NCBI RefSeq assembly: GCF_000025005.1 | Contig: NC_013525.1 | Coordinates: 372,001 to 436,000, forward strand | Reading direction: 5' to 3' | Origin: Thermobaculum terrenum ATCC BAA-798 | Lineage (GTDB): Bacteria; Chloroflexota; Chloroflexia; Thermobaculales; Thermobaculaceae | DNA length: 64,000 nucleotides | Shown here: one piece after another, positions 1-64,000 of the stretch | Numbering within the stretch: position 1 is the stretch's first letter | Layout: each line of letters starts with the position of its first letter | Notes under the pieces: model-generated | Database searches by the model: none | Seen by the model: only the letters and a program-made list of their open reading frames with translations | Told to the model about the DNA's origin: nothing | Position numbers and translations under genes: made by a program

Positions 1-109
1 ACTGCAGATGACACTCCATGAGCCTCATGTCCTCGGGCTCAAGTGCTCCAAGCACATAAGCGGTGATTACCTCATATAACTGCTCGTGATTGTTATGCTC
101 TATCTTCAC
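1..109 (-). CDS. anti-sigma factor, N-terminal fragment (runs off window)
   Basis: Reading leftward from a GTG at 107-109, the frame encodes a start rich in His and Glu followed by AYVLGALEPEDMRLMECHLQ. The ALEPED...ECHL pattern is typical of the N-terminal zinc-binding anti-sigma domain of RskA/ChrR-like proteins, in which His and Cys residues hold a zinc ion. The gene begins 6 bp after the stop of the ECF sigma gene on the same strand, the usual sigma/anti-sigma order. It probably binds that sigma factor and keeps it inactive, usually as a membrane protein, but the membrane segment lies outside the window. Family assignment rests on about 36 residues. Confidence 0.72.
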   Translation of the reverse strand, partial: MKIEHNNHEQLYEVITAYVLGALEPEDMRLMECHLQ

Positions 110-115
110 GTTGTT

Positions 116-706
116 CTATAGCTGTTCAGGCTTGATTCCCTTTTCTATTAGGTTTCTGCGAAGATGCTGCAAGGCCAAGCGCATTCTAGTCTTGATTGTG
201 CCCAAGGGCTCACCTACTTTATCAGCTATCTCGGATTGAGTAAGCCCCCCGAAATATGACATCTCAAGAACTTTGCGCTGGTTTTCAGGAAGCTCTCTCA
301 GAGCCTCTAAGACTATATTTCGCCTTATACCACCCATTATTATCTCATCTGGATCCTCTAAGCTGCTATCTGGCAGGTTCATTAGGTAGTTAGAGGAGTC
401 TTCAGAGCGAATCGATTTGGGACGGGCCTTGCACCTCCTGATCTCATCTATGGCTATGTTATGAGCTATACTCATCAACCAGCTGGCGCACTTACCTCGG
501 TCGTTACTGAAGCTTTTGGCTTGCTTCCAAGCTCTGAAGAAAGTCTCTTGAGTCAGCTCCTCAGCCACCTGTTGATCTTGAACGATTCTCAATATCATGG
601 AGTAGACAGCTCTTGAGTAACAGTCGTACAAAGCCTCCATGGCGGATAAATCACCACGAGATAGTCGCTCCATGATTGCCTGGTCGTCTAGGGGCTGATT
701 CGACAT
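116..706 (-). CDS. ECF-type RNA polymerase sigma factor
   Basis: This 196-residue protein has the two-domain layout of extracytoplasmic-function sigma factors. Sigma region 2 lies at about residues 25-95 (EELTQETFFRAW, then the -10-recognising WLMSIAHNIAIDEIRR), and sigma region 4 at about 130-185 (LRELPENQRKVLEM, FGGLTQSEIA, then the GTIKTRMRLALQ recognition helix). It would direct core RNA polymerase to a small regulon, probably a stress or envelope response. The next gene on the strand is the anti-sigma fragment, so the two are likely co-transcribed. It resembles the SigK/RskA group, but the exact ECF subgroup cannot be settled by eye. Confidence 0.93.
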   Translation of the reverse strand: MSNQPLDDQAIMERLSRGDLSAMEALYDCYSRAVYSMILRIVQDQQVAEELTQETFFRAWKQAKSFSNDRGKCASWLMSIAHNIAIDEIRRCKARPKSIRSEDSSNYLMNLPDSSLEDPDEIIMGGIRRNIVLEALRELPENQRKVLEMSYFGGLTQSEIADKVGEPLGTIKTRMRLALQHLRRNLIEKGIKPEQL

Positions 707-998
707 AGCCTATAGTTCCGCCATTTTCTGCCCGACAGCACCTCCTGTAATCTTCTTTATAACTATACGTAAGGAAAGGCTGTCGGGATTAATAATTTGA
801 GAGCTTCGGAAGGAATTGTAAGTATATGCGGATTGATTTGCAATATACTCAATGGCATCTAACATAGCATTGGACCTTTGTTGGTGATCAAGTATCGGTG
901 ATCAAGAGAGTTTATGCAACTACTATGCATATTATGCTCAACTCTTGTCACTTTACCAGCAATTTTAGTTCCATCATTGAGTTTTTGGAGGCTAGACT
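707..998. other. divergent intergenic region
   Basis: This stretch separates the leftward sigma gene from a small rightward gene. It is A+T rich and holds a 10-base direct repeat, GGTGATCAAG, at about 882-891 and again about 15 bases later. No convincing -35/-10 pair or terminator was seen. A 99-codon open frame on the minus strand (859-1158) overlaps the better-supported small gene at 999 and was not accepted. Confidence 0.4.
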
Positions 999-1178
999 TT
1001 GCAAGTAGATGATATTTCAAATCACGACCGAGAAGACGAGGAGCAATTACAAAAGATACGAGAATGGTATAAGCAAGCCAGGAGTATGGGAATAAGCAAG
1101 GAAACGTTCTATAGAGAGATGATACCGATTGTGGGGATAGAGTCCTTAGATAATGCACTGGAAGGCTACGATGAATAG
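999..1178 (+). CDS. small hypothetical protein (59 aa)
   Basis: A TTG at 999 sits 7 bases after a GGAGG (987-991) and opens a 59-codon frame ending in TAG at 1176-1178. The product is charged and soluble, beginning MQVDDISNHDREDEEQLQ, with a probably helical middle (KIREWYKQARSMGIS) and an acidic end. I recognise no family; the middle loosely resembles a small helix-turn-helix or transposase-like helix pair, but that is not strong. The ideal ribosome site and coding-like composition argue that it is real. It ends about 50 bp before the histidine phosphatase gene and could share its transcript. Confidence 0.6.
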   Translation: MQVDDISNHDREDEEQLQKIREWYKQARSMGISKETFYREMIPIVGIESLDNALEGYDE

Positions 1179-1226
1179 TGGGCTATAATCTGTAGTTGTA
1201 AAAGCAAAACATTAGGTAGGAGTGTT

Positions 1227-1886
1227 ATGCCCGAAACAAAGATTTTGTTGGTCCGTCACGCTGATGTACATAACCCTGATCAAATAGTATATGGCAGACT
1301 TCCTAGGTTCAGGCTGAGCAAATTGGGGGAGGCGCAAGCCGAAGCTACTGCTGAATTTCTCTCCAAGGAAGACGTCAAATACATATATACCAGCCCAATG
1401 CTAAGAGCCAGACAGACAGCCAAAGCTATAGCTAAGTATCATCCTGATGCCAAATTGAGGATTTCAAAGCTTCTTGCCGAGATCAATACCAGCTGGCAGG
1501 GTATACCCTGGTCACAAATAGGTGCGAATGCTAACCTATACGAGCCTATCAAAGACCCGGAAAATGAGACCATAGAAGATGTAGCCAAGAGGATGCTCAG
1601 GATCATTAGAACTCTGGTGCGCAGACATCCGGGTGAAACCGTGATTTGTGTTAGCCACGCAGATCCTATAAAGATAGCCTGGGTAGCACTTGAGGGTAAA
1701 GAGCTTACTTTTGAGAACATTCGTAAGCCACCTTATCCAGATAGAGCGTCGGTTACTACGATCACTTTCAATGACGATCATGTGGTTAGCATTAAATATG
1801 AGAATCCGGCCATTAGCGTTAGGGTAACCCCGGAGCAAGAGAGTGAGAAGAAACCCAGTAGAAAAAAGGTGCCAGTGGGTGTGTAA
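1227..1886 (+). CDS. histidine phosphatase superfamily protein (phosphoglycerate mutase-like)
   Basis: This 219-residue protein begins with ILLVRHADVH, the RHG-type motif whose His becomes phosphorylated (here RHA), and has the second catalytic His in VICVSHADPIKIAW near residue 143. A TSPMLRARQTA segment matches the substrate-pocket arginines of the family. It likely dephosphorylates a small metabolite or phosphoprotein; the substrate cannot be told. It lacks the GxT specificity features of glycolytic mutases and has a Lys/Glu-rich tail. AGGTAGGAG lies ahead of the ATG. The gene converges on the VanW gene, with a palindromic terminator between them. Confidence 0.88.
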   Translation: MPETKILLVRHADVHNPDQIVYGRLPRFRLSKLGEAQAEATAEFLSKEDVKYIYTSPMLRARQTAKAIAKYHPDAKLRISKLLAEINTSWQGIPWSQIGANANLYEPIKDPENETIEDVAKRMLRIIRTLVRRHPGETVICVSHADPIKIAWVALEGKELTFENIRKPPYPDRASVTTITFNDDHVVSIKYENPAISVRVTPEQESEKKPSRKKVPVGV

Positions 1887-1914
1887 GTAAGAGGGCAATT
1901 GCCCTCTTACTTAC
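1883..1914. terminator. bidirectional palindromic terminator
   Basis: A perfect 32-base palindrome (arm GTAAGTAAGAGGGCAA) lies exactly between two convergent genes. A T-rich stretch follows on the plus strand. Its position and symmetry suit termination in both directions. Confidence 0.75.
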
Positions 1915-1916
1915 CA

Positions 1917-4262
1917 TTATCTTTGCTCTATTTTCTTAGTCGAATCTTTAGAATTATTTACGTCTTTCTTTTGTTGCTTGTCTTTGTTTTCTGACTCTTT
2001 ATTTTTGTTTTTAGTCTCCTTCTTCGGTGGCTCCTTCTTCGAAGGTTCTTTCTTTGGTGGTCCTACCCTGTATATGTTGCCCCAGGGCTTGTAGCGGCTA
2101 AAGAATGAGTCTTGCAGTACGACCTTACCATTCTTGGTAACTGTTCTGGTTATGGTTACGTCCATGCCTTCATGCGCCCAGTCTACCTGCTCTTTGGTAC
2201 CAGGGGGTAATGTCGGATCATATATAGTCTTATCAGGGAGAGGCGGAACTATGTTTGTTATTACTGGTTTCCCTCGTGTCACCTCATACCCTGGGTCAGT
2301 ACCATATAGAGTTATAGTCAACTTTGTATCTGTCCATTTGGCTTCGATCAATATATAGTGCCCTGTAGTGTTCTTCCACTTGAGATCCTTGTACGGGAAG
2401 TACACTGCCGCATCAAATCCTGGAGGGTCACCATCTAACTGATAGTAGGGCACTAGGTATGAATGCTGATGCCTTTCAACTATCGGCAATCCGGCCCAGA
2501 AGGCTGCACGGAACATGGTAGTACTTACCTGGCATACACCACCGCCTATACCCGGCACTGTCTGGTCTGCAACTATTGTTAGTCCTTCCTGGTATCCTCT
2601 CTCGACACTAATCTCTCCTATGGCCTTCTCGAAGCTGAAGGTTTCTCCAGGGGCCACAACAGTATTGTTTAAGTATCCTGCCGCAGTTTGTATATTATGA
2701 ACCCTTTCGGGGGGCGAGCCTGTGAACTCGCTGCTGCCCCAACCAATCGATTCCTTAATACCCAGAGCTGCTAAATTGTCAGTGGGGATCTTAGGCTTGG
2801 TTACCTTTACAGGAAGGTCGACATCTCTGTCATCGCTGAAAGCAGCCTGTGCTATCAGGTCCTTAGTTTTTTCTGTATCCAGATCCTGGCCATCCTGGCT
2901 CTCTCTTAGCACTACTAACTTCCCGCGCCAAGTTAGTTCGCCATTTATGGGATTCTGGTTAATTTCGCTTGCCAAGTTATCTACAAACTCGTTTACTTTG
3001 TTAGGGTCTAGCTTCACAGAAGAAGTTCGATTTGCCTTATCGATATCTATAGATGTCCAATCAGCTAATGTGCTCGTTGGAATCTCCCAGCTCTGATCCT
3101 TAAAGTGGAGTTTTAGCGGTGATGCTAATAGTTTCTCTAGCTGTGATCTAGCGTTTTCTAGAACACTCGTTGTAACTATTGGTTCTATTTCTTTTGTCGC
3201 TAAGTCGGTCTCACCGCTTGATTGTAAAGCTGCATAGATAGCACTGAGGGTAGCGCTATAATCCACCCTCCTTCCTGGCTGCTCGGGTGTTAGTGCTACC
3301 TGGTTGCCCTTTATCTCTAGTTTTGCTGGCTCCGGTGGCAGGGCTATATCCTTGTTGATATTAGCTAATATGGGCATTAACTTGGAGGGTTCTATTTTGC
3401 CTACAACGCCTTCAGCTCCTGACTCTGCTACTATAGCTTGCTCTATTTCATCAGATGTTATGGTCCAGCTACGGTTCTCAAATCTTAGGGTTACAGGTTT
3501 GGACAGCTTTAGTACTAAGTTCTGACGATCTCGCCATGTTGATTGGGTGATATTGGCTTTGACCGTTACTACTGGCAAGGCTATATCGCCCTTCCTCAGG
3601 TTTACTAAGGCGCTGTATATCTGCTGAATAGCCATGCTAGTATTGAGCTTTTGTCCATCGACTTCTTTGGAAGCTAAAATGGTACCATCGCCACTGACCG
3701 TTAGCTTTGAGTCGGTGGCCGGCCGTGCTATTTGTGGAGCCAATTTGTTGTTTACATAGTTATCGATTTTGCTCTTGTCGAGCACATATTGAATCCTTAC
3801 AGTACGTCTGCCTATAGGGATTCTTTCAGCGAATTGATGGAAAATATTGCCATCGCGGCCGTACTTGTATGCTTGCTGTACTGCAGGGTCTACGTTCGGT
3901 TGCAAACCAAGCTCTGCAGGGGTGATCTTCCATGTATGCTCTCCTTGAGTTAGGACAAGTGGAGTCCTAACGTACTCCATTGCCTTAGCGTTCAACGCCT
4001 GTCGAGCTTGTTCGGGGGTCATCCCACCGAGGTTTATGCCAAGAGAATATACGTTTGGGTAAATCTTGCTACGGTAGTAGTAGGAATATCCAACTGATAC
4101 TGCTAGAAGTAGGAAAGCACATAGAAATACCGATATTCCTACTAGCGGCAGGTAAGTCCTTAGGACCGAGCCATTACGAGACTGTCGCCTTTGGGAACTG
4201 GCCTTCGGCTTTATAGTTGGTATAGTTTCGGTCGGTTGAGACCAATGTTCTGTACTACCCAT
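1917..4262 (-). CDS. VanW family protein with peptidoglycan-binding-like domains
   Basis: This 781-residue envelope protein has a cytoplasmic Arg-rich start, one membrane helix at about 38-62 (LVGISVFLCAFLLLAVSVGY), repeated PG_binding_4-like modules from about 75 to 480, a VanW domain at about 510-660 and a Lys/Glu/Asp-rich low-complexity tail. The VanW core is marked by FTGSPPERVHNIQTAA, GETFSF, GGGVCQVSTTMFRA and the HQHSYLVPYY segment. VanW proteins occur with glycopeptide resistance and sporulation or wall genes, but their reaction is unknown; a role at the cell wall outside the membrane is inferred. The start is the ATG at 4260-4262 behind GGAGAGAT. The gene stands alone. Confidence 0.92.
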   Translation of the reverse strand: MGSTEHWSQPTETIPTIKPKASSQRRQSRNGSVLRTYLPLVGISVFLCAFLLLAVSVGYSYYYRSKIYPNVYSLGINLGGMTPEQARQALNAKAMEYVRTPLVLTQGEHTWKITPAELGLQPNVDPAVQQAYKYGRDGNIFHQFAERIPIGRRTVRIQYVLDKSKIDNYVNNKLAPQIARPATDSKLTVSGDGTILASKEVDGQKLNTSMAIQQIYSALVNLRKGDIALPVVTVKANITQSTWRDRQNLVLKLSKPVTLRFENRSWTITSDEIEQAIVAESGAEGVVGKIEPSKLMPILANINKDIALPPEPAKLEIKGNQVALTPEQPGRRVDYSATLSAIYAALQSSGETDLATKEIEPIVTTSVLENARSQLEKLLASPLKLHFKDQSWEIPTSTLADWTSIDIDKANRTSSVKLDPNKVNEFVDNLASEINQNPINGELTWRGKLVVLRESQDGQDLDTEKTKDLIAQAAFSDDRDVDLPVKVTKPKIPTDNLAALGIKESIGWGSSEFTGSPPERVHNIQTAAGYLNNTVVAPGETFSFEKAIGEISVERGYQEGLTIVADQTVPGIGGGVCQVSTTMFRAAFWAGLPIVERHQHSYLVPYYQLDGDPPGFDAAVYFPYKDLKWKNTTGHYILIEAKWTDTKLTITLYGTDPGYEVTRGKPVITNIVPPLPDKTIYDPTLPPGTKEQVDWAHEGMDVTITRTVTKNGKVVLQDSFFSRYKPWGNIYRVGPPKKEPSKKEPPKKETKNKNKESENKDKQQKKDVNNSKDSTKKIEQR

Positions 4263-4440
4263 ATCTCTCCATAATGCTAATGCTTATTATGATCAGATAC
4301 CAGTTAACCTTATTCCTTATATAAATGTCTAATTTAGGCTCAAGGTTTCACTCAAACGTAAATTGCATCCGGGCATATTTCATGCTCTTAATGCAGGAAA
4401 TTATACAAAGGTTCTGCATTTTTCGTGGGAGAGAGTAGCA

Positions 4441-4812
4441 ATGAGCCGGATAGATGATGATAACGCCAGAAGTTTGAACGAAGATAGGATATACGAGGAA
4501 AGATATGTTGAGGTAGACAGGAGAAGCCTGTTGGCCTATCGATGGGCCAGGGTCGTGTACTTCGTATTTGGGATAATAGAAGGCTTGATAGCCATCAGGT
4601 TTGTACTGAGGCTGTTGGGTGCAAATCCTAATAGCCAATTTGCAGCTCTGATCTACAACCTAACAGCCCCCCTATTGGCACCCTTCAGAGGGTTGTTTTC
4701 TGAACCTAGCTTCGGAACAGCCGTTATAGAATGGCGCTCCCTTGTGGCTATAGCCGTGTATATGTTGCTTTCCTATGTTTTAGTAAGGCTTGGGTACCTG
4801 CTGTTCTCGTAA
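4441..4812 (+). CDS. YggT family membrane protein
   Basis: I place the start at ATG 4441, behind GGGAGAGAG, giving 123 residues; a longer reading from 4363 has no ribosome site. After a charged 40-residue cytoplasmic part come a helix (VVYFVFGIIEGLIAIRFVL), the family segment LLGANPNSQFAALIYNLTAPLLAPFRGLF, and a second hydrophobic stretch at the C terminus. The NLTAPLLAPFRG signature is characteristic of YggT/YlmG proteins, which are linked to membrane organisation and division or cytochrome assembly in other lineages. The gene is monocistronic and divergent from the VanW gene. Confidence 0.9.
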   Translation: MSRIDDDNARSLNEDRIYEERYVEVDRRSLLAYRWARVVYFVFGIIEGLIAIRFVLRLLGANPNSQFAALIYNLTAPLLAPFRGLFSEPSFGTAVIEWRSLVAIAVYMLLSYVLVRLGYLLFS

Positions 4813-4832
4813 ATCTAGCCTTTAATGCCTTC

Positions 4833-4864
4833 TAACCACCCTCTAGGAGGGCTCCTTAGAGGTT
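4833..4864 (+). terminator. imperfect hairpin after yggT
   Basis: An inverted repeat (AACC..CTCTAGGAG, loop GGC, TCCTTAGAGGTT) with one bulge follows the YggT stop by about 20 bases. A short T-rich stretch comes after it. It is a plausible but weak terminator. Confidence 0.45.
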
Positions 4865-4867
4865 GTA

Positions 4868-4896
4868 TTTAGACGTCCTAAATGTCATAATATAAC
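4868..4896 (+). promoter_or_regulatory. candidate sigma-A promoter of the fur-dtxR pair
   Basis: TTTAGA at 4868-4873 and TATAAC at 4891-4896 are 17 bases apart, a fair match to the primary sigma consensus. They lie about 40 bases ahead of the Fur start. Confidence 0.4.
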
Positions 4897-4916
4897 CAAG
4901 GTAAAAAACTATAGTA

Positions 4917-4935
4917 ATTAGGAATAGTTCTAAAT
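4917..4935 (+). promoter_or_regulatory. Fur/PerR-box-like palindrome at the fur start
   Basis: ATTAGGAATAGTTCTAAAT is a near-perfect inverted repeat (TTAGgAA / gTTCTAA) ending at the base before the Fur ATG. Fur-family repressors bind A+T-rich palindromes of this size. Its position suggests autoregulation by blocking transcription or translation. It also takes the place of a normal ribosome site: only a distant AGGA is present. Confidence 0.45.
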
Positions 4936-5385
4936 ATGACCATACAGGACAAGCGGACATCCGAGCTGGTTGACTTGCTTAGAAACGCTGGTATGCGGGT
5001 TACTCCTCAGAGGCTGGAGATTGTGAGTGCTTTGGTGCATGGCAGTCACCCTAGCGCTGAGGAGATCTACGAGCAGGTCAGCGCTAAGCTGCCCACTACA
5101 AGTTTGGCGACGGTGTACAACACCTTGGAGGCTCTTAAGTCTTTGGGGCAGGTGTTGGAGGTAAGGCCTCCTCAGGGCGGTATTAGATATGACGTGCTTC
5201 GTCCATATGGACATTCGCATCTGGTATGTAAGCGTTGTGGCAGGGTGGAGGATGCTCCGCAGCAGATACTAGAGAATGGCGAAGTGTCGCTCAAAGTCCC
5301 AGATATTGGTTGGTCAGATCTAGAAATCAGGCTCGACCTAGAGGGTATATGTCCATATTGCAGGGAGGTGGGCGCCGATGGCTAG
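4936..5385 (+). CDS. fur: Fur family metalloregulator (Fur/PerR/Zur type)
   Basis: This 149-residue repressor has a winged-helix DNA-binding half (GMRVTPQRLEIVSAL, then HPSAEEIYEQVSAKLP and SLATVYNTLEAL) and a dimerisation half with metal ligands (YGHSHLVCKRCG, where HSH plus CxxC form the sites, and a second CxxC in GICPYC near the C terminus). It would bind operators as a metal-loaded dimer. Whether it senses iron, peroxide or zinc cannot be told. The two CxxC pairs indicate a structural zinc site. Its last 8 bases overlap the DtxR-type gene, so the two are translationally coupled. Confidence 0.93.
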   Translation: MTIQDKRTSELVDLLRNAGMRVTPQRLEIVSALVHGSHPSAEEIYEQVSAKLPTTSLATVYNTLEALKSLGQVLEVRPPQGGIRYDVLRPYGHSHLVCKRCGRVEDAPQQILENGEVSLKVPDIGWSDLEIRLDLEGICPYCREVGADG

Positions 5386-6121
5386 TTCCCAAGCAACAGA
5401 AACAACCCATGTAACTGCCAGCATGGAACAGTACCTCTTGGCTATGTATTGTCTCCGCAGGGAGAATCAGCCACTCATCGGCGCTCGTCTGGCTGAATGG
5501 TTAGATGTGTCTCCGGCATCGGTGACCGGCATGATCCACAGGATGAGCCAGGAAGGCTTGGTACAGGTAGGCAGGGGAAAGCAGATTACTCTGACGACTA
5601 AGGGGTGGCAGATAGCACTCACGACTGCACGTAGGCACTATCTGGCTGAGCGGCTGCTAACTGATATGCTAGGGGTGGATTGGTACAGAGCACATGTGGA
5701 AGCCGAGAGATGGCAGCATGCGATAACTGATGAGACCGAAGAGAAGCTCTGGATAGCGCTTGGGAGGCCAACTACGTGCCCCCATGGTAGCCCCATACCA
5801 GGTACGGGAGCATGCTTTTCTCCCCATTCCCGCAAATTAACAGATGTTGAAGTAGGTCGAGAGCTAATAGTTGAGCGTATTTCAGACAGTGCTACTGAAA
5901 ACATCGATTTGCTCAAGTTTTTTCAGGATCATCTCATAATGCCTGGTAAGAAGCTGAGTGTGAGGGAAATTAACTCTATTACTCAGGCTGTAACGGTAGA
6001 AACAGAGAACGGTCCTGTTGCACTGGGGATCGAGGCTGCTAGGCAAGTTATAGTCGTACCTGCCCATCTATTCCAGCAGCGAAAGCCACCTGAGAGACTG
6101 AGAAAGGACTCTACTTTCTAA
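5378..6121 (+). CDS. DtxR/MntR family metal-dependent regulator
   Basis: This 247-residue protein has an N-terminal winged helix (EQYLLAMYCLRRENQPL, ARLAEWLDVSPASVTGMIHRM), the DtxR dimerisation and metal-binding middle (AHVEAERWQHAITDETEEKL, supplying His and Glu ligands) and a C-terminal FeoA/SH3-like domain from about 150. It probably represses iron or manganese uptake genes when metal-loaded. It overlaps the 3' end of the Fur-family gene, giving one transcript with two metal sensors. Its own 3' end overlaps the convergent gene 6111-6998 by 11 bases. The length matches DtxR/IdeR proteins that carry the SH3-like domain. Confidence 0.92.
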   Translation: MASSQATETTHVTASMEQYLLAMYCLRRENQPLIGARLAEWLDVSPASVTGMIHRMSQEGLVQVGRGKQITLTTKGWQIALTTARRHYLAERLLTDMLGVDWYRAHVEAERWQHAITDETEEKLWIALGRPTTCPHGSPIPGTGACFSPHSRKLTDVEVGRELIVERISDSATENIDLLKFFQDHLIMPGKKLSVREINSITQAVTVETENGPVALGIEAARQVIVVPAHLFQQRKPPERLRKDSTF

Positions 6122-6998
6122 CGCCAGGTAGCTTATGACTTTCCATATAGCAGAATCTATCCCATATACTCATACCGCCTCCACCGGTAAGCGGTAGACC
6201 TTGAGGTACTAGGTTTCTGCTTGTTGCAGACTCTACTTCTGGAACCTCTTTATTTGCTGAAGTTTCGTTGATTTCTAATGTGATATTCCTATTAACCTCT
6301 AAGACCCCCAGGTCTTGTAGAACTAACTGGGGATCTCCAGGTTCAGCACCAGTGCTGGTTGTCTTTACTCCTGTACCACGCACTATTTTTACTATCAGTA
6401 ATGATTTACCTACAACCTCATCTGTAAATGTATAGACCAGGTCTCCATCTGGATCTGTAAGTCTGTGGGCTACCTGCGAGGAATTGGGTGGCCCATAAAC
6501 AGCCCAGAAAGTATAGTTTTTGTTTGCCTCATCTTCTGATACTTTGAGCTTGATGCTGAATTCAAAAGCCTTTACTGTAGCTAGTATGCTAGGAGTATCA
6601 CTGCCAAGGTAGTTAAACTGGACTTCGTTTGATTGCTTGCCTGATACTGGTTCCACAGCAAAGATTCTAAGATTACTACCTTCTAGATTGGGAATCTTTT
6701 CCTGAGGAGGTATCGGTAAAGACAGGTGTATATTGCCTTTGTGGTCGGACTTCCCCTTGCTGATGATTATTCCTTCCGGGTTGGCTGCAATTATTACCTG
6801 TGCATTAGGTGTGAAGCCTTTACCATCTAAGGTAACTTTTGTACCAGGTTTGCCTTTGCTGGTGGAGATACTGATAAAAGGTCCTGAGTTAGCGCTAGCA
6901 TCTCCGATAAAACCTAGGCATAACAGAAGGGCTATGACGCATGCTATAAAGCTACCCCTCAAAGGTTTATCCTCCAGTGCTTGTATACTGTTGTCCAT
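6111..6998 (-). CDS. secreted IPT/TIG-like protein with an orphan LPLTG motif
   Basis: This 295-residue protein has a basic start and a hydrophobic signal segment (FIACVIALLLCLGFIG, cleavage near DASA-NS). An Ig/IPT-like domain follows at about 38-130 (SKGKPGTKVTLDGKGFTPNA), then a second all-beta region. Near the C terminus is LPLTGGGG, like a sortase motif, but the expected membrane helix and basic tail are missing; about 20 polar residues follow and then the stop, inside the overlap with the DtxR-type gene. It is likely an exported surface or matrix protein of unknown function. No clear ribosome site precedes the ATG. It lies 38 bases after the dehydrogenase gene and may be co-transcribed with it. 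Confidence 0.7.
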   Translation of the reverse strand: MDNSIQALEDKPLRGSFIACVIALLLCLGFIGDASANSGPFISISTSKGKPGTKVTLDGKGFTPNAQVIIAANPEGIIISKGKSDHKGNIHLSLPIPPQEKIPNLEGSNLRIFAVEPVSGKQSNEVQFNYLGSDTPSILATVKAFEFSIKLKVSEDEANKNYTFWAVYGPPNSSQVAHRLTDPDGDLVYTFTDEVVGKSLLIVKIVRGTGVKTTSTGAEPGDPQLVLQDLGVLEVNRNITLEINETSANKEVPEVESATSRNLVPQGLPLTGGGGMSIWDRFCYMESHKLPGVRK

Positions 6999-7036
6999 AA
7001 TACTAATAACTGTAGCAGTCGTGTAAAGGTTACTCC

Positions 7037-7996
7037 CTAGGAGCCTAATATGTTGACTTGATTTGGCGCTTGTGAGCCCTCCAGCACGGCTATCACGTTT
7101 CGTGCTGCGATCTCGGACATTAGGTCACGTGTCCTTTGTGAGGCACTTCCTATGTGAGGTACAACTATACAGTTAGGCAGGTAAAGTAATGGGTGGTTCC
7201 TTGGTAAAGGTTCTGGATCTGTGACGTCGAGTCCGGCACCAGCGATTTGCCCTTCTCTTAGCGCTTCTACCAGGGCTGCTGTGTCTACTAGCGGTCCTCT
7301 GGCAGTATTGATCAAGATCGCCGTTGGCTTCATGCGCTTAAGGGTTGATTTGTTAATCATATGCCTGGTCTCTTTAGTGAGAGGAGTATGAAGGCTTATG
7401 AAGTCGGATTGTGCTAATAATTCGTCTAAGCTTACCTTTTGAGCATCTATGCCCGTTTTTTCAGATCTTGAGGTGTACAGAACTTTCATCTGAAAACCTA
7501 TTGCCCGCCTAGCTACAGCCTGTCCTATTCTCCCCATTCCCACTATTCCTAGAGTAGCTCCGTAGACGTCCTGTCCAAGCAGCAGCTGAGGTTCCCAGGT
7601 GCGCCACTTGCCATCTTTAACATGAGAGACTCCCTCTATAAGCCTGCGGGCCACGGATAGCATCAATGCCCATGCAAGATCTGCTGTGGTCTCAGTCAGT
7701 ACATCTGGCGTATTGGTGACCACTATTCCCGCTTTAGTTGCAGCTTCCAGGTCTATGTTGTCGTACCCTACTGCGTAGTTTGCTATAACCTTGAGATTGC
7801 GTGCGTTAGATATTACTTCTTCATCTATCTTGTCGGTCAGCAGAGATATCATAGCATCAGCCTGAGAAATCCCTCTCTTCAACTCTTCTTTGCTCGGCGG
7901 CAGATCCCCTGGCCATATGTCTAATTCGAATCCATGATCTTTCAGTAACCTTAGCCCTGCTTCGGGAATCTTCCTCGTAATGTATACTCTGTACAA
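7037..7996 (-). CDS. D-2-hydroxyacid dehydrogenase (glyoxylate/hydroxypyruvate reductase type)
   Basis: I choose the TTG at 7994-7996 as start because GGAGG lies 6 bases upstream; this gives 319 residues beginning [15 protein letters not shown], the usual family N terminus. The NAD(P)-binding motif is [15 protein letters not shown], and the catalytic Arg, Glu and His are in [17 protein letters not shown] and VPHIGSAS. The enzyme interconverts 2-keto and D-2-hydroxy acids such as glyoxylate/glycolate or hydroxypyruvate/D-glycerate in the cytosol. It is divergent from the DppA-like gene and close to other amino-acid catabolic genes. The exact substrate is unproven. Confidence 0.92.
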
Positions 7997-8119
7997 CCTT
8001 AACCTCCGATATATGTGCTTTGGAAACAGTTTACGCTGAGATATCATAAAGTGCATCATAACATCAATGATTCTGCGAGGATCTGCTTCTTATTGTGTTC
8101 TAGATTTTGGGGGTAAGGA

Positions 8120-8941
8120 ATGCGAGTCTACATTTCTGCAGACATGGAGGGCATCTCAGGAGTTGTACATCCCTCACAGATAGATCCAAACGGTAGCGAC
8201 TATCTACGAGGTCGTCGTTTGCAAACAGGGGATGTGAACGCTGCTATAGAGGGGGCTTTACAGGCAGGAGCTTCTGAGGTGATAGTCAATGACTCTCATT
8301 GGGTTCAGCGCAACATTCTTCTGGAAGATTTGCATCCATGCGCTAGGCTGATCTCCGGAAGCACTAAGCGATTAGGTATGGTGCATGGGGTGGAGGGAGC
8401 AGACTTGGCATTGTTCATCGGATATCATGCTAAACATGGTACCCCTTATGCTATTGCAGACCATACTTGGAGCTCAAGCTGTGTCGATGACCTGAGGCTT
8501 AACGGCCACTCCATAGGGGAGTTCGCTCTCAATGCTTATATCTGTGGCTACTTTGGTGTTCCTGTGGTTATGGCCAGCGGAGATCAAGCACTAGAGAATG
8601 AAGCTAAAGCTCTTATTCCGGGAATCCAAGTAGCGGTGGTCAAATTGGCTACTGGTAGGTGGGCAGCAGAGTGCTTACCTTTGTCGGAGTCTCGTAAGCT
8701 TATAAGGAGCTGCGCCAAGGAGGCGGTATCGGTGCGCAATATACAACCGCTGTCTCCTCCGAGTCCTTGTGAGGTAGAGCTTGATCTAATGGTTACTGAG
8801 ATGGCCGACAGAGCTGAGTATGTGCCTGGTGTGCATAGGATAGGGGGTAGAACTATTGGCTTTGAGTGCGAAGATATCATAAAGGCTTTCGAGATGTTTC
8901 GTACCGTGGTGAACGCAGCGTCGTTATTTACGCCTTTCTAG
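8120..8941 (+). CDS. dppA: M55 family D-aminopeptidase (DppA-like)
   Basis: This 273-residue enzyme begins MRVYISADMEGISGV, the DppA signature in which Asp and Glu of SADMEG bind the two zinc ions. Further ligand regions are NDSHWVQRN, FIGYHAKHG and HTWSSSCVDDLRLNG. M55 peptidases remove N-terminal D- or L-residues from short peptides and work as ring-shaped decamers in the cytosol. GGGGGTAAGG precedes the ATG. The neighbouring aminotransferase and asparaginase-like hydrolase suggest use of peptides, possibly including wall-derived D-amino acids, as a nutrient source; that pathway link is inferred from context only. Confidence 0.92.
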   Translation: MRVYISADMEGISGVVHPSQIDPNGSDYLRGRRLQTGDVNAAIEGALQAGASEVIVNDSHWVQRNILLEDLHPCARLISGSTKRLGMVHGVEGADLALFIGYHAKHGTPYAIADHTWSSSCVDDLRLNGHSIGEFALNAYICGYFGVPVVMASGDQALENEAKALIPGIQVAVVKLATGRWAAECLPLSESRKLIRSCAKEAVSVRNIQPLSPPSPCEVELDLMVTEMADRAEYVPGVHRIGGRTIGFECEDIIKAFEMFRTVVNAASLFTPF

Positions 8942-9027
8942 AAAAAGCATTTTATAGCCTATGGCCAGCTATTTGCTGTCGATTGTTGTACCATAAGCTA
9001 ATAGATAACCTTCTTGGAGACAGAGAA

Positions 9028-10395
9028 ATGATGGGGCATCTAACACGGGAGCTAAGTGCGGTAGTAGATAGGTACATCCAGCAGAGACCTAGATCGGCAG
9101 AGATATACCAGCGTGCCGTAGAGGATCTTCCCGATGGTGTTACTCATGACAAGCGGTTTATGACCCCTTTCCCGACATATATCCAAAGGGCTAAAGGTAG
9201 TAGAAAGTGGGATGTGGATGGTAATGAATACGTAGACTACGTCATGGGCCATGGGGCATTACTGCTAGGCCACTGTCATCCTGAAGTAACTCAGGCCGTG
9301 GTGGAGCAGGTTCAAAAGTTCACCCATCCTGGAGGATCCCATGAGCTAGAGGTAGAGTGGGCGGAGTTGGTCAAATCACTGATACCTTCTGCTGAGAAGG
9401 TAAGGTTCACGAGCTCAGGGACGGAAGCAACTCATATGGCTATCCGTCTGGCCAGAGCCTACACAGGCAGGAAGAAGATCGTGAAGCTTGAGGGGCACTT
9501 TCATGGTTGGCACGATGGCGTAGCCAAGGCTCAAACTCCTCCCTACGACAGGAAGACTCCGGGCATTCCAGATGAGATATCTGAGCTCACGCTGGTATCG
9601 CCAGCCAAGCTGGAATCTATAGAGAAGATATTTAGCTCGGATAGAGATATAGCGGCAATAATATTTGAACCCTCGGGGGCCAGCTATGGTACGGTGCCTC
9701 TGCCCGAAGGCTTTGTGCAAGGGCTGAAGGACTTATCTGATCGCTATGGTGTGCTGCTTATATGTGACGAGGTGGTCACAGGTTTTAGATGGTCTCCCGG
9801 GGGAGTGCAGGCGTTAGCAGGAATAAAGCCTGATCTTACCACATTGGCCAAAATCCTCGCAGGAGGTTTCCCTGGAGGGGCTGTTGCTGGTAGGGCCGAT
9901 ATCCTGGATCTGATATCGCATGCCAGCGATCCTGCCAAGAGGATAGTACATCAAGGTACCTTCAATGCCAACCCCGTATCTGCTGCCGCAGGTGTTGAGT
10001 GCTTGAAGATAGTGGGCTCAAGCGATGTTTGCCAGCAGGCAGCAAGCAAGGCAGCTGTACTCCGCTCGAGACTCAATGAGAAGTTCGAGGATCTGCAAAT
10101 ACCTGGATGTGCATACGGCGAGAGCTCTATCTGTCACATCATAATTGGCGAAGAGGTGCCTAATAGGGTTCGGGGAGACTTGCAAAGGCCTGATCTGCCT
10201 GAGGATGTGCTCCGTACCAAAGGTACCAACCAGCAATTGATGTGGCTATTTGATCTTGCGATGATGAATGAAGGTGTAGATTTGTTCTCTGGCAGTGCTT
10301 TCGTCAGTAGTTATCATACGGATGAGGATATAGATCTGACGATAGATGCCTTTGTTAAGGTGGTTTCGGAGCTTAAGAATGAAGGTTATCTATAG
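9028..10395 (+). CDS. class III PLP-dependent aminotransferase (glutamate-1-semialdehyde aminomutase-like)
   Basis: The start at ATG 9028, behind TTGGAGA, removes an unlikely 54-residue extension and leaves 455 residues. Class III features include the phosphate-binding SSGTEATHMAIRLARA, the KLEGHFHGWHDG segment, the cofactor Asp in LLICDEVVTGFR, and the Schiff-base Lys in TLAKILAGGFPGGAVAG. The fold matches HemL, but the position inside an amino-acid catabolic cluster with no porphyrin genes makes a general aminotransferase or aminomutase at least as likely. It is followed after 14 bases by the asparaginase-like gene, so the two are probably co-transcribed. Confidence 0.9.
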   Translation: MMGHLTRELSAVVDRYIQQRPRSAEIYQRAVEDLPDGVTHDKRFMTPFPTYIQRAKGSRKWDVDGNEYVDYVMGHGALLLGHCHPEVTQAVVEQVQKFTHPGGSHELEVEWAELVKSLIPSAEKVRFTSSGTEATHMAIRLARAYTGRKKIVKLEGHFHGWHDGVAKAQTPPYDRKTPGIPDEISELTLVSPAKLESIEKIFSSDRDIAAIIFEPSGASYGTVPLPEGFVQGLKDLSDRYGVLLICDEVVTGFRWSPGGVQALAGIKPDLTTLAKILAGGFPGGAVAGRADILDLISHASDPAKRIVHQGTFNANPVSAAAGVECLKIVGSSDVCQQAASKAAVLRSRLNEKFEDLQIPGCAYGESSICHIIIGEEVPNRVRGDLQRPDLPEDVLRTKGTNQQLMWLFDLAMMNEGVDLFSGSAFVSSYHTDEDIDLTIDAFVKVVSELKNEGYL

Positions 10396-10409
10396 TTGAG
10401 GTGATGATT

Positions 10410-11339
10410 TTGGGCAAGTTCGTGGTGGTTGCTAGTGCCAATGGAAGAGTTGGCATTGAGGAAGCTGCCAGGGTTTTGGCAAATGGGGGTAGTGCTCTCG
10501 ATGCGGTAGAAGTTGGCTGCAGGTTGGTAGAGAGTAATCCTGAGGATCATTCGGTCGGCCTCGGAGGTCTGCCTAACCTGATAGGCGAGGTGGAGCTTGA
10601 TGCTTCGATAATGGATGGTACGACACTCCGGGCTGGTGCTGTAGCTGCGGTCAAGGGGTACGAACATCCCATATCTATAGCTCGCAAAGTCATGGAGCTC
10701 ACGCCCCATGTCTGCTTGGTAGGTAGTGGTGCTGAAAGGTTTGCCAAAGAAATGGGGTTTGAGCCAACAGATCTGCTTACCCCAGAATCCAAGCGGCTGT
10801 GGGAGGAGCGTATACGAGGGGAATCTTCTGATGTAGATCCTGGAATGATCCGCTACCATGAGCAGATTATACAGTGGCTATCGCTTATAAGCGATCCCGA
10901 GAAGCCTGCAGGTGGTACGGTTAATTTTCTTGCGCTTGATAGGGAAGGCAATCTTGCTTGCGGAGTAAGTACCAGTGGCTGGTATTGCAAATATCCAGGC
11001 AGAATAGGCGATTCCCCAATTATAGGTGCAGGCAATTATGCAGATAGTAGGTTCGCTGCTGTGGGCTGTACTGGTAGGGGAGAGCTTGCCATGAGGATTC
11101 CCGCAGCTTATACCGTGGTGGTCAGGGTACAAAGAGGGGAATCGCTAATCAACGCTCTCTGTCAGACGATGCAGGATATAAACAAACTGGAAGATCCTTA
11201 TGCAACTGGGCTGAGCATGGTTGCCCTTGACAAAGATGGCAACCATGCAGCTGTGTCTAATAGACCGGATACTACATATGTATGGTTAGAGGAGGGAATG
11301 GATAGCTACCAAGAGTCGCCCAGGATATATGTCGCATAG
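10410..11339 (+). CDS. Ntn-hydrolase, isoaspartyl peptidase/glycosylasparaginase family
   Basis: A TTG at 10410 lies 8 bases after GAGG and gives 309 residues; GTG 10401 and ATG 10404 are also in frame but overlap that ribosome site. The autocatalytic Thr of this T2 family is in KPAGGTVNFLALD near residue 174, and the oxyanion and substrate segment is GRIGDSPIIGAGNYAD, as in glycosylasparaginases. The precursor would cleave itself into two chains and then hydrolyse the side-chain amide of asparagine derivatives or isoaspartyl dipeptides. The tight spacing to the aminotransferase supports a shared catabolic operon. Which amide it prefers cannot be told. Confidence 0.9.
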   Translation: MGKFVVVASANGRVGIEEAARVLANGGSALDAVEVGCRLVESNPEDHSVGLGGLPNLIGEVELDASIMDGTTLRAGAVAAVKGYEHPISIARKVMELTPHVCLVGSGAERFAKEMGFEPTDLLTPESKRLWEERIRGESSDVDPGMIRYHEQIIQWLSLISDPEKPAGGTVNFLALDREGNLACGVSTSGWYCKYPGRIGDSPIIGAGNYADSRFAAVGCTGRGELAMRIPAAYTVVVRVQRGESLINALCQTMQDINKLEDPYATGLSMVALDKDGNHAAVSNRPDTTYVWLEEGMDSYQESPRIYVA

Positions 11340-11418
11340 AGCAAAATGCTGAGGACTTCCAATTATTACGTCTTTTACAATATCATCAAGCTAGAGACAA
11401 CCTGTATTTTGGATAGAT

Positions 11419-12345
11419 ATGACAGCTAGAGTGGTGGTTGTTGGTAGCAGCAATACTGATATGGTGGTACCTGTCCCTCATATCCCTGGAGTGGGGGAGA
11501 CGGTGCTGGGTGGGGATCTGATTATTGCCCCCGGTGGGAAGGGGGCCAACCAGGCTGTGGCTGCTGCTAGGCTGGGTGCAGAGGTGGTTTTTATCGGCGC
11601 TGTAGGTAGTGATGACTTTGGTCAAAAAGCCATCAAGGGGCTTAATGCAGATGGTATAGATACTAGCTACGTTAAAATAGTTGATGGAACCCCTAGTGGT
11701 GTTGCCCTGATAATGGTGGATCCTTCGGGCAATAACTCCATAGCAGTCTCCCCGGGAGCAAACTCTCGTCTGTTCCCAGAAGATATCGAGCTCAGCTCAA
11801 AGGTCCTACAAAATGCCAGGATTTTGCTAACTCAGCTTGAGGTTCCTCTGGATACGGTAGCAACAGCCCTGGAATTCGGTAAGAAAATGGATTGTGTGAC
11901 TATGCTCAATCCAGCACCTGCTCCTGCTACAGGGCTCCCAAGTGACATTATCTCCCATGTAGATGTGATCACTCCTAACGAAGTAGAGGCCAGGGCACTG
12001 GTGGGACGTGATATGCCATCTGAAGACTTGGCCAAGGCGCTGTTGGATCTGGGGGTGAAAATAGTCATACTAACCTTGGGGGAGAGAGGGGCGCTAGTGG
12101 CCCAGCAAGATAAGTTGGTAGCGGTGGAACCTTTTGCAGTTAGTCCTGTGGATACTACAGCTGCTGGTGATGCCTTTAGTGGGGCATTGGCGGTAGCAAT
12201 AGCTGAGGGGCTTGAGCTAATAGATGCGGTACGCTTTGCTAACGCAGCGGCTGCTCTATCTGTTACTAAGATGGGCGCTCAGCCGTCCATGCCTACTAGA
12301 GCAGAGCTTGAAACCTTCCTCTCTAGACATCAAATTTCTGGGTAA
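11419..12345 (+). CDS. rbsK: ribokinase (PfkB family)
   Basis: This 308-residue sugar kinase opens with the substrate-binding GSSNTDMVVPV and the PfkB signature 1 segment GGDLIIAPGGKGANQAVAAARLGA, and ends with the catalytic signature 2 VDTTAAGDAFSGALAVAIAEG, in which Asp of AGDAF is the base. It phosphorylates ribose, or a similar sugar or deoxyribose, with ATP in the cytosol, feeding the pentose phosphate pathway. Strength of signature and length fit true ribokinases well. The stop codon abuts the start of the DNA methyltransferase gene with no gap. No ribose transporter lies beside it. Confidence 0.92.
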   Translation: MTARVVVVGSSNTDMVVPVPHIPGVGETVLGGDLIIAPGGKGANQAVAAARLGAEVVFIGAVGSDDFGQKAIKGLNADGIDTSYVKIVDGTPSGVALIMVDPSGNNSIAVSPGANSRLFPEDIELSSKVLQNARILLTQLEVPLDTVATALEFGKKMDCVTMLNPAPAPATGLPSDIISHVDVITPNEVEARALVGRDMPSEDLAKALLDLGVKIVILTLGERGALVAQQDKLVAVEPFAVSPVDTTAAGDAFSGALAVAIAEGLELIDAVRFANAAAALSVTKMGAQPSMPTRAELETFLSRHQISG

Positions 12346-13221
12346 GTGACGTTGAGTTCTTCAAATAAGATCTTCTTCGGAGATAATCTAAGGGTTCTCG
12401 AAAGCCTGCCATCTAATTCTGTCAATCTTATATATATTGATCCCCCATTCAACACAGGCCGTCGTCAGGTACGCATATCCATGAGCGTTGATAGAGATGA
12501 TCAAGGTGATAGGAAGGGCTTCGGTGGCTATAAGTACTTGACTAAGGTATTAGGCAAGTTATCTTTTGATGACATCTACGACGACTATCTAGCTTTTTTA
12601 GAGCCTAGATTGAGAGAGGCTCATAGGGTGCTGACTGCAAATGGTGCATTGTATTTTCATATAGATTATCGCGAGGTTCACTATTGCAAGATCCTTCTTG
12701 ATTCTATCTTTGGGAGAGACAATTTCCTTAACGAGATAATATGGGCTTATGACTATGGTGGTAGGAGCAAGAGAAAGTGGCCTACCAAGCACGATAACAT
12801 CCTTTATTACGTCAAAGACAGAAACAACTACGTATTCAATGCTGATGAGATAGATAGATTGCCCTATATGGCACCTTCTTTGGTGGGGGGTGATAAGGCT
12901 AAATTAGGTAAGTTGCCAACCGACGTTTGGTGGCAGACTATAGTTAGCCCAACTGGAAAGGAGAAGACGGGTTATCCCACACAGAAGCCGTTAGCAATAC
13001 TTGAGAGGATTATAAGGGCCTCTTCGTGCCCAGGCGACATAGTGCTGGATTTCTTTGCTGGGAGCGGCACGACTGGTGTAGCTGCCCATAAGTTGGGTAG
13101 AAGCTTTATCCTGGTTGATAATAACGAAGAAGCCATAAGAGTAATGCGTTCAAGGTTCCGTGATGTACCTGTGGAGTTTATAACCCTTGAGGACTATAAA
13201 TACGAGGACAAAGCTGTCTAG
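12346..13221 (+). CDS. beta-class DNA (amino) methyltransferase, no partner nuclease
   Basis: This 291-residue enzyme carries motif IV as IYIDPPFNTG near residue 30 and motif I as LDFFAGSGTTGVAAHKLG near 240. That order (catalytic first, S-adenosylmethionine pocket last) defines the beta class. The middle portion, with WPTKHDNILYYVKD and TGYPTQKPLAILERI, carries the PTQKP motif X region common to N6-adenine and N4-cytosine enzymes. It would methylate a short DNA site. No restriction gene is adjacent, so it looks like an orphan or regulatory methylase. It starts with GTG directly after the ribokinase stop, with no clear ribosome site, suggesting coupling. Confidence 0.9.
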   Translation: MTLSSSNKIFFGDNLRVLESLPSNSVNLIYIDPPFNTGRRQVRISMSVDRDDQGDRKGFGGYKYLTKVLGKLSFDDIYDDYLAFLEPRLREAHRVLTANGALYFHIDYREVHYCKILLDSIFGRDNFLNEIIWAYDYGGRSKRKWPTKHDNILYYVKDRNNYVFNADEIDRLPYMAPSLVGGDKAKLGKLPTDVWWQTIVSPTGKEKTGYPTQKPLAILERIIRASSCPGDIVLDFFAGSGTTGVAAHKLGRSFILVDNNEEAIRVMRSRFRDVPVEFITLEDYKYEDKAV

Positions 13222-13835
13222 ACCAGCTCCAGGTGAGAGGTATCATTTAGACATAATAGATTATACTTACCGTCTGTTATTTGTAGCTCGGTGATAGAGC
13301 AGTTACTGATCTTAGGGTCCAAATCGGTATTCATGTGCTTGTACATTATCTGCTTGATAAGTGCTCTCATCAACCCCGCGTGAGATACAACTATTGCAGT
13401 TCCGCTTTTCTGTATGCTAAGTATCTTTTCCAGGGCCTTATGGGCTCTCTGTTGAAGTTCTACTCTGGTTTCTCCTTGAGGCCATGCCCCAGAAGGTTTA
13501 CCTATCTTGATATCCCAGGCGTTTTCAGGCCATAGGGAGCTGGCCTGTTCCCACGTCATTCCTGTGGCAAGGCCAAGATCTCTTTCCTGCAACTCAGGTA
13601 TTATTACTGGCTCAAGCTCGAACTTCGTCGCGATTATCTTAGCCGTCTCGAGAGCTCTACTGAGGGGACTGGAGAATACATTACTTGGAACAAGTATCTT
13701 GGCAAGCTTCTGAGCTACAGCTTCAGCCTGTTGCCTGCCTTTGCGTGTGAGGGGAGAATCCATTCTTCCCTGCATTATGCCAATGGCGTTCGCTTCAGAT
13801 TCTCCGTGCCTGACTAAAATAAGCCTTACTGTCAA
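13218..13835 (-). CDS. histidine phosphatase family protein (phosphoglycerate mutase/CobC-like)
   Basis: A TTG at 13833-13835, 5 bases after AGGAGGT, starts this 205-residue enzyme. It contains the phosphorylated His in LILVRHGESEANA, the specificity segment MDSPLTRKGRQQAEA, the acid-base Glu in ELQERDLG and the second His in AIVVSHAGLMRAL. It dephosphorylates a small phosphate ester; the family includes alpha-ribazole phosphatase and broad-specificity phosphatases. Its 3' end overlaps the methyltransferase gene by 4 bases in convergent orientation. Confidence 0.91.
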   Translation of the reverse strand: MTVRLILVRHGESEANAIGIMQGRMDSPLTRKGRQQAEAVAQKLAKILVPSNVFSSPLSRALETAKIIATKFELEPVIIPELQERDLGLATGMTWEQASSLWPENAWDIKIGKPSGAWPQGETRVELQQRAHKALEKILSIQKSGTAIVVSHAGLMRALIKQIMYKHMNTDLDPKISNCSITELQITDGKYNLLCLNDTSHLELV

Positions 13836-13964
13836 TATAACCTCCTATTTTTGATTCTATTATGTCCTAATTATGGGAAAAAAGTACCGTAGCTTTCTGC
13901 GTTGTGATAATAGTAAACTTATAAGTCAGTTCATAAGCTTTGCAATGTTACCTGGAGGTTAGTT

Positions 13965-15698
13965 TTGGTTCTGTCCAGCAGTATCCGTAGACTAGTTATT
14001 GTAGTCACGACCTCACTTGCCTTGTTCTTCCTAACTATTTCCCAAAGCCCTGGCTATGCTTACGCTGCCTCTCGTAATAGTGATCTTGAACCTAGAGTGC
14101 TAACTACTGGCAGGATTCTAGTGAAATTCAGATCAGGTACAGATGCTTCTAAAGTTTTGCAGGCAGCTTCGATTCAAAGTGGGATTATTGTGGATCGGGT
14201 CAATCCGCTTGGGGTGAAGGTTGTAAGGCCGAGAACAGTTCTTGCTCAGTCTCTGGGAACCCTGGAGCGATTGGCCAATCATATAGAACAGAATCCTAGT
14301 GTGATATATGCTCAACCTGAAGTTCTGCTACAGCCGCAGGATGTAATCCCGAATGACCCTGATTATCCCAGGCAATGGGGCTTACAGAGGATCAGAGCTC
14401 CTAAGGCTTGGGAGATAAGCACAGGTAGCTCCACGGTCAAGATAGGCATAGTTGATTCAGGAATAGCTATGAATCATCCTGAACTAAAGGATAGGTATGC
14501 TGGGGGCTACGATTTTGTGCAACATGATACCTATCCGCAAGATACGGATGGTCATGGAACTCATGTGGCTGGTATAGCTGCAGCTACAGGTAATAATGGT
14601 ATAGGGATAGCCGGTGTTGGTTGGCGTACCAAGTTATTAGTAGCCAGGGTCTTGACTGCCGAAGGTGCTACGGATACTGACGTTGCCAAGGGCATAATAT
14701 GGGTAACTGATCATGGGGCTTCAGTGATCAACATAAGCCTAGGAACCTACTATGACTCCGATACCCTGCATCAGGCTATACAATATGCCCAGGAAAAGGG
14801 GGTATTAGTAGTTGCTGCAGCAGGCAACGAGTCGACTAATATACCTTTGTATCCAGCTGCCTATCCTGGAGTTATAGGGGTAGCAGCTACCAATCAAGAT
14901 GATAGATATGCGAGCTTCTCCAATTATGGCTCATACGTGGATATAAGCGCTCCTGGAGTCGACATATACTCCACTTACCCTGGAGGATATGCTTACATGA
15001 GCGGGACGTCTATGGCAGCTCCTTTTGTTACCGGAGCTGCTGCGGTAATCAAGGCAGAATTCCCTTGGTACTCTGCCAATCAAATATGGCAAAGGCTAAA
15101 AGCAGGGGCAGACGATTTAGGTCCCAAGGGGTTGGATACGCGCTATGGGTATGGACGATTGAATCTATACAGGTCCTTGGCTGTTCCTGGGACCTTGATT
15201 GGAAGAGTTAGAAATGCCAAGACCGGCAATGTTCTCCCTGGAGTCAGGGTGCAGCTATATGGAACTCCTAGATATACATACACAGATAGTCAAGGGAGAT
15301 TTGTATTTCGGAATATAAGATATGGAGCTGGGAAGCTGATATTCAGCAAGCAGGGCTATGCTCAAGGGATGAGGAACATTTTTATAGAACCTGCCGCTAC
15401 TGAATATACAGGTATCAGGCTAGCACCACTAGCCAGACTTTCCGGCTACGTTAGGTCTTCTAGTGGAACGCCTCTCTCCAATGCTGTTGTTAGTGTGACC
15501 TCTCAGGAGGGTAGTGACCTACAAGATACTACAGACTCTTACGGTAGGTATTTCATCAAAAATGTGCCTATAGGTATAGTGAGAGTAACCGCTAGTCTCA
15601 AGGACTACACCTCTGTGACTAAAAACGTATCCACTACAATGGGGACCACAACCAGTGTGAGCTTCACCCTCAAACCTTTACTAGCTCCAGGCAACTAG
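13965..15698 (+). CDS. secreted subtilisin-like serine protease with C-terminal beta domains
   Basis: A TTG at 13965, 6 bases after GGAGG, starts this 577-residue protein. It has a signal peptide (LVIVVTTSLALFFLTIS, cut near YAYAAS), an inhibitor-like propeptide to about residue 120, and an S8 catalytic domain with Asp164 (IVDSG), His197 (DGHGTHVAG) and Ser349 (SGTSMAAPF). Two carboxypeptidase-regulatory-like beta domains follow from about 407 (GTLIGRVRNAKTGNVLPGV and LSGYVRSSSGTPLSNAVV). It acts outside the cell; the beta domains may aid stability or surface attachment. It opens the secreted/surface gene block and is probably transcribed alone, since a long gap follows. Confidence 0.95.
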   Translation: MVLSSSIRRLVIVVTTSLALFFLTISQSPGYAYAASRNSDLEPRVLTTGRILVKFRSGTDASKVLQAASIQSGIIVDRVNPLGVKVVRPRTVLAQSLGTLERLANHIEQNPSVIYAQPEVLLQPQDVIPNDPDYPRQWGLQRIRAPKAWEISTGSSTVKIGIVDSGIAMNHPELKDRYAGGYDFVQHDTYPQDTDGHGTHVAGIAAATGNNGIGIAGVGWRTKLLVARVLTAEGATDTDVAKGIIWVTDHGASVINISLGTYYDSDTLHQAIQYAQEKGVLVVAAAGNESTNIPLYPAAYPGVIGVAATNQDDRYASFSNYGSYVDISAPGVDIYSTYPGGYAYMSGTSMAAPFVTGAAAVIKAEFPWYSANQIWQRLKAGADDLGPKGLDTRYGYGRLNLYRSLAVPGTLIGRVRNAKTGNVLPGVRVQLYGTPRYTYTDSQGRFVFRNIRYGAGKLIFSKQGYAQGMRNIFIEPAATEYTGIRLAPLARLSGYVRSSSGTPLSNAVVSVTSQEGSDLQDTTDSYGRYFIKNVPIGIVRVTASLKDYTSVTKNVSTTMGTTTSVSFTLKPLLAPGN

Positions 15699-15872
15699 AG
15701 AGATTTTCTGACAATCAAGATCTATAGAGTTTCCCCTCTGGCCTTACACAGCTCTGCCTAACTGAAAAGTTCATCATGTTGTCCCTCTTATAGCACCCTC
15801 CTAAAGCTCCTTTTTCGAGGTAATGCCAACCCTGATCTGTTGCATAAACGATAATATATAAGGTGAAGCTTT
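15699..15872 (+). other. intergenic segment after the subtilase gene
   Basis: No gene was found here. The segment is A+T rich with C/T-rich patches and has no clear hairpin followed by a T run. It leads into the palindrome at 15873. Confidence 0.4.
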
Positions 15873-15906
15873 GGTATACTTATTGCGTCTAAGCAATAAG
15901 TATACC
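15873..15906. repeat. perfect 14-bp inverted repeat
   Basis: Arms GGTATACTTATTGC and GCAATAAGTATACC flank a 6-base loop (GTCTAA). There is no T run after it, so it is not a standard terminator, though it could end the subtilase transcript. It ends 27 bases before the -35 box of the adhesin promoter and could equally be an operator. Confidence 0.6.
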
Positions 15907-15932
15907 TTGCCGCGGAAAAATCTTAATTTCTA

Positions 15933-15961
15933 TTGACGGATATTAATTGGGTTTATATAAT
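15933..15961 (+). promoter_or_regulatory. strong sigma-A promoter of the Pro/Ser-rich surface protein
   Basis: TTGACG (15933-15938) and a perfect TATAAT (15956-15961) are separated by exactly 17 bases. The predicted start of transcription is near 15968, giving a 5' leader of about 185 bases before the gene at 16153. Confidence 0.85.
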
Positions 15962-15966
15962 TGAAA

Positions 15967-16093
15967 CTGTAGAAACTTTTGCATTAATGCTAAAAGTGTA
16001 AAAGGCGCTAATTAGCGTAGAGGCGACGAAGTCCGCTTACCTATATGGGCACCATGGGAGCGGATGGAGCCACTGGTGCAACCGGCTACTGAG
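15967..16093 (+). ncRNA. structured leader RNA, class II c-di-GMP riboswitch-like
   Basis: The leader contains a stem GCACCA (16049-16054) / TGGTGC (16074-16079) set in the frame GGGCAC...GTGCAACCG. From memory, this is the conserved core of class II c-di-GMP aptamers. At the 5' end, CTGTAG followed by AAAC (15967-15975) can pair with CTACtG at 16086-16091 to form a P1-like helix (GTAG/CTAC plus one further pair). Extra hairpins are present: ACTTTT/AAAAGT at 15975-15997, CGCTAATTAGCG at 16006-16017, and GCGAC-GAA-GTCcGC at about 16023-16036. The P1 3' strand is also the 5' arm of the terminator, so folding of the aptamer would block termination: an ON switch. Against this class, P1 is imperfect and I could not find the usual GGUU partner for AACC. 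Confidence 0.55.
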
Positions 16094-16121
16094 AAGACCC
16101 TCAGTAGCCGGTTCGTTTTTT
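16080..16121 (+). terminator. intrinsic terminator in the leader (attenuator)
   Basis: A perfect 14-bp stem (AACCGGCTACTGAG / CTCAGTAGCCGGTT) with a 6-base loop is followed by CG and six Ts (16116-16121). It lies between the strong promoter and the coding region, so transcription of the surface protein requires read-through. This is the layout of a riboswitch attenuator. Confidence 0.92.
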
Positions 16122-16152
16122 AGGTCCATTAGTCAACGTAAAGGAGGGGAAC

Positions 16153-17829
16153 ATGACACTGAAAATAAGACAACCGTTTTTAATAACTTGCCTAATTATT
16201 TCTGCACTAGTCTTATCTATGATCGCTCCCACACTCTTTGGTGGTACCACTAGTGCTCATGGCAAGAATCCACCTGGCAACAATGGTACGATCAAAGTCG
16301 ATGGTAGGGATTTTGATGATCATCCGAACAACGAGCCTCACCCGGGTTGTGTATTCCAGATAGACTTTTATGGGTTTGATAAAGGAGATTATTACGCTAC
16401 AGTTACCTTTGAGACGCAGGCGCCTACTGAACCTAAAGATCAGGTAATACTTCAAGATAAAGTGTTCATAGGTGAAGATGACGCTTCGGGAGGGGGATCG
16501 GAGTCTGGCCTGGATGCTTCGGTTAAGTATGATCTATCGCAGTATCTTTCACAGTATGAACCACATTCTAATCAGGGCTACCATATCAAGCTAACTATTC
16601 ATGCCCCCGGGTCTAAGGGCAACGATGTAAAGCACAAGGTTTTTTGGGTGAACTGTAAGCCGGAAAATCCACAGCCAACGCCTACCCCAACGGCAACCCC
16701 TGTTCCATCGCCTTCAGTAAGCCCTAGCCCAACTCCGTTACCAAGTGAATCGCCAACTCCGAGTCCATCAATGAGTCCAACTCCAGTGCCGACACCAAGC
16801 ATAGTCCCATCACCAAGTCCTTCGGAGTCTCCGCTCCCCAGCCCATCTGTGAGCCCTACACCACAGCCGTCTCATAGTCCTGTGCCTTCAGTTAGCCCGT
16901 CTCCGAGCCAGAGTCCGCTACCTAGCCCAAGCAATACTCCAATTCCATCTAACAGCCCATCACCGAGTGTTAGCCCAAGTCCATCACCTTCAACTACACC
17001 AGTACCAAGTCCATCGATATCGCCGATACCAAGCCCTTCACCTTCGGTGGCTCCGACGCCAAGCCCATCACCGACGGCTATACCCAGCCCGTCTCCGAGC
17101 GTGAGTCCTACACCTGTGCCATCTACTAGCCCGTCACCAAGTGTTTCTCCAGTGCCGACACCAAGCCCGTCTACATCTCCAACTCCTAGTCCCTCGGAGA
17201 GTCCGGCGCCTTCGCCTACTCCTGTACCTAGCCCCTCGTTCAGCCCAACACCATCACCTAGTGAGTCACCTGTGCCAACGCCTGTACCATCCGTGTCGCC
17301 TACTCCGTCGCCAAGTACGACTCCATTACCATCTCCGAGTAATAGCCCGAAACCAAGCCCATCACCCTCGGTAATGCCAACGCCGGTGCCAAGTCCATCG
17401 ATTAGCCCACTGCCTAGCCCGGCTCCTTCCGAATCGCCTATGCCAACACCTGTCCCATCACCGAGTCCTTCAGCGACTCCTGTACCGACTCCGCAACCGA
17501 GTCCGAGTCCATCTGAGTTACCTGCTCCATCGGTATCACCAACACCTATTCCATCTTCTGTGCCATCACCACTACCATCACCAAGCCCATCAGGTTCACC
17601 TACACCTATCCCGATGCCTGCTCCAAGCGTGAGTCCTTCGCCCAGTGCGAGTGGTGTACCTGTCCCAGAGGCATCACCAAGCCCGTCTCCAAGCCATATG
17701 CCTACTGTGCCCAGGACTGGTGATGGAGGGATGGCGAGTACTGGCTCTGGGTCTTCCCTGCCAGTAGCAGGCTACTACCTGGGTCTAATATTAGTAGCAA
17801 CCTATATGCTACTAAGGCGCAAGTGGTAG
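16153..17829 (+). CDS. Pro/Ser-rich surface protein with VPRTG sorting signal (putative adhesin)
   Basis: This 558-residue protein starts at ATG behind AAAGGAGGGG. It has a signal peptide (residues 1-35, ending TTSAHG), a compact N-terminal domain at about 40-170 (HPGCVFQIDFYGFDKGDYYA, KVFIGEDDASGGGSESGLDA), and about 340 residues of degenerate P-S-P-x/P-T-P repeats. The C-terminal signal has VPRTG at 519-523, a hydrophobic stretch (GYYLGLILVATYMLL) and RRKW. A sortase would cut in VPRTG and join it to the wall; no sortase is in the window. The stalk is rigid and rich in Ser/Thr for O-glycosylation, and a protein O-mannosyltransferase gene follows. Adhesion is inferred. Expression is probably gated by the leader terminator. 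Confidence 0.88.
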   Translation: MTLKIRQPFLITCLIISALVLSMIAPTLFGGTTSAHGKNPPGNNGTIKVDGRDFDDHPNNEPHPGCVFQIDFYGFDKGDYYATVTFETQAPTEPKDQVILQDKVFIGEDDASGGGSESGLDASVKYDLSQYLSQYEPHSNQGYHIKLTIHAPGSKGNDVKHKVFWVNCKPENPQPTPTPTATPVPSPSVSPSPTPLPSESPTPSPSMSPTPVPTPSIVPSPSPSESPLPSPSVSPTPQPSHSPVPSVSPSPSQSPLPSPSNTPIPSNSPSPSVSPSPSPSTTPVPSPSISPIPSPSPSVAPTPSPSPTAIPSPSPSVSPTPVPSTSPSPSVSPVPTPSPSTSPTPSPSESPAPSPTPVPSPSFSPTPSPSESPVPTPVPSVSPTPSPSTTPLPSPSNSPKPSPSPSVMPTPVPSPSISPLPSPAPSESPMPTPVPSPSPSATPVPTPQPSPSPSELPAPSVSPTPIPSSVPSPLPSPSPSGSPTPIPMPAPSVSPSPSASGVPVPEASPSPSPSHMPTVPRTGDGGMASTGSGSSLPVAGYYLGLILVATYMLLRRKW

Positions 17830-17845
17830 TAAGAGTCTTTGAAGA

Positions 17846-17871
17846 GGGGGGAGATCTTCTGATCTCCCCCC
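17846..17871 (+). terminator. intrinsic terminator after the surface protein gene
   Basis: An 11-bp perfect stem (GGGGGGAGATC / GATCTCCCCCC) with a TTCT loop is followed by TAATTTTCTTT. It closes the surface-protein transcript. Confidence 0.88.
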
Positions 17872-17970
17872 TAATTTTCTTTATCTATTCTTCTATCTTT
17901 ACTTGACGTAGGGATACTATGCCTGTATCTTGCTCTTGTTACCAGCTTGATTTGTGAAGGATCTTTGTTG

Positions 17971-19296
17971 ATGGCAGAGATAGCAGGCAAAGAACTTGTT
18001 GAGAAGAAGGAGTGGAACTCCCTGGCTATAAGAGCTATTCCTCTCTTGCTAATATTGGTTTCCTTTGCTTTTTACTTATACAGGCTTAGTGTGCCTCCTC
18101 AATACATCTACGATGAGGTTTACCATGCCTATACCGCTGCTCAGTATGCTTCTGGTAATACGGATGCCTACTTATGGTACAAGAGAGCTCCAAGAGAGGG
18201 GGTTGCCTACGAGTGGACTCATCCACCACTAGGGAAGCTTCTAATTGCTGATTCTATACTGATCTTTGGTGACAATTCGTTTGGTTGGCGTTTTGCTTCT
18301 GCTGTTTTTGGTGCTATTGGTATTGGTGTTGCTTACTGGCTAGGGTACTCCCTTACCGGCTACATGGTTGTTGGGCTGCTCACGTCTTTCTTGCTACTGT
18401 TTGATGGTATGTACTATGTGCAATCCCGTACTGGGATGGTAGATATATTCCTTGTAGTATTTCTGATGCTTGCCCTTTTGATGGCTTATAAGTACTTGAC
18501 TGCTACCAACGGTAGAACTAGGTACCTGTTCCTGACTGGAGTATTTATAGGTCTGGCAGTATCTACCAAGTGGAATGCTGTCTATGTATATGCGTTCCTG
18601 GGGCTATCGCTGGTAGTTTGTTCGGCATATACCCTGTACAAGAGTAGAGCCCCCGTAAGTAAATGGCTGCTTGAAGCAGGACTACTGTTTGCTTTTATGT
18701 TGCTAGTGCCTGCTGTGTTGTACTTGCTCTCCTATACCCAGTTCTTCCTTAGTGGGAATGGCATAAAGGATTTCTTTAAGCTCCAATATCAGATGTATTA
18801 CTACCACTCGCACCTTAAGGCTACACATAACTATCAATCCAAGTGGTGGGAATGGCCACTAACTCTCAGACCTGTTTGGTACTATGTCAAATACTATCCG
18901 GATGGTCGTATAGCTAACATATATACTAACGGTAATCCCGTAATCTATCTTGCTCTCATACCTGCTGTGCTATGGGCCGCTTCTGACTGGATTGATGAGA
19001 ACTGGAAGGCTCTGCTTATAGTAGTTCTTGGGTTCTTTGGAGCTTGGCTACCTTGGGCGCTTGTTCCAAGGATAGCTTTTGCTTATCACTTCCTGCCATC
19101 AGTACCCTTTGGATGTGTAGCTCTTGCTTACACTATTAGGCAATTCCTCTCAAGAGGGGGGACCTGGAGAACTGCGGCTATATGTTATTGTGTAGCTGTG
19201 GTGGCTATGTTTGTGTTCCTGTTTCCGATATATTCAGCTATCCCACTAACTAGAGCTCAATTCGATATGCGCATACTTATTCCTAGCTGGAGATGA
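17971..19296 (+). CDS. PMT family protein O-mannosyltransferase (GT39)
   Basis: I start at ATG 17971, behind GAAGGATC, giving 441 residues. This multi-spanning enzyme carries the catalytic Asp-Glu pair in YIYDEVYHAYTA in the first external loop and the family segment YEWTHPPLGKLLI, both diagnostic of dolichyl-phosphate-mannose-protein mannosyltransferases, plus MYYVQSRTGMVDIF. Such enzymes move mannose from a polyprenyl phosphate carrier to Ser/Thr of exported proteins at the outer face of the membrane. The gene directly follows the Ser/Thr/Pro-rich surface protein, its obvious candidate substrate. A GT-C-like gene begins 4 bases downstream, so the two form an operon. Confidence 0.93.
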   Translation: MAEIAGKELVEKKEWNSLAIRAIPLLLILVSFAFYLYRLSVPPQYIYDEVYHAYTAAQYASGNTDAYLWYKRAPREGVAYEWTHPPLGKLLIADSILIFGDNSFGWRFASAVFGAIGIGVAYWLGYSLTGYMVVGLLTSFLLLFDGMYYVQSRTGMVDIFLVVFLMLALLMAYKYLTATNGRTRYLFLTGVFIGLAVSTKWNAVYVYAFLGLSLVVCSAYTLYKSRAPVSKWLLEAGLLFAFMLLVPAVLYLLSYTQFFLSGNGIKDFFKLQYQMYYYHSHLKATHNYQSKWWEWPLTLRPVWYYVKYYPDGRIANIYTNGNPVIYLALIPAVLWAASDWIDENWKALLIVVLGFFGAWLPWALVPRIAFAYHFLPSVPFGCVALAYTIRQFLSRGGTWRTAAICYCVAVVAMFVFLFPIYSAIPLTRAQFDMRILIPSWR

Positions 19297-19300
19297 GATA

Positions 19301-21253
19301 TTGCTGGGAGTACTCCTGCTGATTTCCTGCTTGATCCTAGGAATACTAGTACTTTATCTGCTGGTTCCTGGCTTAACGTTTGAAGAACGTATATTTTATG
19401 GTTTTGATCTCGGTGTCATATTGATCTCTATAGCGTGCTTTGTATCAGCAATCTTCTTTGGCTTCAATCTGTTACAGGTTTGTCTGACATCTCTATGTTT
19501 GTTGATAGTCTCTTTTGTGTTGACTTTTTGGCTTAGATCCCAAGTCGCTGCAAGGATCAAAAATGAGCTGCAGGATTTTAGATCTAGGTTGAAGCTTAGA
19601 GAGACTGTTTGGTTTGCTGAGATGCTCCTGGTAATAGGGGTTTTCTTCTTTCACCTGTATTACAATTCCTGGAGACTATACCCGGATGGGTGGTATGCAG
19701 GTCACTCATTTATATGGGGTGATCTACCTATACACACAGGACTTATCGAGAGCTTCGTCGAGATACGTAAATTCCCGCCTCCAAACATATACTTCAGTGG
19801 CACCTTGCTATCTTATCCCTTCATGGCCGATTTCTTTAGCTCGATCCTTATGATCCTGGGCTGGTCCTTGGGGCCCGCATTTGTAATCCCGGGGTTTCTG
19901 CTGGGTATATGTACGGTTGCAGGTATATATTTGCTAGCTCTGCGGATTTCGAGATCCGTTTTTGCCAGCTTATTGACCGTGGTTCTGGTCTTACTGAGTG
20001 GTGGTATGGGGTTCATAGTCTTCTTGGTAGAGGCTAATAGGTCGGGAAACTTCATCCACACACTTCTCAATCTGCCTTCGTACTATACAGGTTTGCGTGA
20101 TTACGCCATGACCTATCCTAATATAGTTCTAGGTTTTTTCCTTCCCCAGAGGCCATTCCTGTTGGCACTTCCTCTCGGTATGTTGATGTTGAGCCTGCTT
20201 TACAGGTTCAGGCTCTCTAGAAGACCTTACGATATGTTGTTAGTAGGTTTGGCATCAGCCCTTCTCCCGCTCGTGCATCCTCACACGCTTGTAACGATTG
20301 GCATAGTGTCGGGTTACCTTGTTGTGGAGTACCTTGTGCTTTCATTCTTGTGTAACGATAAGCAAGGATGCTATAGGGCGTTGTTATCTGGAGTCCTATT
20401 CTCTCTTCCTGTCACGGTAGGGATGCTGCAAGTTCTGTGGCAACTTGGAAACCTTGGAGCTACCAGCAATGGCGGTCTAAGCGTACAAATAACCACTAGG
20501 GCTATAGCAACTGAAAACTATATATGGTACTGGCTCAAAAATGTAGGGCTTTTCCTGCCACTTGCTGGGTTGATTTTTGTGGTGCAGGGCGCTTTGCCAA
20601 ATAGGATAAGGAGTTTCTACGCTCCATTTGCCCTTATATGGTTTATAGCTACTTTGGTAGTAATGCAGCCTTTCGACTGTTGCAATCGCAAGTTGTTGGT
20701 GTATTGGTACTTGGTTTCTGCTGTGGTCATATCTTTGGTACTAGTAAAATTGATCCTTACAGGGGATATAATCTCCAGGTTTCTAGTTGCATTTTTGATA
20801 TTCTTGCTCGTCTTCACGGGCTCCCTGGATCTATTTAGGGCGTCTATTCCTTCTCAATCGAGATATCTTGAATTTAGTAATGAGGATATAGCCTTTGCTA
20901 ACCAAGTCAAGGAGAGGTTGCCTGCTGATGCCGTATACATCACCGCTACCCAGGTACATCATCCTATAACTGACCTTGCTGGGAGGCAAGTGGTACTTGG
21001 CCCACCTTATCTGGCAAATGACTGGGGGTTACCCTGGAGACCCAGGATGGAGGATCTCCAGTTGATATATACAGGATCATCTCGAGCCCAGGACTTGATC
21101 AGAAAATATGGAGCCAGGTACCTAGTCATAGGTCCCACAGAGAGACAACTATTCAGAGTAAACAAACAGTACTACCAGGAAAGATTCCCGGTAGTACTGC
21201 GCTATGGACAGTATACGGTATTTGATGTTAGTTCCGTTTACGGTAGCAGGTAG
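19301..21253 (+). CDS. large multi-pass membrane protein, GT-C glycosyltransferase-like
   Basis: TTG 19301 follows GGAGATGAG by a few bases, right after the mannosyltransferase stop. The 650-residue protein is almost wholly hydrophobic, with roughly a dozen membrane spans. It has an external loop carrying FIWGDLPIHTGLIESF, whose Asp is placed like the catalytic Asp of GT-C enzymes, and a soluble C-terminal domain of about 120 residues (LEFSNEDIAFANQVKERLP, KYGARYLVIG). I do not recognise a named family with certainty. Topology and operon position suggest it acts on lipid-linked sugars together with the mannosyltransferase, for example by extending or supplying the glycan. Confidence 0.75.
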   Translation: MLGVLLLISCLILGILVLYLLVPGLTFEERIFYGFDLGVILISIACFVSAIFFGFNLLQVCLTSLCLLIVSFVLTFWLRSQVAARIKNELQDFRSRLKLRETVWFAEMLLVIGVFFFHLYYNSWRLYPDGWYAGHSFIWGDLPIHTGLIESFVEIRKFPPPNIYFSGTLLSYPFMADFFSSILMILGWSLGPAFVIPGFLLGICTVAGIYLLALRISRSVFASLLTVVLVLLSGGMGFIVFLVEANRSGNFIHTLLNLPSYYTGLRDYAMTYPNIVLGFFLPQRPFLLALPLGMLMLSLLYRFRLSRRPYDMLLVGLASALLPLVHPHTLVTIGIVSGYLVVEYLVLSFLCNDKQGCYRALLSGVLFSLPVTVGMLQVLWQLGNLGATSNGGLSVQITTRAIATENYIWYWLKNVGLFLPLAGLIFVVQGALPNRIRSFYAPFALIWFIATLVVMQPFDCCNRKLLVYWYLVSAVVISLVLVKLILTGDIISRFLVAFLIFLLVFTGSLDLFRASIPSQSRYLEFSNEDIAFANQVKERLPADAVYITATQVHHPITDLAGRQVVLGPPYLANDWGLPWRPRMEDLQLIYTGSSRAQDLIRKYGARYLVIGPTERQLFRVNKQYYQERFPVVLRYGQYTVFDVSSVYGSR

Positions 21254-22507
21254 CTACCGTACGTATCTATAGGCCATCAATTTATAGTCTGGATAAGCCC
21301 CAGAGTCATCTCGTACTGATGCAAGCACGCGATAGTTGTTGTTATCGGCTCTTGGTTCAAAAACTATGCTCCATCTAATAGTTAGCTGATTGCCGGATAG
21401 ACTGACTGTAGTATACCTGGCGTTGATTTGCACGATATTTCCCCTTAGCACTACATCTTTGCCAGGCACTGCACTATATAACACCCCGTTAGAAAGGTCC
21501 TTCATGTAGATCTTGTTCTTGTCCTGGTTGTACCAGATCTTGACGGACCTGTTGTAATAGGAGCTCTGGAACTTGATATAAGCCTTGTTGATATTCTTGG
21601 CTCCATTAGAGTCGTAGTAGGTCGCCGTGAATGAGTAGCTTCTTCCTACGTAACTCGTACCTGTCCCAGGTGTTAGAGAAGTCACGCGAGGCAGGTAGTT
21701 ACTAGATTGCGCAGCGTATAGATACCTAGGGGTGGAAGAAGCCCAGATGCTGGGTTTGACCCCTATGTAAGTGGAGCCATAAGGGACTCTGCCGCTAAGT
21801 ACGTCTGAGAGGAAGACTTGTCCAGCCTCCTCTCGACTGTAACCATAGTCCGAGGCTCGATCTATGTTGGGCATTCTATATCCTAGCTGTTCATAGAAAC
21901 CAGTTACCTGGTGAGTCCACTCGTGAAGAAATATCTGCTCTGGGTAGCGACCAAGCCAGTCTCCGTGCTGTTGAGGGATATTTACGGTTGTGTAACCTGC
22001 TCCATTCGCCCAAGGACCTGGCCTGACAGTCCATCCCCAACCTAGGCTAGGTACTCGCTTGCCGCTATCAGTATCCAACCTCCATATGACGAAGATGCTG
22101 TCGTACCTACCTTGAGGAGCGTACTTGTTGATATCTGCCTTTATGTCCAGGGGCGAAACCCAGAAACCATTCGCACCCAGGGAAGTAACCGATGATATGG
22201 GGTGATCTGGATAGACTATAGTCTGGCTAAGGTATGTGTTGCCTCTGGACCAATTGTAAACCGTAGATGGCACTCTCCTTATGACGTACAGTGCTTTCTG
22301 CAAGTCCGAAGAGGACATAGAGGTCCTCACCCTCTGCGTCTGCCCATTCCAAGTGAAGGTAACATCTGTACTACGATATACCAAGAAAAGTGCCCTCCAA
22401 GTAGTGACAGCTGCCGAGGCTCGATTGATGCTAATTAGCGGAGACAATGTTGTTACCATAAGGCACAAAATCAGAAATACTAGGAGCCTAGGTTTCAATT
22501 TTGTCAT
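21254..22507 (-). CDS. secreted HExxH zinc metallopeptidase under c-di-GMP control
   Basis: This 417-residue exported protein has a signal peptide (LLVFLILCLMVTTLSPLIS, cut near ASA-AV), a novel-looking catalytic region with the zinc motif HEWTH at residues 195-199 (QIFLHEWTHQVTGFYEQLG) and a possible third ligand Glu in SREEAGQ (226/227). An Ig-like C-terminal part begins near 285 (TPGTGTSYVGRSYSFTATY). The family is not one I can name. The gene converges on the GT-C-like gene with no gap and is preceded by a class I c-di-GMP riboswitch. By analogy with PPEP-1/Zmp1 it may cut the nearby Pro-rich adhesin; that substrate is inference. Confidence 0.85.
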   Translation of the reverse strand: MTKLKPRLLVFLILCLMVTTLSPLISINRASAAVTTWRALFLVYRSTDVTFTWNGQTQRVRTSMSSSDLQKALYVIRRVPSTVYNWSRGNTYLSQTIVYPDHPISSVTSLGANGFWVSPLDIKADINKYAPQGRYDSIFVIWRLDTDSGKRVPSLGWGWTVRPGPWANGAGYTTVNIPQQHGDWLGRYPEQIFLHEWTHQVTGFYEQLGYRMPNIDRASDYGYSREEAGQVFLSDVLSGRVPYGSTYIGVKPSIWASSTPRYLYAAQSSNYLPRVTSLTPGTGTSYVGRSYSFTATYYDSNGAKNINKAYIKFQSSYYNRSVKIWYNQDKNKIYMKDLSNGVLYSAVPGKDVVLRGNIVQINARYTTVSLSGNQLTIRWSIVFEPRADNNNYRVLASVRDDSGAYPDYKLMAYRYVR

Positions 22508-22518
22508 ATCTTGTATGT

Positions 22519-22558
22519 CCTCCCATAGGGTGATTAGGGAGGCACTGGTCAGCCTCCC
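22519..22558 (-). promoter_or_regulatory. riboswitch expression platform (sequestor/anti-sequestor of the ribosome site)
   Basis: Reading the minus strand, GCCTCCC (plus 22537-22543) can pair either with GGGAGGC just upstream (plus 22552-22558) or with GGGAGG at the ribosome site (plus 22519-22524). The upstream partner overlaps CTGGG, the 3' strand of aptamer helix P1. Ligand binding would stabilise P1, free GCCTCCC to cover the ribosome site and stop translation. Without ligand the site is open. This predicts a translational OFF switch. The ribosome site is 11 bases from the ATG. Confidence 0.7.
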
Positions 22559-22633
22559 AGGCAGCCCGGCTGACTCTTAGAGTCCCGTGGCTTTGCGTCC
22601 CCATCTCACGACGGGTTTGCCCTTTTCTGGGTC
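22556..22633 (-). ncRNA. class I cyclic di-GMP riboswitch (GEMM-I) aptamer
   Basis: On the minus strand the RNA contains the three conserved GEMM-I blocks in order: GGGCAAACC, GGGGACGCAAAGCC and CCGGGCUGCC. Between the first two lies a hairpin capped by the GNRA tetraloop GUGA, as required for docking onto the second arm. The second arm ends in the hairpin GACUC-UAA-GAGUC. Helix P1 is CCCAG (22627-22631) with CUGGG (22556-22560). The match is essentially complete. It lies in the leader of the secreted metallopeptidase, 48 bases ahead of its start. Confidence 0.94.
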
Positions 22634-22646
22634 ATCGCTAGCCATC

Positions 22647-22676
22647 AGTATATTTGCTGCTGTGCAACTACAACAA
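22647..22676 (-). promoter_or_regulatory. promoter of the riboswitch-metallopeptidase transcript
   Basis: On the minus strand TTGTTG (22671-22676) and TATACT (22647-22652) are 18 bases apart. The predicted transcript would begin near 22640, just ahead of the aptamer. Confidence 0.55.
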
Positions 22677-22734
22677 TAGCCAATTAGTACTAATGCAATT
22701 GGGAGTTAGGCTATTCCTCTTTTCTGTACGGTGC

Positions 22735-22740
22735 TATAAT
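22735..22740 (+). promoter_or_regulatory. extended -10 promoter of the acyl-CoA dehydrogenase operon
   Basis: A perfect TATAAT preceded by TGC forms an extended -10 element 34 bases before the ATG at 22774. There is no good -35 at the expected distance, as is usual for extended -10 promoters. A small inverted repeat (AGCCG / CGGCT) follows in the leader. Confidence 0.55.
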
Positions 22741-22773
22741 GAGCCGCCTAAACCGGCTGATTTGGAGGTGAAT

Positions 22774-23994
22774 ATGGATTTTGGCCTGAGTGAAGAGCAT
22801 GTAATGGTTCAGGATCTGGTAAGTGACTTTGCTCAGCGAGAGATAGCTCCAAAGGCAAGAGAGAATGACATAAATGAATATTGGGATAAGGACATAGTCA
22901 AGCGCATGGGCGAACTAGGACTGCTTGGAGCCCCTATTCCTGAGGAGTATGGCGGGAGTGGGATGGACTATCACAGCCTGGCGATCATCTGTGAAGAACT
23001 CGAGAGAGCTGAGACGGCTTTCCGGGTAGTTATGAGTGTGCATGTCGCATTAAACAGCTTGACACTCCTGCAATGGGGCAATGAGGATCAGAAGCAGAGG
23101 TATTTGATACCCCAGGCAAGGGGTGAGAAGCTTGCTACCTTTGCATTGACTGAGCCGGGGCATGGATCTGACGCAGCTAATATCGAGACTACCGCAAGAC
23201 GAGAAGGAGATTACTACGTACTTAATGGCCAGAAGACGTGGATAAGCCTTGCAGATAAAGCAGATCATTTCTTGTTATTTGCGACCTTAGATCGTTCTAA
23301 GGGCTACAAGGGAATCACGGCATTTATTCTGGAAAGGGGATTTGAAGGGCTTTCAACATCCACGATACATGGCAAGCTAGGTGTAAGGGCGGGCAATACA
23401 GGGCAGATATTCCTTGATAATGTCAGAGTCCCGATAGAAAACAGGTTAGGAGAAGAAGGAGAGGGCTTCAAAATAGCCATGAGCGCTATTGATCAGGGCA
23501 GGTTGACTGTGGCTGCTGGAGCTGTTGGGCTTGCAAGGGCCTGCCTTGAAGCGAGCCTAAAGTACTGCCATGATAGGGAAGCCTTTGGCCAGGAAATAGG
23601 CAAGTTTCAGCTCGTGCAACAGATGATAGCAAACATGCAGCTTGGGATAGACACAGCCAAGCTATTGGTACACAGGGCAGCTTGGCTAAAGAATCATGGG
23701 ATTAGGTCCACTCGTGAGACCTCTATGGCGAAATGGTACGCATGTAACGTTGCGTTGAAGGCTGCCGAAGATGCAATAGAGATACATGGTGCTAATGGAT
23801 ACTCTAATGAGTTTCCAGTAGAGAGGTACTGGCGTAATGCTCGTGGGGCTGTAATATACGAGGGGACCAGGGAGATTCATACCCTAATTCAGGCTGAATA
23901 TGCATTAGGCTACAGAAAAGATCACCCTCTAAGATGTCCGCAGCCACCAGTGAAGGGGTATGATCCCTCTTCTTTCCCCTCCAGGCATTTGTAA
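22774..23994 (+). CDS. acyl-CoA dehydrogenase
   Basis: The ATG at 22774 follows TTGGAGGTGAAT and gives 406 residues; 40 codons of open frame upstream lack a ribosome site. Family landmarks are the flavin and substrate segments FALTEPGHGSDAANIET and YVLNGQKTWISLAD, and the catalytic Glu in AVIYEGTREIHTL near residue 375. It oxidises a fatty or short-chain acyl-CoA to the 2-enoyl-CoA using FAD, passing electrons to an electron-transfer flavoprotein. It heads a three-gene set with a thiolase and a second dehydrogenase, pointing to beta-oxidation or branched-chain amino-acid breakdown. Confidence 0.94.
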   Translation: MDFGLSEEHVMVQDLVSDFAQREIAPKARENDINEYWDKDIVKRMGELGLLGAPIPEEYGGSGMDYHSLAIICEELERAETAFRVVMSVHVALNSLTLLQWGNEDQKQRYLIPQARGEKLATFALTEPGHGSDAANIETTARREGDYYVLNGQKTWISLADKADHFLLFATLDRSKGYKGITAFILERGFEGLSTSTIHGKLGVRAGNTGQIFLDNVRVPIENRLGEEGEGFKIAMSAIDQGRLTVAAGAVGLARACLEASLKYCHDREAFGQEIGKFQLVQQMIANMQLGIDTAKLLVHRAAWLKNHGIRSTRETSMAKWYACNVALKAAEDAIEIHGANGYSNEFPVERYWRNARGAVIYEGTREIHTLIQAEYALGYRKDHPLRCPQPPVKGYDPSSFPSRHL

Positions 23995-24006
23995 CCTCGG
24001 AGATTT

Positions 24007-25194
24007 ATGATGTCCAGAACGGCAATACTAAGCGCGGTTAGAACTCCCATAGGCAAGCTTGGCGGTGCATTAGCTTCCCTGAGCGCCGTAGATCTGGGCG
24101 CTATTGTTATCAGATCTGCTATAGAGAGGGCAGGGATCCCCCCATCAGAAGTGCAGCACGTGATTATGGGTAATGTAATAGGCGCAGGTCTTGGCATGAC
24201 ACCTGCCAGGCAGGCAGCTTTTAGGGCTGGCCTGGGTAGAGAGGTTACTGCCGATACACTCAATAGAGTGTGCGGTAGTGGAATGAGGGCCATAGCTCTG
24301 GCTGATGCTCTTATCAGGCTCGGCGAACACAACATAGTAGTTGCTGGCGGCATGGAGAGCATGAGTAATGCTCCTTATCTCATCCCTAAGGCTCGGTGGG
24401 GTTACAGGATGGGCAATGGTGAGCTGCTGGATGCTATGATCCATGATGGTTTATGGGATCCCATCTTGCACGTACACATGGGCAACCATGGTAGCTCTGT
24501 TGCTAGCAAGGAAGGAGTTACCAGGCAGCAGCAGGATGAATGGGCTCTTAGGAGCCACAAGCGTGCTATCGCAGCAATAGATGCTGGTAGGTTCGATGAT
24601 GAAATAATCCCTGTAGAGGTTAGCTCTAACAAGGGGGACAAAAGCCTCGTAGATCAAGATGAAGCCCCCAGAAGAGATACTTCCATGGAGGCACTTTCTA
24701 GGCTAAAGCCAGTATTTGATCCTAATGGCACAGTCACGGCTGGAAATGCTCCAGGCGTAAACGACGGAGCATCAGCACTCGTGCTTGCTAGCGAGGATTA
24801 CGTGCGTGCGCACGGCCTAAGGCCATTGGCATTTATTTTGGCTCAAGGCGCAGCTGCATGGGATCCCCCATACTTGGCGTATACCCCAGCCATGGCGGCT
24901 CAACAGGCCCTGTGCAAAGTAAACATGCTTATAGATGACATGGATCTTATAGAGATAAATGAGGCTTTTGCTAGTGTAGCTATCATCTCTATCAGGAAGC
25001 TAAATGCGGATCCAGAGAAGGTCAATGTTAACGGAGGAGCCATAGCGTTGGGACACCCAATTGGGGCTAGCGGAGCTAGGATCGTGACCACTCTGCTTCA
25101 TGAGCTGCATAGGCGTGGTGGAGGGTATGGACTAGCAGCCATCTGCAGTGGCACAGCTCAGGGTGATGCTTTGGTCTTACAAGTGGAGGGATAG
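24007..25194 (+). CDS. acetyl-CoA C-acetyltransferase (thiolase)
   Basis: This 395-residue thiolase has the nucleophilic Cys89 in NRVCGSGMRA, the GGAIALGHPIGASGARI segment with His350, and the proton-donating Cys380 in AICSGTAQGD. EINEAFA is also present. It joins two acetyl-CoA or, in reverse, cleaves 3-ketoacyl-CoA. The ATG at 24007 is followed directly by another ATG and preceded by GGAG. It sits 12 bases after the first acyl-CoA dehydrogenase and 4 bases before the second, so the three are one operon. The direction of flux is probably degradative, judging by the dehydrogenases. Confidence 0.94.
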   Translation: MMSRTAILSAVRTPIGKLGGALASLSAVDLGAIVIRSAIERAGIPPSEVQHVIMGNVIGAGLGMTPARQAAFRAGLGREVTADTLNRVCGSGMRAIALADALIRLGEHNIVVAGGMESMSNAPYLIPKARWGYRMGNGELLDAMIHDGLWDPILHVHMGNHGSSVASKEGVTRQQQDEWALRSHKRAIAAIDAGRFDDEIIPVEVSSNKGDKSLVDQDEAPRRDTSMEALSRLKPVFDPNGTVTAGNAPGVNDGASALVLASEDYVRAHGLRPLAFILAQGAAAWDPPYLAYTPAMAAQQALCKVNMLIDDMDLIEINEAFASVAIISIRKLNADPEKVNVNGGAIALGHPIGASGARIVTTLLHELHRRGGGYGLAAICSGTAQGDALVLQVEG

Positions 25195-25198
25195 ATCG

Positions 25199-26359
25199 AT
25201 GGGGCTTTCCAACTGTTTGGCCCTACCTGAAGACTATCAAGTCCTTAGATCGATCGTAAGAAAGTTTGCTGAGGATCGTATTAGGCCCCAAGTCTTGCAA
25301 AATGACAGAGAGGCTAGATTCCCAGCGGGTATTATAGAAGAACTTGGACAGTTAGGGTTTATGGGAGCTCCCATAAACCCGCAATATGGAGGATCTGGGT
25401 CGGATTTTTTGTCCTATGCTATCCTGATTGAGGAGCTTTCCAGAGTAGACCCTTCCATAGGCACTATAGTCTCTGCTCACACCTCTCTGACGGCGGTGCC
25501 ACTTCAGCGCTGGGGAACTGAGGAACAAAAGGGTAAATATTTGAGCCTGCTTGCTTCCGGCAAGACCTTAGGGGCGTTTGCTCTAACTGAACCTGAATCT
25601 GGTACTGATGCTGCATCTATACAAACGAGAGCTTCAAGAGACGGAGATCATTACTTCTTGACGGGCACTAAGGTTTGGATAACCAATGCTAGTCATGCTG
25701 GATTATTCATAGTGTTTGCCCGGACTGATAATAGGGGTAACCATAAGGACATCTCAGCATTCATAGTCGATCGTGAATCCCCCGGCTTGGTTGTAGACCC
25801 TTCCGAAAGCAAGCTTGGTATAAAAGCTGCCCACTCTTGCACTGTGCACCTCGATGGAGTGAAAGTCTCTGCGCGTGACAGGCTTGGAGAGGAGGGCCAG
25901 GGCTTCAAGATAGCTATGCAGTCGCTAGATGGTGGCAGAATAGGAATAGCTGCGCAAGCGGTGGGGATAGGTCAGGCGTGTTTGGAAATGTCAATACAGT
26001 ACGCTGTTCAAAGGCGCCAGTTTGGCAGGCCCATAGCGGAGTTTCAGGCCATTCAGTGGAAGATAGCAGATATGGCCACTCAGGTTGAGGCTGCAAGGCT
26101 ACTGACGTATAGGGCAGCCATGCTTGAAGATAAAGGAGAAAATATAACTTTGGCAGCTTCAATGGCTAAGCTATTTGCTTCTGAGATGTGCGTCAGTGCT
26201 GCCAGGGAAGCAATACAGATACACGGCTCCTTGGGATATAGCGCTGAATATCCCGTGGAAAAGTTTTATAGAGATTCTAAGGTGACGGAGATTTACGAAG
26301 GTACCAGCGAAGCGCAGAGAATGGTTATAGCTAGCAGGCTACTGAAGGAATTACAGTAG
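25199..26359 (+). CDS. acyl-CoA dehydrogenase, short-chain type
   Basis: The ATG at 25199 follows GGAGGG at the very end of the thiolase gene, giving 386 residues. Markers are FALTEPESGTDAASIQT, HYFLTGTKVWITNASH and the catalytic Glu in VTEIYEGTSEAQRMV. Length and motifs fit butyryl-CoA or isovaleryl-CoA type enzymes. It is clearly a paralogue of the first dehydrogenase in the same operon, so the two probably differ in chain-length or branch preference. Electrons would go to an electron-transfer flavoprotein, not encoded here. Confidence 0.94.
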   Translation: MGLSNCLALPEDYQVLRSIVRKFAEDRIRPQVLQNDREARFPAGIIEELGQLGFMGAPINPQYGGSGSDFLSYAILIEELSRVDPSIGTIVSAHTSLTAVPLQRWGTEEQKGKYLSLLASGKTLGAFALTEPESGTDAASIQTRASRDGDHYFLTGTKVWITNASHAGLFIVFARTDNRGNHKDISAFIVDRESPGLVVDPSESKLGIKAAHSCTVHLDGVKVSARDRLGEEGQGFKIAMQSLDGGRIGIAAQAVGIGQACLEMSIQYAVQRRQFGRPIAEFQAIQWKIADMATQVEAARLLTYRAAMLEDKGENITLAASMAKLFASEMCVSAAREAIQIHGSLGYSAEYPVEKFYRDSKVTEIYEGTSEAQRMVIASRLLKELQ

Positions 26360-26424
26360 GTAAGGAAAGATTATATAGGATATACCCTACTCAAATCCTT
26401 CGTAGTATGTTATATTCAAAGTCA

Positions 26425-26460
26425 AAAGTTTGCTTTAACTATTCGCTGATAGCAAACTTT
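26425..26460 (+). repeat. 10-bp inverted repeat in the sigma factor leader
   Basis: AAAGTTTGCT and AGCAAACTTT flank a 16-base spacer 17 bases before the GTG of the primary sigma gene. A TATATT hexamer with TG upstream (about 26411-26416) could be the -10 element, which would put the repeat in the transcript leader. It could be a regulatory hairpin or an operator. Confidence 0.4.
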
Positions 26461-26477
26461 CTGCAAAAGCCAGGTGC

Positions 26478-27506
26478 GTGGAGGAGCCAGTGTTATCTGA
26501 GATCCATGATGTCCCCTTTCAAGACCCCCATTTTTCTCATCAATACGAAGATCTACCCGAGGAAGCAGAATACGACAAGCAGGAGGAGGACCTTAGCGAA
26601 GACTTAGATGATTCCGTGCGTATGTATCTTAGGGAGATAGGGCTTGTGCCTCTGCTCACCGCCGAACAGGAGGTGGAGCTGGCTAAAAAGATGGAAAGGG
26701 GCAAGAAAGCCCAAAGTGTTCTTGACAGTGGCAAATACGAACCCGAGCAACGCGATAAACTGCTCGCAGAAGTGGACGAAGGGGAAAGAGCGAGAAGGCA
26801 TCTTATAGAAGCAAACCTCAGACTGGTCGTAAGCGTTGCTAAAAAGCACATGAATAGGGGCCTTAGCCTCCTTGATCTTATCGAGGAAGGTAACATAGGC
26901 CTCATGCGGGCTACGGATAAATTTGACTATCGCAAGGGGTTTAAGTTCTCGACCTATGCTACTTGGTGGATACGGCAGGCCGTTACCAGGGCTATAGCAG
27001 ATCAGGCCAGGACGATAAGGCTTCCAGTACACATTACGGAAACCATGAATCACCTCTATAAGGCCTCACGTAAGCTCTCACAGGAGCTCGGCAGGGAACC
27101 TACATGCGAGGAACTTGCTGAGTATATGGGAATGAACCCAGAGAAGGTGAGGCTAATAATGAGAGCGTCTCGCCATCCGCTTTCCTTAGAGGGTCCAGTG
27201 GGAACGGATGGCGATTCTTCTTTAGGGCAGTTTATCCCTGATTCGACTACTGAGACTCCTGTAGATCTGGCTATAGGAGAAGTGCTTAAGAGGGAGTTAT
27301 CCAAGGTTCTGAACTCCCTCACAGAGAAAGAGCGCAAGGTAATGGTGCTGAGATATGGACTAGAAGGCTCTTCACCCCATACACTAGAAGAGGTTGGCCA
27401 TAGGCTTGGTGTTACTCGTGAAAGGGTACGCCAGATAGAGGCTAAGGCCCTAGAGAAACTTCGCAAGCCTGGAAAGCTCAACCATCTAAGGGATTTCCTC
27501 GACTAG
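26478..27506 (+). CDS. rpoD: primary RNA polymerase sigma factor (sigma-70/SigA type)
   Basis: This 342-residue sigma factor has region 1.2 ([22 protein letters not shown]), the full region 2 core ([23 protein letters not shown], then [23 protein letters not shown] for -10 binding), region 3, and region 4.2 ([17 protein letters not shown]) for -35 recognition. It lacks the long acidic region 1.1 of E. coli sigma-70 but has a short acidic start. It should direct most housekeeping transcription. The -10/-35 sequences found elsewhere in this window fit such a sigma. The GTG at 26478 is the annotated start, and GTG 26490 is an alternative. Whether another group 1 or 2 sigma exists elsewhere is unknown. 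Confidence 0.92.
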
Positions 27507-27547
27507 GTATTCGAGGAAAAATACTTGTGGATGTGGGAGAGCCTATT

Positions 27548-28540
27548 GTGTCTGAGATAAGAGTAATTTCTTTCGGTCTTGGCCCTATAGGGTCCGAGGT
27601 GGCGAGAGTCGCTGCTTCCAAAAGCAATATGCGTCTGGTCGGCGCCGTGGATATAGACCCATCTAAGGTCGGTCGTACAGTTGAGGAGGTAACTGGTGCC
27701 CCTTCCGAGGTCATAGTTAGCTCCTCTCTGGAGGAAGCGTTACAGAATACTGAAGCAGATCTTATCCTTCACACAACTTCATCTTTCCTGGAAGTAGTCA
27801 AGCCTCAGATAGAGTCCGCCATAGAAAAGGGACTAAGTGTTGTTTCCACCTGTGAGGAACTTTCTTATCCTTGGCGTACCTATCCCGGTCTGGCAACTGA
27901 ACTAGATATGAAGGCCAAGGAGGCGAACGTCAGGATACTGGGGACTGGGGTGAATCCTGGTTTTGTTATGGATGCTTTTCCTCTGACAGTGACTACAGTT
28001 TGTCAAAAGGTGGACCGCATTCACATAGAGAGGGTGGTAGATGCTGGAGGTAGGCGGCTGCAGCTGCAACGCAAAGTGGGTGCTGGGCTGACCGTTGAGG
28101 AGTTTAGGCAGCTTGTGGCCACAGGGAACGTAAGGCATGTAGGCTTGCCTGAGTCAGCTTGGATGATCATCGATGCTATGGGTTGGGAGTGCAAAGATTT
28201 TGAGGAAAGCATAGAGCCCATAGTTGCGGAGCGTGAGATATTAGCTGCCATCGGCAACATACAGCCAGGTCAGGTTGCGGGAGTTAGGCAGACGATCAGA
28301 GCTTATGGTCGGGATATAGAGAAGTTAGTACTGGACCTAAAGATGTACGTAGGTGCCGATGAACCTGTTGACCACATACAAATATGGGGTATACCGGATC
28401 TGGATCTGAGGTTCGATGGTGGCGTGCATGGTGATCGCGCTACTGCCTCTATAGTAGTTAATGCTGCAAGCGTTCTTATGAATCTGCCCCCTGGTCTGAG
28501 GACTATGCTCGATGTGATGCCTTTAAGGTTCCGCAGCTAG
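27548..28540 (+). CDS. DapB-like NAD(P)-dependent dehydrogenase (2,4-diaminopentanoate dehydrogenase-like)
   Basis: GTG 27548 lies 6 bases after GGGAGAG and gives 330 residues beginning MSEIRVISFGLGPIGSEVAR, a Rossmann dinucleotide-binding fold with GLGPIG. The rest (VDIDPSKVGRTVEE, LHTTSSFLEVVKPQIE, GTGVNPGFVMDAFPL) matches the group of dihydrodipicolinate-reductase-like proteins that includes the ornithine-fermentation enzyme 2,4-diaminopentanoate dehydrogenase. The real substrate is not certain; no other ornithine-pathway gene is nearby. It lies 41 bases after the sigma factor gene and may share its transcript. Confidence 0.8.
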   Translation: MSEIRVISFGLGPIGSEVARVAASKSNMRLVGAVDIDPSKVGRTVEEVTGAPSEVIVSSSLEEALQNTEADLILHTTSSFLEVVKPQIESAIEKGLSVVSTCEELSYPWRTYPGLATELDMKAKEANVRILGTGVNPGFVMDAFPLTVTTVCQKVDRIHIERVVDAGGRRLQLQRKVGAGLTVEEFRQLVATGNVRHVGLPESAWMIIDAMGWECKDFEESIEPIVAEREILAAIGNIQPGQVAGVRQTIRAYGRDIEKLVLDLKMYVGADEPVDHIQIWGIPDLDLRFDGGVHGDRATASIVVNAASVLMNLPPGLRTMLDVMPLRFRS

Positions 28541-28545
28541 CGATC

Positions 28546-29217
28546 ATGAAGCATCTTCTAAGTGGGCTGCTTGCTATACTAATTGCTACATGTTGGGCAT
28601 GCAGCCCACTTGGATTTCTGACTCAGGGGAGTGGATCCTCAAAAGTACATCTACCCACCCCAACGGGCTTCAGCTCCCCTGCAGCTGTTGTTACCCCTAC
28701 AACAAATAGCCCAGCTTCGACTCCTTCTGTTATCCCTAGTGCAACACCATCGAAAGTTATATCGTCTAGTATAGCTTTTGAATCTAAGATCTATAACTAC
28801 ACTCTGAAGCTACCTGCAGGTTGGTACGGAGTAAGTGGTGGGATAAGCTCTGCCGGAGTAAGGGGTGATGTGTTTTATCCGAGAAAGCCTGGAGTTGAGG
28901 CTTATATTACGGTGTTTGCCGAAGACCTAAATCCGGGTGTCAACCTCGATAGCTACGTAGATGCCAGCGTGAACAATATCAGCAGGATAGCCGGAGTGAG
29001 AGTTCAAAGATTAGGGGATTATAGAGGTGGACTTATATCAGGGCAGTGGCTAGCATGGACTGATTTTAGTAAGTCACCCGAGGTGTTCTACATTAGGCAA
29101 CTAGTATGGGTTTATGGTAGTAAGGCTTGGGTAATGACCTTGAGAAGTAAGGATAAGAACCTCTCCAACTACATTTCTGTACTGGAATTTATGGCTGCCA
29201 CGTGGAGGGCCGAGTAG
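28546..29217 (+). CDS. putative lipoprotein with PsbP-like domain
   Basis: This 223-residue protein has a short hydrophobic leader with a Cys-containing end (LLAILIATCWACSP) that may be a lipobox, then a Ser/Thr/Pro-rich linker of about 50 residues. A folded domain follows from about 75 (FESKIYNYTLKLPAGWYGVSG, then VFYPRKPGVEAYITVFAED) resembling the PsbP/DUF-type fold seen in many secreted bacterial proteins. It is probably anchored to the outer face of the membrane. Function is unknown. It starts 5 bases after the dehydrogenase stop, so co-transcription is likely. An inverted repeat with arms GCCACGTGGA / TCCACGTGGC covers its stop codon (29197-29228). Confidence 0.65.
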   Translation: MKHLLSGLLAILIATCWACSPLGFLTQGSGSSKVHLPTPTGFSSPAAVVTPTTNSPASTPSVIPSATPSKVISSSIAFESKIYNYTLKLPAGWYGVSGGISSAGVRGDVFYPRKPGVEAYITVFAEDLNPGVNLDSYVDASVNNISRIAGVRVQRLGDYRGGLISGQWLAWTDFSKSPEVFYIRQLVWVYGSKAWVMTLRSKDKNLSNYISVLEFMAATWRAE

Positions 29218-29235
29218 TTCCACGTGGCCTGCTGA

Positions 29236-29391
29236 TCAAGTTAGGCTACCGGTTAGCCACAGAATCAGTATGATCAAGATTATTAGAGCGACTGGACCAA
29301 TGCTCACATAAGGACCGTATCTGCCGTAACCCCATCCCCCGAATAGTATAGCTATGATAAGCAGTATGATGAGCAACCATAGTAAAGACAT
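29236..29391 (-). CDS. small DUF3309-like membrane protein (51 aa)
   Basis: An ATG at 29389-29391 behind a strong GGGAGGGGAG opens a 51-codon frame on the minus strand: MSLLWLLIILLIIAILFG, a glycine/tyrosine turn (GGWGYGRYGPY), then a second hydrophobic stretch (VALIILIILILWLTG). Two helices linked by GWGYG is the pattern of the DUF3309 family of tiny membrane proteins, whose role is unknown. It is divergent from the ECF transporter operon and convergent with the lipoprotein gene. Confidence 0.75.
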   Translation of the reverse strand: MSLLWLLIILLIIAILFGGWGYGRYGPYVSIGPVALIILIILILWLTGSLT

Positions 29392-29557
29392 TTACTCCCC
29401 TCCCTACAATGATTACTCGGCCCCCGAAATCAATCGGCGTAGTAATAGCATCTACCGTGCCAACATAAAATAAAGGCTTAGTTGGCCTAGAAACACTCTC
29501 TTGTTAAGTGCAAAATGTGGTAGTACAATCACGACGCTTGATATTACTGGAGCGCTT

Positions 29558-31264
29558 ATGCAAGAAGATATACCCATCAAGATTGAATCTTTTACTTGGA
29601 GGTACCGTGGCCGGAAAGAGCCTGCCGTTCAGTCCCTCAGCTTGGAAGTCAAGCAAGGCGATTTCGTAGTGATAATGGGTCCCTCTGGTGCCGGCAAGAG
29701 TACCCTTGCCATCTCTCTGAATGGCCTGATCCCTCATTTCTATAGGGGCAAGATGGAAGGAAACGTCTTTATATTTGGTAAATCCACTCGGGATAGTCGG
29801 GTCGGCGAGCTGGCTCGTTATGTGGGGCTGGTTTTCCAGGATTTTGAAGCTCAGTTGTTCTCCACCAACGTGGCTCTTGAAGTAGCTTTTGGCCCTGAGA
29901 ATTTCTGCGTACATCCAGATGAAATAGGCTTACGGATAAGAGAATCCTTGGCCAAAGTGGGTTTGCAGGGTTTTGAGGAGAGGCGTCCTGCTACCTTGTC
30001 CGGTGGGCAGAAACAGCGCTTAGCTATAGCATCTGTCTTGGCTATTCAGCCTAGAGTTCTATGTATGGATGAGCCCACTACCGATCTTGATCCCATTGGC
30101 AAGGAAGGTGTTTTCAAAATCGCTCGCAGCCTTGAGCAGGAAGAAGATGTCACACTCATAGTTATTGAACATGAGACCGAAGAAGCCCTCAACGCTGACA
30201 GGATAGTGTTGATGAGAGATGGTCAGGTAGTGGCAGATTATCCTGCCAAGGAAATGCTGCGCAAGGTAGATCTTATGGAAGAGTGTGGGGTGATGCCTTT
30301 GCAGGTGCCTCAGTTTTTCAGTGTGATGGGCGTACCAGAAATGGAGCTACCTCTTACCCCTGAAGAAGGGGTGCAGGAGTTTCGACGCCGGGGATATAGA
30401 GTGGACGAAGGGGCCTACACGAAGCTTGTGGAAGAAGAAAAGTCCAGGATGGAATCTAACCATGAAGTTATTATCGAGGTTCGAAACCTGAGCCACATGT
30501 ATCCGGGTGGAGTGCTGGCACTTGAGGATGTAAACCTAAATGTTCATAAAGGGGAATTCTTGGCGATTCTTGGCCAGAATGGCTCTGGGAAGACAACTCT
30601 GGTTAAGCATTTCAATGGTCTGTTATATCCAACCTCCGGTAGTGTCAGGGTAAATGGTGAGGAGACACGCAAGCTAGGTATCAGGACACTGGGACAACAT
30701 ATAGGCTATGTCTTTCAGAACCCGGATCACCAGATATTTTCTGATAAGGTCTATGATGAAGTCGCTTTTGGGTTGAGGCTACGCCATACACCTGAGAGCG
30801 AGATCAAGCAGAGAGTTGCCGATGCCTTGAGGGCGGTCGACTTGGAAGGATATGAAGACGCTGATCCATTCTCCCTTACCAAAGGTGAGCGACAGAGAGT
30901 AGCTGTGGCATCTGTTCTTGCGGGCAATCCCGAGGTCCTGATCCTAGATGAGCCCACCACTGGCTTGGACTATTCCCAGCAGCGCAGCATGATGGAGCTA
31001 GTAAAGAGGTTGAACGAATCTGGCTCGACCATCATCGTAGTCACACATAGCATGTGGTTGGTTGCTGAATATGCGGACCGAGTTGTAGTCATGAAGGATG
31101 GCAGAGTTTACCTGTCTGGGACTGTGCGAGAGGTGTTCTCCAGGGAGGAGGAGCTGCGAGATGCCGCGCTAAAGCCACCTCAAATAGTGTCGATGAGCAA
31201 TCTGCTGGGCTATACTGTGCGTTCGGTTGAGGAGCTAGTACATGTCACTAAGGAGAATAGATAG
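29558..31264 (+). CDS. ecfAA': ECF transporter ATPase, fused EcfA-EcfA'
   Basis: ATG 29558 lies 5 bases after GGAG; a further 19 codons upstream look like untranslated leader. The 568-residue protein holds two ABC ATPase domains in tandem. The first has Walker A GPSGAGKST, signature LSGGQKQRL and Walker B VLCMDEPTTDLD. The second has GQNGSGKTT, a variant signature LTKGERQRV, and VLILDEPTTGLD. Energy-coupling-factor transporters usually use two separate ATPases; here they are joined, as in many Chloroflexota and Firmicutes. The stop abuts EcfT. It powers uptake of the substrate bound by the S component, possibly by several S components made elsewhere. Confidence 0.94.
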   Translation: MQEDIPIKIESFTWRYRGRKEPAVQSLSLEVKQGDFVVIMGPSGAGKSTLAISLNGLIPHFYRGKMEGNVFIFGKSTRDSRVGELARYVGLVFQDFEAQLFSTNVALEVAFGPENFCVHPDEIGLRIRESLAKVGLQGFEERRPATLSGGQKQRLAIASVLAIQPRVLCMDEPTTDLDPIGKEGVFKIARSLEQEEDVTLIVIEHETEEALNADRIVLMRDGQVVADYPAKEMLRKVDLMEECGVMPLQVPQFFSVMGVPEMELPLTPEEGVQEFRRRGYRVDEGAYTKLVEEEKSRMESNHEVIIEVRNLSHMYPGGVLALEDVNLNVHKGEFLAILGQNGSGKTTLVKHFNGLLYPTSGSVRVNGEETRKLGIRTLGQHIGYVFQNPDHQIFSDKVYDEVAFGLRLRHTPESEIKQRVADALRAVDLEGYEDADPFSLTKGERQRVAVASVLAGNPEVLILDEPTTGLDYSQQRSMMELVKRLNESGSTIIVVTHSMWLVAEYADRVVVMKDGRVYLSGTVREVFSREEELRDAALKPPQIVSMSNLLGYTVRSVEELVHVTKENR

Positions 31265-32026
31265 ATGGATCCCTATTATTTGTATATAGATCGGGATTCA
31301 ATATTCCATAGGCTTGATCCTCGTACCAAGATGCTGCTGCTCCTGGTAACCTTTGTGTTAGTTTTCATCTCTCTGAACCCTCTTTATTTGTTAGCCATAT
31401 TGTTGTTGGTTTTACTAGCTGGTTATGTAGCTGGGGTGTTGGTCAACCTTCGGAGGATTAGGTTTGTATTGTTCATGATAACTCTGGTGACCATAGTCCT
31501 TTGGTCTTTGTTCCAGCAGGGAACTACTCCCCTATTCTGGATCGTAGAGCGTGAATCCGTCGTTTACGCCGTATCTGTGGCTATTAGAATAGACACCATG
31601 GTTATAGCTGGCCTGATCTTTCTTTCTATAACTCGTAACGAAGACATAGCCATGGCGCTAGTAAGGATAGGTATACCATATAGGTTTGCTTTTGTGGTCT
31701 CGACAGCCTTGCGCCTGGTCCCGACGATAGCCTCCACTACTACCACCATCACCCAAGCACAGAGATCTAGAGGGTTGGATCTTGACACGGGAGGCCCAAT
31801 CCAAAGGATAAAAAACTACATCCCCTTGTTAATACCTGTTTTCATCTCTACAATAAGATCCACCAATATATTCAGTATGGCGCTAGAGTCCAAGGGGTTT
31901 GGGGCGATGCCAAGTCGTACCTACTATCTACAGTTGAAGATGGTAGGAAGGGACTTTGTAGTTATATTCATTGCTCTAGGTTTATTGGTATTCATCATAT
32001 TAGCTCGTATCTTGGGATATCTATAA
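31265..32026 (+). CDS. ecfT: ECF transporter transmembrane component EcfT
   Basis: This 253-residue membrane protein has the hallmarks of EcfT: the opening DSIFHRLDPRTKMLLLL, several membrane spans, and two cytoplasmic coupling helices carrying the Ala-Arg-Gly-type motifs, here AQRSRGLDL and ALESKGFGA. These press on the ATPases and the S component during transport. Its ATG immediately follows the EcfAA' stop, so translation is coupled. Confidence 0.93.
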   Translation: MDPYYLYIDRDSIFHRLDPRTKMLLLLVTFVLVFISLNPLYLLAILLLVLLAGYVAGVLVNLRRIRFVLFMITLVTIVLWSLFQQGTTPLFWIVERESVVYAVSVAIRIDTMVIAGLIFLSITRNEDIAMALVRIGIPYRFAFVVSTALRLVPTIASTTTTITQAQRSRGLDLDTGGPIQRIKNYIPLLIPVFISTIRSTNIFSMALESKGFGAMPSRTYYLQLKMVGRDFVVIFIALGLLVFIILARILGYL

Positions 32027-32058
32027 TCTTATTACATAATTCGGGGAGGGCTTATGCA

Positions 32059-32889
32059 ATGAAGGAAGTCTTTACTATGTGGAAGTATACCCAGATGATT
32101 GTTCTCACGGCGTTGAGCGCAGCTATTTACGCAGCAGTTCTTATACCTTTCAAAGGATTTGTTATTATTCCTTCTCTCACTGAGGTTAGACCAGCCAACG
32201 TGTTCCCGTTCGTGTTTGGTCTTCTCTTTGGTCCTGCCGGTGCATGGGGGGCAGCGATTGGAAACCTAATAGGAGATTTCTTTGGTACTCTAACCCTAGG
32301 CAGCATCGGAGGATTTGTTGGTAACTTCCTGCTAGGGTACATTCCCTACAAGCTATGGGGGGCAATATTTTACAATTCCAAGGACAAGGAGCCTTCTATC
32401 AACTCGGGCAAGAAGCTTGCAGCTTATATCGCAGTGGTGATAGTAAGCTCTGCCGCGTGTGCCCTTGTGATTAGCTGGTTTGCAGATTTGATCAGGCTTG
32501 CCCCATTCGCTGCTCTCTCGGTAATAATCACCATCAATAACGCCATTGCCGGGATAGTGCTGGGGCCGTTTATTCTCTTGATAATCTATCCTCGCATCAA
32601 GCAGTGGGGCTTGCTTTGGACCGAGATCATGCGTCCTGAAGACGTATCTCCCTCGGTATCTCCTAGGTTGGGGCAGCTATTGGTATGGATAGGCGCCATA
32701 GGCGGAGTGATTGTAGGACTTATAATAGCTCTTGGGTTGTATAACCAGGCAATGGCAGCTGCTGGCTTTGGCAAGGGCACGCAAGGGGGTGTAGCCCTGG
32801 CCATAATAATGATCCCATTCATAGCTCTAGTTTTCATTGGGGGCTGGATGCTCGGAGGTAAGGAACAAGTATTGGCCATGCAGGAGTAG
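32059..32889 (+). CDS. ECF transporter substrate-specific (S) component, substrate unknown
   Basis: This 276-residue protein begins behind GGGGAGGG and has about six membrane helices. LTEVRPANVFPFVFGLLFGPAGAWGAA and GNLIGDFFG are typical of the substrate-binding S components (QueT/thiamine/unknown-vitamin group). A C-terminal extension of two more hydrophobic stretches is unusual, since S components are normally near 200 residues. It completes the operon EcfAA'-EcfT-S. No vitamin riboswitch was seen ahead of the operon, so the cargo cannot be read from regulation. Confidence 0.82.
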   Translation: MKEVFTMWKYTQMIVLTALSAAIYAAVLIPFKGFVIIPSLTEVRPANVFPFVFGLLFGPAGAWGAAIGNLIGDFFGTLTLGSIGGFVGNFLLGYIPYKLWGAIFYNSKDKEPSINSGKKLAAYIAVVIVSSAACALVISWFADLIRLAPFAALSVIITINNAIAGIVLGPFILLIIYPRIKQWGLLWTEIMRPEDVSPSVSPRLGQLLVWIGAIGGVIVGLIIALGLYNQAMAAAGFGKGTQGGVALAIIMIPFIALVFIGGWMLGGKEQVLAMQE

Positions 32890-32913
32890 CAGATAGCTCC
32901 TGCATGGCTTGGT

Positions 32914-33339
32914 CTATTTCTTGGCACGCTGCGACATATCTACTGGTGTCATATCCTTGCCCGAATGCCCTACGTGTTCACCACGGGTGGACTCTAGCGG
33001 AGTGAGGGTGAACTCCTGTGGTTCAATATGCTCTTCTTTGGTTAGTAATGGCATGGAAACTACAACTATGCCGTTTCCATAGGTAGCGTTGACCAATGAG
33101 GGGTTCACCCTCTCAGGCAACTCCACTTCCCGGTAGTATGGTCCCACCGACCACTCAGATATAATCAGATCCCTGAGGTGCTGCTTTGGCCCTCTTTCAG
33201 ACCCACTTAATACTACTTTGTCCATAGATACAGTTATCCTTATGTCTTGTGGTTCGAGTCCGGGCATAGGAGCAGCTATCACTAGATGTCCTTCCCCTCG
33301 ATAAAGCCTTATAGGTAAATTCTGCTTTTTGTCCTGCAC
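32914..33339 (-). CDS. Hsp20/alpha-crystallin family protein
   Basis: I choose the GTG at 33337-33339, 6-7 bases after GGGAGGAG; a longer reading starts nine codons earlier without a ribosome site. The 141-residue product contains an alpha-crystallin-like beta sandwich (GHLVIAAPMPGLEPQDIRI, ELPERVNPSLVNATYGNGIV) of small heat-shock proteins. The usual A-x-x-x-n-GVL motif is degenerate here (YGNGIVVVSMP), and the tail is His/Lys rich. It would be an ATP-independent holdase that binds unfolding proteins. The gene is divergent from archease. Confidence 0.82.
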   Translation of the reverse strand: MQDKKQNLPIRLYRGEGHLVIAAPMPGLEPQDIRITVSMDKVVLSGSERGPKQHLRDLIISEWSVGPYYREVELPERVNPSLVNATYGNGIVVVSMPLLTKEEHIEPQEFTLTPLESTRGEHVGHSGKDMTPVDMSQRAKK

Positions 33340-33460
33340 CTTTGTCTCCTCCCGTGTTTGCTGCACCTGTACAGCAAGAAAGATGCTAGCGGCATCGCCC
33401 TTGCGGAACTAATCCTTAGAGCACAAAATATATCTTGCTCAGCATATTATCTTCAATCTT

Positions 33461-33889
33461 ATGGGGAATATGAGCGATATTTATGACTACGAGTACTTTG
33501 ATCACGATGCAGATGTTGGCATAGTAGGCAGGGGAAGTTCGCTAGAGTCGGCCTTCGAATCTGCCGCAAAGGCTATGTTCGCGGTCATGCTGGATTTAGA
33601 AGCAGTTAAGCCGGAAAAAGAAGTAGTTTTTGAATTCGAGGAAGAAGATCCAGAGCTTGCCTTATTTACCTGGCTTAACAAGCTTCTGGTCTTAGCTCGA
33701 GAGTATGATCTGGCGCTAGGAAAGTTTCATTTGGTTAGGCAAGGTAATAAGTGGATAGGTAAGGCATGGGGACAGCCCTGGAGCACGGACCTTGAACGTG
33801 GAACTGAAGTGAAAGGGGCTACTTTCACTATGCTTTCGGTCGAGCAGGAGAATGGAGTGTGGCAGGCTAGGTGCGTAGTAGATGTATAG
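33461..33889 (+). CDS. archease
   Basis: This 142-residue protein has the archease layout: the opening YEYFDHDADVGIVGRGSSLESAF, with Asp/His metal ligands, and the closing KGATFTMLSVEQENGVWQARCVVDV. Archease assists RtcB by speeding guanylation and allowing multiple turnovers, using a bound divalent metal. It is followed after 18 bases by rtcB, which confirms the assignment. Translation may start at ATG 33461 with almost no leader (a TATTAT lies 10 bases upstream) or at ATG 33470. Confidence 0.92.
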   Translation: MGNMSDIYDYEYFDHDADVGIVGRGSSLESAFESAAKAMFAVMLDLEAVKPEKEVVFEFEEEDPELALFTWLNKLLVLAREYDLALGKFHLVRQGNKWIGKAWGQPWSTDLERGTEVKGATFTMLSVEQENGVWQARCVVDV

Positions 33890-33907
33890 GTCAGGGAGGG
33901 AAGGCAG

Positions 33908-35341
33908 ATGGACCTGTCAAAGCTAGAGAAGATAGATGAGTATACATGGACAGTGCCTCTTAAGCCTGGGGAGAAAAGAGCTCCCGTAGTTCTGTATGGA
34001 ACCAAGGAACTGCTCAGGTCTATGGACGACAAGGTACTTGAGCAGATAACTAACGTGGCAAAGTTACCCGGAATAGTCGGCAAGGCTATGACTATGCCCG
34101 ATGCACACTGGGGTTACGGATTCCCCATTGGCGGAGTAGCTGCATTTGACCCGGAAGAAGGAGGCATAATATCTGCTGGGGGCGTTGGCTTCGACATCTC
34201 TTGTGGTATACGCTGCCTACGCACAGACCTATCGTTGAGAGATCTCGAGCCCTATGCCGAGAGGCTGGCTGATGAGCTGTATAAAACTATTCCTGCTGGT
34301 GTAGGAGAAGAGGGAGAGATCAAACTTTCCCCTAAAGAGCTGGACAGAGTGCTTGAAGGCGGCGCTGAGTGGGCAGTCAGGGAAGGTTATGGTGTGCCAG
34401 AGGATTTGGAGTATATAGAAGAGCATGGACGGATGGAGGGCGCTGTCCCTGAGTTCGTCTCAAAAGAAGCGAAGAAGCGCCAGAAAGGTGAGATGGGTAC
34501 CTTGGGGTCAGGTAATCACTATCTTGAAGTGCAGGTCGTAGAGAAGGTTTACGATCAGAAAGCTGCGGAAGCGTTCGGCCTATGGGAGGGGCAGATAGTT
34601 GTATCCATCCACTGCGGCTCCAGAGGGTTAGGACACCAGATAGGAACTGATTACTTGCTGTCACTGGCCAAGGCTGCTCAAAGACTTAAGATTGACTTAC
34701 CAGATAGAGAGCTGGCATGTGCCCCTATAACCTCTCCAGAGGGGCATGAGTACATAGGGGCGATGAATGCAGGTATAAACTGTGCCCTTGCAAATCGACA
34801 GATATTGACTCATCTCACCCGCCAGGCATTCAGGAAGATAATACCTGGTACTAAGGTCGAGACTCTGTATGATGTTTCTCACAACACATGTAAGCGCGAG
34901 AAACATGTCATAGATGGGCGTGAGAGATTCGTCTACATCCACCGGAAGGGCGCGACGCGCGCGTACGGACCTGGACACCCAGATATACCCCAAAGATACC
35001 GAAATATAGGCCAACCAGTACTGATCGGCGGCAGTATGGGGACGGGGTCTTATATATTAGTAGGAGTGGATACGAGCGAGCAACGCGCTCTCTCCACGGC
35101 ATCCCACGGCGCAGGAAGGGCGCTAAGTCGTAGGCAGGCTCTCAAGCAGTGGTCCGGCAAGGAGATCATTCAGCAACTGGCAGCGAGAGGCATAATAGTA
35201 CGCGCACACTCATCTCGAGGTGTTGCAGAGGAAGCTCCTGATGCTTACAAAAACGTGGATCTTGTAGCGGAGGCTACGGAATATGCCGGCTTGGCTAACA
35301 GAGTTGCCTTATTGCGCCCTAAGATATGCGTGAAGGGTTAG
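33908..35341 (+). CDS. rtcB: RNA-splicing ligase RtcB
   Basis: This 477-residue enzyme begins at ATG behind GGGAGGGAAGG. It carries the RtcB metal and guanylate sites: MPDAHWGYGFPIGGVAAFD, GGVGFDISCGIRCLRTDL, LGSGNHYLEVQVV, SIHCGSRGLGHQ, and SHGAGRALSRRQA with the His that takes GMP. It joins RNA ends bearing 2',3'-cyclic phosphate or 3'-phosphate to 5'-OH using GTP, for RNA repair or tRNA splicing. The internal acidic insert and length of about 480 resemble archaeal-type RtcB. It pairs with archease upstream. Confidence 0.96.
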   Translation: MDLSKLEKIDEYTWTVPLKPGEKRAPVVLYGTKELLRSMDDKVLEQITNVAKLPGIVGKAMTMPDAHWGYGFPIGGVAAFDPEEGGIISAGGVGFDISCGIRCLRTDLSLRDLEPYAERLADELYKTIPAGVGEEGEIKLSPKELDRVLEGGAEWAVREGYGVPEDLEYIEEHGRMEGAVPEFVSKEAKKRQKGEMGTLGSGNHYLEVQVVEKVYDQKAAEAFGLWEGQIVVSIHCGSRGLGHQIGTDYLLSLAKAAQRLKIDLPDRELACAPITSPEGHEYIGAMNAGINCALANRQILTHLTRQAFRKIIPGTKVETLYDVSHNTCKREKHVIDGRERFVYIHRKGATRAYGPGHPDIPQRYRNIGQPVLIGGSMGTGSYILVGVDTSEQRALSTASHGAGRALSRRQALKQWSGKEIIQQLAARGIIVRAHSSRGVAEEAPDAYKNVDLVAEATEYAGLANRVALLRPKICVKG

Positions 35342-35423
35342 CGAGATCGCATCCTCTACTGGCGCGAAACCAGTAAAATAATGAGGCAATCCTTGCATAC
35401 TTCCTCGAAGACTTGAGGTGTCC

Positions 35424-36275
35424 ATGAGCTATAACATTAGGTTGCTTATTGATTGTCCAGATCGGAAGGGTCTTATAGCAGCTATTTCTTCGTTTATAGC
35501 TATGCATAACGGCAATATCCTGAGCGCTGATCAATACGTTAGCGATTCAGGAAGATTTTTTATGCGTCTTGTAATAGAGGGTGAGGGGTTTGGCCTGCGA
35601 AAGGAGGAGTTTGGGGCTGCCTTTACTCCGCTCGCCAGGCAGTATTCTATGAATTGGCAGATATATTACACTGATCAACCTAAGCGGGTGGCTATACTTG
35701 TGTCCAAGCAGGATCATTGTCTGGTTGACTTGCTGTGGAGGTGGGATGCCGGAGAACTTCCGGCTGAGATACCTTTGGTGATCTCAAATCATACAAATGC
35801 CGCGAGCAGGGTGGAAGCCTATGGGATTCCTTTTTATCATCTGCCAGTGACGAAGGAAACTCGAGAAGAGCAGGAGGACAAGATCCTAGAGCTCCTAGAT
35901 AAGTACTCAATAGACCTGGTAGTACTTGCACGGTACATGCAGATACTCACACCCAAGGTGGTGAACGCGTATCGCCAGAGGATGATAAACATACACCATT
36001 CCTTCCTTCCAGCCTTTGTGGGGGCTAATCCTTATCATCAAGCACATGCTAGAGGCGTTAAGATTATAGGAGCTACTGCTCACTATGTGACAGAGGAGCT
36101 AGATGCAGGCCCCATAATCAATCAGGATATAGCTCACGTGTCTCACAGAGACACAGTTCAGGACATGATCAGGATAGGACGTGAAGTTGAGCGAAGGGTA
36201 CTAGCGCGTGCGGTCAGATGGCATCTTGAGGACCGAGTATTGGTCGATGGTAACCGTACGGTTGTCTTCGAGTAG
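35424..36275 (+). CDS. purU: formyltetrahydrofolate deformylase
   Basis: ATG 35424 lies 5 bases after GAGG and gives 283 residues. An N-terminal ACT-like domain (YNIRLLIDCPDRKGLIAAIS) is joined to a formyltransferase-fold domain with the catalytic Asn-His-Asp set in INIHHSFLPAFVGANPYHQA and EELDAGPIINQD. It hydrolyses 10-formyltetrahydrofolate to formate and tetrahydrofolate, balancing one-carbon pools and supplying formate to purine synthesis. The gene appears to stand alone between rtcB and the convergent YdcF-like gene. A weak hairpin (ACTGG/CCAGT) lies in its leader. Confidence 0.94.
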   Translation: MSYNIRLLIDCPDRKGLIAAISSFIAMHNGNILSADQYVSDSGRFFMRLVIEGEGFGLRKEEFGAAFTPLARQYSMNWQIYYTDQPKRVAILVSKQDHCLVDLLWRWDAGELPAEIPLVISNHTNAASRVEAYGIPFYHLPVTKETREEQEDKILELLDKYSIDLVVLARYMQILTPKVVNAYRQRMINIHHSFLPAFVGANPYHQAHARGVKIIGATAHYVTEELDAGPIINQDIAHVSHRDTVQDMIRIGREVERRVLARAVRWHLEDRVLVDGNRTVVFE

Positions 36276-36280
36276 GGGGC

Positions 36281-36847
36281 TCAACGTCCCGATATTCTGT
36301 AGGCTGTATAAGCTAGTGCCTCCCTGATAACATACCTGGTCTCAGCTGCGGGATCCTTATCTATAGGACTGTCGGGAGTAGGGGAACCAGTTACCCTAAA
36401 GCCAAGCGATTTGGCCATCTCCAGGGATCGATACATATGGAATCTGTCGCTTACGATGATCAAAGATCGAACATGTTTGGGTTGCAGCATGTTTTTGGCT
36501 GCACGCAAGCTGCTGTAAGTGCTTCGGCCATGAGGTACTGCCACGAGTGAGCTAGAAGGTATGCCCCTTCTTAAGAGATAGCGTACACCAGAATCCGCTT
36601 CGGTATAGGTGTCCCCTCTCGCCTTACCTCCCACAACCACAACCTTCGGGGCAAGCCTCTTCTTATATAGAGCGAGCGCGTGGTCCAGCCTTGCTCTGAA
36701 CACAGGGGAGGGTCTACCGTTGTACTGGGCAGCTCCAAGTACGAGTATAGCATCCGACTTCACTGCATTGTCGGTGTTTCCTACCTTATGGATCTCTATT
36801 AGTACGTTTCCGAACCAGACAATTACCAACAGAAGCGCTATGATCAA
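36281..36847 (-). CDS. YdcF/SanA-like DUF218 membrane-anchored protein
   Basis: This protein of 188 residues (from TTG 36847) has a membrane anchor at the N terminus (IIALLLVIVWFGNVLIE) and a DUF218 domain: DAILVLGAAQYNGRPSPVFRARLDHAL, VVVVGGKARGDTYTEA and SLIIVSDRFHMYRS. SanA and YdcF members affect envelope permeability; the reaction is unknown. The start is uncertain. The best-spaced codon after AAGGAG is an ATA at 36860-36862, which would give a proper basic N terminus (MKRLLLIIALL). The stop lies 5 bases from the purU stop. Confidence 0.85.
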   Translation of the reverse strand: MIIALLLVIVWFGNVLIEIHKVGNTDNAVKSDAILVLGAAQYNGRPSPVFRARLDHALALYKKRLAPKVVVVGGKARGDTYTEADSGVRYLLRRGIPSSSLVAVPHGRSTYSSLRAAKNMLQPKHVRSLIIVSDRFHMYRSLEMAKSLGFRVTGSPTPDSPIDKDPAAETRYVIREALAYTAYRISGR

Positions 36848-36935
36848 TAACAGACGCTTTATAAGCTAGCTCCTTACTACCAGTAACTTATTTGAAAAGG
36901 TTTCCGTATGATTAGATGCAAGCTTTAGAGCCTTT

Positions 36936-37868
36936 CTAGTCCTCTTTTTCCATACTAGGGCTCTTAGTCATAACTACTATAGCTATCCCTAAGATTATAA
37001 GGGGCATGGAAACGATTATCATTGGGCTTATATGTTCGTTCCCAATGAACGCGCCTAATATCACTGCTACTATCGGATTGACGTACGCGTAGCTTGTCGC
37101 CAAAGAAGGTCTGACGTTTTCCAGTAGAAAGCTATAGGCAGTAAATCCGACCAGAGAGCCTATCATCGTGAGATAAATTATCGCTACAGAAGCCTCGAAA
37201 GTTATTGGAAGGCTTATTTTTTCCCCAAGAATCAAGCCAATCAACAACATCAATGCTCCCCCTGTAAGCATCTCGCAAGCACTAGCCATAAGCCCTGATG
37301 GAATAGATAGCCTCTGGCTTATGACTGAGCCAAAGGACCAACAGATGGAGGAGGCAATTACTATAGCCGCTGATATAGGCTCTGATCTTAGTTGTCCATC
37401 TAGATTGAGCAGCGCTACTCCGAGAAAACCGATTGTCAGACCTATCCACTCTAGCTTGCCTGGTTTTCTTCCCATCAAGCTAAGGAATATTGCTGCCCAC
37501 AAAGGCGTGGCCGCTATAACTAAGGCGACTAGGCTAGAGGCTACGTTCTGCTCAGCAAAGCCTACTCCACCATTTCCTATAAGCAGGAGGAGAGCACCCA
37601 CTAAGGCGCAAGAGAGCCATTGTTCTCTTGTAGGTTTTGAATGACCTTGAAACCGTAACCATATATAGAGTACGGAGCCCGCTATCAGGAATCTTATTCC
37701 CCCTAGAAGCAACGGTGGGAAGCTGCTTAGGGCAAATTTTATGCCTAAGTAAGTGGATCCCCATATGAGGTATACTGCTAAAAGTGCAAGCAAGATATGT
37801 ATAGCAGAAGGAGCGCCCTTCTTAACCAGGCCAGGTCCTGTGTCTAGCAGCTTATCTTCAACATTCAT
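36936..37868 (-). CDS. EamA/DMT superfamily permease
   Basis: This 310-residue protein contains two EamA repeats, each of about five membrane helices: AVYLIWGSTYLGIKFALSSFPPLL at the start of the first, and SSICWSFGSVISQRL beginning the second. Members of this group (YedA/RhaT-like) export amino acids or other metabolites. The ATG at 37866-37868 has only a weak ribosome site. Upstream is the inverted-repeat region at 37909-37940, a likely control site. No neighbouring gene suggests the cargo. Confidence 0.9.
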   Translation of the reverse strand: MNVEDKLLDTGPGLVKKGAPSAIHILLALLAVYLIWGSTYLGIKFALSSFPPLLLGGIRFLIAGSVLYIWLRFQGHSKPTREQWLSCALVGALLLLIGNGGVGFAEQNVASSLVALVIAATPLWAAIFLSLMGRKPGKLEWIGLTIGFLGVALLNLDGQLRSEPISAAIVIASSICWSFGSVISQRLSIPSGLMASACEMLTGGALMLLIGLILGEKISLPITFEASVAIIYLTMIGSLVGFTAYSFLLENVRPSLATSYAYVNPIVAVILGAFIGNEHISPMIIVSMPLIILGIAIVVMTKSPSMEKED

Positions 37869-37908
37869 ATTCTGCAGGTTGGAAACTAAGTTTTTGTTAC
37901 TCTTCAGT

Positions 37909-37940
37909 GGTATATAGGCTCAGTATACTCAGTATATACC
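37909..37940 (-). promoter_or_regulatory. inverted repeat with tandem TATACTGAG boxes upstream of the DMT permease
   Basis: GGTATATA and TATATACC form an 8-bp inverted repeat. Inside it, the minus strand shows TATACTGAG twice in direct tandem. It lies 41-72 bases ahead of the permease start. TATACT could serve as a -10 element with the repeat as operator. Confidence 0.4.
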
Positions 37941-38056
37941 ATTACCTCGGCGCCACTCTTGCCAGTTATTTGGCACAGAGAGTTGGTCCTTACGAATACT
38001 GTTAAGTCTTGTTTGCCTATATCTAAACAGGCAAAATCTCTGATGCTGTAGGCTAA

Positions 38057-38377
38057 TTAGTCTTCCTCTGGCTCGTCCTCAGCGATGCTCTCACCTGTAA
38101 GCTCCTGGTATCTCATAGCATAGGCAACATCGGCCGTCATGCCCATGTCCCATAGATCCTCTCTGTCAGGATACATCTTCCTGGCGATACGCAGCGCCCA
38201 GTAGTTGCCCAGATAGTATTTCTTGATCAGCTCCTGTGGGTCGTTTACTTCTCGTAGCTTCTCTAGCATTACATAGGTGAGTTCCTCGAACTCAGGCTTC
38301 AATCTGCCCCTGCTCTTCCATCTCTCCCATCTACCTAAGGCTCTCCGCCACTGAGCAGGCATCCTATCGACAGCCAT
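38057..38377 (-). CDS. hypothetical protein (106 aa, acidic tail)
   Basis: The product is soluble and probably all-helical, with a basic first third (MPAQWRRALGRWERWKSRGR), a central segment (FEELTYVMLEKLREVNDPQEL) and a very acidic end (ESIAEDEPEED). I recognise no family. It lies 26 bases after the DUF697-like gene on the same strand and is probably in its operon. In the 115 bases after its stop a TTTGCCT/AGGCAAA inverted repeat may act as a terminator. Confidence 0.6.
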   Translation of the reverse strand: MAVDRMPAQWRRALGRWERWKSRGRLKPEFEELTYVMLEKLREVNDPQELIKKYYLGNYWALRIARKMYPDREDLWDMGMTADVAYAMRYQELTGESIAEDEPEED

Positions 38378-38403
38378 TCTCTTTTCTTACCTCCGGTTCT
38401 GGA

Positions 38404-39396
38404 TTAATCAGTTTGCTCCTTGGGCTCAGTATCTTGCTTTGGAAACAGCTTTCGGGCTCTCTCCAGTGCGTCGGAGTAGAACTTTCTGAGCAAGTCGTTG
38501 CTGGGCTGCAATCCTGTGGAGTAGTAATACTGAGCGCTTCTACCAACCACAAATGTGCCAGCGTAGGCGATTATAGTCTTGGGTATGGCGCCCACACCAA
38601 AAGGCATTAAGTCTGCCAGCTCCCTGGCTACTGTTCTCCAGAAGAAGCCAGCTCCGACGACTGGTATTATCTCCGCTAGAATCTTTCTGCCGCTATGTAT
38701 GTCTTGGCCATTTACCGCGGCCAGCTTGAAGACCAGCATAATTTGGTTCTTAGTGAGCACAAGCAGATCGGCACTAGCTGCTGCGATGTTACCGATAATA
38801 GGTATAACCATAGGGATATTGGACATGAGCGCAAATTGAGCATTAGCTCTTGAAGCTTCGGATATAAGCTGATTGGCAACTATCGGTCTGAAGGGTGGAA
38901 GTTGCCTTGCAATAGCTATGTCAAATGCATCCAACTCTTGCAATATTGTACGCAATAGGGTCTCGATAGAATCCTGGATACGTACTAGCTTGATCTTGGC
39001 ATGAGAGTCCCGGATCATGCTGTTGAACCTGTCCAAAGTGTTTTGATCCCCAACAAGCGCTGCAGCATTCAAGAGCAATACTATGATAGGTAGCCCTATG
39101 CGAGCTATCCTTCCCAGTAGTTCTAGGTCCGATTGTCTGACCTGTCCGTGGTCCAGTACATAGAGTACTAATGATGCTCGCTCAAATACTGGAGACCATC
39201 CAGTATTTGCATCGTGCTCTATCAAGGTTCCAGAGGTATAGCTTGCTCCTCCTGATAAAAGGTTTGTGGTCTTTTGGCGAAGCTCTCGTGATGGGCCGGT
39301 TATCACCAGCGCAAAAGGCATGCTGGCTTTCTCCCGTACCTCATCTAAGCTGACCTCTTTCATGAGATTGATCAGGGTTCTGGTTCTGCGAATCAT
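38404..39396 (-). CDS. DUF697-like membrane-associated protein with a degenerate GTPase domain
   Basis: The ATG at 39394-39396 behind GAGGAG gives 330 residues. The N-terminal half looks like an Era-type GTPase fold whose P-loop has decayed (FALVITGPSRELRQKTTNLL; no GxxxxGKS), yet hydrophobic strands remain (ASLVLYVLDHGQV, LPIIVLLLNAAAL). The C-terminal half resembles DUF697, with two hydrophobic segments (MSNIPMVIPIIGNIAAASADLL and LAEIIPVVGAGFFWRTVAREL) that could insert in the membrane. DUF697 domains usually follow an active GTPase. Function is unknown. The gene is divergent from the 87-residue gene at 39487. Confidence 0.7.
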   Translation of the reverse strand: MIRRTRTLINLMKEVSLDEVREKASMPFALVITGPSRELRQKTTNLLSGGASYTSGTLIEHDANTGWSPVFERASLVLYVLDHGQVRQSDLELLGRIARIGLPIIVLLLNAAALVGDQNTLDRFNSMIRDSHAKIKLVRIQDSIETLLRTILQELDAFDIAIARQLPPFRPIVANQLISEASRANAQFALMSNIPMVIPIIGNIAAASADLLVLTKNQIMLVFKLAAVNGQDIHSGRKILAEIIPVVGAGFFWRTVARELADLMPFGVGAIPKTIIAYAGTFVVGRSAQYYYSTGLQPSNDLLRKFYSDALERARKLFPKQDTEPKEQTD

Positions 39397-39486
39397 AAAT
39401 CTCCTCTTTTTAGAAGGGATAGCCCAGCTTACTAAAATTAGTATCATAGATAGGGTAAGCCAAGTTTACACGAAAGGCAAAGACAG

Positions 39487-39750
39487 GTGGAATTTCGTCA
39501 CGAATGGGAAGTTGTGATTGATGCTCCTGAGGAAACTCCAGGGCTTCGGGTCCGTTGTGTTTTCTGCAGAGCAGTGGTGGAGGTGATAATGGTTGAATCC
39601 CCTGAGGGGGAGATATTTTTGCGTACTCATCTTATAGAAGAGGGAGCTCATCCCGTTTCTAATGAAGATCTCGATTATATAAGCAAAGCTGTCTATCATC
39701 AGTTTGTGTTACCCCAGTTGCATACAGATGTGTCAGAAGAGTTTCATTAG
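39487..39750 (+). CDS. small hypothetical protein with a CxxC motif (87 aa)
   Basis: GTG 39487 follows AAAGG by about 8 bases. The protein begins MEFRHEWEVVIDAPEETPG and has CVFC near residue 25 and a His-containing end. One CxxC alone could be redox-active or half a zinc site. I recognise no family. It precedes the glutaredoxin-like gene by about 85 bases and might share a thiol-redox role, but this is only positional. Confidence 0.55.
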   Translation: MEFRHEWEVVIDAPEETPGLRVRCVFCRAVVEVIMVESPEGEIFLRTHLIEEGAHPVSNEDLDYISKAVYHQFVLPQLHTDVSEEFH

Positions 39751-39834
39751 TAGCAAATAATGACAGTTTTGCTATCTTATGAACGCTTTAGGTAGCATAG
39801 CTACTAGAATATCTTTAGGAGGATGTGTATCTGT

Positions 39835-40092
39835 ATGGAACATTCTGCAACTATAGTTGTGTATAGTACCTCTTGGTGTGGCGACTGCAAGAGGGCAAAG
39901 ATGGTTCTAGATAGTATGAATATCAACTATAAGCTTATAGATCTTGAGCTTCATCCTCATGCTGAAGAGGAGATGCTAAAGGTAAATGGGGGTATTTGGA
40001 GGGTTCCCACGATAATTCTACCTACTGGGAAGGTATTGGTAGAGCCCTCTGTAAACGAGCTCTTAGCTGCCCTGGAAGGTAGAGCTGCATAG
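39835..40092 (+). CDS. glutaredoxin-like protein (mycoredoxin type)
   Basis: This small thioredoxin-fold protein of about 85 residues has the active site STSWCGDCKRAKMVLD near residue 15 and the cis-Pro loop RVPTIILPTG. It would reduce protein disulfides or mixed disulfides in the cytosol; CGDC differs from the CPYC of classical glutaredoxins and resembles the mycoredoxin/NrdH group. AGGAGG is 12 bases from ATG 39835; an ATG at 39823 directly abuts the ribosome site and is less likely. A strong palindromic terminator follows. Confidence 0.88.
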   Translation: MEHSATIVVYSTSWCGDCKRAKMVLDSMNINYKLIDLELHPHAEEEMLKVNGGIWRVPTIILPTGKVLVEPSVNELLAALEGRAA

Positions 40093-40107
40093 AGTATAAG
40101 GAATTTC

Positions 40108-40141
40108 ATAAGGGGCTCAGATGATCATCTGAGCCCCTTAT
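40108..40141 (+). terminator. intrinsic terminator after the glutaredoxin-like gene
   Basis: A perfect 34-base palindrome (arm ATAAGGGGCTCAGATGA) runs straight into TTTTATGC. It separates the glutaredoxin gene from the heat-shock operon. Confidence 0.88.
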
Positions 40142-40228
40142 TTTATGCTTCCTGCCCAAATCTAATTTTAATCGTGAGCTATAATAGACGTTGCCTTACA
40201 ATAAGAATTACTATGTATATAAGAAGAT

Positions 40229-40257
40229 TTGACAAATACAGTTATATTTTGTATATT
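40229..40257 (+). promoter_or_regulatory. strong sigma-A promoter of the hspR-hsp20 operon
   Basis: Perfect TTGACA (40229-40234) and TATATT (40252-40257) are exactly 17 bases apart. Transcription would start near 40264. No CTTGAGT/ACTCAAG (HAIR) operator is visible around it. Confidence 0.82.
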
Positions 40258-40283
40258 GATCCTGGAGGTTGGGGGTAGTAACT

Positions 40284-40574
40284 ATGGAGTATAGAAATGA
40301 CAGGTCATTCCCAAAGTACACGATTAGCGTTGTGTCCGAGATGACCGGTGTTCCTGTGCATACAATTAGACAATATGAGCAGCAGGGGCTGATAAGACCA
40401 GCCCGAACAACTGGCAAAACTCGCCGGTACTCGGACGAAGATGTCGAGATGATCATGCAGATAGCCGACCTGGCGCGTAAGGGTATTAACTACCCAGGGA
40501 TAAGGGAAGTGCTTCGTATACGTAAGGAACATACCTCCAACCATCCGGATAAGCCTAATAAGCAATCAGCTTAG
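40284..40574 (+). CDS. hspR: MerR-type heat-shock repressor HspR
   Basis: ATG 40284 gives 96 residues; TTG 40269 is in frame but touches GGAGG. The MerR winged helix reads YTISVVSEMTGVPVHTIRQYEQQGLIRPARTTGKTRRYS, with the HTIRQYEQ.GLI recognition signature of HspR. The short dimerisation helix and basic tail end at once, without an effector domain, as in HspR. HspR usually represses dnaK/clpB/hsp20 and is relieved when DnaK is occupied by unfolded proteins. It precedes the hsp20 gene by 18 bases, supporting the call. Confidence 0.9.
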   Translation: MEYRNDRSFPKYTISVVSEMTGVPVHTIRQYEQQGLIRPARTTGKTRRYSDEDVEMIMQIADLARKGINYPGIREVLRIRKEHTSNHPDKPNKQSA

Positions 40575-40592
40575 ATTAGGAGGTGATAAGCT

Positions 40593-41069
40593 ATGGCACT
40601 GCAGAGATGGGATCCCTTTAGAGAGGTATTGAGCCTGAGAGATGCTATCAACAGACTGTTTGAGGAAAGCTGGGTAAGTCCAACCAGCATAGTTACCCGA
40701 ACCACTGTAGGTATGCCGGTAGATATAGAGGAAAGAGACAATGAGTATGTGATCAAGGCTTCTCTGCCTGGGTTCAAGCCCGAGGATGTTAACGTATCCG
40801 TCACTGGAGATACGGTGACTATATCTGCTGAGCAGAAGGGTGAGGAAGAGCGTAAGGGTGCTAACTACCTGGTAAGAGAGCGCAGGTTTGGCTCTGTTTC
40901 GAGGTCATTCACTCTTCCGACTAGGATAGATGCCAACAACGCAAAGGCTACTTTTGAGCACGGCGAGTTGGTGCTTACGCTGCCCAAGGCTGAGGAGGCT
41001 AAGCCCAAGCAGATACAGATCAATGTTGGTGGGCAGCTACAGAGCGGTCAGGAACAGGTACAGCAATAG
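40593..41069 (+). CDS. hsp20: Hsp20/alpha-crystallin small heat-shock protein
   Basis: This 158-residue chaperone starts behind TTAGGAGGTGAT. It opens with the bacterial class A pattern (ALQRWDPFREVLSLRDAINRLFEE), contains the alpha-crystallin sandwich (VDIEERDNEYVIKASLPGFK, RSFTLPTRIDANNAKATFEHGEL with the conserved A-x-x-x-n-GxL loop) and ends in a Gln-rich tail. It forms oligomers that hold unfolding proteins. It is the second gene of the hspR operon and is followed by a hairpin terminator. Confidence 0.95.
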   Translation: MALQRWDPFREVLSLRDAINRLFEESWVSPTSIVTRTTVGMPVDIEERDNEYVIKASLPGFKPEDVNVSVTGDTVTISAEQKGEEERKGANYLVRERRFGSVSRSFTLPTRIDANNAKATFEHGELVLTLPKAEEAKPKQIQINVGGQLQSGQEQVQQ

Positions 41070-41099
41070 ACTGATTTCCACAATATAAGAGCAAATTAT

Positions 41100-41132
41100 C
41101 TACTGGCAGGCTAGTTACTAGCTTGCCAGTAG
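41100..41132 (+). terminator. terminator after hsp20
   Basis: CTACTGGCA / TGCCAGTAG enclose a second pairing GCTAG / CTAGC with TTA as loop; ATTTTG follows. It separates hsp20 from the DoxX gene. Confidence 0.75.
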
Positions 41133-41158
41133 ATTTTGCAGCAAGGAGGTGAGGTATC

Positions 41159-41665
41159 ATGTTTGATGCTGCGCTCCTTGTATTACGGGTTGTGGTTGGC
41201 CTATTGTTTATTGGTCATGGTGCTCAGAAGCTGTTCGGTTGGTTTGGTGGAGGAGGACTGAAAGGAACTGCGCATTTTATGGAATCTCTAGGGCTTACTC
41301 CTGGAAGGTATTGGGCTGTGTTGGCTGGTTTGTCCGAGTTTGTTGGTGGGCTGTTGATGCTTACAGGTTTGCTTAATCCTATTGGCCCACTTGCTATTCT
41401 TGGAGCGATGATCATGGCCACCGTGAAGGCCCATTGGGGTAAGCCTATATGGTCCTCTAGTGGTGGTGCAGAATTGCCAGTTGTCTACGGTGCCATTGCT
41501 GTTGCTCTTCTTTTGACTGGTTATGGTAGATACTCACTAGACAACCTGTTGAATATCTCCCTTCCCAGTTGGGTAGTATTGGCTGGTTTCTTGGTAATAA
41601 TGCTCTTGCTAGTTCTTGCTACCGTCCCAGGAGTCAGCAGATCGGCTAAGTACTCTACGAGCTAG
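41159..41665 (+). CDS. DoxX family membrane protein
   Basis: This 168-residue protein starts behind AAGGAGGTGAGG. It has four membrane spans and the DoxX opening ALLVLRVVVGLLFIGHGAQKLFGWFGG, then LSEFVGGLLMLTGLLNPIGP and MIMATVKAHWG. Relatives are subunits of terminal or thiosulfate:quinone oxidoreductases, or form redox complexes with SodA and thiosulfate sulfurtransferase in mycobacteria. Its partner here is unknown. A terminator follows. Confidence 0.92.
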   Translation: MFDAALLVLRVVVGLLFIGHGAQKLFGWFGGGGLKGTAHFMESLGLTPGRYWAVLAGLSEFVGGLLMLTGLLNPIGPLAILGAMIMATVKAHWGKPIWSSSGGAELPVVYGAIAVALLLTGYGRYSLDNLLNISLPSWVVLAGFLVIMLLLVLATVPGVSRSAKYSTS

Positions 41666-41680
41666 TCTGGTATTGCTGAA

Positions 41681-41712
41681 GGTGCCCGGCGAAGGCTCCG
41701 GGCGCCTTTTTT
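41681..41712 (+). terminator. intrinsic terminator after doxX
   Basis: GGTGCCCGG and CCGGGCGCC pair (one wobble) around an 8-base loop and are followed by six Ts. Confidence 0.9.
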
Positions 41713-41865
41713 ATTTGCTGAAATTACATGCTTATCTAGCTGTTTATATCTTCATATGCTTTTATCGAACGATGTATATAATGCATATAGCTGAAAGTCC
41801 TAGTGCTTATAGCAATATGTGGCCTTTCACGACTAGCCCACTTAACTAAGGGGAATATCTAGTAA

Positions 41866-42675
41866 ATGACCTGTTCTTGGAAATACGCATTTGCAAGCGT
41901 TATTGGAACCTATCACCTGTCCAGAGGACTCCCTTGTCAGGATGCCATAAGGGTTAGCCTATGCAGGCTTGAAAAAGAGGATGTGCTGCTTGCAGTGGTA
42001 TCAGATGGAGCAGGTAGCGCTGCGAGGGGGGATGAGGGATCAGAGTTTGCCTGCCAATTCTTTGTTGAGAAGCTGCATGATTTCGTTCTGTCAGGTTCGG
42101 AGATATGTACCCTGGATAGGGAGTTATGCGTTGGCTGGGTGAAAGACTATCTTTCTCATCTAGAGGAGAGAGCTAATTCTTGTGAGGCTCAGATATCAGA
42201 TTATGCATCTACGCTACTTGCTGCAGTCGTTGGTAGCAGGTCGGCAGTATTTCTTCAGATTGGTGACGGGGCTATAGTAGCTTCAACGGAGGATGATCCG
42301 GATAGCTATACTGCCATCTTCTGGCCCCAGAAGGGTGAGTATGAATCCACGACCTTTTTCTTGACGGACAATAACTCACATGAGAACCTATTGATCTTGT
42401 CTTTGGATGATGTCAGTATTTGCGATCTGGCGATCTTCACTGACGGCCTGCAGCGGATAGCTCTAGATTTTACCGAGAACGAAGCGTATAACCCGTTCTT
42501 TCGTGGAATGTTCAATCCATTGAGAGGCCAATTCGATGGTTATCTTCAGGAATTGTCTGAACAGCTGAAGAATTTCCTGGGTTCTCCAAGGGTCAATGAA
42601 TATACTGAGGATGATAAGACACTGCTTCTTGCCTCTAGGGTTATTGGCCAGCAATTGAGCGAAGTTCCTGATTGA
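41866..42675 (+). CDS. PP2C-type protein phosphatase (PP2C_2)
   Basis: This 269-residue protein has the metal-dependent phosphatase motifs in order: GLPCQDAI near the start, VVSDGAGSAARGDEGSEFAC with the metal-binding Asp, FLQIGDGAIVAS, CDLAIFTDGLQRIAL, and EDDKTLLLA at the end. The variant belongs to the PP2C_2 group that often partners a Ser/Thr kinase and a von Willebrand A protein; neither is adjacent here. It would remove phosphate from Ser/Thr of unknown targets. The 150 bases ahead of it after the doxX terminator hold no other gene. Confidence 0.9.
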   Translation: MTCSWKYAFASVIGTYHLSRGLPCQDAIRVSLCRLEKEDVLLAVVSDGAGSAARGDEGSEFACQFFVEKLHDFVLSGSEICTLDRELCVGWVKDYLSHLEERANSCEAQISDYASTLLAAVVGSRSAVFLQIGDGAIVASTEDDPDSYTAIFWPQKGEYESTTFFLTDNNSHENLLILSLDDVSICDLAIFTDGLQRIALDFTENEAYNPFFRGMFNPLRGQFDGYLQELSEQLKNFLGSPRVNEYTEDDKTLLLASRVIGQQLSEVPD

Positions 42676-42779
42676 TGCCATCTGTATTGGCTTTACAAGA
42701 CTGCTTGGTTTATGGCACTTTGCCTATCGGTATATCTGTGGCACCATAGTATCAGCTTCTTTACTTCTTTAGGGGTGCT

Positions 42780-43808
42780 ATGATGAGCGTTGATAGTGCA
42801 TTGATACCTGTCCTGGATGGCCATAACGATGTTTTGCTAAGGGTAGCTTACAGACAAGAAGGCGAGGATTACTCATTCTTCTTGGAAAACCAAGATGGTC
42901 ATCTTGACCTTCCAAGAGCCAAGGCAGCAGGATTCGCTGGTGGTTTCTTTGCCATATATATACCGCCAGTATCTGATGATTCTCATGCTCCCTTAGACCG
43001 TTACTATGCTCTAGAGCAGGCTATGCTTATATCATCCTGCCTGTTTCAGCTTGAGAGGCAGTCTGGTGGAGAGCTAAAGGTGGTACAAGACGTAGGTGAA
43101 CTCGAGGGGCAGGTGAAGTCGGGCAGGATAGGGGCGATAATGCATATGGAGGGTGCGGAGCCCATAGATGAAGACCTGCACGCCTTGGAAGTCTTCTACA
43201 GGGCTGGCTTAAGATCAATAGGGATCGTATGGAGCAGACCAAACGCCTTTGGTTATGGGGTTCCTTTTGTTTTTCCTTCAACTCCTGATATAGGTCCAGG
43301 ATTAACGGATGCTGGTAAGAGATTGGTTAAGGCCTGTAACGAACTAGGGATACTAGTGGACGTATCCCATCTTAACGAAGCTGGTTTTTGGGACGTTGTG
43401 AAGATTTCCGAAGCCCCTATTGTGGCGACCCATTCCAATGTCCATGCTATATGTCCTGTTAGTCGCAACCTCACCGATCGTCAACTTGATGCGATAAGAG
43501 ATTCGGATGGAATGGTAGGGCTGAACTTCGCCGTTGCCTTTTTGAGGCCTGATGGCAAAAGAATAGCTGATACACCTATAGATATCATGATACGTCATAT
43601 AGACTATCTGGTCGAAAGAGTGGGAATAGACAGGGTTGGGCTAGGCTCAGATTTTGACGGGGCTTTGATATCCTCCCATATATCTGATGTAACCGGGCTT
43701 CCAAAGCTGTTAAATGCCCTGAGGGAGCATGGTTACAGCCAGGAAGAGTTAGAGAAGATGGCATTCAGAAACTGGCTGCGGGTGCTGAAATTAACCTGGA
43801 AGAGCTAG
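42780..43808 (+). CDS. membrane dipeptidase (renal dipeptidase family, M19)
   Basis: This 342-residue zinc enzyme carries the M19 metal ligands: His and Asp in PVLDGHNDVLLRV, the bridging Glu in MHMEGAEPIDEDL, His in VDVSHLNEAGFWDV, His in IVATHSNVHAICPVSRNLTD, and the Asp of RVGLGSDFDGA. It cleaves dipeptides, including those with a C-terminal D-residue. Despite the family name no signal peptide is seen, so it is probably cytosolic. Two ATGs in a row follow TAGGGGTG. It stands alone. Confidence 0.94.
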   Translation: MMSVDSALIPVLDGHNDVLLRVAYRQEGEDYSFFLENQDGHLDLPRAKAAGFAGGFFAIYIPPVSDDSHAPLDRYYALEQAMLISSCLFQLERQSGGELKVVQDVGELEGQVKSGRIGAIMHMEGAEPIDEDLHALEVFYRAGLRSIGIVWSRPNAFGYGVPFVFPSTPDIGPGLTDAGKRLVKACNELGILVDVSHLNEAGFWDVVKISEAPIVATHSNVHAICPVSRNLTDRQLDAIRDSDGMVGLNFAVAFLRPDGKRIADTPIDIMIRHIDYLVERVGIDRVGLGSDFDGALISSHISDVTGLPKLLNALREHGYSQEELEKMAFRNWLRVLKLTWKS

Positions 43809-43820
43809 GACGCTGCAGGA

Positions 43821-44282
43821 TCAGGGTACGATAGTTACTTGATCGCCTTGTTTAATGCGGCCAGGTACTATAACTCTTGCATAAACCCTGCTGTTTCCAG
43901 GATGTGTTTTCTGAGAGACCCTAGAGAACTTGCCGTCTTTGAAAAAGGCACCTATCTTATAACAAGGGTTTGTATACCCCGTAACTTCTACTAATAGGGT
44001 GTCTCCGATTAGGAGTTTAGTTCCGGGAATTATCTGCTCCCAGTTCAAGCCACTTATAGTCAGATTCTCTCCGAGATGCCCTGGAGCTATATTGTGCCCT
44101 TCAGATCGCAGCTGCTCAATTAACTCCAGCGAAAACATACATAGTGCTTTGTCAGGACCCCCATGATGTTCTCGATCGTTGTGATAGTCACCTAGGATTC
44201 CAAGATAGTCGACAGTAGCGTCTTCTACTCTATGCTTGGGTACTCCACCCTTTGAGATGTTTATCTGGTACAACCTTGCCAT
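43821..44282 (-). CDS. MOSC domain protein
   Basis: From ATG 44282 (AGGAG is 12 bases upstream) the protein has 153 residues; a TTG 16 codons earlier has no ribosome site. The MOSC core is clear: ISKGGVPKHRVEDATVDYLGILGD, HHGGPDKALCMFSLELIEQL, GHLGENLTISGL, and the conserved Cys of VTGYTNPCYKIG that can hold sulfur or the molybdenum cofactor. MOSC proteins carry sulfur to molybdenum enzymes or reduce N-hydroxylated compounds. It is a single-domain YiiM-like form. The gene is convergent with the dipeptidase gene. Confidence 0.92.
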   Translation of the reverse strand: MARLYQINISKGGVPKHRVEDATVDYLGILGDYHNDREHHGGPDKALCMFSLELIEQLRSEGHNIAPGHLGENLTISGLNWEQIIPGTKLLIGDTLLVEVTGYTNPCYKIGAFFKDGKFSRVSQKTHPGNSRVYARVIVPGRIKQGDQVTIVP

Positions 44283-44399
44283 GCAGGTGATAGGCTCCTG
44301 AGAAATAATTTGTAGTGAGCAGCGAGACAAGACAGAATCTCATCTAGCTGGTAGGATAACATTAGCTGGAGTACCATGTGAAGGAGGAGTTGTCATTCA

Positions 44400-44879
44400 A
44401 TGGATCAAGCCGTAAAGAAGCAGGTGTTGAGGAGCTTTACGTACGGTCTTTATCTAATCACGGTCAAGGATGGTGAAGAAGCTAATTGCTTTACTGCAAA
44501 TTGGGTATCCCAGGCATCTTTTGAACCTCCGATGGTGGTCTTCTCGATGGAAAACGACTCCAGGTCTATTGGCATGATACAGCGATCTGGAGCTTTCGCG
44601 GTACATGTTATTCCAGAAGGCTATCGGGATTTTGCGGGCAGGATGGGCAGATCCTCCAAACAGAATCCTAACAAGATATCAGAGGTGGAGTGGGAGCCCG
44701 GTGAAGTCACTGGCAGCCCTATCTTGAAAGAGTTGGCAGGATGGGTAGAATGCAGGCTAGTGGGGACTCTTCCCGCAGGTGATCATACCTTGATGTTGGG
44801 TGAAGTGGTAAACGCTGGAATCGGCAGGGACTTGAGACCTCTGACTTTGTCAGAGGCAGGTTTCAAGTACAGTGGTTAG
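44400..44879 (+). CDS. flavin reductase-like FMN-binding protein
   Basis: This 159-residue protein begins behind GAAGGAGGAG. The flavin-reductase split-barrel pattern is visible in RSFTYGLYLITVKDGEEANCFTANWVSQASFEPPMVVFSM and FAVHVIPEGYRDFAGRMG, ending with DHTLMLGEVV. It probably binds FMN and uses NAD(P)H to supply reduced flavin to a partner. Its last 8 bases overlap the next gene. The small size matches the family. Confidence 0.9.
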   Translation: MDQAVKKQVLRSFTYGLYLITVKDGEEANCFTANWVSQASFEPPMVVFSMENDSRSIGMIQRSGAFAVHVIPEGYRDFAGRMGRSSKQNPNKISEVEWEPGEVTGSPILKELAGWVECRLVGTLPAGDHTLMLGEVVNAGIGRDLRPLTLSEAGFKYSG

Positions 44880-45351
44880 GTGGTTTCGTAATAGACAAGT
44901 TTCTAATGACAGGTTAGTAGTAGCGCTGATCAAGCGCTACTACTTCGGGGCTAATCTAGAGGACTTTTTGTCTCTGGCCGGGTTCAAGTTGTTGCAGCCG
45001 ACGTCCTCTGAGGAATTATTAGATTTGCTGTCCAGGCATGATCCAGCTCTTGTTGTGGTGGATCTAACCCAATGTGATGTTTCCGTATTGCCTGATATAG
45101 TTGCTAGGTCAAATGGATCCAAGACTCTGGCTTTCGGTCCGGCGCATGAGGAGAAACTTCTGAACAGCGCTGTAGATGCTGGGTTTGATGAGGTTGTACT
45201 CAATACCTATTATCACAGGGAGCTAAAGAGCATATTGACCAGATTGCTCCCAGGATACGTTCTCCCAGAAGTTGATAGGAAAGAGAAGCGTCGCCCTGAT
45301 TATTTGGATATACCTGCTAACCGCGACCCAAGAGGAGAGAGCCAGTTTTGA
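44872..45351 (+). CDS. receiver-like domain protein without a clear output domain
   Basis: This 159-residue protein may use GTG 44872, inside the end of the flavin reductase gene. A Rossmann-like alpha/beta layout (LVVALIKRYYFGANLEDFL, DPALVVVDLTQCDV, SKTLAFGPAHEEKLLNSAVDAGFDEVVLN) recalls a response-regulator receiver, with a central Asp in VVVDLTQ. The acidic pocket near the N terminus and the conserved Lys are not evident, so it is probably a pseudo-receiver. The C-terminal tail is basic and disordered. Its 3' end overlaps the next membrane protein gene by 4 bases; the three genes look like one operon. Confidence 0.55.
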   Translation: MVRWFRNRQVSNDRLVVALIKRYYFGANLEDFLSLAGFKLLQPTSSEELLDLLSRHDPALVVVDLTQCDVSVLPDIVARSNGSKTLAFGPAHEEKLLNSAVDAGFDEVVLNTYYHRELKSILTRLLPGYVLPEVDRKEKRRPDYLDIPANRDPRGESQF

Positions 45352-46805
45352 GAGGAACGAGAAAGCTCTGGTTCGCTGGGCTTCTCATGGTCTTGCCTTC
45401 CCTATATTTCGTCCTGCGCTATCCGTTGATAGGGAATATCAAGCTTACAGATATGGGGTGGATGTCAGGCCATAGCCAGCAAGGTCTCTGGGAATTTCTG
45501 CTGGCTATAACCTGTATGTTCCTCGTCTACTCCTACGCAATAATTACCTGCACGCATGTTGATAACTACAGCGCTAGATATCCGGTGTTCATCTGCGGCG
45601 TGGCATTGGTTATTATATTTGCCTTCATGTATCCAACCACTGCAATAGACGTTTTTGTGTATGCTGCCAGATCTAGGGTCTTTACTCACTATGGTGCGGA
45701 TCCTATGACCACACCTGCCAATAAGTTCTTCTTTGACCACTTTGTGAGGTTTGCGCAGCAGTACGGAGATAACATATCGGTCTATGGCCCTCTTTGGAAC
45801 CTGTTAGCTGCGCCCATTACTGTATTATCTGGTGAGTCCATGGGGAAGGCCATAGTGGGGTTCAAGCTACTCGCTGTTCTAAGCACTATTGCTAGTGCCA
45901 TCCTGATTTACCTCGTTCTTAGGGAGATTTCTCCCCAGGGTGCTTCTCTAGGGGTGCTACTGTTTCTGTGGAATCCATTGGTTCTTTGGGAGATACCTGG
46001 TAATGGTCACAATGACCTGGTGTTTCTGATATTTGTGCTATTGGCGATATTGGCCTGGCAGCGGGGTTTTGGTTTCGTGTCTCCTGCATTGTTGTTGGCT
46101 GGGGCAATGGTCAAATATGTACCCTTTATTCTGCTACCTATATTCTTGGTTGCTATAGGGTCGCAGTCCTTACGTAAGTCATTAGATCTGCGGAAGATCT
46201 TATTCGGAGTTGTATCATGCTGCGTGGTTTTGCTTATATCCTTTTGGCCTTTCTATAATCCCTGGGCTATATACGAAAGCATCCGTGAGCAGGATAGGAT
46301 AATGCTAGTATCTCCCGCTAGCGCTCTTATAAACCTCCTCTCTGGAGGCAAGGTGGATCAAGATATTGCTTCGTGGGTGAAGCTCACTGGCAGGGGTATT
46401 TTCCTGATCGTACTACTTATTCTTCTATGGGTAGTCTGGAAGTCTCCTAAATTTCTACCTTTTGCCGTGTTCGAGTGTCTTTTCATGTATCTTATTCTGG
46501 CTGCCTGGAGCGTACAGAACTGGTATGGTGTCTGGTTGGTAGCTATAGCAGCTTTGATTAATGGCTGGCATAGGGCCAGGGCTATATCCATGTCCATAGG
46601 TATGCTCTATGTATATGGGCTTTTTATATGGGTAAGATACTTATGGATACAAGATGGCATCGAGCTGCTCTATTGGGGAGTTCTGATGATATTCCTGCTG
46701 CCGGTCGCTTTCACTCTCGTACAGTATGGGCTACGAATCTTTTTGGATAAAAGACCTTCGGCTAAAGGAGAGGCTGCTACTAGTCTAGTGTCTATTTCTA
46801 GCTAA
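45348..46805 (+). CDS. multi-pass membrane glycosyltransferase-like protein (GT-C/GT87-like)
   Basis: TTG 45348 follows GGAGAGAG and gives 485 residues with about ten to twelve membrane spans. An external loop contains MYPTTAIDVFVYAARSRVFTHYGADPM, with an Asp placed like the catalytic Asp of GT-C enzymes, and a second conserved-looking segment NPLVLWEIPGNGHND follows. Such enzymes use polyprenyl-phosphate sugars at the outer face of the membrane to build wall polysaccharides or glycolipids. Acceptor and sugar are unknown. It overlaps the convergent gene 46802-48883 by 4 bases. Confidence 0.72.
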   Translation: MRGTRKLWFAGLLMVLPSLYFVLRYPLIGNIKLTDMGWMSGHSQQGLWEFLLAITCMFLVYSYAIITCTHVDNYSARYPVFICGVALVIIFAFMYPTTAIDVFVYAARSRVFTHYGADPMTTPANKFFFDHFVRFAQQYGDNISVYGPLWNLLAAPITVLSGESMGKAIVGFKLLAVLSTIASAILIYLVLREISPQGASLGVLLFLWNPLVLWEIPGNGHNDLVFLIFVLLAILAWQRGFGFVSPALLLAGAMVKYVPFILLPIFLVAIGSQSLRKSLDLRKILFGVVSCCVVLLISFWPFYNPWAIYESIREQDRIMLVSPASALINLLSGGKVDQDIASWVKLTGRGIFLIVLLILLWVVWKSPKFLPFAVFECLFMYLILAAWSVQNWYGVWLVAIAALINGWHRARAISMSIGMLYVYGLFIWVRYLWIQDGIELLYWGVLMIFLLPVAFTLVQYGLRIFLDKRPSAKGEAATSLVSISS

Positions 46806-48883
46806 GCCAGAACCTTGAATATCATCACGCCATATCCTTGGTACTCTAGCCTGTAAAGATTTGGATAGTCCAAAAATATGTCCGAGCTTATCGTTTCTTT
46901 ATAAGGCTCGTCCAGATATTTTTCAAAGCCTTCGAACACTACTATGTACCTGACGTCGTACTGCTGCAGGATCTGTATAGTTCGACCTGAATCCGGATGG
47001 GTGACCACCCATAAGGACAGGCTAACCTCCTGTTGCTGCTCCCCAGGGAGGACTGTTCGGGGGTCTCGTAAGTTATCTGCGGGGGCTGATTCCAGTTCGG
47101 AGTAACCTGCTATAGCCAATAGTGCGTTATTAGCTGCGTGGTGTATATATGGGGTGCTTATTATCCGCCCGCCGTCGTTGTGCTCCTTTAGCCATTCGGC
47201 TGCCGCTTCGATGCTACGATTCATGACCAGATAGCCAGATGGCAGTGATGAAAAGTAGAGATTTCGCTGTATATCCGTAAAGAGGGCAAAAATGATTAGT
47301 GTAAGTGCTGCTAGCTGTATGATCCAAGCTCTACGTACCTTCCCAAACATCGCTACCAAGGCTACGGCCGACAAAATAGATAAAGGAATTGCGGTGTCTC
47401 GGTCGAACCGCCAGGGGGAAATACTGGTAGGTGTCCTGGCGGCTCCGAAAAATGCTATCCCCCATACTAACAACAGGGCGAGAGTAAGACGATACCTGGG
47501 AGGGAGAAAGACAAGTGATACAAGTAGTACCAGTAACCCAATACAGCCTATCCAAAAGCCTATTGGGGATAGATAGTTAGGTAGCCTCGCTATGGTCAGT
47601 GGGATTTGGGTATGCAAGAGGCTAGATGCCAGTTGAGCTGCGCCTCTCTTGGCAGTAGATCCTAAGAAAGCAGCTATTACATGGGGAAGATCATAGGTTT
47701 CCCATAGCACAGGTAGAGACAGGATTGCCATTAGCAGGAAGGAAGAAGCTAATGCAACGGCGTCCCGCCTATCTTTCCATAGCAAATACGGAAGCAGCAG
47801 AACTATTACTGCCAGGCTTATGATAGCCAGATAAAGAGTGCTTACTGTATGGTAAAGCACTATAGTAAAGCCAAGCAGCGCTAACAAAAGCGCTTGCCTC
47901 TTGAGGTTCCGCAGCTTGTTACAAACAATAGTTGTAACTGTTGCCAGAAACATGGCAAGCAGGAACTGGCCTGTTATGACATCAACATAGATGCCCACTA
48001 CCAAGTACAGCCACGAGCTATCGAACACCAGGGAAGCAAATACGGCTGCTGGGAAGGCGTATCGAGGGCCGATCATTCGGCTTGCAAGTACATAACACCC
48101 AAGCGCTGGGAGGATCATAAGTGCGGGTGATAACACGATATATATGTCTAGTGGTGAAAGGTGACTAACGTGGCTCAGGATAGCAGTAAGGGTGTGAAAG
48201 CCCGGGGGATAGATCATATAATCTCTGCTGTACCCCTGACTAATCATAAGATTGGTCATGATAGCATGAGCATACTGATCGTGACCTCGGATATAGGGCC
48301 AGTCCCTAAGCACCGGACCAGAGTAACCTCTAAATAGAGAGAGGAGAATTACTAATATCCCCTGCAGGTAGCTGAGAGCGCGTGACTTATATGAAGGCTC
48401 AAACTTGACCCACCACAGCTTTGCAGGTCTACCTTTGGCCAGGAACCATAGTCCCCCGATTGCTAGGACCAAGGGCACCACGCGAGGAGAGTATTTTTGC
48501 ACATCCAGCCTTCCTATGATCATTGCGTAGGCCACGACAGCAAGAGCAGATATACCCACCAGTGCGGGCGCACTAGGGGAGCTGATCTGCAGTGAGGGGA
48601 GCATTTCGGGCTTGGGAGATGGTCCTAGCAGCAAGTAGAGCGCGATACCTATAGCGATTGCAAGAATGACCGAAGTGTAAGCAATAGCAGGAGTTATTCC
48701 TGTATCAGACATCCTGGTTAGTAACAGAGCAATAGCCGGAACTATTCCGATCGAAATGGCTATTGAGGCCGCTATCCTCTCAACCCAGTCTATGCATGGG
48801 AAGAGGAGCTTGCTCCATATATATCCTGGTAAGCCTATGACAATTAGGGCAGCTAGATAAGCTAATAATATCTTCTCGATCAC
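46802..48883 (-). CDS. large multi-pass membrane protein, possible glycosyltransferase
   Basis: This 693-residue protein has many hydrophobic spans. The first external loop after a long membrane N terminus contains YIRGHDQYAHAIMTNLMISQ, a position where GT-C-like proteins have acidic catalytic residues, and it ends with a soluble domain of about 140 residues (SIEAAAEWLKEHNDGGRIIS, QQYDVRYIVVFEGFEKYL). The soluble end resembles that of the protein at 19301-21253, suggesting a shared family. Function is unknown but probably in surface glycan assembly. Confidence 0.65.
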   Translation of the reverse strand: MIEKILLAYLAALIVIGLPGYIWSKLLFPCIDWVERIAASIAISIGIVPAIALLLTRMSDTGITPAIAYTSVILAIAIGIALYLLLGPSPKPEMLPSLQISSPSAPALVGISALAVVAYAMIIGRLDVQKYSPRVVPLVLAIGGLWFLAKGRPAKLWWVKFEPSYKSRALSYLQGILVILLSLFRGYSGPVLRDWPYIRGHDQYAHAIMTNLMISQGYSRDYMIYPPGFHTLTAILSHVSHLSPLDIYIVLSPALMILPALGCYVLASRMIGPRYAFPAAVFASLVFDSSWLYLVVGIYVDVITGQFLLAMFLATVTTIVCNKLRNLKRQALLLALLGFTIVLYHTVSTLYLAIISLAVIVLLLPYLLWKDRRDAVALASSFLLMAILSLPVLWETYDLPHVIAAFLGSTAKRGAAQLASSLLHTQIPLTIARLPNYLSPIGFWIGCIGLLVLLVSLVFLPPRYRLTLALLLVWGIAFFGAARTPTSISPWRFDRDTAIPLSILSAVALVAMFGKVRRAWIIQLAALTLIIFALFTDIQRNLYFSSLPSGYLVMNRSIEAAAEWLKEHNDGGRIISTPYIHHAANNALLAIAGYSELESAPADNLRDPRTVLPGEQQQEVSLSLWVVTHPDSGRTIQILQQYDVRYIVVFEGFEKYLDEPYKETISSDIFLDYPNLYRLEYQGYGVMIFKVLA

Positions 48884-48903
48884 TACTGATGATTATATGC
48901 AAC

Positions 48904-48940
48904 AAAAAATTACCTGGGACATCATCTGCCCCAGGTAATT
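48904..48940 (-). terminator. intrinsic terminator for the 80-residue gene
   Basis: On the minus strand an 11-bp perfect stem (AATTACCTGGG / CCCAGGTAATT, 11-base loop) is followed by a run of Ts (plus-strand A run 48904-48909). It follows the stop at 48959. Confidence 0.85.
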
Positions 48941-48958
48941 ATCTCAAAACAGCAGGAT

Positions 48959-49201
48959 TTAGGATTGGAGTCTACTTACTAACAATGGCTTGAGGTCCTC
49001 CACGTAGCTGCCTAGATCACTTTGTATTCGGTTGAAGAGCTCAAGTAGCTCCTGGTCATTTGCTTCTTCTGCGTCTTCTTTGTAGACCTCTATAGCCGAC
49101 ATCGCTTCCAGGAAGTTCTGTAGAACGGACATTAGGTCATAAGCTACGTTAGAAACTCCAGTTATTTGCTGTGCGTTCTGATTGACATCTTCCATGCTCA
49201 T
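48959..49201 (-). CDS. small hypothetical acidic helical protein (80 aa)
   Basis: It starts at one of two ATGs two codons apart behind TAGGAG. The product is acidic and all-helical (VAYDLMSVLQNFLEAMSAIEVY, NDQELLELFNRIQSDLGSYVEDL). No family is recognised. It has its own terminator and lies between larger minus-strand genes. The clean ribosome site and terminator support a real gene. Confidence 0.7.
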   Translation of the reverse strand: MSMEDVNQNAQQITGVSNVAYDLMSVLQNFLEAMSAIEVYKEDAEEANDQELLELFNRIQSDLGSYVEDLKPLLVSRLQS

Positions 49202-49301
49202 CTTCTCCTACCCCCTTTTAGGCTGCTATAATACTGCCCTTTGCCGGTTACAAATCTGAGAGCAATATCTGTACCAGCTCATAGCCCCATACCAGGAGTT
49301 A

Positions 49302-50345
49302 TTAGAAGATGAGCTTGGCTAGGCTAAGCGCTCCCTGCTTCCAAGGTACCCTGTGCGAGACGCCGCTCTTGTTTTGGAATTTGTCTATGTTGTCGATGTA
49401 CCACTGGAAGTTTCTTATAAGAGCTTCTTTATTGGAGTATTTGGGTTTGAAACCTAGCTGTTTCTCCGCCTTCTCAATAGAGACATATGAGTCCTTGGGG
49501 GCTGTCTCGTAGACCCACTTGTAGAGCGGAGATATGCCTAGCTTTTCCAGCAACCTAAGGATGAAAATTGCTGGGGCTGCGGGTATAGGGATGACTTTCT
49601 TGCCATGGCCAGCGTAGTCGAGAACCGCTTGGTAATCCTCTCTTACCGTTGAGAAGACCTTAGCACCTATGTTGAATGTATCGTTGACCTTATTTTCAGG
49701 AAGTGTCAAGCATAGCTCTATTGCATCACACAGATCTTCAACATCCAGCAGCTGATAGCGATTGCGACCGCTACCAAGCACAGGGAAGTTATGGCCTGTA
49801 TATGCCCAGTCATAAAGCAGCGCAAAGACTCCCAGGCGTTCTGGCCCCACAAATGACTTGGGTCTTATTATAGGTACTATCAAACCTTTTGCTCTGTACT
49901 CCAGGCATATCATCTCAGCCTGTATCTTGGCCTGGCCATATGGACCCACACCTTCCAACCTGTCCTCTTCTCGTATGGGATGATGATCGGGGATTCCATA
50001 GACCGCGGTCGATGATATATGTACGACCCTCTTTACGCCATGGGTGTAAGCACTATCCAGCACGTTTCTTGTGCCTATGACATCTGTAGTGTAGATATCT
50101 TTCGGAGAGTATAAGGGTAGGGCAGCTGCGGTATGTACCACGTAGTCCACGCCTACCATTACTTGGTCGAGTAGAGCTTTGTCGCGGATATCTCCCTTTA
50201 TTACCTCCACCTGATTTCTCTCTGGGTAATCGAATTCGGCGATGTCAAGAGATGCTACTCTGAATCCTTTGCGTAGAAGGTGACGAACAAGGTTAATCCC
50301 TAAGAACCCTGCTCCGCCGGTTATCAATACTTTCTCATTGCTCAT
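49302..50345 (-). CDS. NAD-dependent epimerase/dehydratase (extended SDR)
   Basis: This 347-residue protein has the extended short-chain dehydrogenase pattern: the nucleotide motif VLITGGAGFLGINLVRHLL, an acidic strand end selecting NAD (ASLDIAE), VVHTAAALP, the catalytic SSTAVYG plus YGQAK (Tyr-x-x-x-Lys), and RPKSFVGP. It acts on a nucleotide sugar or a similar substrate in the cytosol. The gene is divergent from inositol phosphate synthase. The nearby membrane glycosyltransferase-like genes suggest a role in surface glycan precursors, inferred only from location. Confidence 0.92.
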   Translation of the reverse strand: MSNEKVLITGGAGFLGINLVRHLLRKGFRVASLDIAEFDYPERNQVEVIKGDIRDKALLDQVMVGVDYVVHTAAALPLYSPKDIYTTDVIGTRNVLDSAYTHGVKRVVHISSTAVYGIPDHHPIREEDRLEGVGPYGQAKIQAEMICLEYRAKGLIVPIIRPKSFVGPERLGVFALLYDWAYTGHNFPVLGSGRNRYQLLDVEDLCDAIELCLTLPENKVNDTFNIGAKVFSTVREDYQAVLDYAGHGKKVIPIPAAPAIFILRLLEKLGISPLYKWVYETAPKDSYVSIEKAEKQLGFKPKYSNKEALIRNFQWYIDNIDKFQNKSGVSHRVPWKQGALSLAKLIF

Positions 50346-50454
50346 GACTATCTGTTGCGCTCCTTGCTAGTCTTGTACTGAGTGTCTATTCTTAGATTCC
50401 ATGGATAACATACCATAACCTTTACACATGCGAGGCGTTATATAAGTGCATGCC

Positions 50455-50488
50455 TTGACAATACGGAGTTCACATGCTTACACTCCGT
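50455..50488 (+). promoter_or_regulatory. promoter with embedded inverted repeat ahead of inositol phosphate synthase
   Basis: A perfect TTGACA (50455-50460) is followed at 17 bases by a weak TTACAC. ACGGAGT (50463-50469) and ACTCCGT (50482-50488) form a 7-bp inverted repeat lying between and over these elements. A repressor bound there would block the promoter. Confidence 0.5.
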
Positions 50489-50523
50489 TGTATGTGTGTA
50501 AAAACAGGGAAAGGGGGAATGAA

Positions 50524-51654
50524 GTGGCCGATAAGAAGGTTAGAGTCGCAATCATAGGTGTAGGTAATTGTGCTTCCGCTTTCGTGCAGGGAGTGCATTA
50601 CTATAAGGATGCTCCAGAGGATGAGTGGGTTCCCGGCCTCATGCATGTCAACCTTGGGGGCTATCACATAAGGGACATAGAGTTCAGCGCAGCCTTCGAT
50701 GTGGCGTCCACAAAGGTAGGTAAGGACCTAAGCGAGGCTATATGGGCAGCACCCAACAATACGCTAAAGTTTGCTGATGTACCTTACCTAGGTGTTCCAG
50801 TGTATCGAGGTATGACCCATGATGGTTTGGGCAAGTACCTAAGCAACATGATAGAGAAGGCGCCAGGCCCTACCTCTAACATAGTGCAGATACTGAAGGA
50901 CACTGGTACTGATGTAGTAGTAAACTACCTGCCCGTAGGTAGCGAGATGGCTACTAAGTGGTATGTGGAGCAGGTACTGGAGGCAGGTTGTGCCTTTGTG
51001 AACTGCATACCGGTGTTCATCGCGAGGGAAGAATACTGGCAGCGTAGATTTTTGGAGAAGGGACTCCCCATAATTGGGGATGATATCAAGAGCCAGGTGG
51101 GTGCTACTATCACTCACAGGGTCCTTACGAGGCTGTTTGAGGAAAGGGGCGTTAAGCTAGAACGCACCTATCAGTTGAACTTTGGTGGTAACACAGACTT
51201 CTACAACATGCTGGAGCGGGATCGCTTGGAGAGCAAGAAGATATCCAAGACTAACGCCGTAACCAGCCAACTTGAACATAGCAAGCTGGATGAGAAGAAC
51301 GTACATGTTGGTCCAAGCGATTACGTTCCCTGGCTTGAGGACCGTAAGTGGTGCCACATTCGCATGGAAGGGACCATCTTTGGTGGGGCTCCCATCAGCC
51401 TGGAGCTCAAGCTGGAGGTTTGGGACAGCCCTAACAGCGCTGGCGTCGTAATAGATGCAGTGAGGTGTGCAAAGCTGGCGCTTGATAGAGGGTTGGCTGG
51501 CACGATAGCTGGCCCATCCGCATATTTCATGAAGAGCCCGCCAGTACAATACCATGATGATGTGGCACGCCGAATGACTGAGGATTTCATAGAGGGCAAG
51601 GATGATACCTGCTTGCCTTTCAAGACCACAATAGATACCGCTGAGAAGGTTTAG
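50524..51654 (+). CDS. ino1: myo-inositol-1-phosphate synthase
   Basis: GTG 50524 follows AAAGGGGGAA and gives 376 residues starting [20 protein letters not shown], the NAD-binding loop. Other markers are [26 protein letters not shown], the catalytic Lys and neighbours in [29 protein letters not shown], and [17 protein letters not shown]. It turns glucose-6-phosphate into inositol-1-phosphate, the first step to inositol lipids or compatible solutes. The length of about 375 matches the short archaeal/actinobacterial form, not the 530-residue eukaryotic one. Confidence 0.95.
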
Positions 51655-51663
51655 GTCCAGATG

Positions 51664-51703
51664 TTGAGGGAGTTGGATCAAATTCAACTCCCTCAATTCC
51701 TTT
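51664..51703 (+). terminator. intrinsic terminator after ino1
   Basis: A 12-bp perfect stem (TTGAGGGAGTTG / CAACTCCCTCAA, 9-base loop) is followed by TTCCTTT, a few bases after the ino1 stop. Confidence 0.85.
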
Positions 51704-51764
51704 AGTTGCAATTTGACTGCTGGGAGTGTACTTTGTGCATAGTCAAAACTGGAGGATACTTTGA

Positions 51765-52328
51765 ATGCGTGTAGCCGAAAGGTCGGGAGCAGTCTCTTAT
51801 GTAGGTTCACATAAGGGTGCAGCTACTCTTAGCTTCCTGGACATTTGGGCGCTTCATAAAGCAGCTAACTTTGGACAGATAGAAATAGTTCAGAACCTGC
51901 TAGAGTTATTTCCTTCCAAGATAGACAGCTTTGACCAAGATGGTTGGGCTCCGCTGCACTTGGCATCTTTCTCTGGGCATGTCCATGTGGTAGAACTTCT
52001 GATAAAGATGGGTGCAAATCTCAATCTGGGATCCTTGAACGAAAAGAGTTATATGCCTATACATGCCGCTGCGCATGGAAGAAATGCAGCAGTTGTGGCT
52101 GTGCTCGTAAGGAATGGAGCGTACGCAGATGCCCAGGATAGCGCGGGCCATACTGCTATGCATATAGCTGCTCAGAATGGTGACACGCGTATCATTGATA
52201 TCTTGGTTCGCCATGGAGCCGCCGTTGATATAAGGGATAAGCATGGACAGACCCCCCTAGATGTGGCCTTGGGGGCTAATAGACAGGCTGCTGCAGATCT
52301 CCTACAGATGTACCTGGATGTAGAATAG
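51765..52328 (+). CDS. ankyrin repeat protein
   Basis: This 187-residue protein contains about five ankyrin repeats: DIWALHKAANFGQIEIVQNLL, DGWAPLHLASFSGHVHVVELL, SYMPIHAAAHGRNAAVVAVLV, GHTAMHIAAQNGDTRIIDIL and GQTPLDVALGANRQAAADLL. Each has the usual A-L-H-x-A-A and V-x-x-L-L pattern. It is a protein-binding scaffold; the partner is unknown. GGAGG precedes the ATG by about 10 bases. It stands 35 bases before the LLM oxidoreductase gene. Confidence 0.93.
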   Translation: MRVAERSGAVSYVGSHKGAATLSFLDIWALHKAANFGQIEIVQNLLELFPSKIDSFDQDGWAPLHLASFSGHVHVVELLIKMGANLNLGSLNEKSYMPIHAAAHGRNAAVVAVLVRNGAYADAQDSAGHTAMHIAAQNGDTRIIDILVRHGAAVDIRDKHGQTPLDVALGANRQAAADLLQMYLDVE

Positions 52329-52363
52329 GCTAACTGCTTATTTCAGAAGGGAGATCCTGTAGG

Positions 52364-53230
52364 ATGAAGGTTGGTGTTACTTTCCCTCAGATAGAGATCG
52401 GCAATGATCCCCATGTGATAAAAGACTATGCACAGGCAGCGGAAGATCTGGGATATAACCATCTGCTTGTGTTCGATCACGTGCTGGGAGCAGATCCTAC
52501 TAACAGGCCTGGTTGGAGGGGAAGCTATTCTATAGATGATCCGTTTCATGAACCATTTGTGCTATTTGGTTACCTTGCTGCCGTCACGCAGAAGCTGGAG
52601 TTAGTAACTGGGGTCATAATCCTTCCTCAGAGGCAGACTGCCCTTGTTGCCAAGCAAGCTGCTGAAGTCGACGTGCTTACTGGCGGGCGACTGAGGCTAG
52701 GTGTTGGGGTTGGTTGGAACGAAGTGGAATATGAAGCACTTGGAATGAACTTTCATAACAGAGGTAGGCGTATAGAAGAACAAGTTGAAGTCCTGCGCCT
52801 GCTCTGGACCCAGAAAGTTGTGACGTTTCATGGTAAATACCACCATATAACAGAAGCTGGCATAAATCCACTTCCAGTACAGAGACCCATTCCTCTCTGG
52901 ATGGGTGGATCGGCGGACGTGCTCCTAAGAAGGGCTGCCAGGATGGCAGATGGCTGGTTTCCCCAGATGCCTCCGAACCAGACTGCTGAAGAAGCGCTTT
53001 CTCGACTTCGGGCCTACCTACAGGCTGAAGGTAGAGACCCAAATAGTTTTGGGCTAGAGGCTCGCATCACCATTGCTGGCCTGTCCGAGGATGATTGGGT
53101 GGCACAGTTCAAAGGTTGGGAGAAGCTAGGAGCTACTCACATATCTGTAAACACCATGAGGGCAGGCTTATCCTCCCCACAGGATCATATAAATGCCATA
53201 CGTCGCTTCAAAGAAGTCATAGGATTCTGA
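52364..53230 (+). CDS. LLM-class, probably F420-dependent, oxidoreductase
   Basis: This 288-residue luciferase-like TIM barrel reads MKVGVTFPQIEIGNDPHV, DHLLVFDHVLGADP (from NHLLVFDHV), VILPQRQTALVAKQAAEVDVL and GRLRLGVGVGWNEVEYEALG, a family signature. Members of this group usually bind coenzyme F420, sometimes FMN. The substrate is unknown. An F420 enzyme points to an actinobacterial- or Chloroflexota-like cofactor repertoire. GAAGGGAGATC lies ahead of the ATG. A long noncoding gap follows. Confidence 0.92.
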   Translation: MKVGVTFPQIEIGNDPHVIKDYAQAAEDLGYNHLLVFDHVLGADPTNRPGWRGSYSIDDPFHEPFVLFGYLAAVTQKLELVTGVIILPQRQTALVAKQAAEVDVLTGGRLRLGVGVGWNEVEYEALGMNFHNRGRRIEEQVEVLRLLWTQKVVTFHGKYHHITEAGINPLPVQRPIPLWMGGSADVLLRRAARMADGWFPQMPPNQTAEEALSRLRAYLQAEGRDPNSFGLEARITIAGLSEDDWVAQFKGWEKLGATHISVNTMRAGLSSPQDHINAIRRFKEVIGF

Positions 53231-53620
53231 GTTTCTCTAGCCTCTGGCATGCCCTTATGAGAGTATAGCTGAGTCTTAAGCTCTACTTGGGCTTTACCTT
53301 CCTGTCATTTGTCAAGAATAGGTGCTTTAGTATTCCCGGTAATGGTAGACCAAGAACCTAAGAAGACTGGATCGATATCCTTTAGCATGACCTCCGTGAG
53401 CTCTAGTTACCTACTAGGTAAAGATTTACCACAATCATGTCCTTCAGTCTACAGGTTTTGTGCGGGATATTTTTGGTCCAAGGATTCGAACAAGCTCAGA
53501 AGTTTCTGGAAGCAAAGAACTCTCTAGCGATGATTAACCTGCCAGAAACTATCTTCCCATATGAACATCACAAAACTTAGGAGTTTTTTCTGAGAAAAGG
53601 ATAAGACAGCAACATCTGCA

Positions 53621-53641
53621 TATGAAATTATATTTTTCATA
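53621..53641. promoter_or_regulatory. operator-like inverted repeat upstream of the sugar transporter operon
   Basis: TATGAAA-N7-TTTCATA is a perfect 7-7-7 inverted repeat, the size bound by LacI- or ROK/GntR-type regulators. It lies about 150 bases ahead of the binding-protein gene. No regulator gene is adjacent. Confidence 0.45.
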
Positions 53642-53702
53642 CGTTTGAGTACTCATGGTACGGTATCTGCTGGATAAGAGGAACATGGGCTTTGTTGTGG
53701 CC

Positions 53703-53757
53703 AAAAGGAGGTGATCCAAGGCTATTTGTAAGTCGGGCCGTAGTTGTCAACCCGACT
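53703..53757 (+). promoter_or_regulatory. leader with an extra-long Shine-Dalgarno sequence and hairpin
   Basis: AAAAGGAGGTGATCC (53703-53717) can pair with 13 or more bases of the 16S rRNA 3' end, far longer than a normal site, but no proper start codon follows: the nearest is TTG directly followed by TAA (53726-53731). A 7-bp hairpin (AGTCGGG / CCCGACT, 53731-53757) comes next. The real gene has its own AAAGGAG site before ATG 53794. The element may be a ribosome-loading site or part of a translational control. Confidence 0.5.
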
Positions 53758-53793
53758 ATGAAAAATCGGACGGATCTAGAAAGGAGTTGGATT

Positions 53794-55362
53794 ATGAAAC
53801 GTTCCGAGAAAAATGGTCAGAGGCTTAATCGTCGCGAGTTTATGCGATTACTTGCTATCGGGAGCGCATCTGTTGTAGGCGCAGATCTATTAGCAGCTTG
53901 TGGTGGAGGTGGTTCTGAGACTCCAACCACAGGCGTTGGGCCTAGTCCCAGCCCATCGCAACCCTCGGCATCTATGGGAGTAACTCCTACACCTGTAGTG
54001 GGTGCAAGCCCAACCCCAGCGGTAGGACCTACCGAGACCGTTATATCAGGGGAGGCCACGCCTCCGGTAAGCCCTACGGGTACTGCCGGTCGAGGTTTAT
54101 CCATCGATATAAGTAGCATTCCAACTTCTCCTAAAGAGGCGCCAGATGTACCTAATGCTGAAGACGCTAAGAGGTACTCTGGGCAGACAATCACTTATTA
54201 CGGGGACTCTGTAGGCACTGGTCACGACTTTGATGTGGCCGCTGCCAATAAGTTCAAGGAGCAGACTGGTATAAATGTGAAAGTTATTCCCAGGCCCAAG
54301 GCGGCGGATCAGCAGTTCCAGACTTATAGCCGTCTATTCCAGGCCAAGTCACCTAATGGCGATGTACTTTTGCTGGATGTGATATGGCCACCACAGTTTG
54401 CGCCGTTCCTCCTGAACTTGAGTGATAGCTTAGGAGATAGGGCGCAGATGATGTATCCGGGCACTATACAGGCAAGCACGGTTAATAATGCTTTGGTTGC
54501 CATGCCTTGGTTCACTGACTTTGGTTTGCTGTACTATCGTAAAGACCTTCTGCAGAAGTATGGAATAAACAACCCACCTGCTACTTGGGATGAGCTTGAG
54601 CGGTATGCCAAGCAGGTGATGGACGCCGAAAGGCAGGCTGGCAATAGAAACTTCTATGGCTTCGTTTGGCAGGGTCAAGCTTACGAGGGTTTGACTTGTA
54701 ACGCGCTGGAATGGTTAGCATCTACCGGTGGTGGGACGTTTATAGACCAGAACGGTAAGGTGACGATAAACAATCCTAATGCCGTTGAGATGCTGAACAG
54801 AGTAAGAGGATGGGTGGGTAGCATTGCTCCTAGAGGCGTTACTACATACCAGGAGGATGACTCTGCTAATGCCTTCGTGTCAGGATCTGCACTTTTCTGC
54901 AGGCAATGGCCTTATGTATATGCTCTAGCCTCTGCTGAGGATTCAAAGATCCGTGGTAAGTTTGATGTTACTGCGCTGCCGGCACGTTCGGGCGAACCCC
55001 ATGCAGCAACGATAGGTGGACAATCACTGGGTATATCTAGATTCTCTCAGCATCAGGAGGCAGCCATCGAATTCGTCAGGTACCTGACCAGCCCTGAAGT
55101 ATTGGCTTGGCGAGCGATAGCTGGCAGTTACGCTCCTCCTATGCCAGGAGTATCAGAGATACCTGAGATAGTGGAGCAGAGACCTTTCCTAAAGGTGCAA
55201 GCTACTAGAGTTGCGAGACCTTCCGCACAGCTTGGGACAAGGTATAACCAAGGGTCCAACGCCATCTATCAGGGAGTACATAACATAGAAAACGGGGCTG
55301 ATGCCAAGACTGTACTGCCTACTGTGGCTCAGCAGTTACAGAGCTTGTTAGGCAGTAGCTAG
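53794..55362 (+). CDS. sugar ABC transporter substrate-binding lipoprotein (Tat-exported)
   Basis: ATG 53794 behind AAAGGAG gives 522 residues. The leader has a twin-arginine motif (LNRREFMRLLAIG) and a lipobox (ADLLAAC), so it is exported folded and lipid-anchored. A Thr/Pro/Ser linker follows, then a family 1 solute-binding domain from about 115 (SGQTITYYGDSVGTGHDFDVA, FKEQTGINVKVIPRP, MPWFTDFGLLYYRKDLLQKYG, GRWPYV-like segment FCRQWPYVYALA). It resembles maltose/trehalose-binding proteins. The two permease genes follow; the ATPase must be encoded elsewhere, as is common for this class. Confidence 0.94.
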   Translation: MKRSEKNGQRLNRREFMRLLAIGSASVVGADLLAACGGGGSETPTTGVGPSPSPSQPSASMGVTPTPVVGASPTPAVGPTETVISGEATPPVSPTGTAGRGLSIDISSIPTSPKEAPDVPNAEDAKRYSGQTITYYGDSVGTGHDFDVAAANKFKEQTGINVKVIPRPKAADQQFQTYSRLFQAKSPNGDVLLLDVIWPPQFAPFLLNLSDSLGDRAQMMYPGTIQASTVNNALVAMPWFTDFGLLYYRKDLLQKYGINNPPATWDELERYAKQVMDAERQAGNRNFYGFVWQGQAYEGLTCNALEWLASTGGGTFIDQNGKVTINNPNAVEMLNRVRGWVGSIAPRGVTTYQEDDSANAFVSGSALFCRQWPYVYALASAEDSKIRGKFDVTALPARSGEPHAATIGGQSLGISRFSQHQEAAIEFVRYLTSPEVLAWRAIAGSYAPPMPGVSEIPEIVEQRPFLKVQATRVARPSAQLGTRYNQGSNAIYQGVHNIENGADAKTVLPTVAQQLQSLLGSS

Positions 55363-55391
55363 AAATAAGCTTGCTAATGGTTTCCAATCAC

Positions 55392-55415
55392 GAGGGCAGC
55401 CAAAGGGCTGCCCTC
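55392..55415 (+). terminator. intra-operon hairpin between binding protein and permease
   Basis: GAGGGCAGCC / GGCTGCCCTC form a perfect 10-bp stem with a 4-base loop and no T run. Such hairpins stabilise the upstream mRNA and give the binding protein a higher level than the permeases. Confidence 0.7.
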
Positions 55416-55431
55416 ACGGAGGTTACACATA

Positions 55432-56370
55432 ATGGCACAACAAATAAGGTTGGCCAGGGCAAGACAGGAGAAAAGCAGCCAGGAAAACAGCGCACTAGCG
55501 CGTCGACAAGCCCGAGTAGCGTGGCTCTTTCTCATACCTACCCTTTTAGTAGTAGCTATTGTGGCTGCCTGGCCAATGATTCAGGTTGTTTGGCTTAGCT
55601 TGACCAATGCACAACTGCTCAGCCCAACTCCTCCAAAATTTATAGGTCTGGATAACTACGTAAGGCTCATACATGACAGCATATGGTGGCATACGGTCTG
55701 GAACACTGTCCTCTTTACAGTCATCACCGTCACTTTCGAATTTGTTTTGGGTATGGTAATAGCCCTCGTGGTCAATTCTCAGTTCAAGGCTAGAGGATTC
55801 ATGAGGGCTGCCATGCTCGTGCCCTGGGCGATACCTACAGTGGTATCAGCAATGATGTGGAAATGGATGTACAACGATATATACGGCGTTATCAATGACC
55901 TTCTGGTTAACAAACTACATATCCTGGATCATAACGTGGCCTTTTTGGCTGTACCTAGCTTGGCTATTCCCTCCGTGGCCGCTATAGACATCTGGAAGAC
56001 CACGCCTTTCGTAGCTTTATTGTTACTAGCCGGGCTACAGGTTATCCCCAATGATATCTACGAGGCCGCCACTGTGGATGGTGCTACTGCTTGGCAGCGC
56101 TTCTTCCAGATAACTTTGCCTCTGCTTAGACCTGCAATAGCGGTTACTCTGATATTCCGTACGCTTGATGCATTGAGGGTATTCGATGTTTTCTACGTGA
56201 TGTTTGGCAATGATCAGAGCAGGATGCCTATGGCTGTATACGTCCAGAATTACCTGGTTCAGTTTCAGGATGTGGGATACAGCTCAGCGATAAGTATGTT
56301 CATATTCATGATTATTGGCATATTCGTTGTGGCCTATGTTACTACGCTTGGTGTGGAGGTTGAGCAATGA
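55432..56370 (+). CDS. sugar ABC transporter permease (MalF/UgpA type)
   Basis: This 312-residue protein starts behind GGAGG. It has six membrane spans after a basic tail (ARVAWLFLIPTLLVVAIVAAWP first) and the cytoplasmic EAA loop IYEAATVDGATAWQRFFQITLPLLRP that docks the ATPase. It pairs with the next gene to form the channel. Its stop overlaps the next start in ATGA. Confidence 0.95.
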   Translation: MAQQIRLARARQEKSSQENSALARRQARVAWLFLIPTLLVVAIVAAWPMIQVVWLSLTNAQLLSPTPPKFIGLDNYVRLIHDSIWWHTVWNTVLFTVITVTFEFVLGMVIALVVNSQFKARGFMRAAMLVPWAIPTVVSAMMWKWMYNDIYGVINDLLVNKLHILDHNVAFLAVPSLAIPSVAAIDIWKTTPFVALLLLAGLQVIPNDIYEAATVDGATAWQRFFQITLPLLRPAIAVTLIFRTLDALRVFDVFYVMFGNDQSRMPMAVYVQNYLVQFQDVGYSSAISMFIFMIIGIFVVAYVTTLGVEVEQ

Positions 56371-57227
56371 GCCGTTCGAGATCTTGGAAGGTAATAACTA
56401 AGCTTTTATTCTATTTGCTCGTGGCGGTGATCATAGTCTACACAGTTTTTCCTTTTTACTGGGCTCTGCGCTCTGCCATTACTCCCACCGGCGAGCTCTT
56501 TTCAACGCCAGTAAGCTACTGGCCAAGCAGGCCTACGTTGGAGCACTTCAGGGCTATATTCAGTAACGACTTGTTCCTGCGCGCTATCCTCAACTCCACG
56601 ATTGTTGCAGGCTCAGTCACTATTATCTCGCTGGCCATAGGGTCATTAGCAGCTTATGCCCTTGGTAGGTTTAAGTTCAGGGGACGCACACCGGTAATGT
56701 ACATAATTTTATCCATGACGGTGTTCCCTCAGATAGCTGTACTTAGTGCTCTCTTCCAGTTAGTAAACTTCCTGCATCTGTTCGATACTTTAGGCGCCCT
56801 GATACTTACTTACCTAATATTCACTCTGCCGTTTACAGTGTGGGTGCTGATTACTTTCTTCAGGAGCATGCCTCAGGAATTAGAGCAGGCGGCCTATGTG
56901 GATGGTGCTACGCCTTTCCAGACCTTTAGGCTGGTGCTCTTGCCGTTAGCTGCACCGGGTATAGTGACCTCCGGGTTGTTGGCCTTTATTGCGGCATGGA
57001 ATGAATTCCTGTACGCCCTCTCTTTCATACAGACTCCTCAGAAGAGAACGATAACCTTTGCTCTACAGGCTTTCACTCCTGAGAATGCTGCCACAAGTAA
57101 CTTCGCAGTTCCCTGGGGACAGATAATGGCGGCAACACTGGTAGTCACTCTGCCGCTGATAGTGCTCACCCTTATCTTCCAGAGGAGAATCATAGCGGGT
57201 CTAACAGCAGGTTCGATCAAGGGTTAG
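56367..57227 (+). CDS. sugar ABC transporter permease (MalG/UgpE type)
   Basis: This 286-residue six-span protein has the EAA loop LEQAAYVDGATPFQTFRLVLLPLAAPG and the family opening VIIVYTVFPFYWALRSAI. It overlaps the MalF-type gene by 4 bases (ATGA), so the two are made together in equal amounts. Cargo is probably an oligosaccharide or glycerol-phosphate-like solute, judged only by family. Confidence 0.95.
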   Translation: MSRSRSWKVITKLLFYLLVAVIIVYTVFPFYWALRSAITPTGELFSTPVSYWPSRPTLEHFRAIFSNDLFLRAILNSTIVAGSVTIISLAIGSLAAYALGRFKFRGRTPVMYIILSMTVFPQIAVLSALFQLVNFLHLFDTLGALILTYLIFTLPFTVWVLITFFRSMPQELEQAAYVDGATPFQTFRLVLLPLAAPGIVTSGLLAFIAAWNEFLYALSFIQTPQKRTITFALQAFTPENAATSNFAVPWGQIMAATLVVTLPLIVLTLIFQRRIIAGLTAGSIKG

Positions 57228-57266
57228 TTTGACGCCTGGCGCTTCTCTGCCATAACATAGTTAGGT

Positions 57267-57944
57267 ATGTCAACTAATGACCTTGTTAGAGCTGAGCTGC
57301 ACTGCCACACCAGTTGGTCTCGTGATTGCTTGATGCGACCAGACAGGCTGGTTCAGGTGTGCATTGAAAAGGGAATAGAAGTCCTGGCGATAACCGACCA
57401 TAACGAGATAGGGGGCGCCTTTGAGGTAGCCTCTATAGCTCCTTTTACGGTTATTGTAGGAGAGGAGATCAAGACTCGTGAGGGGGAGTTAATAGGCTAT
57501 TTCCTAAAGCGCTATATACCCCAGGGTTTGTCAGCTGAGGACACAGCTATGGAGATCAAGTCTCAAGGGGGGATCGTTAGTGTTCCTCACCCCTTTGATA
57601 GCCTGCGCAATAGCAGACTCAAAACAGAAGTTTTGGAGAGGCTAATAACGAAAAATCTGGTGGATATCATAGAAGCTTTCAATTCCAGGACTACTAAGCC
57701 CGAGGATAATACCAAGGCGGAGATCTATGCTGCCTCCAAAGGTATCCCGGTTGTAGCCGGTTCGGATGCGCATACTTATCCTGAAGTGGGGACGGGTACT
57801 ACTTTACTAAGTCCTTTCTCGAACGCAGATGAGTTTCTTATGTCTGCAAGGCAGGCTGTGCTTACTGAGGCGAGGCTAAGCCCTTGGCCTGTTCATCTAG
57901 CTAGTACGTGGGCGAAGATAGCCAAGAAGGTGAAGATGCTGTGA
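57267..57944 (+). CDS. PHP domain phosphoesterase
   Basis: This 225-residue protein has the PHP metal motifs: AELHCHTSWSRDCLMRP (HxH), AITDHNEIGG, VGEEIKTREGELIGYF, VSVPHPFDSLR, and AGSDAHTYPEVG (D-x-H). It should hydrolyse a phosphate ester with a cluster of metal ions; relatives include histidinol phosphatase and nucleoside 3',5'-bisphosphate phosphatase. It lies 39 bases after the permease and may belong to the operon. Its stop overlaps the start of the DUF512 gene. Confidence 0.92.
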   Translation: MSTNDLVRAELHCHTSWSRDCLMRPDRLVQVCIEKGIEVLAITDHNEIGGAFEVASIAPFTVIVGEEIKTREGELIGYFLKRYIPQGLSAEDTAMEIKSQGGIVSVPHPFDSLRNSRLKTEVLERLITKNLVDIIEAFNSRTTKPEDNTKAEIYAASKGIPVVAGSDAHTYPEVGTGTTLLSPFSNADEFLMSARQAVLTEARLSPWPVHLASTWAKIAKKVKML

Positions 57945-59404
57945 TTCACGGCGGAGAAGTTGTAAGAGTACAGCCAAACAGCATAGCAGACGACCTGGGA
58001 CTTCAGCCCGGGGACGTGTTGCTGCAGATCAATGGTCGACCGCTGCGAGATATCATCGATTATAGGTTCTACGGTGCAGCTGACTATGTGGAACTACTGG
58101 TCAAGCGAGGACAAGAGTATATCATCTTCGAGATTGAGAAGGATCCCGATGAGTCTTTAGGTGTTGAATTCGCAAGACCAACGTTTAATCCCATAAGGCA
58201 GTGTGCAAATGCGTGCCCTTTTTGCTTTGTGGATCAAAATCGTGAAGGTATGAGGGATAGTCTCTACATAAGAGACGACGATTATAGGTATAGTTTCCTG
58301 TTTGGTAACTTCGTTACACTTACTAATCTGACTCCATCTGATTGGCGGAGATTAGAGGAGCAAAGGCTTAGCCCTCTCTACGTCTCCGTGCATACAACAG
58401 ATCCGGATCTTCGTCGCAGGTTGTTGGGCTATCCTAAAGCTCCGGATATTCTGGAGCAGCTTGCGCGGTTGCGTGAGATTGGCATTCAGGTCCATACACA
58501 GCTAGTTCTATGTCCTGGGCTCAATGATGGTCCACAGCTTGAGAGGACCATAGATGACCTTGCTGCGCTCTATCCTACTGTGCTCTCTATAGCTGTGGTT
58601 CCTGTGGGGCTTACTCAGTTTAGAGGAGGAAGTGTTCGAGCGGGGGGAAGGCATAACAGGATTATAGCCTCCCAAGCCAGCACTCCCGTCAGGAGCTATA
58701 CACCAGAGGAAGCGAAGCAGGTAGTAAAGCAGGTTGATAGGCGTAGAGCGCAGTTTCGTAAGGAGCTCGGCACGAATTTGGTGTTCGCCTCTGATGAGTT
58801 CTACCTCATGGCAGGGAAGAGTGTTCCTGCTGCTAAGCACTACGAGGGCTTTCCACAGCTCGAGAACGGCATAGGGATGGTAAGGTACATGCTCGAGGGC
58901 TTTAAGGAATCTAGGAGAAAGCTTCCTGAGCGCTTGAAGTCAACCAGAAAAGTGACCATACTTTGCGGAACGCTTCCCGCCAAGGTGCTAAGGCAGGTGG
59001 CTGACAAAATGCAAGATGCTTGCTCGGGACTGAGTGTGGATGTGATCCCGGTCGAAAACAAGTTTTACGGTCCCAGTACTAACGTCTCAGGATTGCTGGT
59101 GGGTGAGGACCTTGTGCCGATAATAGAATCTATTGAAGGGACGGATCTGATACTCATCCCTAGGGTAGCCTTAGATAACGATGGGAGAAGACTTCTGGAC
59201 GGCGTAACACTGCAGGACCTGCGTGATGTGGCCAAATATCCACTTGAGCCTGCCGTGGATATGAAAGAGACGGTAGATCTTATATTGCGGATGGATGCGG
59301 GCGAGGAGCTAGGCAAGTCCGTACCACCACCACGGATAGGCGGGTTTGAATTCTCCCCGGTACCCAATTCCGATACTTTCGGTCAATACGTAACTTACTC
59401 ATAG
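57941..59404 (+). CDS. DUF512 family protein with PDZ and radical-SAM-like Cys cluster
   Basis: GTG 57941 overlaps the PHP stop and follows GAAGGTGA, giving 487 residues. A PDZ-like N terminus (VQPNSIADDLGLQPGDVLLQINGRPL) precedes a radical-SAM-like core with the CANACPFCF cluster (C-x3-C-x2-C) and a C-terminal DUF512 domain (TILCGTLPAKVLRQ, VIPVENKFYGPSTNVSGLL). DUF512 proteins are widespread in Chloroflexota, cyanobacteria and Clostridia; some occur near the GTPase Der. Their reaction is unknown. The protein probably binds a 4Fe-4S cluster. A 20-bp stem covers its stop codon. Confidence 0.9.
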   Translation: MIHGGEVVRVQPNSIADDLGLQPGDVLLQINGRPLRDIIDYRFYGAADYVELLVKRGQEYIIFEIEKDPDESLGVEFARPTFNPIRQCANACPFCFVDQNREGMRDSLYIRDDDYRYSFLFGNFVTLTNLTPSDWRRLEEQRLSPLYVSVHTTDPDLRRRLLGYPKAPDILEQLARLREIGIQVHTQLVLCPGLNDGPQLERTIDDLAALYPTVLSIAVVPVGLTQFRGGSVRAGGRHNRIIASQASTPVRSYTPEEAKQVVKQVDRRRAQFRKELGTNLVFASDEFYLMAGKSVPAAKHYEGFPQLENGIGMVRYMLEGFKESRRKLPERLKSTRKVTILCGTLPAKVLRQVADKMQDACSGLSVDVIPVENKFYGPSTNVSGLLVGEDLVPIIESIEGTDLILIPRVALDNDGRRLLDGVTLQDLRDVAKYPLEPAVDMKETVDLILRMDAGEELGKSVPPPRIGGFEFSPVPNSDTFGQYVTYS

Positions 59405-59442
59405 TAAAAGGTTGGCTAAATGGCCAATCTTTTACTATGAGT
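59397..59442. terminator. 20-bp stem-loop covering the DUF512 stop codon
   Basis: ACTCATAGTAAAAGgTTGGC pairs with GCCAAtCTTTTACTATGAGT around TAAATG, with one wobble pair. A/T blocks inside both arms would provide T runs on either strand. It lies between convergent operons. Confidence 0.75.
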
Positions 59443-59466
59443 AAAGGGTGTCACTTTATCAACATG

Positions 59467-59499
59467 TTATCCACAGGAAAACGTGTTTTTTGTGGATAA
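59467..59499. promoter_or_regulatory. two perfect DnaA-box sequences in inverted orientation
   Basis: TTATCCACA (59467-59475) and its exact inverse TGTGGATAA (59491-59499) match the consensus DnaA box without mismatch and are separated by 15 bases. They also form a hairpin just after the ribY stop, so they may act only as a terminator. No dnaA, dnaN or gidA gene is near, so an origin is unlikely. Confidence 0.5.
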
Positions 59500-60582
59500 C
59501 TACCTGGATCTTTCCACAAACTGGTTGGTGTAAACCTTGGAGAGATCCACATCATGTTTGATAAGTCCTATGCTCTTGAGGAAGTCCAGTGTAGTTTTCC
59601 ACATGTTAGGATCTGTATACCCAAGGCCGTGCTCTTTTGTGGCCTGACTTTGCCAGAGCTCTATCGAGGATTTGAGCACTTCCATTTGGATCTCTTTATC
59701 CTGTGCTGCCTCTGGCACATACTTAAGGCTTATCTGGAAGGCTTCTTCTGGATGATCGATGGTGTATTGAAGTCCTTTCATCGTTGCTCTTACGACCGCT
59801 GCTGCTTCCTGAGGGTCAGAGCTCAGCTTATCCTGGCTAGTTATCAGGCCATTTGATACAAGGTTCAAATGCTCCCAGACCGGTATGGTGTTTACTTTTA
59901 CTCCAAGGTGTCTTAGCTGTATAGGTTCGTTGTTGGCATAACCCATCACCGCATCTACCTGCTTGCGCTCCAGGGCTTGTACCTGGGTGAAGCCTATGGA
60001 CCTTATCTTGACGTCTTTTTCGTTCATGTTGGCCGAGTGAAGCAGAGCAAGTAGTCCCGTGTAGGTGGCACCGAACTGCCCTGGCACTCCGATTACCTTC
60101 CCCTTGAGCTGCTTTATATCTGTGATATGATCTTCGCTACGGGTTATAAGGACTACAGGATACTTTTGGAAATAGGCGCCAAGATATACTACGGGTACCC
60201 CCTGAGATCTGGCAACGAGCACCTCATCGCCGCTTGCGACGCCATAAGGTATCTTCCCAGTGCCAACCATCTTTATGAGATCGCTTATGATACCATGGTT
60301 GAATTTTACGTTCAGGCCTTCCTCTTTGTAGAAACCCTTCTCCTGTGCTACGTAGTAGGGGGCGAACTGAACAGTTGGTATGTATCCCAAAGCTAAAGTG
60401 ACCTGCTTTAGGTTGCTGCTCGTATTTTGCGAATTCTGGTTGCTTTCCGAGGATGTAGTAGGGGTGATATTAGCCGACGTACTACCAATGGTTGGTGTGC
60501 TGTTACCTGCCCCACAACCGACAACCACAAGTTGCAAGAATAACAGTAGAAGAACCCATACCTTAGACGATTTTGTGAACAT
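59500..60582 (-). CDS. ribY: riboflavin-precursor ABC transporter substrate-binding protein RibY (NMT1/THI5-like)
   Basis: ATG 60582 lies 6 bases after GGAGG and gives 360 residues with a lipobox (LLLLFLQLVVVGCGAG). The NMT1/THI5-like domain shows QVTLALGYIPTVQFAPYYVAQEKGFYKEEGLNVKF, GDEVLVARSQGVPVVYLG and KVIGVPGQFGATYTG. This family binds thiamine-precursor pyrimidines or riboflavin. With RibX under an FMN riboswitch it matches the RibXY transporter known from Chloroflexota, pointing to riboflavin. No dedicated ATPase gene follows. Confidence 0.85.
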   Translation of the reverse strand: MFTKSSKVWVLLLLFLQLVVVGCGAGNSTPTIGSTSANITPTTSSESNQNSQNTSSNLKQVTLALGYIPTVQFAPYYVAQEKGFYKEEGLNVKFNHGIISDLIKMVGTGKIPYGVASGDEVLVARSQGVPVVYLGAYFQKYPVVLITRSEDHITDIKQLKGKVIGVPGQFGATYTGLLALLHSANMNEKDVKIRSIGFTQVQALERKQVDAVMGYANNEPIQLRHLGVKVNTIPVWEHLNLVSNGLITSQDKLSSDPQEAAAVVRATMKGLQYTIDHPEEAFQISLKYVPEAAQDKEIQMEVLKSSIELWQSQATKEHGLGYTDPNMWKTTLDFLKSIGLIKHDVDLSKVYTNQFVERSR

Positions 60583-60602
60583 CAACACCCTCCGTGAACA
60601 AT

Positions 60603-61418
60603 TTACTCGTAATGCCAGGCTAGTAGAATTTTTTCTAGTAATAGGGCTATGCCATAAAAGGACGCTGCCATCAGCGCTAGTGTTATGAGGGCTACGAACA
60701 TCAGAGGGGTATCAAACATGCCCTTTGAGATATTTAGAAGTACTCCCAGCCCCACATCTGCCCCCACAAACTCGCCCACAACAGCTCCTGTTATGGATAA
60801 TGTCAATCCGAGGCGTATACCTCCAAGTAGCACAGGTAGGGATAGAGGTAGTTCTACCATCCAGAATGTTTGCCACCATCCTGCTCCGTATACCTGCGCT
60901 ACTTCTATCAAGTCTCTTGGAACATTCCTAATTCCCACGATGGTATTGACTAGGATGGGGAAGAACACTACCAGCGCGCATACTATTACTTTTCCTAGGA
61001 GTCCATATCCAAACCATAGAGTTATCAGAGGAGCTATAGCTACCACAGGGAGCGCCTGGCTAGCTGCTATGTGAGGACTAAGGAGCCGTTCTACAGCTCG
61101 CCAATGGGCTAGTATGTATCCGAACACAGCTGCCACGCCAAATCCCAGAGCAAAACCCAAGATGCTCTCTAGGAGAGTAATCCTTGTGTGGGTCCACCAG
61201 GTACCGTCTGCAAGGCTCTGTAGAAACCTTTGCCAGACCTCCATTGGGGTAGGCAGTATGTATGTTGGATACTTGCCTACGAGCACTATTGCTTCCCATA
61301 GCAGGATGGCAAGTATAAGCGAGGCTATTACCCAGCCCCATAGTGAAAGCTTGCCCTTTAGCTCTCCCGCACCCGTAGAGATTTTGTATGCTGGTAGACC
61401 ATAGCTCTCCTGGCGCAT
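60603..61418 (-). CDS. ribX: ABC transporter permease RibX
   Basis: ATG 61418 follows GGGAGAG by about 10 bases, giving 271 residues; TTG 61436 overlaps that site. The SsuC/ThiX-type permease has six spans and the EAA loop LIEVAQVYGAGWWQTFWMVELPLSLP. It precedes ribY by 20 bases in the transcript and lies behind the FMN riboswitch and terminator. In RibXY systems it moves riboflavin inward. The usual ATPase is absent, so it probably shares one. Confidence 0.86.
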   Translation of the reverse strand: MRQESYGLPAYKISTGAGELKGKLSLWGWVIASLILAILLWEAIVLVGKYPTYILPTPMEVWQRFLQSLADGTWWTHTRITLLESILGFALGFGVAAVFGYILAHWRAVERLLSPHIAASQALPVVAIAPLITLWFGYGLLGKVIVCALVVFFPILVNTIVGIRNVPRDLIEVAQVYGAGWWQTFWMVELPLSLPVLLGGIRLGLTLSITGAVVGEFVGADVGLGVLLNISKGMFDTPLMFVALITLALMAASFYGIALLLEKILLAWHYE

Positions 61419-61491
61419 AATAATTTGCTCTCCCAAATAATCCTTATGGGCCTTGGGGAGGTGGAACCGGGAAGGGTAATGTACAAATCAA

Positions 61492-61525
61492 AAGCCTCGA
61501 AGGTTCGTACGAACCTTCGAGGCTT
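61492..61525 (-). terminator. intrinsic terminator of the FMN riboswitch
   Basis: A perfect 34-base palindrome (arm AAGCCTCGAAGGTTCGT) is followed on the minus strand by TTTTGATTTG. It lies between the aptamer and ribX, so FMN binding should promote termination and turn the operon off. Confidence 0.92.
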
Positions 61526-61577
61526 CAATCCGCTACCTATCAGGAGTATCGACTTATGCGATACACCTAGCTATAGC

Positions 61578-61693
61578 GGCCTTCTCCCATCCGGACTCTT
61601 ACCGTCGGCCCTGGAATCTCACCAGGTCCACCCCTGTTGCAGGGGGTCGCGGGCTCTACCGCCGGTCGGGAATTGCACCCTGCCCCGAAGGCC
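61578..61693 (-). ncRNA. FMN riboswitch (RFN element)
   Basis: On the minus strand the RNA has the RFN blocks in order: GGCCTTCGGGGCAGGGTG, CAATTCCCGACCGGCGG, TAGAGCCCGCGA, GACCTGGTGAGATTCCAG, GGCCGACGGTAAGAGTCCGG and ATGGGAGAAGGCC. P1 is GGCCTTC (61687-61693) with GAAGGCC (61578-61584). The match is essentially complete. It controls ribX-ribY. Confidence 0.97.
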
Positions 61694-61709
61694 TTATTTA
61701 TCCACTAAG

Positions 61710-61718
61710 ATTATATCA
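61710..61718 (-). promoter_or_regulatory. extended -10 promoter of the FMN riboswitch transcript
   Basis: On the minus strand TGATATAAT (extended -10) lies about 17 bases ahead of the aptamer P1. No good -35 was seen. It abuts the stop of the DUF3054 gene. Confidence 0.6.
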
Positions 61719-62141
61719 TCACCTGGATGGTGAACGCCCAGAGATAATCAGGAAATATACCAATCGCCATCCAAGCAGTAGCACGCCTGTTACAGCAAGG
61801 GTGACCAACATGAACGTAAAGATGAAGCCTTCTCTGAGAACTAGACCTCTTATCAGGAGACCTAGCAATATTCCTCCTATCCACGTTAGCGCCGATCTCT
61901 TCATGAACTCTCCAAGAACCGCAGTAGGCCTGTATGCGCCCGTGAACATTGAGACGATAAACCAACCTGCAAGCAAGGGTGTTGCCACCCTTATCAGGTT
62001 TGCCAAATAGTGAACCTGTATGTGATGGCTTCTAAAGCCGAGTACTACGAAAAGTACAATAGCTAGTACATCGCCAGCCACTAGCAAGTATGTGGTTCCC
62101 CTTCCCAGCGGTCTTTCTCTTTCGGCAACACTCATTTGCAA
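61719..62141 (-). CDS. DUF3054 family membrane protein
   Basis: This 140-residue protein has four hydrophobic segments (YLLVAGDVLAIVLFVVLGFRSH first, then ATPLLAGWFIVSMFTGAYRP and FIFTFMLVTLAVTGVLLLGWR), the DUF3054 layout. Function is unknown; members occur in Actinobacteria and Chloroflexota. It lies just upstream of the FMN riboswitch on the same strand but probably has its own promoter in the 230-base divergent region at 62142-62372. Confidence 0.82.
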   Translation of the reverse strand: MQMSVAERERPLGRGTTYLLVAGDVLAIVLFVVLGFRSHHIQVHYLANLIRVATPLLAGWFIVSMFTGAYRPTAVLGEFMKRSALTWIGGILLGLLIRGLVLREGFIFTFMLVTLAVTGVLLLGWRLVYFLIISGRSPSR

Positions 62142-62372
62142 ACTCCTGGCGGATTCTCAGCTGAGATAATCTCTAACAATAGTGTACCAGTAAGCAGTTC
62201 CTAAGCCCTTATGAATTATTTGTGTTCCTTGATTAGAAAAGCCTTGGTATTGTGTCTTGTGGCTGGGACACGAATACGTCGTAAGCTCTTATTCGATCTG
62301 CTTTATACTCTATTTATATTTGTCTCTGAACACCTAATCGATGGTTCAAAAATAGTGTTTGGGAGGAGCTAG

Positions 62373-63275
62373 ATGGAACTTCGCGAGCTTAGAGAGTGTG
62401 ATCTGCTTGATCTCTTGGACCTATGTAGCAGGACGTTGCCTCTGGATAAGTTCTCTATAAACTTACTAAAGCACCGTATATTCCAGGAGCCAGAGCATAG
62501 GCCAGAATACCAACTGTCCTTATGGGATGGAGATAAGTTAGTGAGCGTTATGCTGGGGGGGGTCCGTACATCAGAAGAAGGTCCTGCTCCTGCTATAAGG
62601 CTATTTGCTACCGATCCTGCTTACCAGAGGAGAGGTTATGCTACTCAGCTGCTGAAAGAGCTGATAAACAGGATTCAAGCTGATGGTATGAAAACCCTGA
62701 GGGTTGGGGGTAGTGCACCCATCTACTTCTGGCCAGGAGTAGATGTAAGGTATACCCCGGCAATCTGTTTCTTGATCAAGCATGGTTTTCAGATCGCGGA
62801 TGTTAGATGTTTCAACATGGAAGTAGATCTGCTCTCTCGAGACTGGGATACATCTGCCGACGAGGACAGGCTTGCGAGGGAGGGCTTCGTGTTTCGAAGG
62901 TTATCGTTGGATGACAGGGAGGAGTTTAGCAAATGGCTTCTGGATGTTTGGGGCTCTACTTGGCAATGTGAGGCTCTGGCTACCTACCAAAATGAACCAA
63001 TATCGACACATATAGCTCTGCGTGATGGTAGGATATGTGCCTTTGCCTCTTATGGAGGTACGGCTTTTGAGAATGGGTTTGGCCCTACTGGTACCGAAGA
63101 GCAACTGAGGGGTAAGGGGATTGGCCGGATTCTGTTCTATAGATGCATGCGTGATCTTAGGATGCTGGGTCACGAGAAATGTGAGGTAATATGGGTGGGG
63201 CCTATACCGTTTTATGCGAAGGTGGCGGATGCCAAGATAAATAGAGTATTCTGGGTACTAGGTAAGCAGATCTAA
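62373..63275 (+). CDS. GNAT family N-acetyltransferase with two GNAT-like halves
   Basis: This 300-residue protein starts behind GGGAGGAG. The first half carries the acetyl-CoA loop PAIRLFATDPAYQRRGYATQLL (R-x-x-G-x-A). The second half has a looser match, GFGPTGTEEQLRGKGIGRILFYRCM. Two-domain GNAT proteins modify small molecules or proteins; the substrate is unknown. It precedes the oxidoreductase by 20 bases, so they probably form an operon, perhaps for sugar or amino-sugar use. Confidence 0.88.
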   Translation: MELRELRECDLLDLLDLCSRTLPLDKFSINLLKHRIFQEPEHRPEYQLSLWDGDKLVSVMLGGVRTSEEGPAPAIRLFATDPAYQRRGYATQLLKELINRIQADGMKTLRVGGSAPIYFWPGVDVRYTPAICFLIKHGFQIADVRCFNMEVDLLSRDWDTSADEDRLAREGFVFRRLSLDDREEFSKWLLDVWGSTWQCEALATYQNEPISTHIALRDGRICAFASYGGTAFENGFGPTGTEEQLRGKGIGRILFYRCMRDLRMLGHEKCEVIWVGPIPFYAKVADAKINRVFWVLGKQI

Positions 63276-63295
63276 CTAAGTTGTAGGGGAGTAGT

Positions 63296-64000
63296 ATGCC
63301 TGTAAGAGTAGCTATATTGGGATGCGGGCTCATAGCCCAAAGAGAGCATATACCTGCATATGTAAAGTCCGAGGATGCGCAGATAACAGTATTCGCTAGT
63401 AGAGACCTATCTAAGGCGGAGAGGCTGAAGAATGAGTATGGGGCTAATGCTGCCACTGATGATTGGAAAGAAGCGATTCTAAGGGACGATGTGGATGTGG
63501 TAGATATTTGCTTGCCTAATTACCTACACGCCCCAGCTGCGATAGCTGCCGCTGAGGCAGGCAAGCACATCATAGTTGAGAAACCCATAGCTAGGACTAT
63601 TGCTGAAGCTGATGCTATGATCGAGGCTGCCAACAAGAACGGGGTCAAGTTGATGGTTGCCCACAGCCTGAGATTCGCTCCACCAGCCGAGGAGGCTCAA
63701 AGATTAGTCAGCGAAGGGTTTATAGGAGAGGTGAAGGCAGTAAGAGCTCTTCTCAACCATGCCGGACCTATAGAGTACTGGGGAGCTACTGATACTTGGT
63801 TCTTCGAACTCACAAAATCAGGTGGTGGGGCCTTGTTGGATCTAGGTATTCATGTTGCTGACCTGGTTCAGTGGGTTGTGGGCGCTCCTGCGTCTTCAGT
63901 TTCGGCTATGGTGGTCAATAGTGGCCGTTTTGGTGATGTTGAAGATATGGGTATGGCTACGATCCGGTTCAGCAATGATGTACTTGGTTTCATACAGGCT
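63296..64000 (+). CDS. Gfo/Idh/MocA family oxidoreductase, 3' end outside the window
   Basis: ATG 63296 behind GGGGAG opens a frame that runs to the window edge (235 codons). It has the nucleotide-binding VRVAILGCGLIAQREHIPAY, the CLPNYLHAPAAIAAAEAG segment and the EKPIARTIAEADAM motif with the catalytic-region Lys, then GGGALLDLGIHVADLVQWV. Such enzymes oxidise or reduce sugars and inositols with NAD(P). The inositol phosphate synthase at 50.5 kb is too far away to imply a link. Confidence 0.93.
   Translation, partial: MPVRVAILGCGLIAQREHIPAYVKSEDAQITVFASRDLSKAERLKNEYGANAATDDWKEAILRDDVDVVDICLPNYLHAPAAIAAAEAGKHIIVEKPIARTIAEADAMIEAANKNGVKLMVAHSLRFAPPAEEAQRLVSEGFIGEVKAVRALLNHAGPIEYWGATDTWFFELTKSGGGALLDLGIHVADLVQWVVGAPASSVSAMVVNSGRFGDVEDMGMATIRFSNDVLGFIQA

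Follow-up and report, generated by a model that had tools for sequence, protein, structure and literature searches.

A class II c-di-GMP riboswitch of Thermobaculum terrenum and the convergent class I riboswitch that faces it

In Thermobaculum terrenum ATCC BAA-798, the leader at positions 15967-16121 of the stretch of DNA analysed here (the window, 64,000 nucleotides in full) is almost certainly a class II c-di-GMP riboswitch of the known type, switching ON, and it probably represents, as a transcriptional switch, one half of an opposed pair whose other half is a convergent class I translational OFF switch. Taken alone, the class II riboswitch is a routine member of its family, and the point of interest is the convergent, opposed pairing. 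Both aptamers, the competing structures in both leaders and the repetition of the convergent arrangement in related genomes were found by computation, and the features on which the analysis is based are collected in Table 1. A search of the open literature retrieved nothing relevant joining c-di-GMP-II riboswitches with the Chloroflexi, nor on the pairing of class I with class II.

The host is a non-motile bacterium with a growth optimum of 67 °C and two chromosomes of 2,026,947 and 1,074,634 bases (PMC3035366). Its genome encodes six GGDEF and two EAL domains, the c-di-GMP enzyme domains, as well as one sortase, and the leader under study is its sole class II site.

Table 1. Features of the class II locus and of the class I locus facing it (positions in the window)
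Feature	Position	Strand	Basis or remark
Promoter-like TTGACG-17-TATAAT	15933..15961	+	11/12 consensus matches; position fits leader start
Extra 5' hairpin ACUUUUGCAUUAAUGCUAAAAGU	15974..15998	+	predicted fold only
Class II c-di-GMP aptamer	16010..16096	+	RF01786 61.4 bits, covariation; P1 16017-16020/16086-16089, P2 16022-16024/16069-16071, P3 16031-16038/16058-16065
Pseudoknot, P3 loop with 3' core	GCACC 16049-16053 with GGUGC 16075-16079	+	5/5 pairs
Intrinsic terminator, 14 pairs, then CGUUUUUU	16080..16121	+	5' arm is core AACCGG plus P1 3' strand
Exported 558 aa protein, class II-regulated gene (predicted)	16153..17829	+	sequence; ~30 bases past terminator
Terminator-like hairpin 3' of surface-protein gene	17845..17872	+	sequence scan
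Protein O-mannosyltransferase family protein (PMT)	17947..19296	+	PF02366/PF16192
Large membrane protein, without Pfam family	19301..21253	+	putatively glycosyltransferase-like, from neighbourhood
Secreted 417 aa HExxH (HEWTH) protein, C-terminal Ig-like domain	21254..22507	–	sequence, alignment, predicted structure
Shine-Dalgarno GGGAGG	22519..22524	–	sequence
Anti-Shine-Dalgarno GCCUCCC	22537..22543	–	pairs with GGGAGGC or with Shine-Dalgarno
Anti-anti-Shine-Dalgarno GGGAGGC	22552..22558	–	overlaps class I P1 3' strand
Class I c-di-GMP aptamer, GGC type (c-di-GMP-I-GGC)	22556..22630	–	RF03167 75.1 bits, cut-off 59

The class II leader and its expression platform

The initial annotation had proposed a divergent class II c-di-GMP riboswitch with the core GGGCAC...GTGCAACCG, and of this proposal the class and the core are borne out, the core lying at 16047-16084 and the RF01786 model matching the leader above its gathering cut-off of 53.5 bits (E 3e-11), end to end through all 84 model positions. 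Folding of the leader is far better than that of its shuffles (z –5.8; 0 of 200 as good), and standard pairs fill P2 (3/3) and P3 (8/8). The same annotation had seen no partner for a pseudoknot, a statement that has to be withdrawn, as the P3 loop pairs completely with the 3' part of the core. When the window site was aligned with 29 others of class II from the phylum, the pseudoknot was paired in all 30 leaders, with changes on both sides in four of its five pairs, and the covariation score of the whole structure reached 0.545, whereas shuffles gave 0.17 and slid structures 0.07-0.13. Given the Rfam match, the site is probably present already in automatic annotation.

The extra hairpins and the imperfect P1 that had been pointed out are both found, the former as predicted folds, the latter as four contiguous inner pairs plus two outer ones among the 11 pairs of the model. 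In pseudoknot-free folding without ligand the class II P1 never forms, and in the predicted fold the core UGCAA is an alternative partner for UUGCA of the extra 5' hairpin. The short P1 and the preceding hairpins are the sole unusual points of the leader and are treated here as variation within the RF01786 family, because the outer P1 is weakly kept among the aligned relatives too. A structural variant or a new class, as had been suggested, is thus not what the data describe, with a match above the curated cut-off, a pseudoknot in place and an unusual P1 alone; the Rfam score together with the pseudoknot rules out a new riboswitch class. It is likewise highly improbable that a structural variant binds another cyclic dinucleotide or some other ligand: the short P1 and the extra 5' hairpins would fit such a reading, but nothing departs from the standard in the conserved core positions or in the pseudoknot, the full model scores above the curated cut-off and c-di-GMP enzyme domains are present in the genome. 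Judged by sequence, this leader and the class I leader described below are both expected to bind c-di-GMP.

The terminator pairs 16080-16093 with 16100-16113 (–25.4 kcal/mol), CGTTTTTT comes next, and predicted folding of the free window leader gives it a probability of 0.96 at 37 °C and of 0.93 at 67 °C. Since its 5' arm is made of the core AACCGG and of the P1 3' strand, aptamer and terminator are mutually exclusive. In 27 of the 30 class II leaders compared within the phylum the terminator begins in the core AACCG, and the direction is therefore taken as ON, in agreement with the overlap of P1 strand and terminator from which an ON switch had been proposed at the outset. We infer the ON state, as folding without ligand and pseudoknot cannot display it. 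Among the exceptions to this layout, one leader (L032) has a second aptamer at the point in question.

Could the hairpin be a constitutive attenuator, or simply serve the upstream subtilase gene as terminator, with no switch involved? A strong terminator does stand between two same-strand genes, but the promoter-like site separates the subtilase gene from the leader and the aptamer, with its covarying pseudoknot, is fused directly to the terminator as in the other leaders of the 27/30 group, which leaves this explanation scarcely credible. The leader is thus read as a class II ON riboswitch, which shares with RF01786 P2, P3, the pseudoknot, the core and the predicted ON platform with its terminator on the core, and differs by a P1 of four contiguous pairs, the added 5' hairpin and the thermophilic Chloroflexota host. 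In the gap that separates the subtilase gene from the leader promoter there is also a perfect 13-bp inverted repeat, GGTATACTTATTG...CAATAAGTATACC (15873-15906), without a T run, a possible operator.

The class I leader and the two target genes

The class I riboswitch lies about 6.5 kb from the class II leader and is convergent with the class II locus. Between its aptamer and the start codon there is a three-way arrangement in which the anti-Shine-Dalgarno can pair on either side, found by chance in 9 of 5000 shuffles. In predicted folding of free RNA, for transcripts ending near the start codon, GGGAGGC:GCCUCCC is mostly kept, and the Shine-Dalgarno is unpaired at a level of 0.33-0.37 at 37 °C, against 0.00 with P1 formed, with the same direction at 67 °C; this free (ON) state is a modest one that varies with the transcript end: one end loses it at 37 °C, and the longest transcript shows it weakly at 67 °C. 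As there is no U run 3' of the aptamer, the platform is taken as translational and OFF, and the folding models make it fairly likely that the class I leader is an OFF switch in this window. T. terrenum has a second class I aptamer (L108 4611-4685; G000 C2:961111-961185), 5' of an exported 1201-aa protein; this aptamer has AAAAAGGCAAAC in place of the AAAAGGGCAAAC of the window copy. Relatives that bind cGAMP are marked by an A at that position, and the ligand of the second aptamer may differ. The window also holds an FMN riboswitch (61575-61696, minus strand, 117 bits).

The protein encoded downstream of the class II leader begins with a signal-type N terminus, continues with an orphan domain and a long Pro/Ser/Thr-rich stalk and ends with VPRTG or LPVAG as putative sorting motif, a hydrophobic stretch and RRKW (VPRTG...LPVAG-hydrophobic-RRKW). 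This tail looks sortase-type from its sequence, and the NCBIfam sorting-domain match is weak. The protein matched no Pfam family and had no relatives, and so no orthologous leaders, in the 158 other genomes of the bacterial class that were searched; no relation could be detected between its N-terminal domain and the sortase-type protein that class II controls in genome G390. The gene is followed by a terminator-like hairpin and by a second promoter-like site at 17903, which suggests that the mannosyltransferase gene and the gene next to it form a separate unit outside class II control. From their position, one may guess that they modify the stalk of the surface protein.

The HExxH protein, whose gene follows the class I leader, belongs to no family of Pfam or NCBIfam. 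A scan of bacterial genomes found 39 relatives of its first domain, mainly in Chloroflexota and Verrucomicrobiota. HExxH is invariant in an alignment of 38 sequences (H163, E164, H167, D203 and others are unchanged, in mature-fragment numbering), but the Gly and the His/Asp that the metzincin motif HExxHxxGxxH/D would require are not conserved in it. For the predicted structure of the first domain (pLDDT 93.6, pTM 0.91), Foldseek alone gave weaker results (best E 2e-3), and in a second-look alignment the best 50 PDB neighbours all had the metzincin fold (adamalysins, ADAM, TACE, ADAMTS; Z 9.8-11.1 over 169-186 residues). The enzyme thus shares with adamalysin/ADAM metzincins the predicted fold of the catalytic domain and the HExxH helix, whereas it is 6-12% identical to them and lacks the extended zinc motif. 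Because the strict motif is absent, the predicted fold is called metzincin-like, short of metzincin. The relatives form a HEWxHxV family (L043-L081) that Pfam does not list; its members come from Chloroflexota, Verrucomicrobiota, Bacillota and others and often lack a signal peptide. In the loci of 25 relatives elsewhere no riboswitch above threshold was found nearby. The C-terminal Ig-like domain recurs in three copies in another T. terrenum protein, an open frame of 1146 aa (L085).

Proposed mechanism and comparison with Clostridioides difficile

According to the mechanism that we propose, without ligand the 14-bp terminator would capture the P1 3' strand and the core AACC and transcription would end before the gene at 16153, while with c-di-GMP bound the pseudoknotted class II aptamer would keep those bases, no terminator would form and the surface protein would be made. 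On the class I leader (22630-22508), c-di-GMP would let P1 take the anti-anti-Shine-Dalgarno bases and the Shine-Dalgarno of the HExxH gene would be sealed. At high c-di-GMP the cell would then produce the surface protein but not the enzyme, and at low c-di-GMP the enzyme would be made and synthesis of the surface protein would stop. Ligand-driven switching of both leaders is what the structural models point to.

A circuit of this kind is known in Clostridioides difficile, where the adhesins CD2831 and CD3246 are under class II control (ON) and the protease PPEP-1/Zmp1, which cleaves both of them and cuts at Pro-Pro motifs, is under class I control (OFF) (PMC6366702, PMC11477304). The ON direction of the C. 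difficile class II switches (PMC6366702) is the one predicted for the window leader, and the window shares with the CD2831/PPEP-1 system a predicted class II ON switch on a surface protein, in the window one with a putative sortase-type tail, and a predicted class I OFF switch on a secreted metalloprotease-like protein; the Pro-rich stalk of the surface protein recalls the Pro-Pro cutting of PPEP-1. The differences are also clear. The class I platform of C. difficile acts by transcription termination, whereas that of the window is predicted to be translational; the two window genes are convergent, with the mannosyltransferase genes between them; and the window enzyme, unlike PPEP-1, has no Pfam family and a predicted metzincin-like fold. 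By sequence it shows no link to PPEP-1 in Pfam, a search of PDB sequences by profile retrieved no protease, and known PPEP structures are absent among the structural neighbours listed for the enzyme domain, a result still compatible with kinship. By analogy, the HExxH enzyme may cleave the surface protein, and a full make-and-cut module in the window is a possibility to which we give slightly less than even weight.

Convergent class I and class II sites in the Chloroflexia

Class II riboswitches occur in 102 of 400 genomes of the phylum and class I riboswitches in 89, and comparison of the two genome tables shows that class I is present as well in 52 of the 102 genomes with class II. The initial annotation had called the presence of both classes 6.5 kb apart rare; this holds for the short distance, which is uncommon, and not for co-occurrence in the same genome. 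For 45 class I loci of the same bacterial class (31 genomes with any match, a few of the weakest sites left out), up to 20 kb on each side was searched with a model built from the 30 class II sites. Eight class II sites were found near class I, at five loci in five genomes, and in all five the class II site is downstream of class I and convergent with it, with 6.6 to 15.2 kb between outer ends. The 525 kb searched upstream contained none (498 kb were searched downstream). If one assumes, generously, one class II site per megabase, 0.5 nearby loci would be expected against the five observed; three of the five genomes share one genus, so that the independent cases are three, and the statistics are softened further as the arrangement in the window, G341 and G385 had been noticed before the scan.

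The four pairs outside the window set an exopolysaccharide operon against the gene of a secreted enzyme of the beta-helix, pectate-lyase-like type. In G341, the operon is of exopolysaccharide type, has tandem class II sites on its 5' side and starts with a sugar transferase (PF02397); it runs head-on into a class I-controlled gene whose exported product is a beta-helix protein resembling pectate lyase (PF12708, PF13229). Homologues arranged in this way are present in G466 and G467, and in G385 the layout extends over 15 kb. Folding showed no clear change in Shine-Dalgarno accessibility for the class I leaders of G341, G385 and G359, and for this reason an OFF direction is left unclaimed there. 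Elsewhere, class II sites precede a sortase-type LPKTG protein (G390) and a Pro/Thr-rich surface protein (G174), and surface proteins are therefore regular class II targets in this group.

These pairs bear on the simplest alternative, that an ordinary class II ON riboswitch controls the surface protein, with the class I riboswitch close by through coincidence and the HExxH protein unrelated to it. Class II is indeed common in the phylum, about half of the genomes that have it also hold class I, and with an orphan surface protein a conserved pairing of the two proteins cannot be shown; yet nearby pairs are five where up to 0.5 were expected, every one is convergent and downstream, and the product of the second gene is in each of them secreted and hydrolase-like. 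Coincidence is thus unlikely, although it keeps some weight, and the opposed pair is preferred. The broader reading is a tentative one, with chances a little below even: at matrix loci of the Chloroflexia, convergent unrelated riboswitches would act as class II ON switch for a surface polymer (protein or exopolysaccharide) and as class I OFF switch for a secreted enzyme cutting the same polymer; this logic would have an origin separate from that of C. difficile CD2831/PPEP-1 and would use another enzyme family.

If this is true, a single second messenger runs attachment and detachment of the surface layer at the RNA level through two non-homologous RNA classes, and the adhesin/protease circuit of C. 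difficile is one instance of a wider design. Testable roles would be offered for the orphan surface protein, for the Pfam-less HEWxH family of Chloroflexota, Verrucomicrobiota and others, and for the secreted beta-helix enzymes beside exopolysaccharide operons.

Some further sites were recorded. Tandem class II riboswitches, with one aptamer each, precede the exopolysaccharide operon at L107 (770-1019), and likewise in G466 and G467. In one genus, class I sites lie 5' of exported CAP-domain proteins (PF00188) with LGFP-like repeats, which replace the beta-helix enzymes (L110 2489-3526, L111 2384-3469). Outside the class, G210 has class I and class II 4.3 kb apart on the same short contig, with the target genes at or beyond the contig ends. 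Class II riboswitches are also found 5' of Flp/TadE-type pilus genes in G295 and G365 (L098, L102).

Follow-up and report, generated by a model that had tools for sequence, protein, structure and literature searches.

The leader of an exported HExxH protein gene in Thermobaculum terrenum YNP1 raises the question of which way a c-di-GMP riboswitch would turn this gene, and what such control would serve. The region analysed (the window) is the 64,000-nucleotide stretch 372001–436000 of chromosome 1, and the assembly searched contains 3,101,581 bases in two contigs (2,026,947 and 1,074,634). The earlier note on this DNA had read the leader as a class I c-di-GMP riboswitch with a translational OFF platform. 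The following elements were located (window coordinates):

22556–22630, minus strand: c-di-GMP-I-GGC aptamer (RF03167; RF01051 also above its cut-off), from cmscan
22627–22631, minus strand: P1 5' strand CCCAG, from the sequence
22556–22560, minus strand: P1 3' strand CUGGG, common to P1 and the alternative hairpin, from the sequence
22552–22558, minus strand: GGGAGGC, anti-anti-ribosome-site strand overlapping P1, from the sequence and in silico change
22537–22543, minus strand: GCCUCCC, anti-ribosome-site strand, from the sequence and in silico change
22519–22524, minus strand: ribosome binding site GGGAGG, 11 nt before the ATG, from the sequence
21254–22507, minus strand: exported HExxH protein, 417 aa, from the ORF

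The identity of the aptamer was established with cmscan. The best match was to RF03167 (c-di-GMP-I-GGC) with 75.1 bits (E 5.4e-16, cut-off 59), spanning model positions 1–80 and thus the full model. The aptamer blocks GGGCAAACC and GGGGACGCAAAGCC and the GUGA tetraloop were all found on the minus strand. The GEMM-I model (RF01051), proposed earlier as a check, gave a weaker match of 68.6 bits against a cut-off of 35, so that the missing GEMM-I hit which would have spoken against the idea did not occur. The assignment to class I therefore stands, with the refinement that the GGC subfamily fits better than classical GEMM-I. From the 3' end of the aptamer, 48 nt lead to the next ATG (22507, minus strand), where the reading frame of the HExxH protein starts; no library names this protein, which the earlier note had called an unnamed HExxH protease. 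The 115-nt leader folded more stably than its dinucleotide shuffles (z = −2.7).

The platform was then considered. As previously described, the sequence offers GCCUCCC two partners: GGGAGGC, whose GGG also belongs to P1, and the ribosome site GGGAGG. T. terrenum grows optimally at 67 °C and its cells are non-motile (PMC3035366); on account of this growth temperature, RNA folds were computed at both 37 and 65 °C. The free leader was compared with the leader in which P1 was enforced, using enforced-pair ensembles in ViennaRNA. Mean exposure of the ribosome site in these ensembles fell from 0.44 to 0.00 at 37 °C and from 0.50 to 0.01 at 65 °C. P1 and an exposed ribosome site were thus mutually exclusive by computation, as had been claimed, with one correction: four base pairs (AGGC/GCCU) are still possible when P1 is formed, and the exclusivity holds because the computed exposure in the P1 state is 0.00–0.01. 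The free-energy cost of P1 was 3.3 kcal/mol at 37 °C and 2.3 kcal/mol at 65 °C. Typical class I binding energies are large relative to a cost of 2–3 kcal/mol, so the ligand could tip the leader.

As a control, the 31-nt linker alone was shuffled, with 500 shuffles per run. An effect as large was reached by 4 and 6 of 500 shuffled linkers at 37 °C and by 1 and 0 of 500 at 65 °C, and a reversed effect of at least 0.3 by one in 2,000. The mutation of 22537–22543 suggested in the earlier note was run in silico and abolished repression, the ribosome site being exposed even with P1 (0.00 to 0.85). Alteration of AGGC (22555–22552) locked the leader OFF, with an exposure of 0.00 in both states. The 7-nt complement to the P1 3' strand is expected by chance at 358/20000. 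The second GGC leader of the genome has another linker with an 8-nt complement of its P1 3' strand (chance 65/20000).

A ligand-OFF translational switch in front of the HExxH protein is well supported in silico. Bound c-di-GMP would hold P1 (CCCAG/CUGGG) and leave GCCUCCC free for the ribosome site; without ligand, GGGAGGC, in which the P1 3' strand runs on beyond the helix, would capture GCCUCCC and the ribosome site would be exposed. High c-di-GMP would consequently repress translation of the secreted zinc-protease-like protein. Six GGDEF matches were found in the genome, and the encoded domains could supply the messenger. The distance of 11 nt from the ribosome site to the ATG is long and was counted against this explanation. 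No close homologue of the class I leader was found, which was likewise counted against it. Folding of the class I leaders of four relatives (G385, G341, G295 and G365) showed little or no P1-dependent change, while that of G309 leaned OFF and that of G359 leaned OFF at 65 °C. The second GGC leader of T. terrenum leaned OFF in one choice of boundaries and not clearly in another. A common class I sign across relatives, sought in this way, was not established by folding.

The product of the controlled gene carries a signal peptide, an HEWTH zincin domain at about residues 34–263 and an Ig-like C-terminal domain. Sequence searches of Pfam, NCBIfam and PDB with this protein gave nothing useful, and neither a single-sequence search of genome contigs nor a plasmid search returned a relative. 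An alignment query retrieved 39 relatives of the HExxH core from Verrucomicrobia, Chloroflexi, Riflebacteria, Bacillota and others; the alignment of these relatives had no match in Pfam or PDB. HEWxH does not vary among the 36 aligned sequences; an Asp conserved some 36 residues further on is a candidate further ligand. No riboswitch was found near the relatives at the loci L047–L050. Since antibody-like matches to the Ig-like domain dominated a fold search with the full-length protein, the catalytic domain was modelled alone. The model (pLDDT 93.7) places HEWxH within helix 158–174, the active-site helix of a zincin-like fold. Its best solved Foldseek matches were metzincins, with a probability of 0.99, and a TM of about 0.45 and an E of about 4e-3 mark these as distant. 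Membership in the metzincins was rejected, as the HExxHxxGxxH/D motif is absent, HEWTHQVTGFYE lacking both the G and the H/D where the motif calls for them. The protein appears to belong to a zincin-like HEWxH family without a name and is a predicted protease. The Ig-like domain recurs elsewhere in the genome, in a large exported protein (1144 aa, L046:2321–5755, about 574.3–577.8 kb of chromosome 1) which has four stretches similar to it and, by eye, a C39-like peptidase region.

What gives the class I switch its meaning is an opposing switch 6.5 kb away that is absent from the earlier note. The two switches face each other, and the plus strand of the window contains:

15933–15961, plus strand: sigma-70-type promoter TTGACG-17-TATAAT before the class II switch, 11/12 matches (1.1 promoter-like sites expected in shuffles)
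16010–16096, plus strand: c-di-GMP-II riboswitch aptamer (RF01786), 61.4 bits, E 3e-11, cut-off 53.5
16080–16121, plus strand: intrinsic terminator, 14-bp stem followed by CGTTTTTTAG, overlapping the aptamer 3' strand, from the sequence
16153–17829, plus strand: Pro/Ser-rich surface protein, 558 aa, from the sequence
17947–19296, plus strand: protein O-mannosyltransferase (PMT), PF02366 E 3.9e-21 and PF16192 E 1.8e-21
19301–21253, plus strand: polytopic membrane protein, no family match

The class II aptamer is the sole match of its class in the T. terrenum genome, and its own 3' strand forms the 5' arm of the terminator. An aptamer above the cut-off with an overlapping terminator is what terminator-type c-di-GMP-II switches such as that of C. 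difficile pilA1 display, and a textbook antitermination ON platform is predicted: following the standard logic, the ligand would hold the aptamer, termination would not occur and the surface protein would be ON. In contrast to the pilA1 type, the T. terrenum switch belongs to a non-motile thermophile and has a Pro/Ser stalk protein under its control. In the class II leaders of G385, G341 (two) and G295 (C103), an inverted repeat that overlaps the aptamer 3' strand and has a U-run behind it was likewise recognized by eye.

The 558-aa surface protein is built of a signal peptide, an N-terminal domain, a long Pro/Ser/Thr stalk with a single PP motif, a C-terminal VPRTG-type anchor, a TM helix and a basic tail. 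It had weak NCBIfam sorting/MSCRAMM matches below the cut-off, and a sortase gene is present elsewhere in the genome. Riboswitches near homologues of the surface-protein domain were looked for and not found. Directly after the gene (17835–17890, plus strand), a strong inverted repeat GGGGGGAGATC/GATCTCCCCCC is followed by a T-rich tail. This terminator-like hairpin probably ends the transcript before the PMT gene and suggests that PMT is a separate unit, which was counted against the explanation given below. The membrane protein that follows may be glycosyltransferase-like. Just upstream of the class II switch, at 13965–15698 on the plus strand, lies a gene for an exported subtilisin-like S8 protease that scores below the NCBIfam mycosin cut-off; it is a second secreted protease adjoining the surface-protein locus.

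The explanation that we consider probable is a two-riboswitch module, in which a class I GGC OFF switch on the protease-like protein is combined with a class II ON switch on the surface protein. The class I switch would form one half of it, and one shared signal would have opposite outputs. At high c-di-GMP, the surface structure would be built and an enzyme that may trim or release the surface protein would be silenced; at low c-di-GMP, the surface protein would be off and the protease-like enzyme on. Most secure are the two aptamers, the sequences of the two platforms and a convergent layout that is not random. Ligand binding, both signs and protease activity we infer, and action of the HExxH protein on the neighbouring surface protein is the least certain step.

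A precedent for this arrangement exists in C. difficile, where CD2831 (class II ON) and CD2830 (ZmpI/PPEP-1, class I OFF) are adjacent (PMC4591827, PMC6366702, PMC6200980) and the protease CD2830 releases the surface protein CD2831 (PMC4591827, PMC6366702). Class I switches of this species are mostly OFF and class II switches ON (PMC6200980). T. terrenum likewise has class I and class II switches as neighbours, a class II switch before a sortase-type surface protein and a class I switch before a secreted HExxH protein, the ON and OFF signs being computed. The differences are also clear: T. terrenum belongs to another phylum, its class I aptamer is of the GGC type, its protease-like enzyme comes from an unrelated family, and the genes for PMT and the membrane protein lie between the pair. 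Its OFF platform is predicted to be translational, whereas c-di-GMP lowers the zmpI transcript in C. difficile. Cleavage is known for CD2830 and CD2831; in T. terrenum, cleavage of the neighbouring surface protein is a conjecture. Within the openly accessible literature searched, opposed c-di-GMP switches on adhesin and protease are known experimentally from C. difficile only, and no report of the facing class I/II arrangement in Chloroflexota was found.

Among 400 sampled Chloroflexota genomes, GGC aptamers were present in 90 and class II aptamers in 102. A hydrophobic N-terminal stretch was encoded downstream of 18 of the 24 scored GGC leaders, suggesting that GGC-controlled genes mostly encode exported proteins. 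The T. terrenum leader conforms to most scored copies in this respect and to the RF03167 family in its score; it differs from other members by its explicit exchange between P1, anti-site and ribosome site and by the facing class II switch. For the order containing G341, the lists of class II and GGC aptamers are complete. Convergent class II and GGC switches 10–15 kb apart were found in G341, G385, G412 and G413, the last two pairs being confirmed by cmscan. With the window included, 5 of the 16 genomes that carry GGC aptamers have a class II switch converging on a GGC switch at a distance of no more than 16 kb, and these 5 represent three genera. By chance, 0.074 sites are expected; at least 3 genomes were obtained in 9 of 200,000 simulations and 5 in none. 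As the three g19 genomes are related, the fair count is one of lineages, not genomes, and since G365 has both switches far apart the pairing is not universal.

The cargo of these relatives is different from that of T. terrenum. In both G341 and G385, the class II switch is followed by an operon for exopolysaccharide, with the sugar transferase Bac_transf first, Wzy_C and glycosyltransferases, and the GGC switch by a pectate-lyase-like exported protein (PF12708). Beside such an operon, the latter could serve polymer modification rather than destruction. It is tentatively proposed, at somewhat less than even confidence, that facing class II (ON) and class I-GGC (OFF) switches form a recurrent 'build versus dismantle' cassette of Chloroflexota, independent of C. 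difficile and with interchangeable cargo. That cargo might, with the same reservation, be either a stalk protein with an unrelated zincin protease or an exopolysaccharide operon with a pectate-lyase-like enzyme.

The sign and the ligand of the class I switch could each be read differently. Natural class I switches of either sign exist, and some of the relatives' leaders fold without OFF preference, as would suit an ON switch whose ligand exposes the ribosome site. Such a sign is nevertheless improbable in T. terrenum, where forced P1 cut exposure from 0.44 to 0.00, the reversal was seen in a single linker shuffle and repression was lost in silico once the anti-site strand was changed. A ligand other than c-di-GMP, owing to altered specificity of the GGC-type variant, is distinctly improbable as well. 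Rfam keeps the GGC type apart from classical GEMM-I, and some GEMM-I variants are aptamers for c-AMP-GMP (PMC7266159), but the score with the classical c-di-GMP-I model is also well above the cut-off, the opposing switch is of the c-di-GMP class II type and the genome encodes GGDEF domains.

The partnership itself may be questioned from two sides. Descent of the HExxH protein from a common origin with PPEP-1, an M34 Pro-Pro endopeptidase, would agree with the same regulatory position, the HExxH motif, secretion and a Pro-rich neighbour; this was already disfavoured and is extremely doubtful, given that neither the protein (Pfam, NCBIfam, PDB) nor the alignment of its relatives (Pfam, PDB) has a sequence match, that the best 50 Foldseek matches include metzincins and no PPEP, and that the stalk offers one PP site only. 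Membership in M34 was rejected on the lack of sequence and fold matches. It is also conceivable that the c-di-GMP OFF switch controls a secreted enzyme which is functionally unrelated to the surface protein, and that the class II switch lies close by through coincidence or a loose clustering of c-di-GMP genes. Chloroflexota GGC switches precede many unrelated exported proteins, the protease core family occurs elsewhere (L047–L050) with no riboswitch nearby, and G365 carries its switches far apart; this reading is still rather unlikely, because convergent pairing in three genera is far above chance and the class II switch is the genome's only one.

If the signs of the two-riboswitch module hold, one messenger acts, by way of two unrelated RNA receptors and no protein regulator, in opposite directions on the building and the dismantling of the surface, and such wiring has evolved at least twice with different enzymes. 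Reciprocal riboswitch pairs would then be a general design and not a curiosity of C. difficile, unnamed secreted enzymes would gain testable functions, and there would be a hint at a role of c-di-GMP in a non-motile bacterium.

Further riboswitches were recorded on the way. Tandem class II aptamers precede exopolysaccharide operons in three g19 genomes (L121, L126, L127), and those of G341 have a terminator-like sequence after each aptamer. A class II aptamer in a further genus of the same family (L125, G295:C493, 2124–2209) precedes what by eye is an apparent Flp/Tad pilus operon. The second GGC riboswitch of T. terrenum, on chromosome 2 (G000, 961110–961184, minus strand), precedes an exported protein of 1201 aa that matches DUF1565 (L045:12429–16034) and adjoins a DUF5060/fn3/collagen-binding protein. 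An FMN riboswitch of 117 bits is located at 61575–61696 of the window on the minus strand, and a second one on chromosome 2 (L045:5209–5330).
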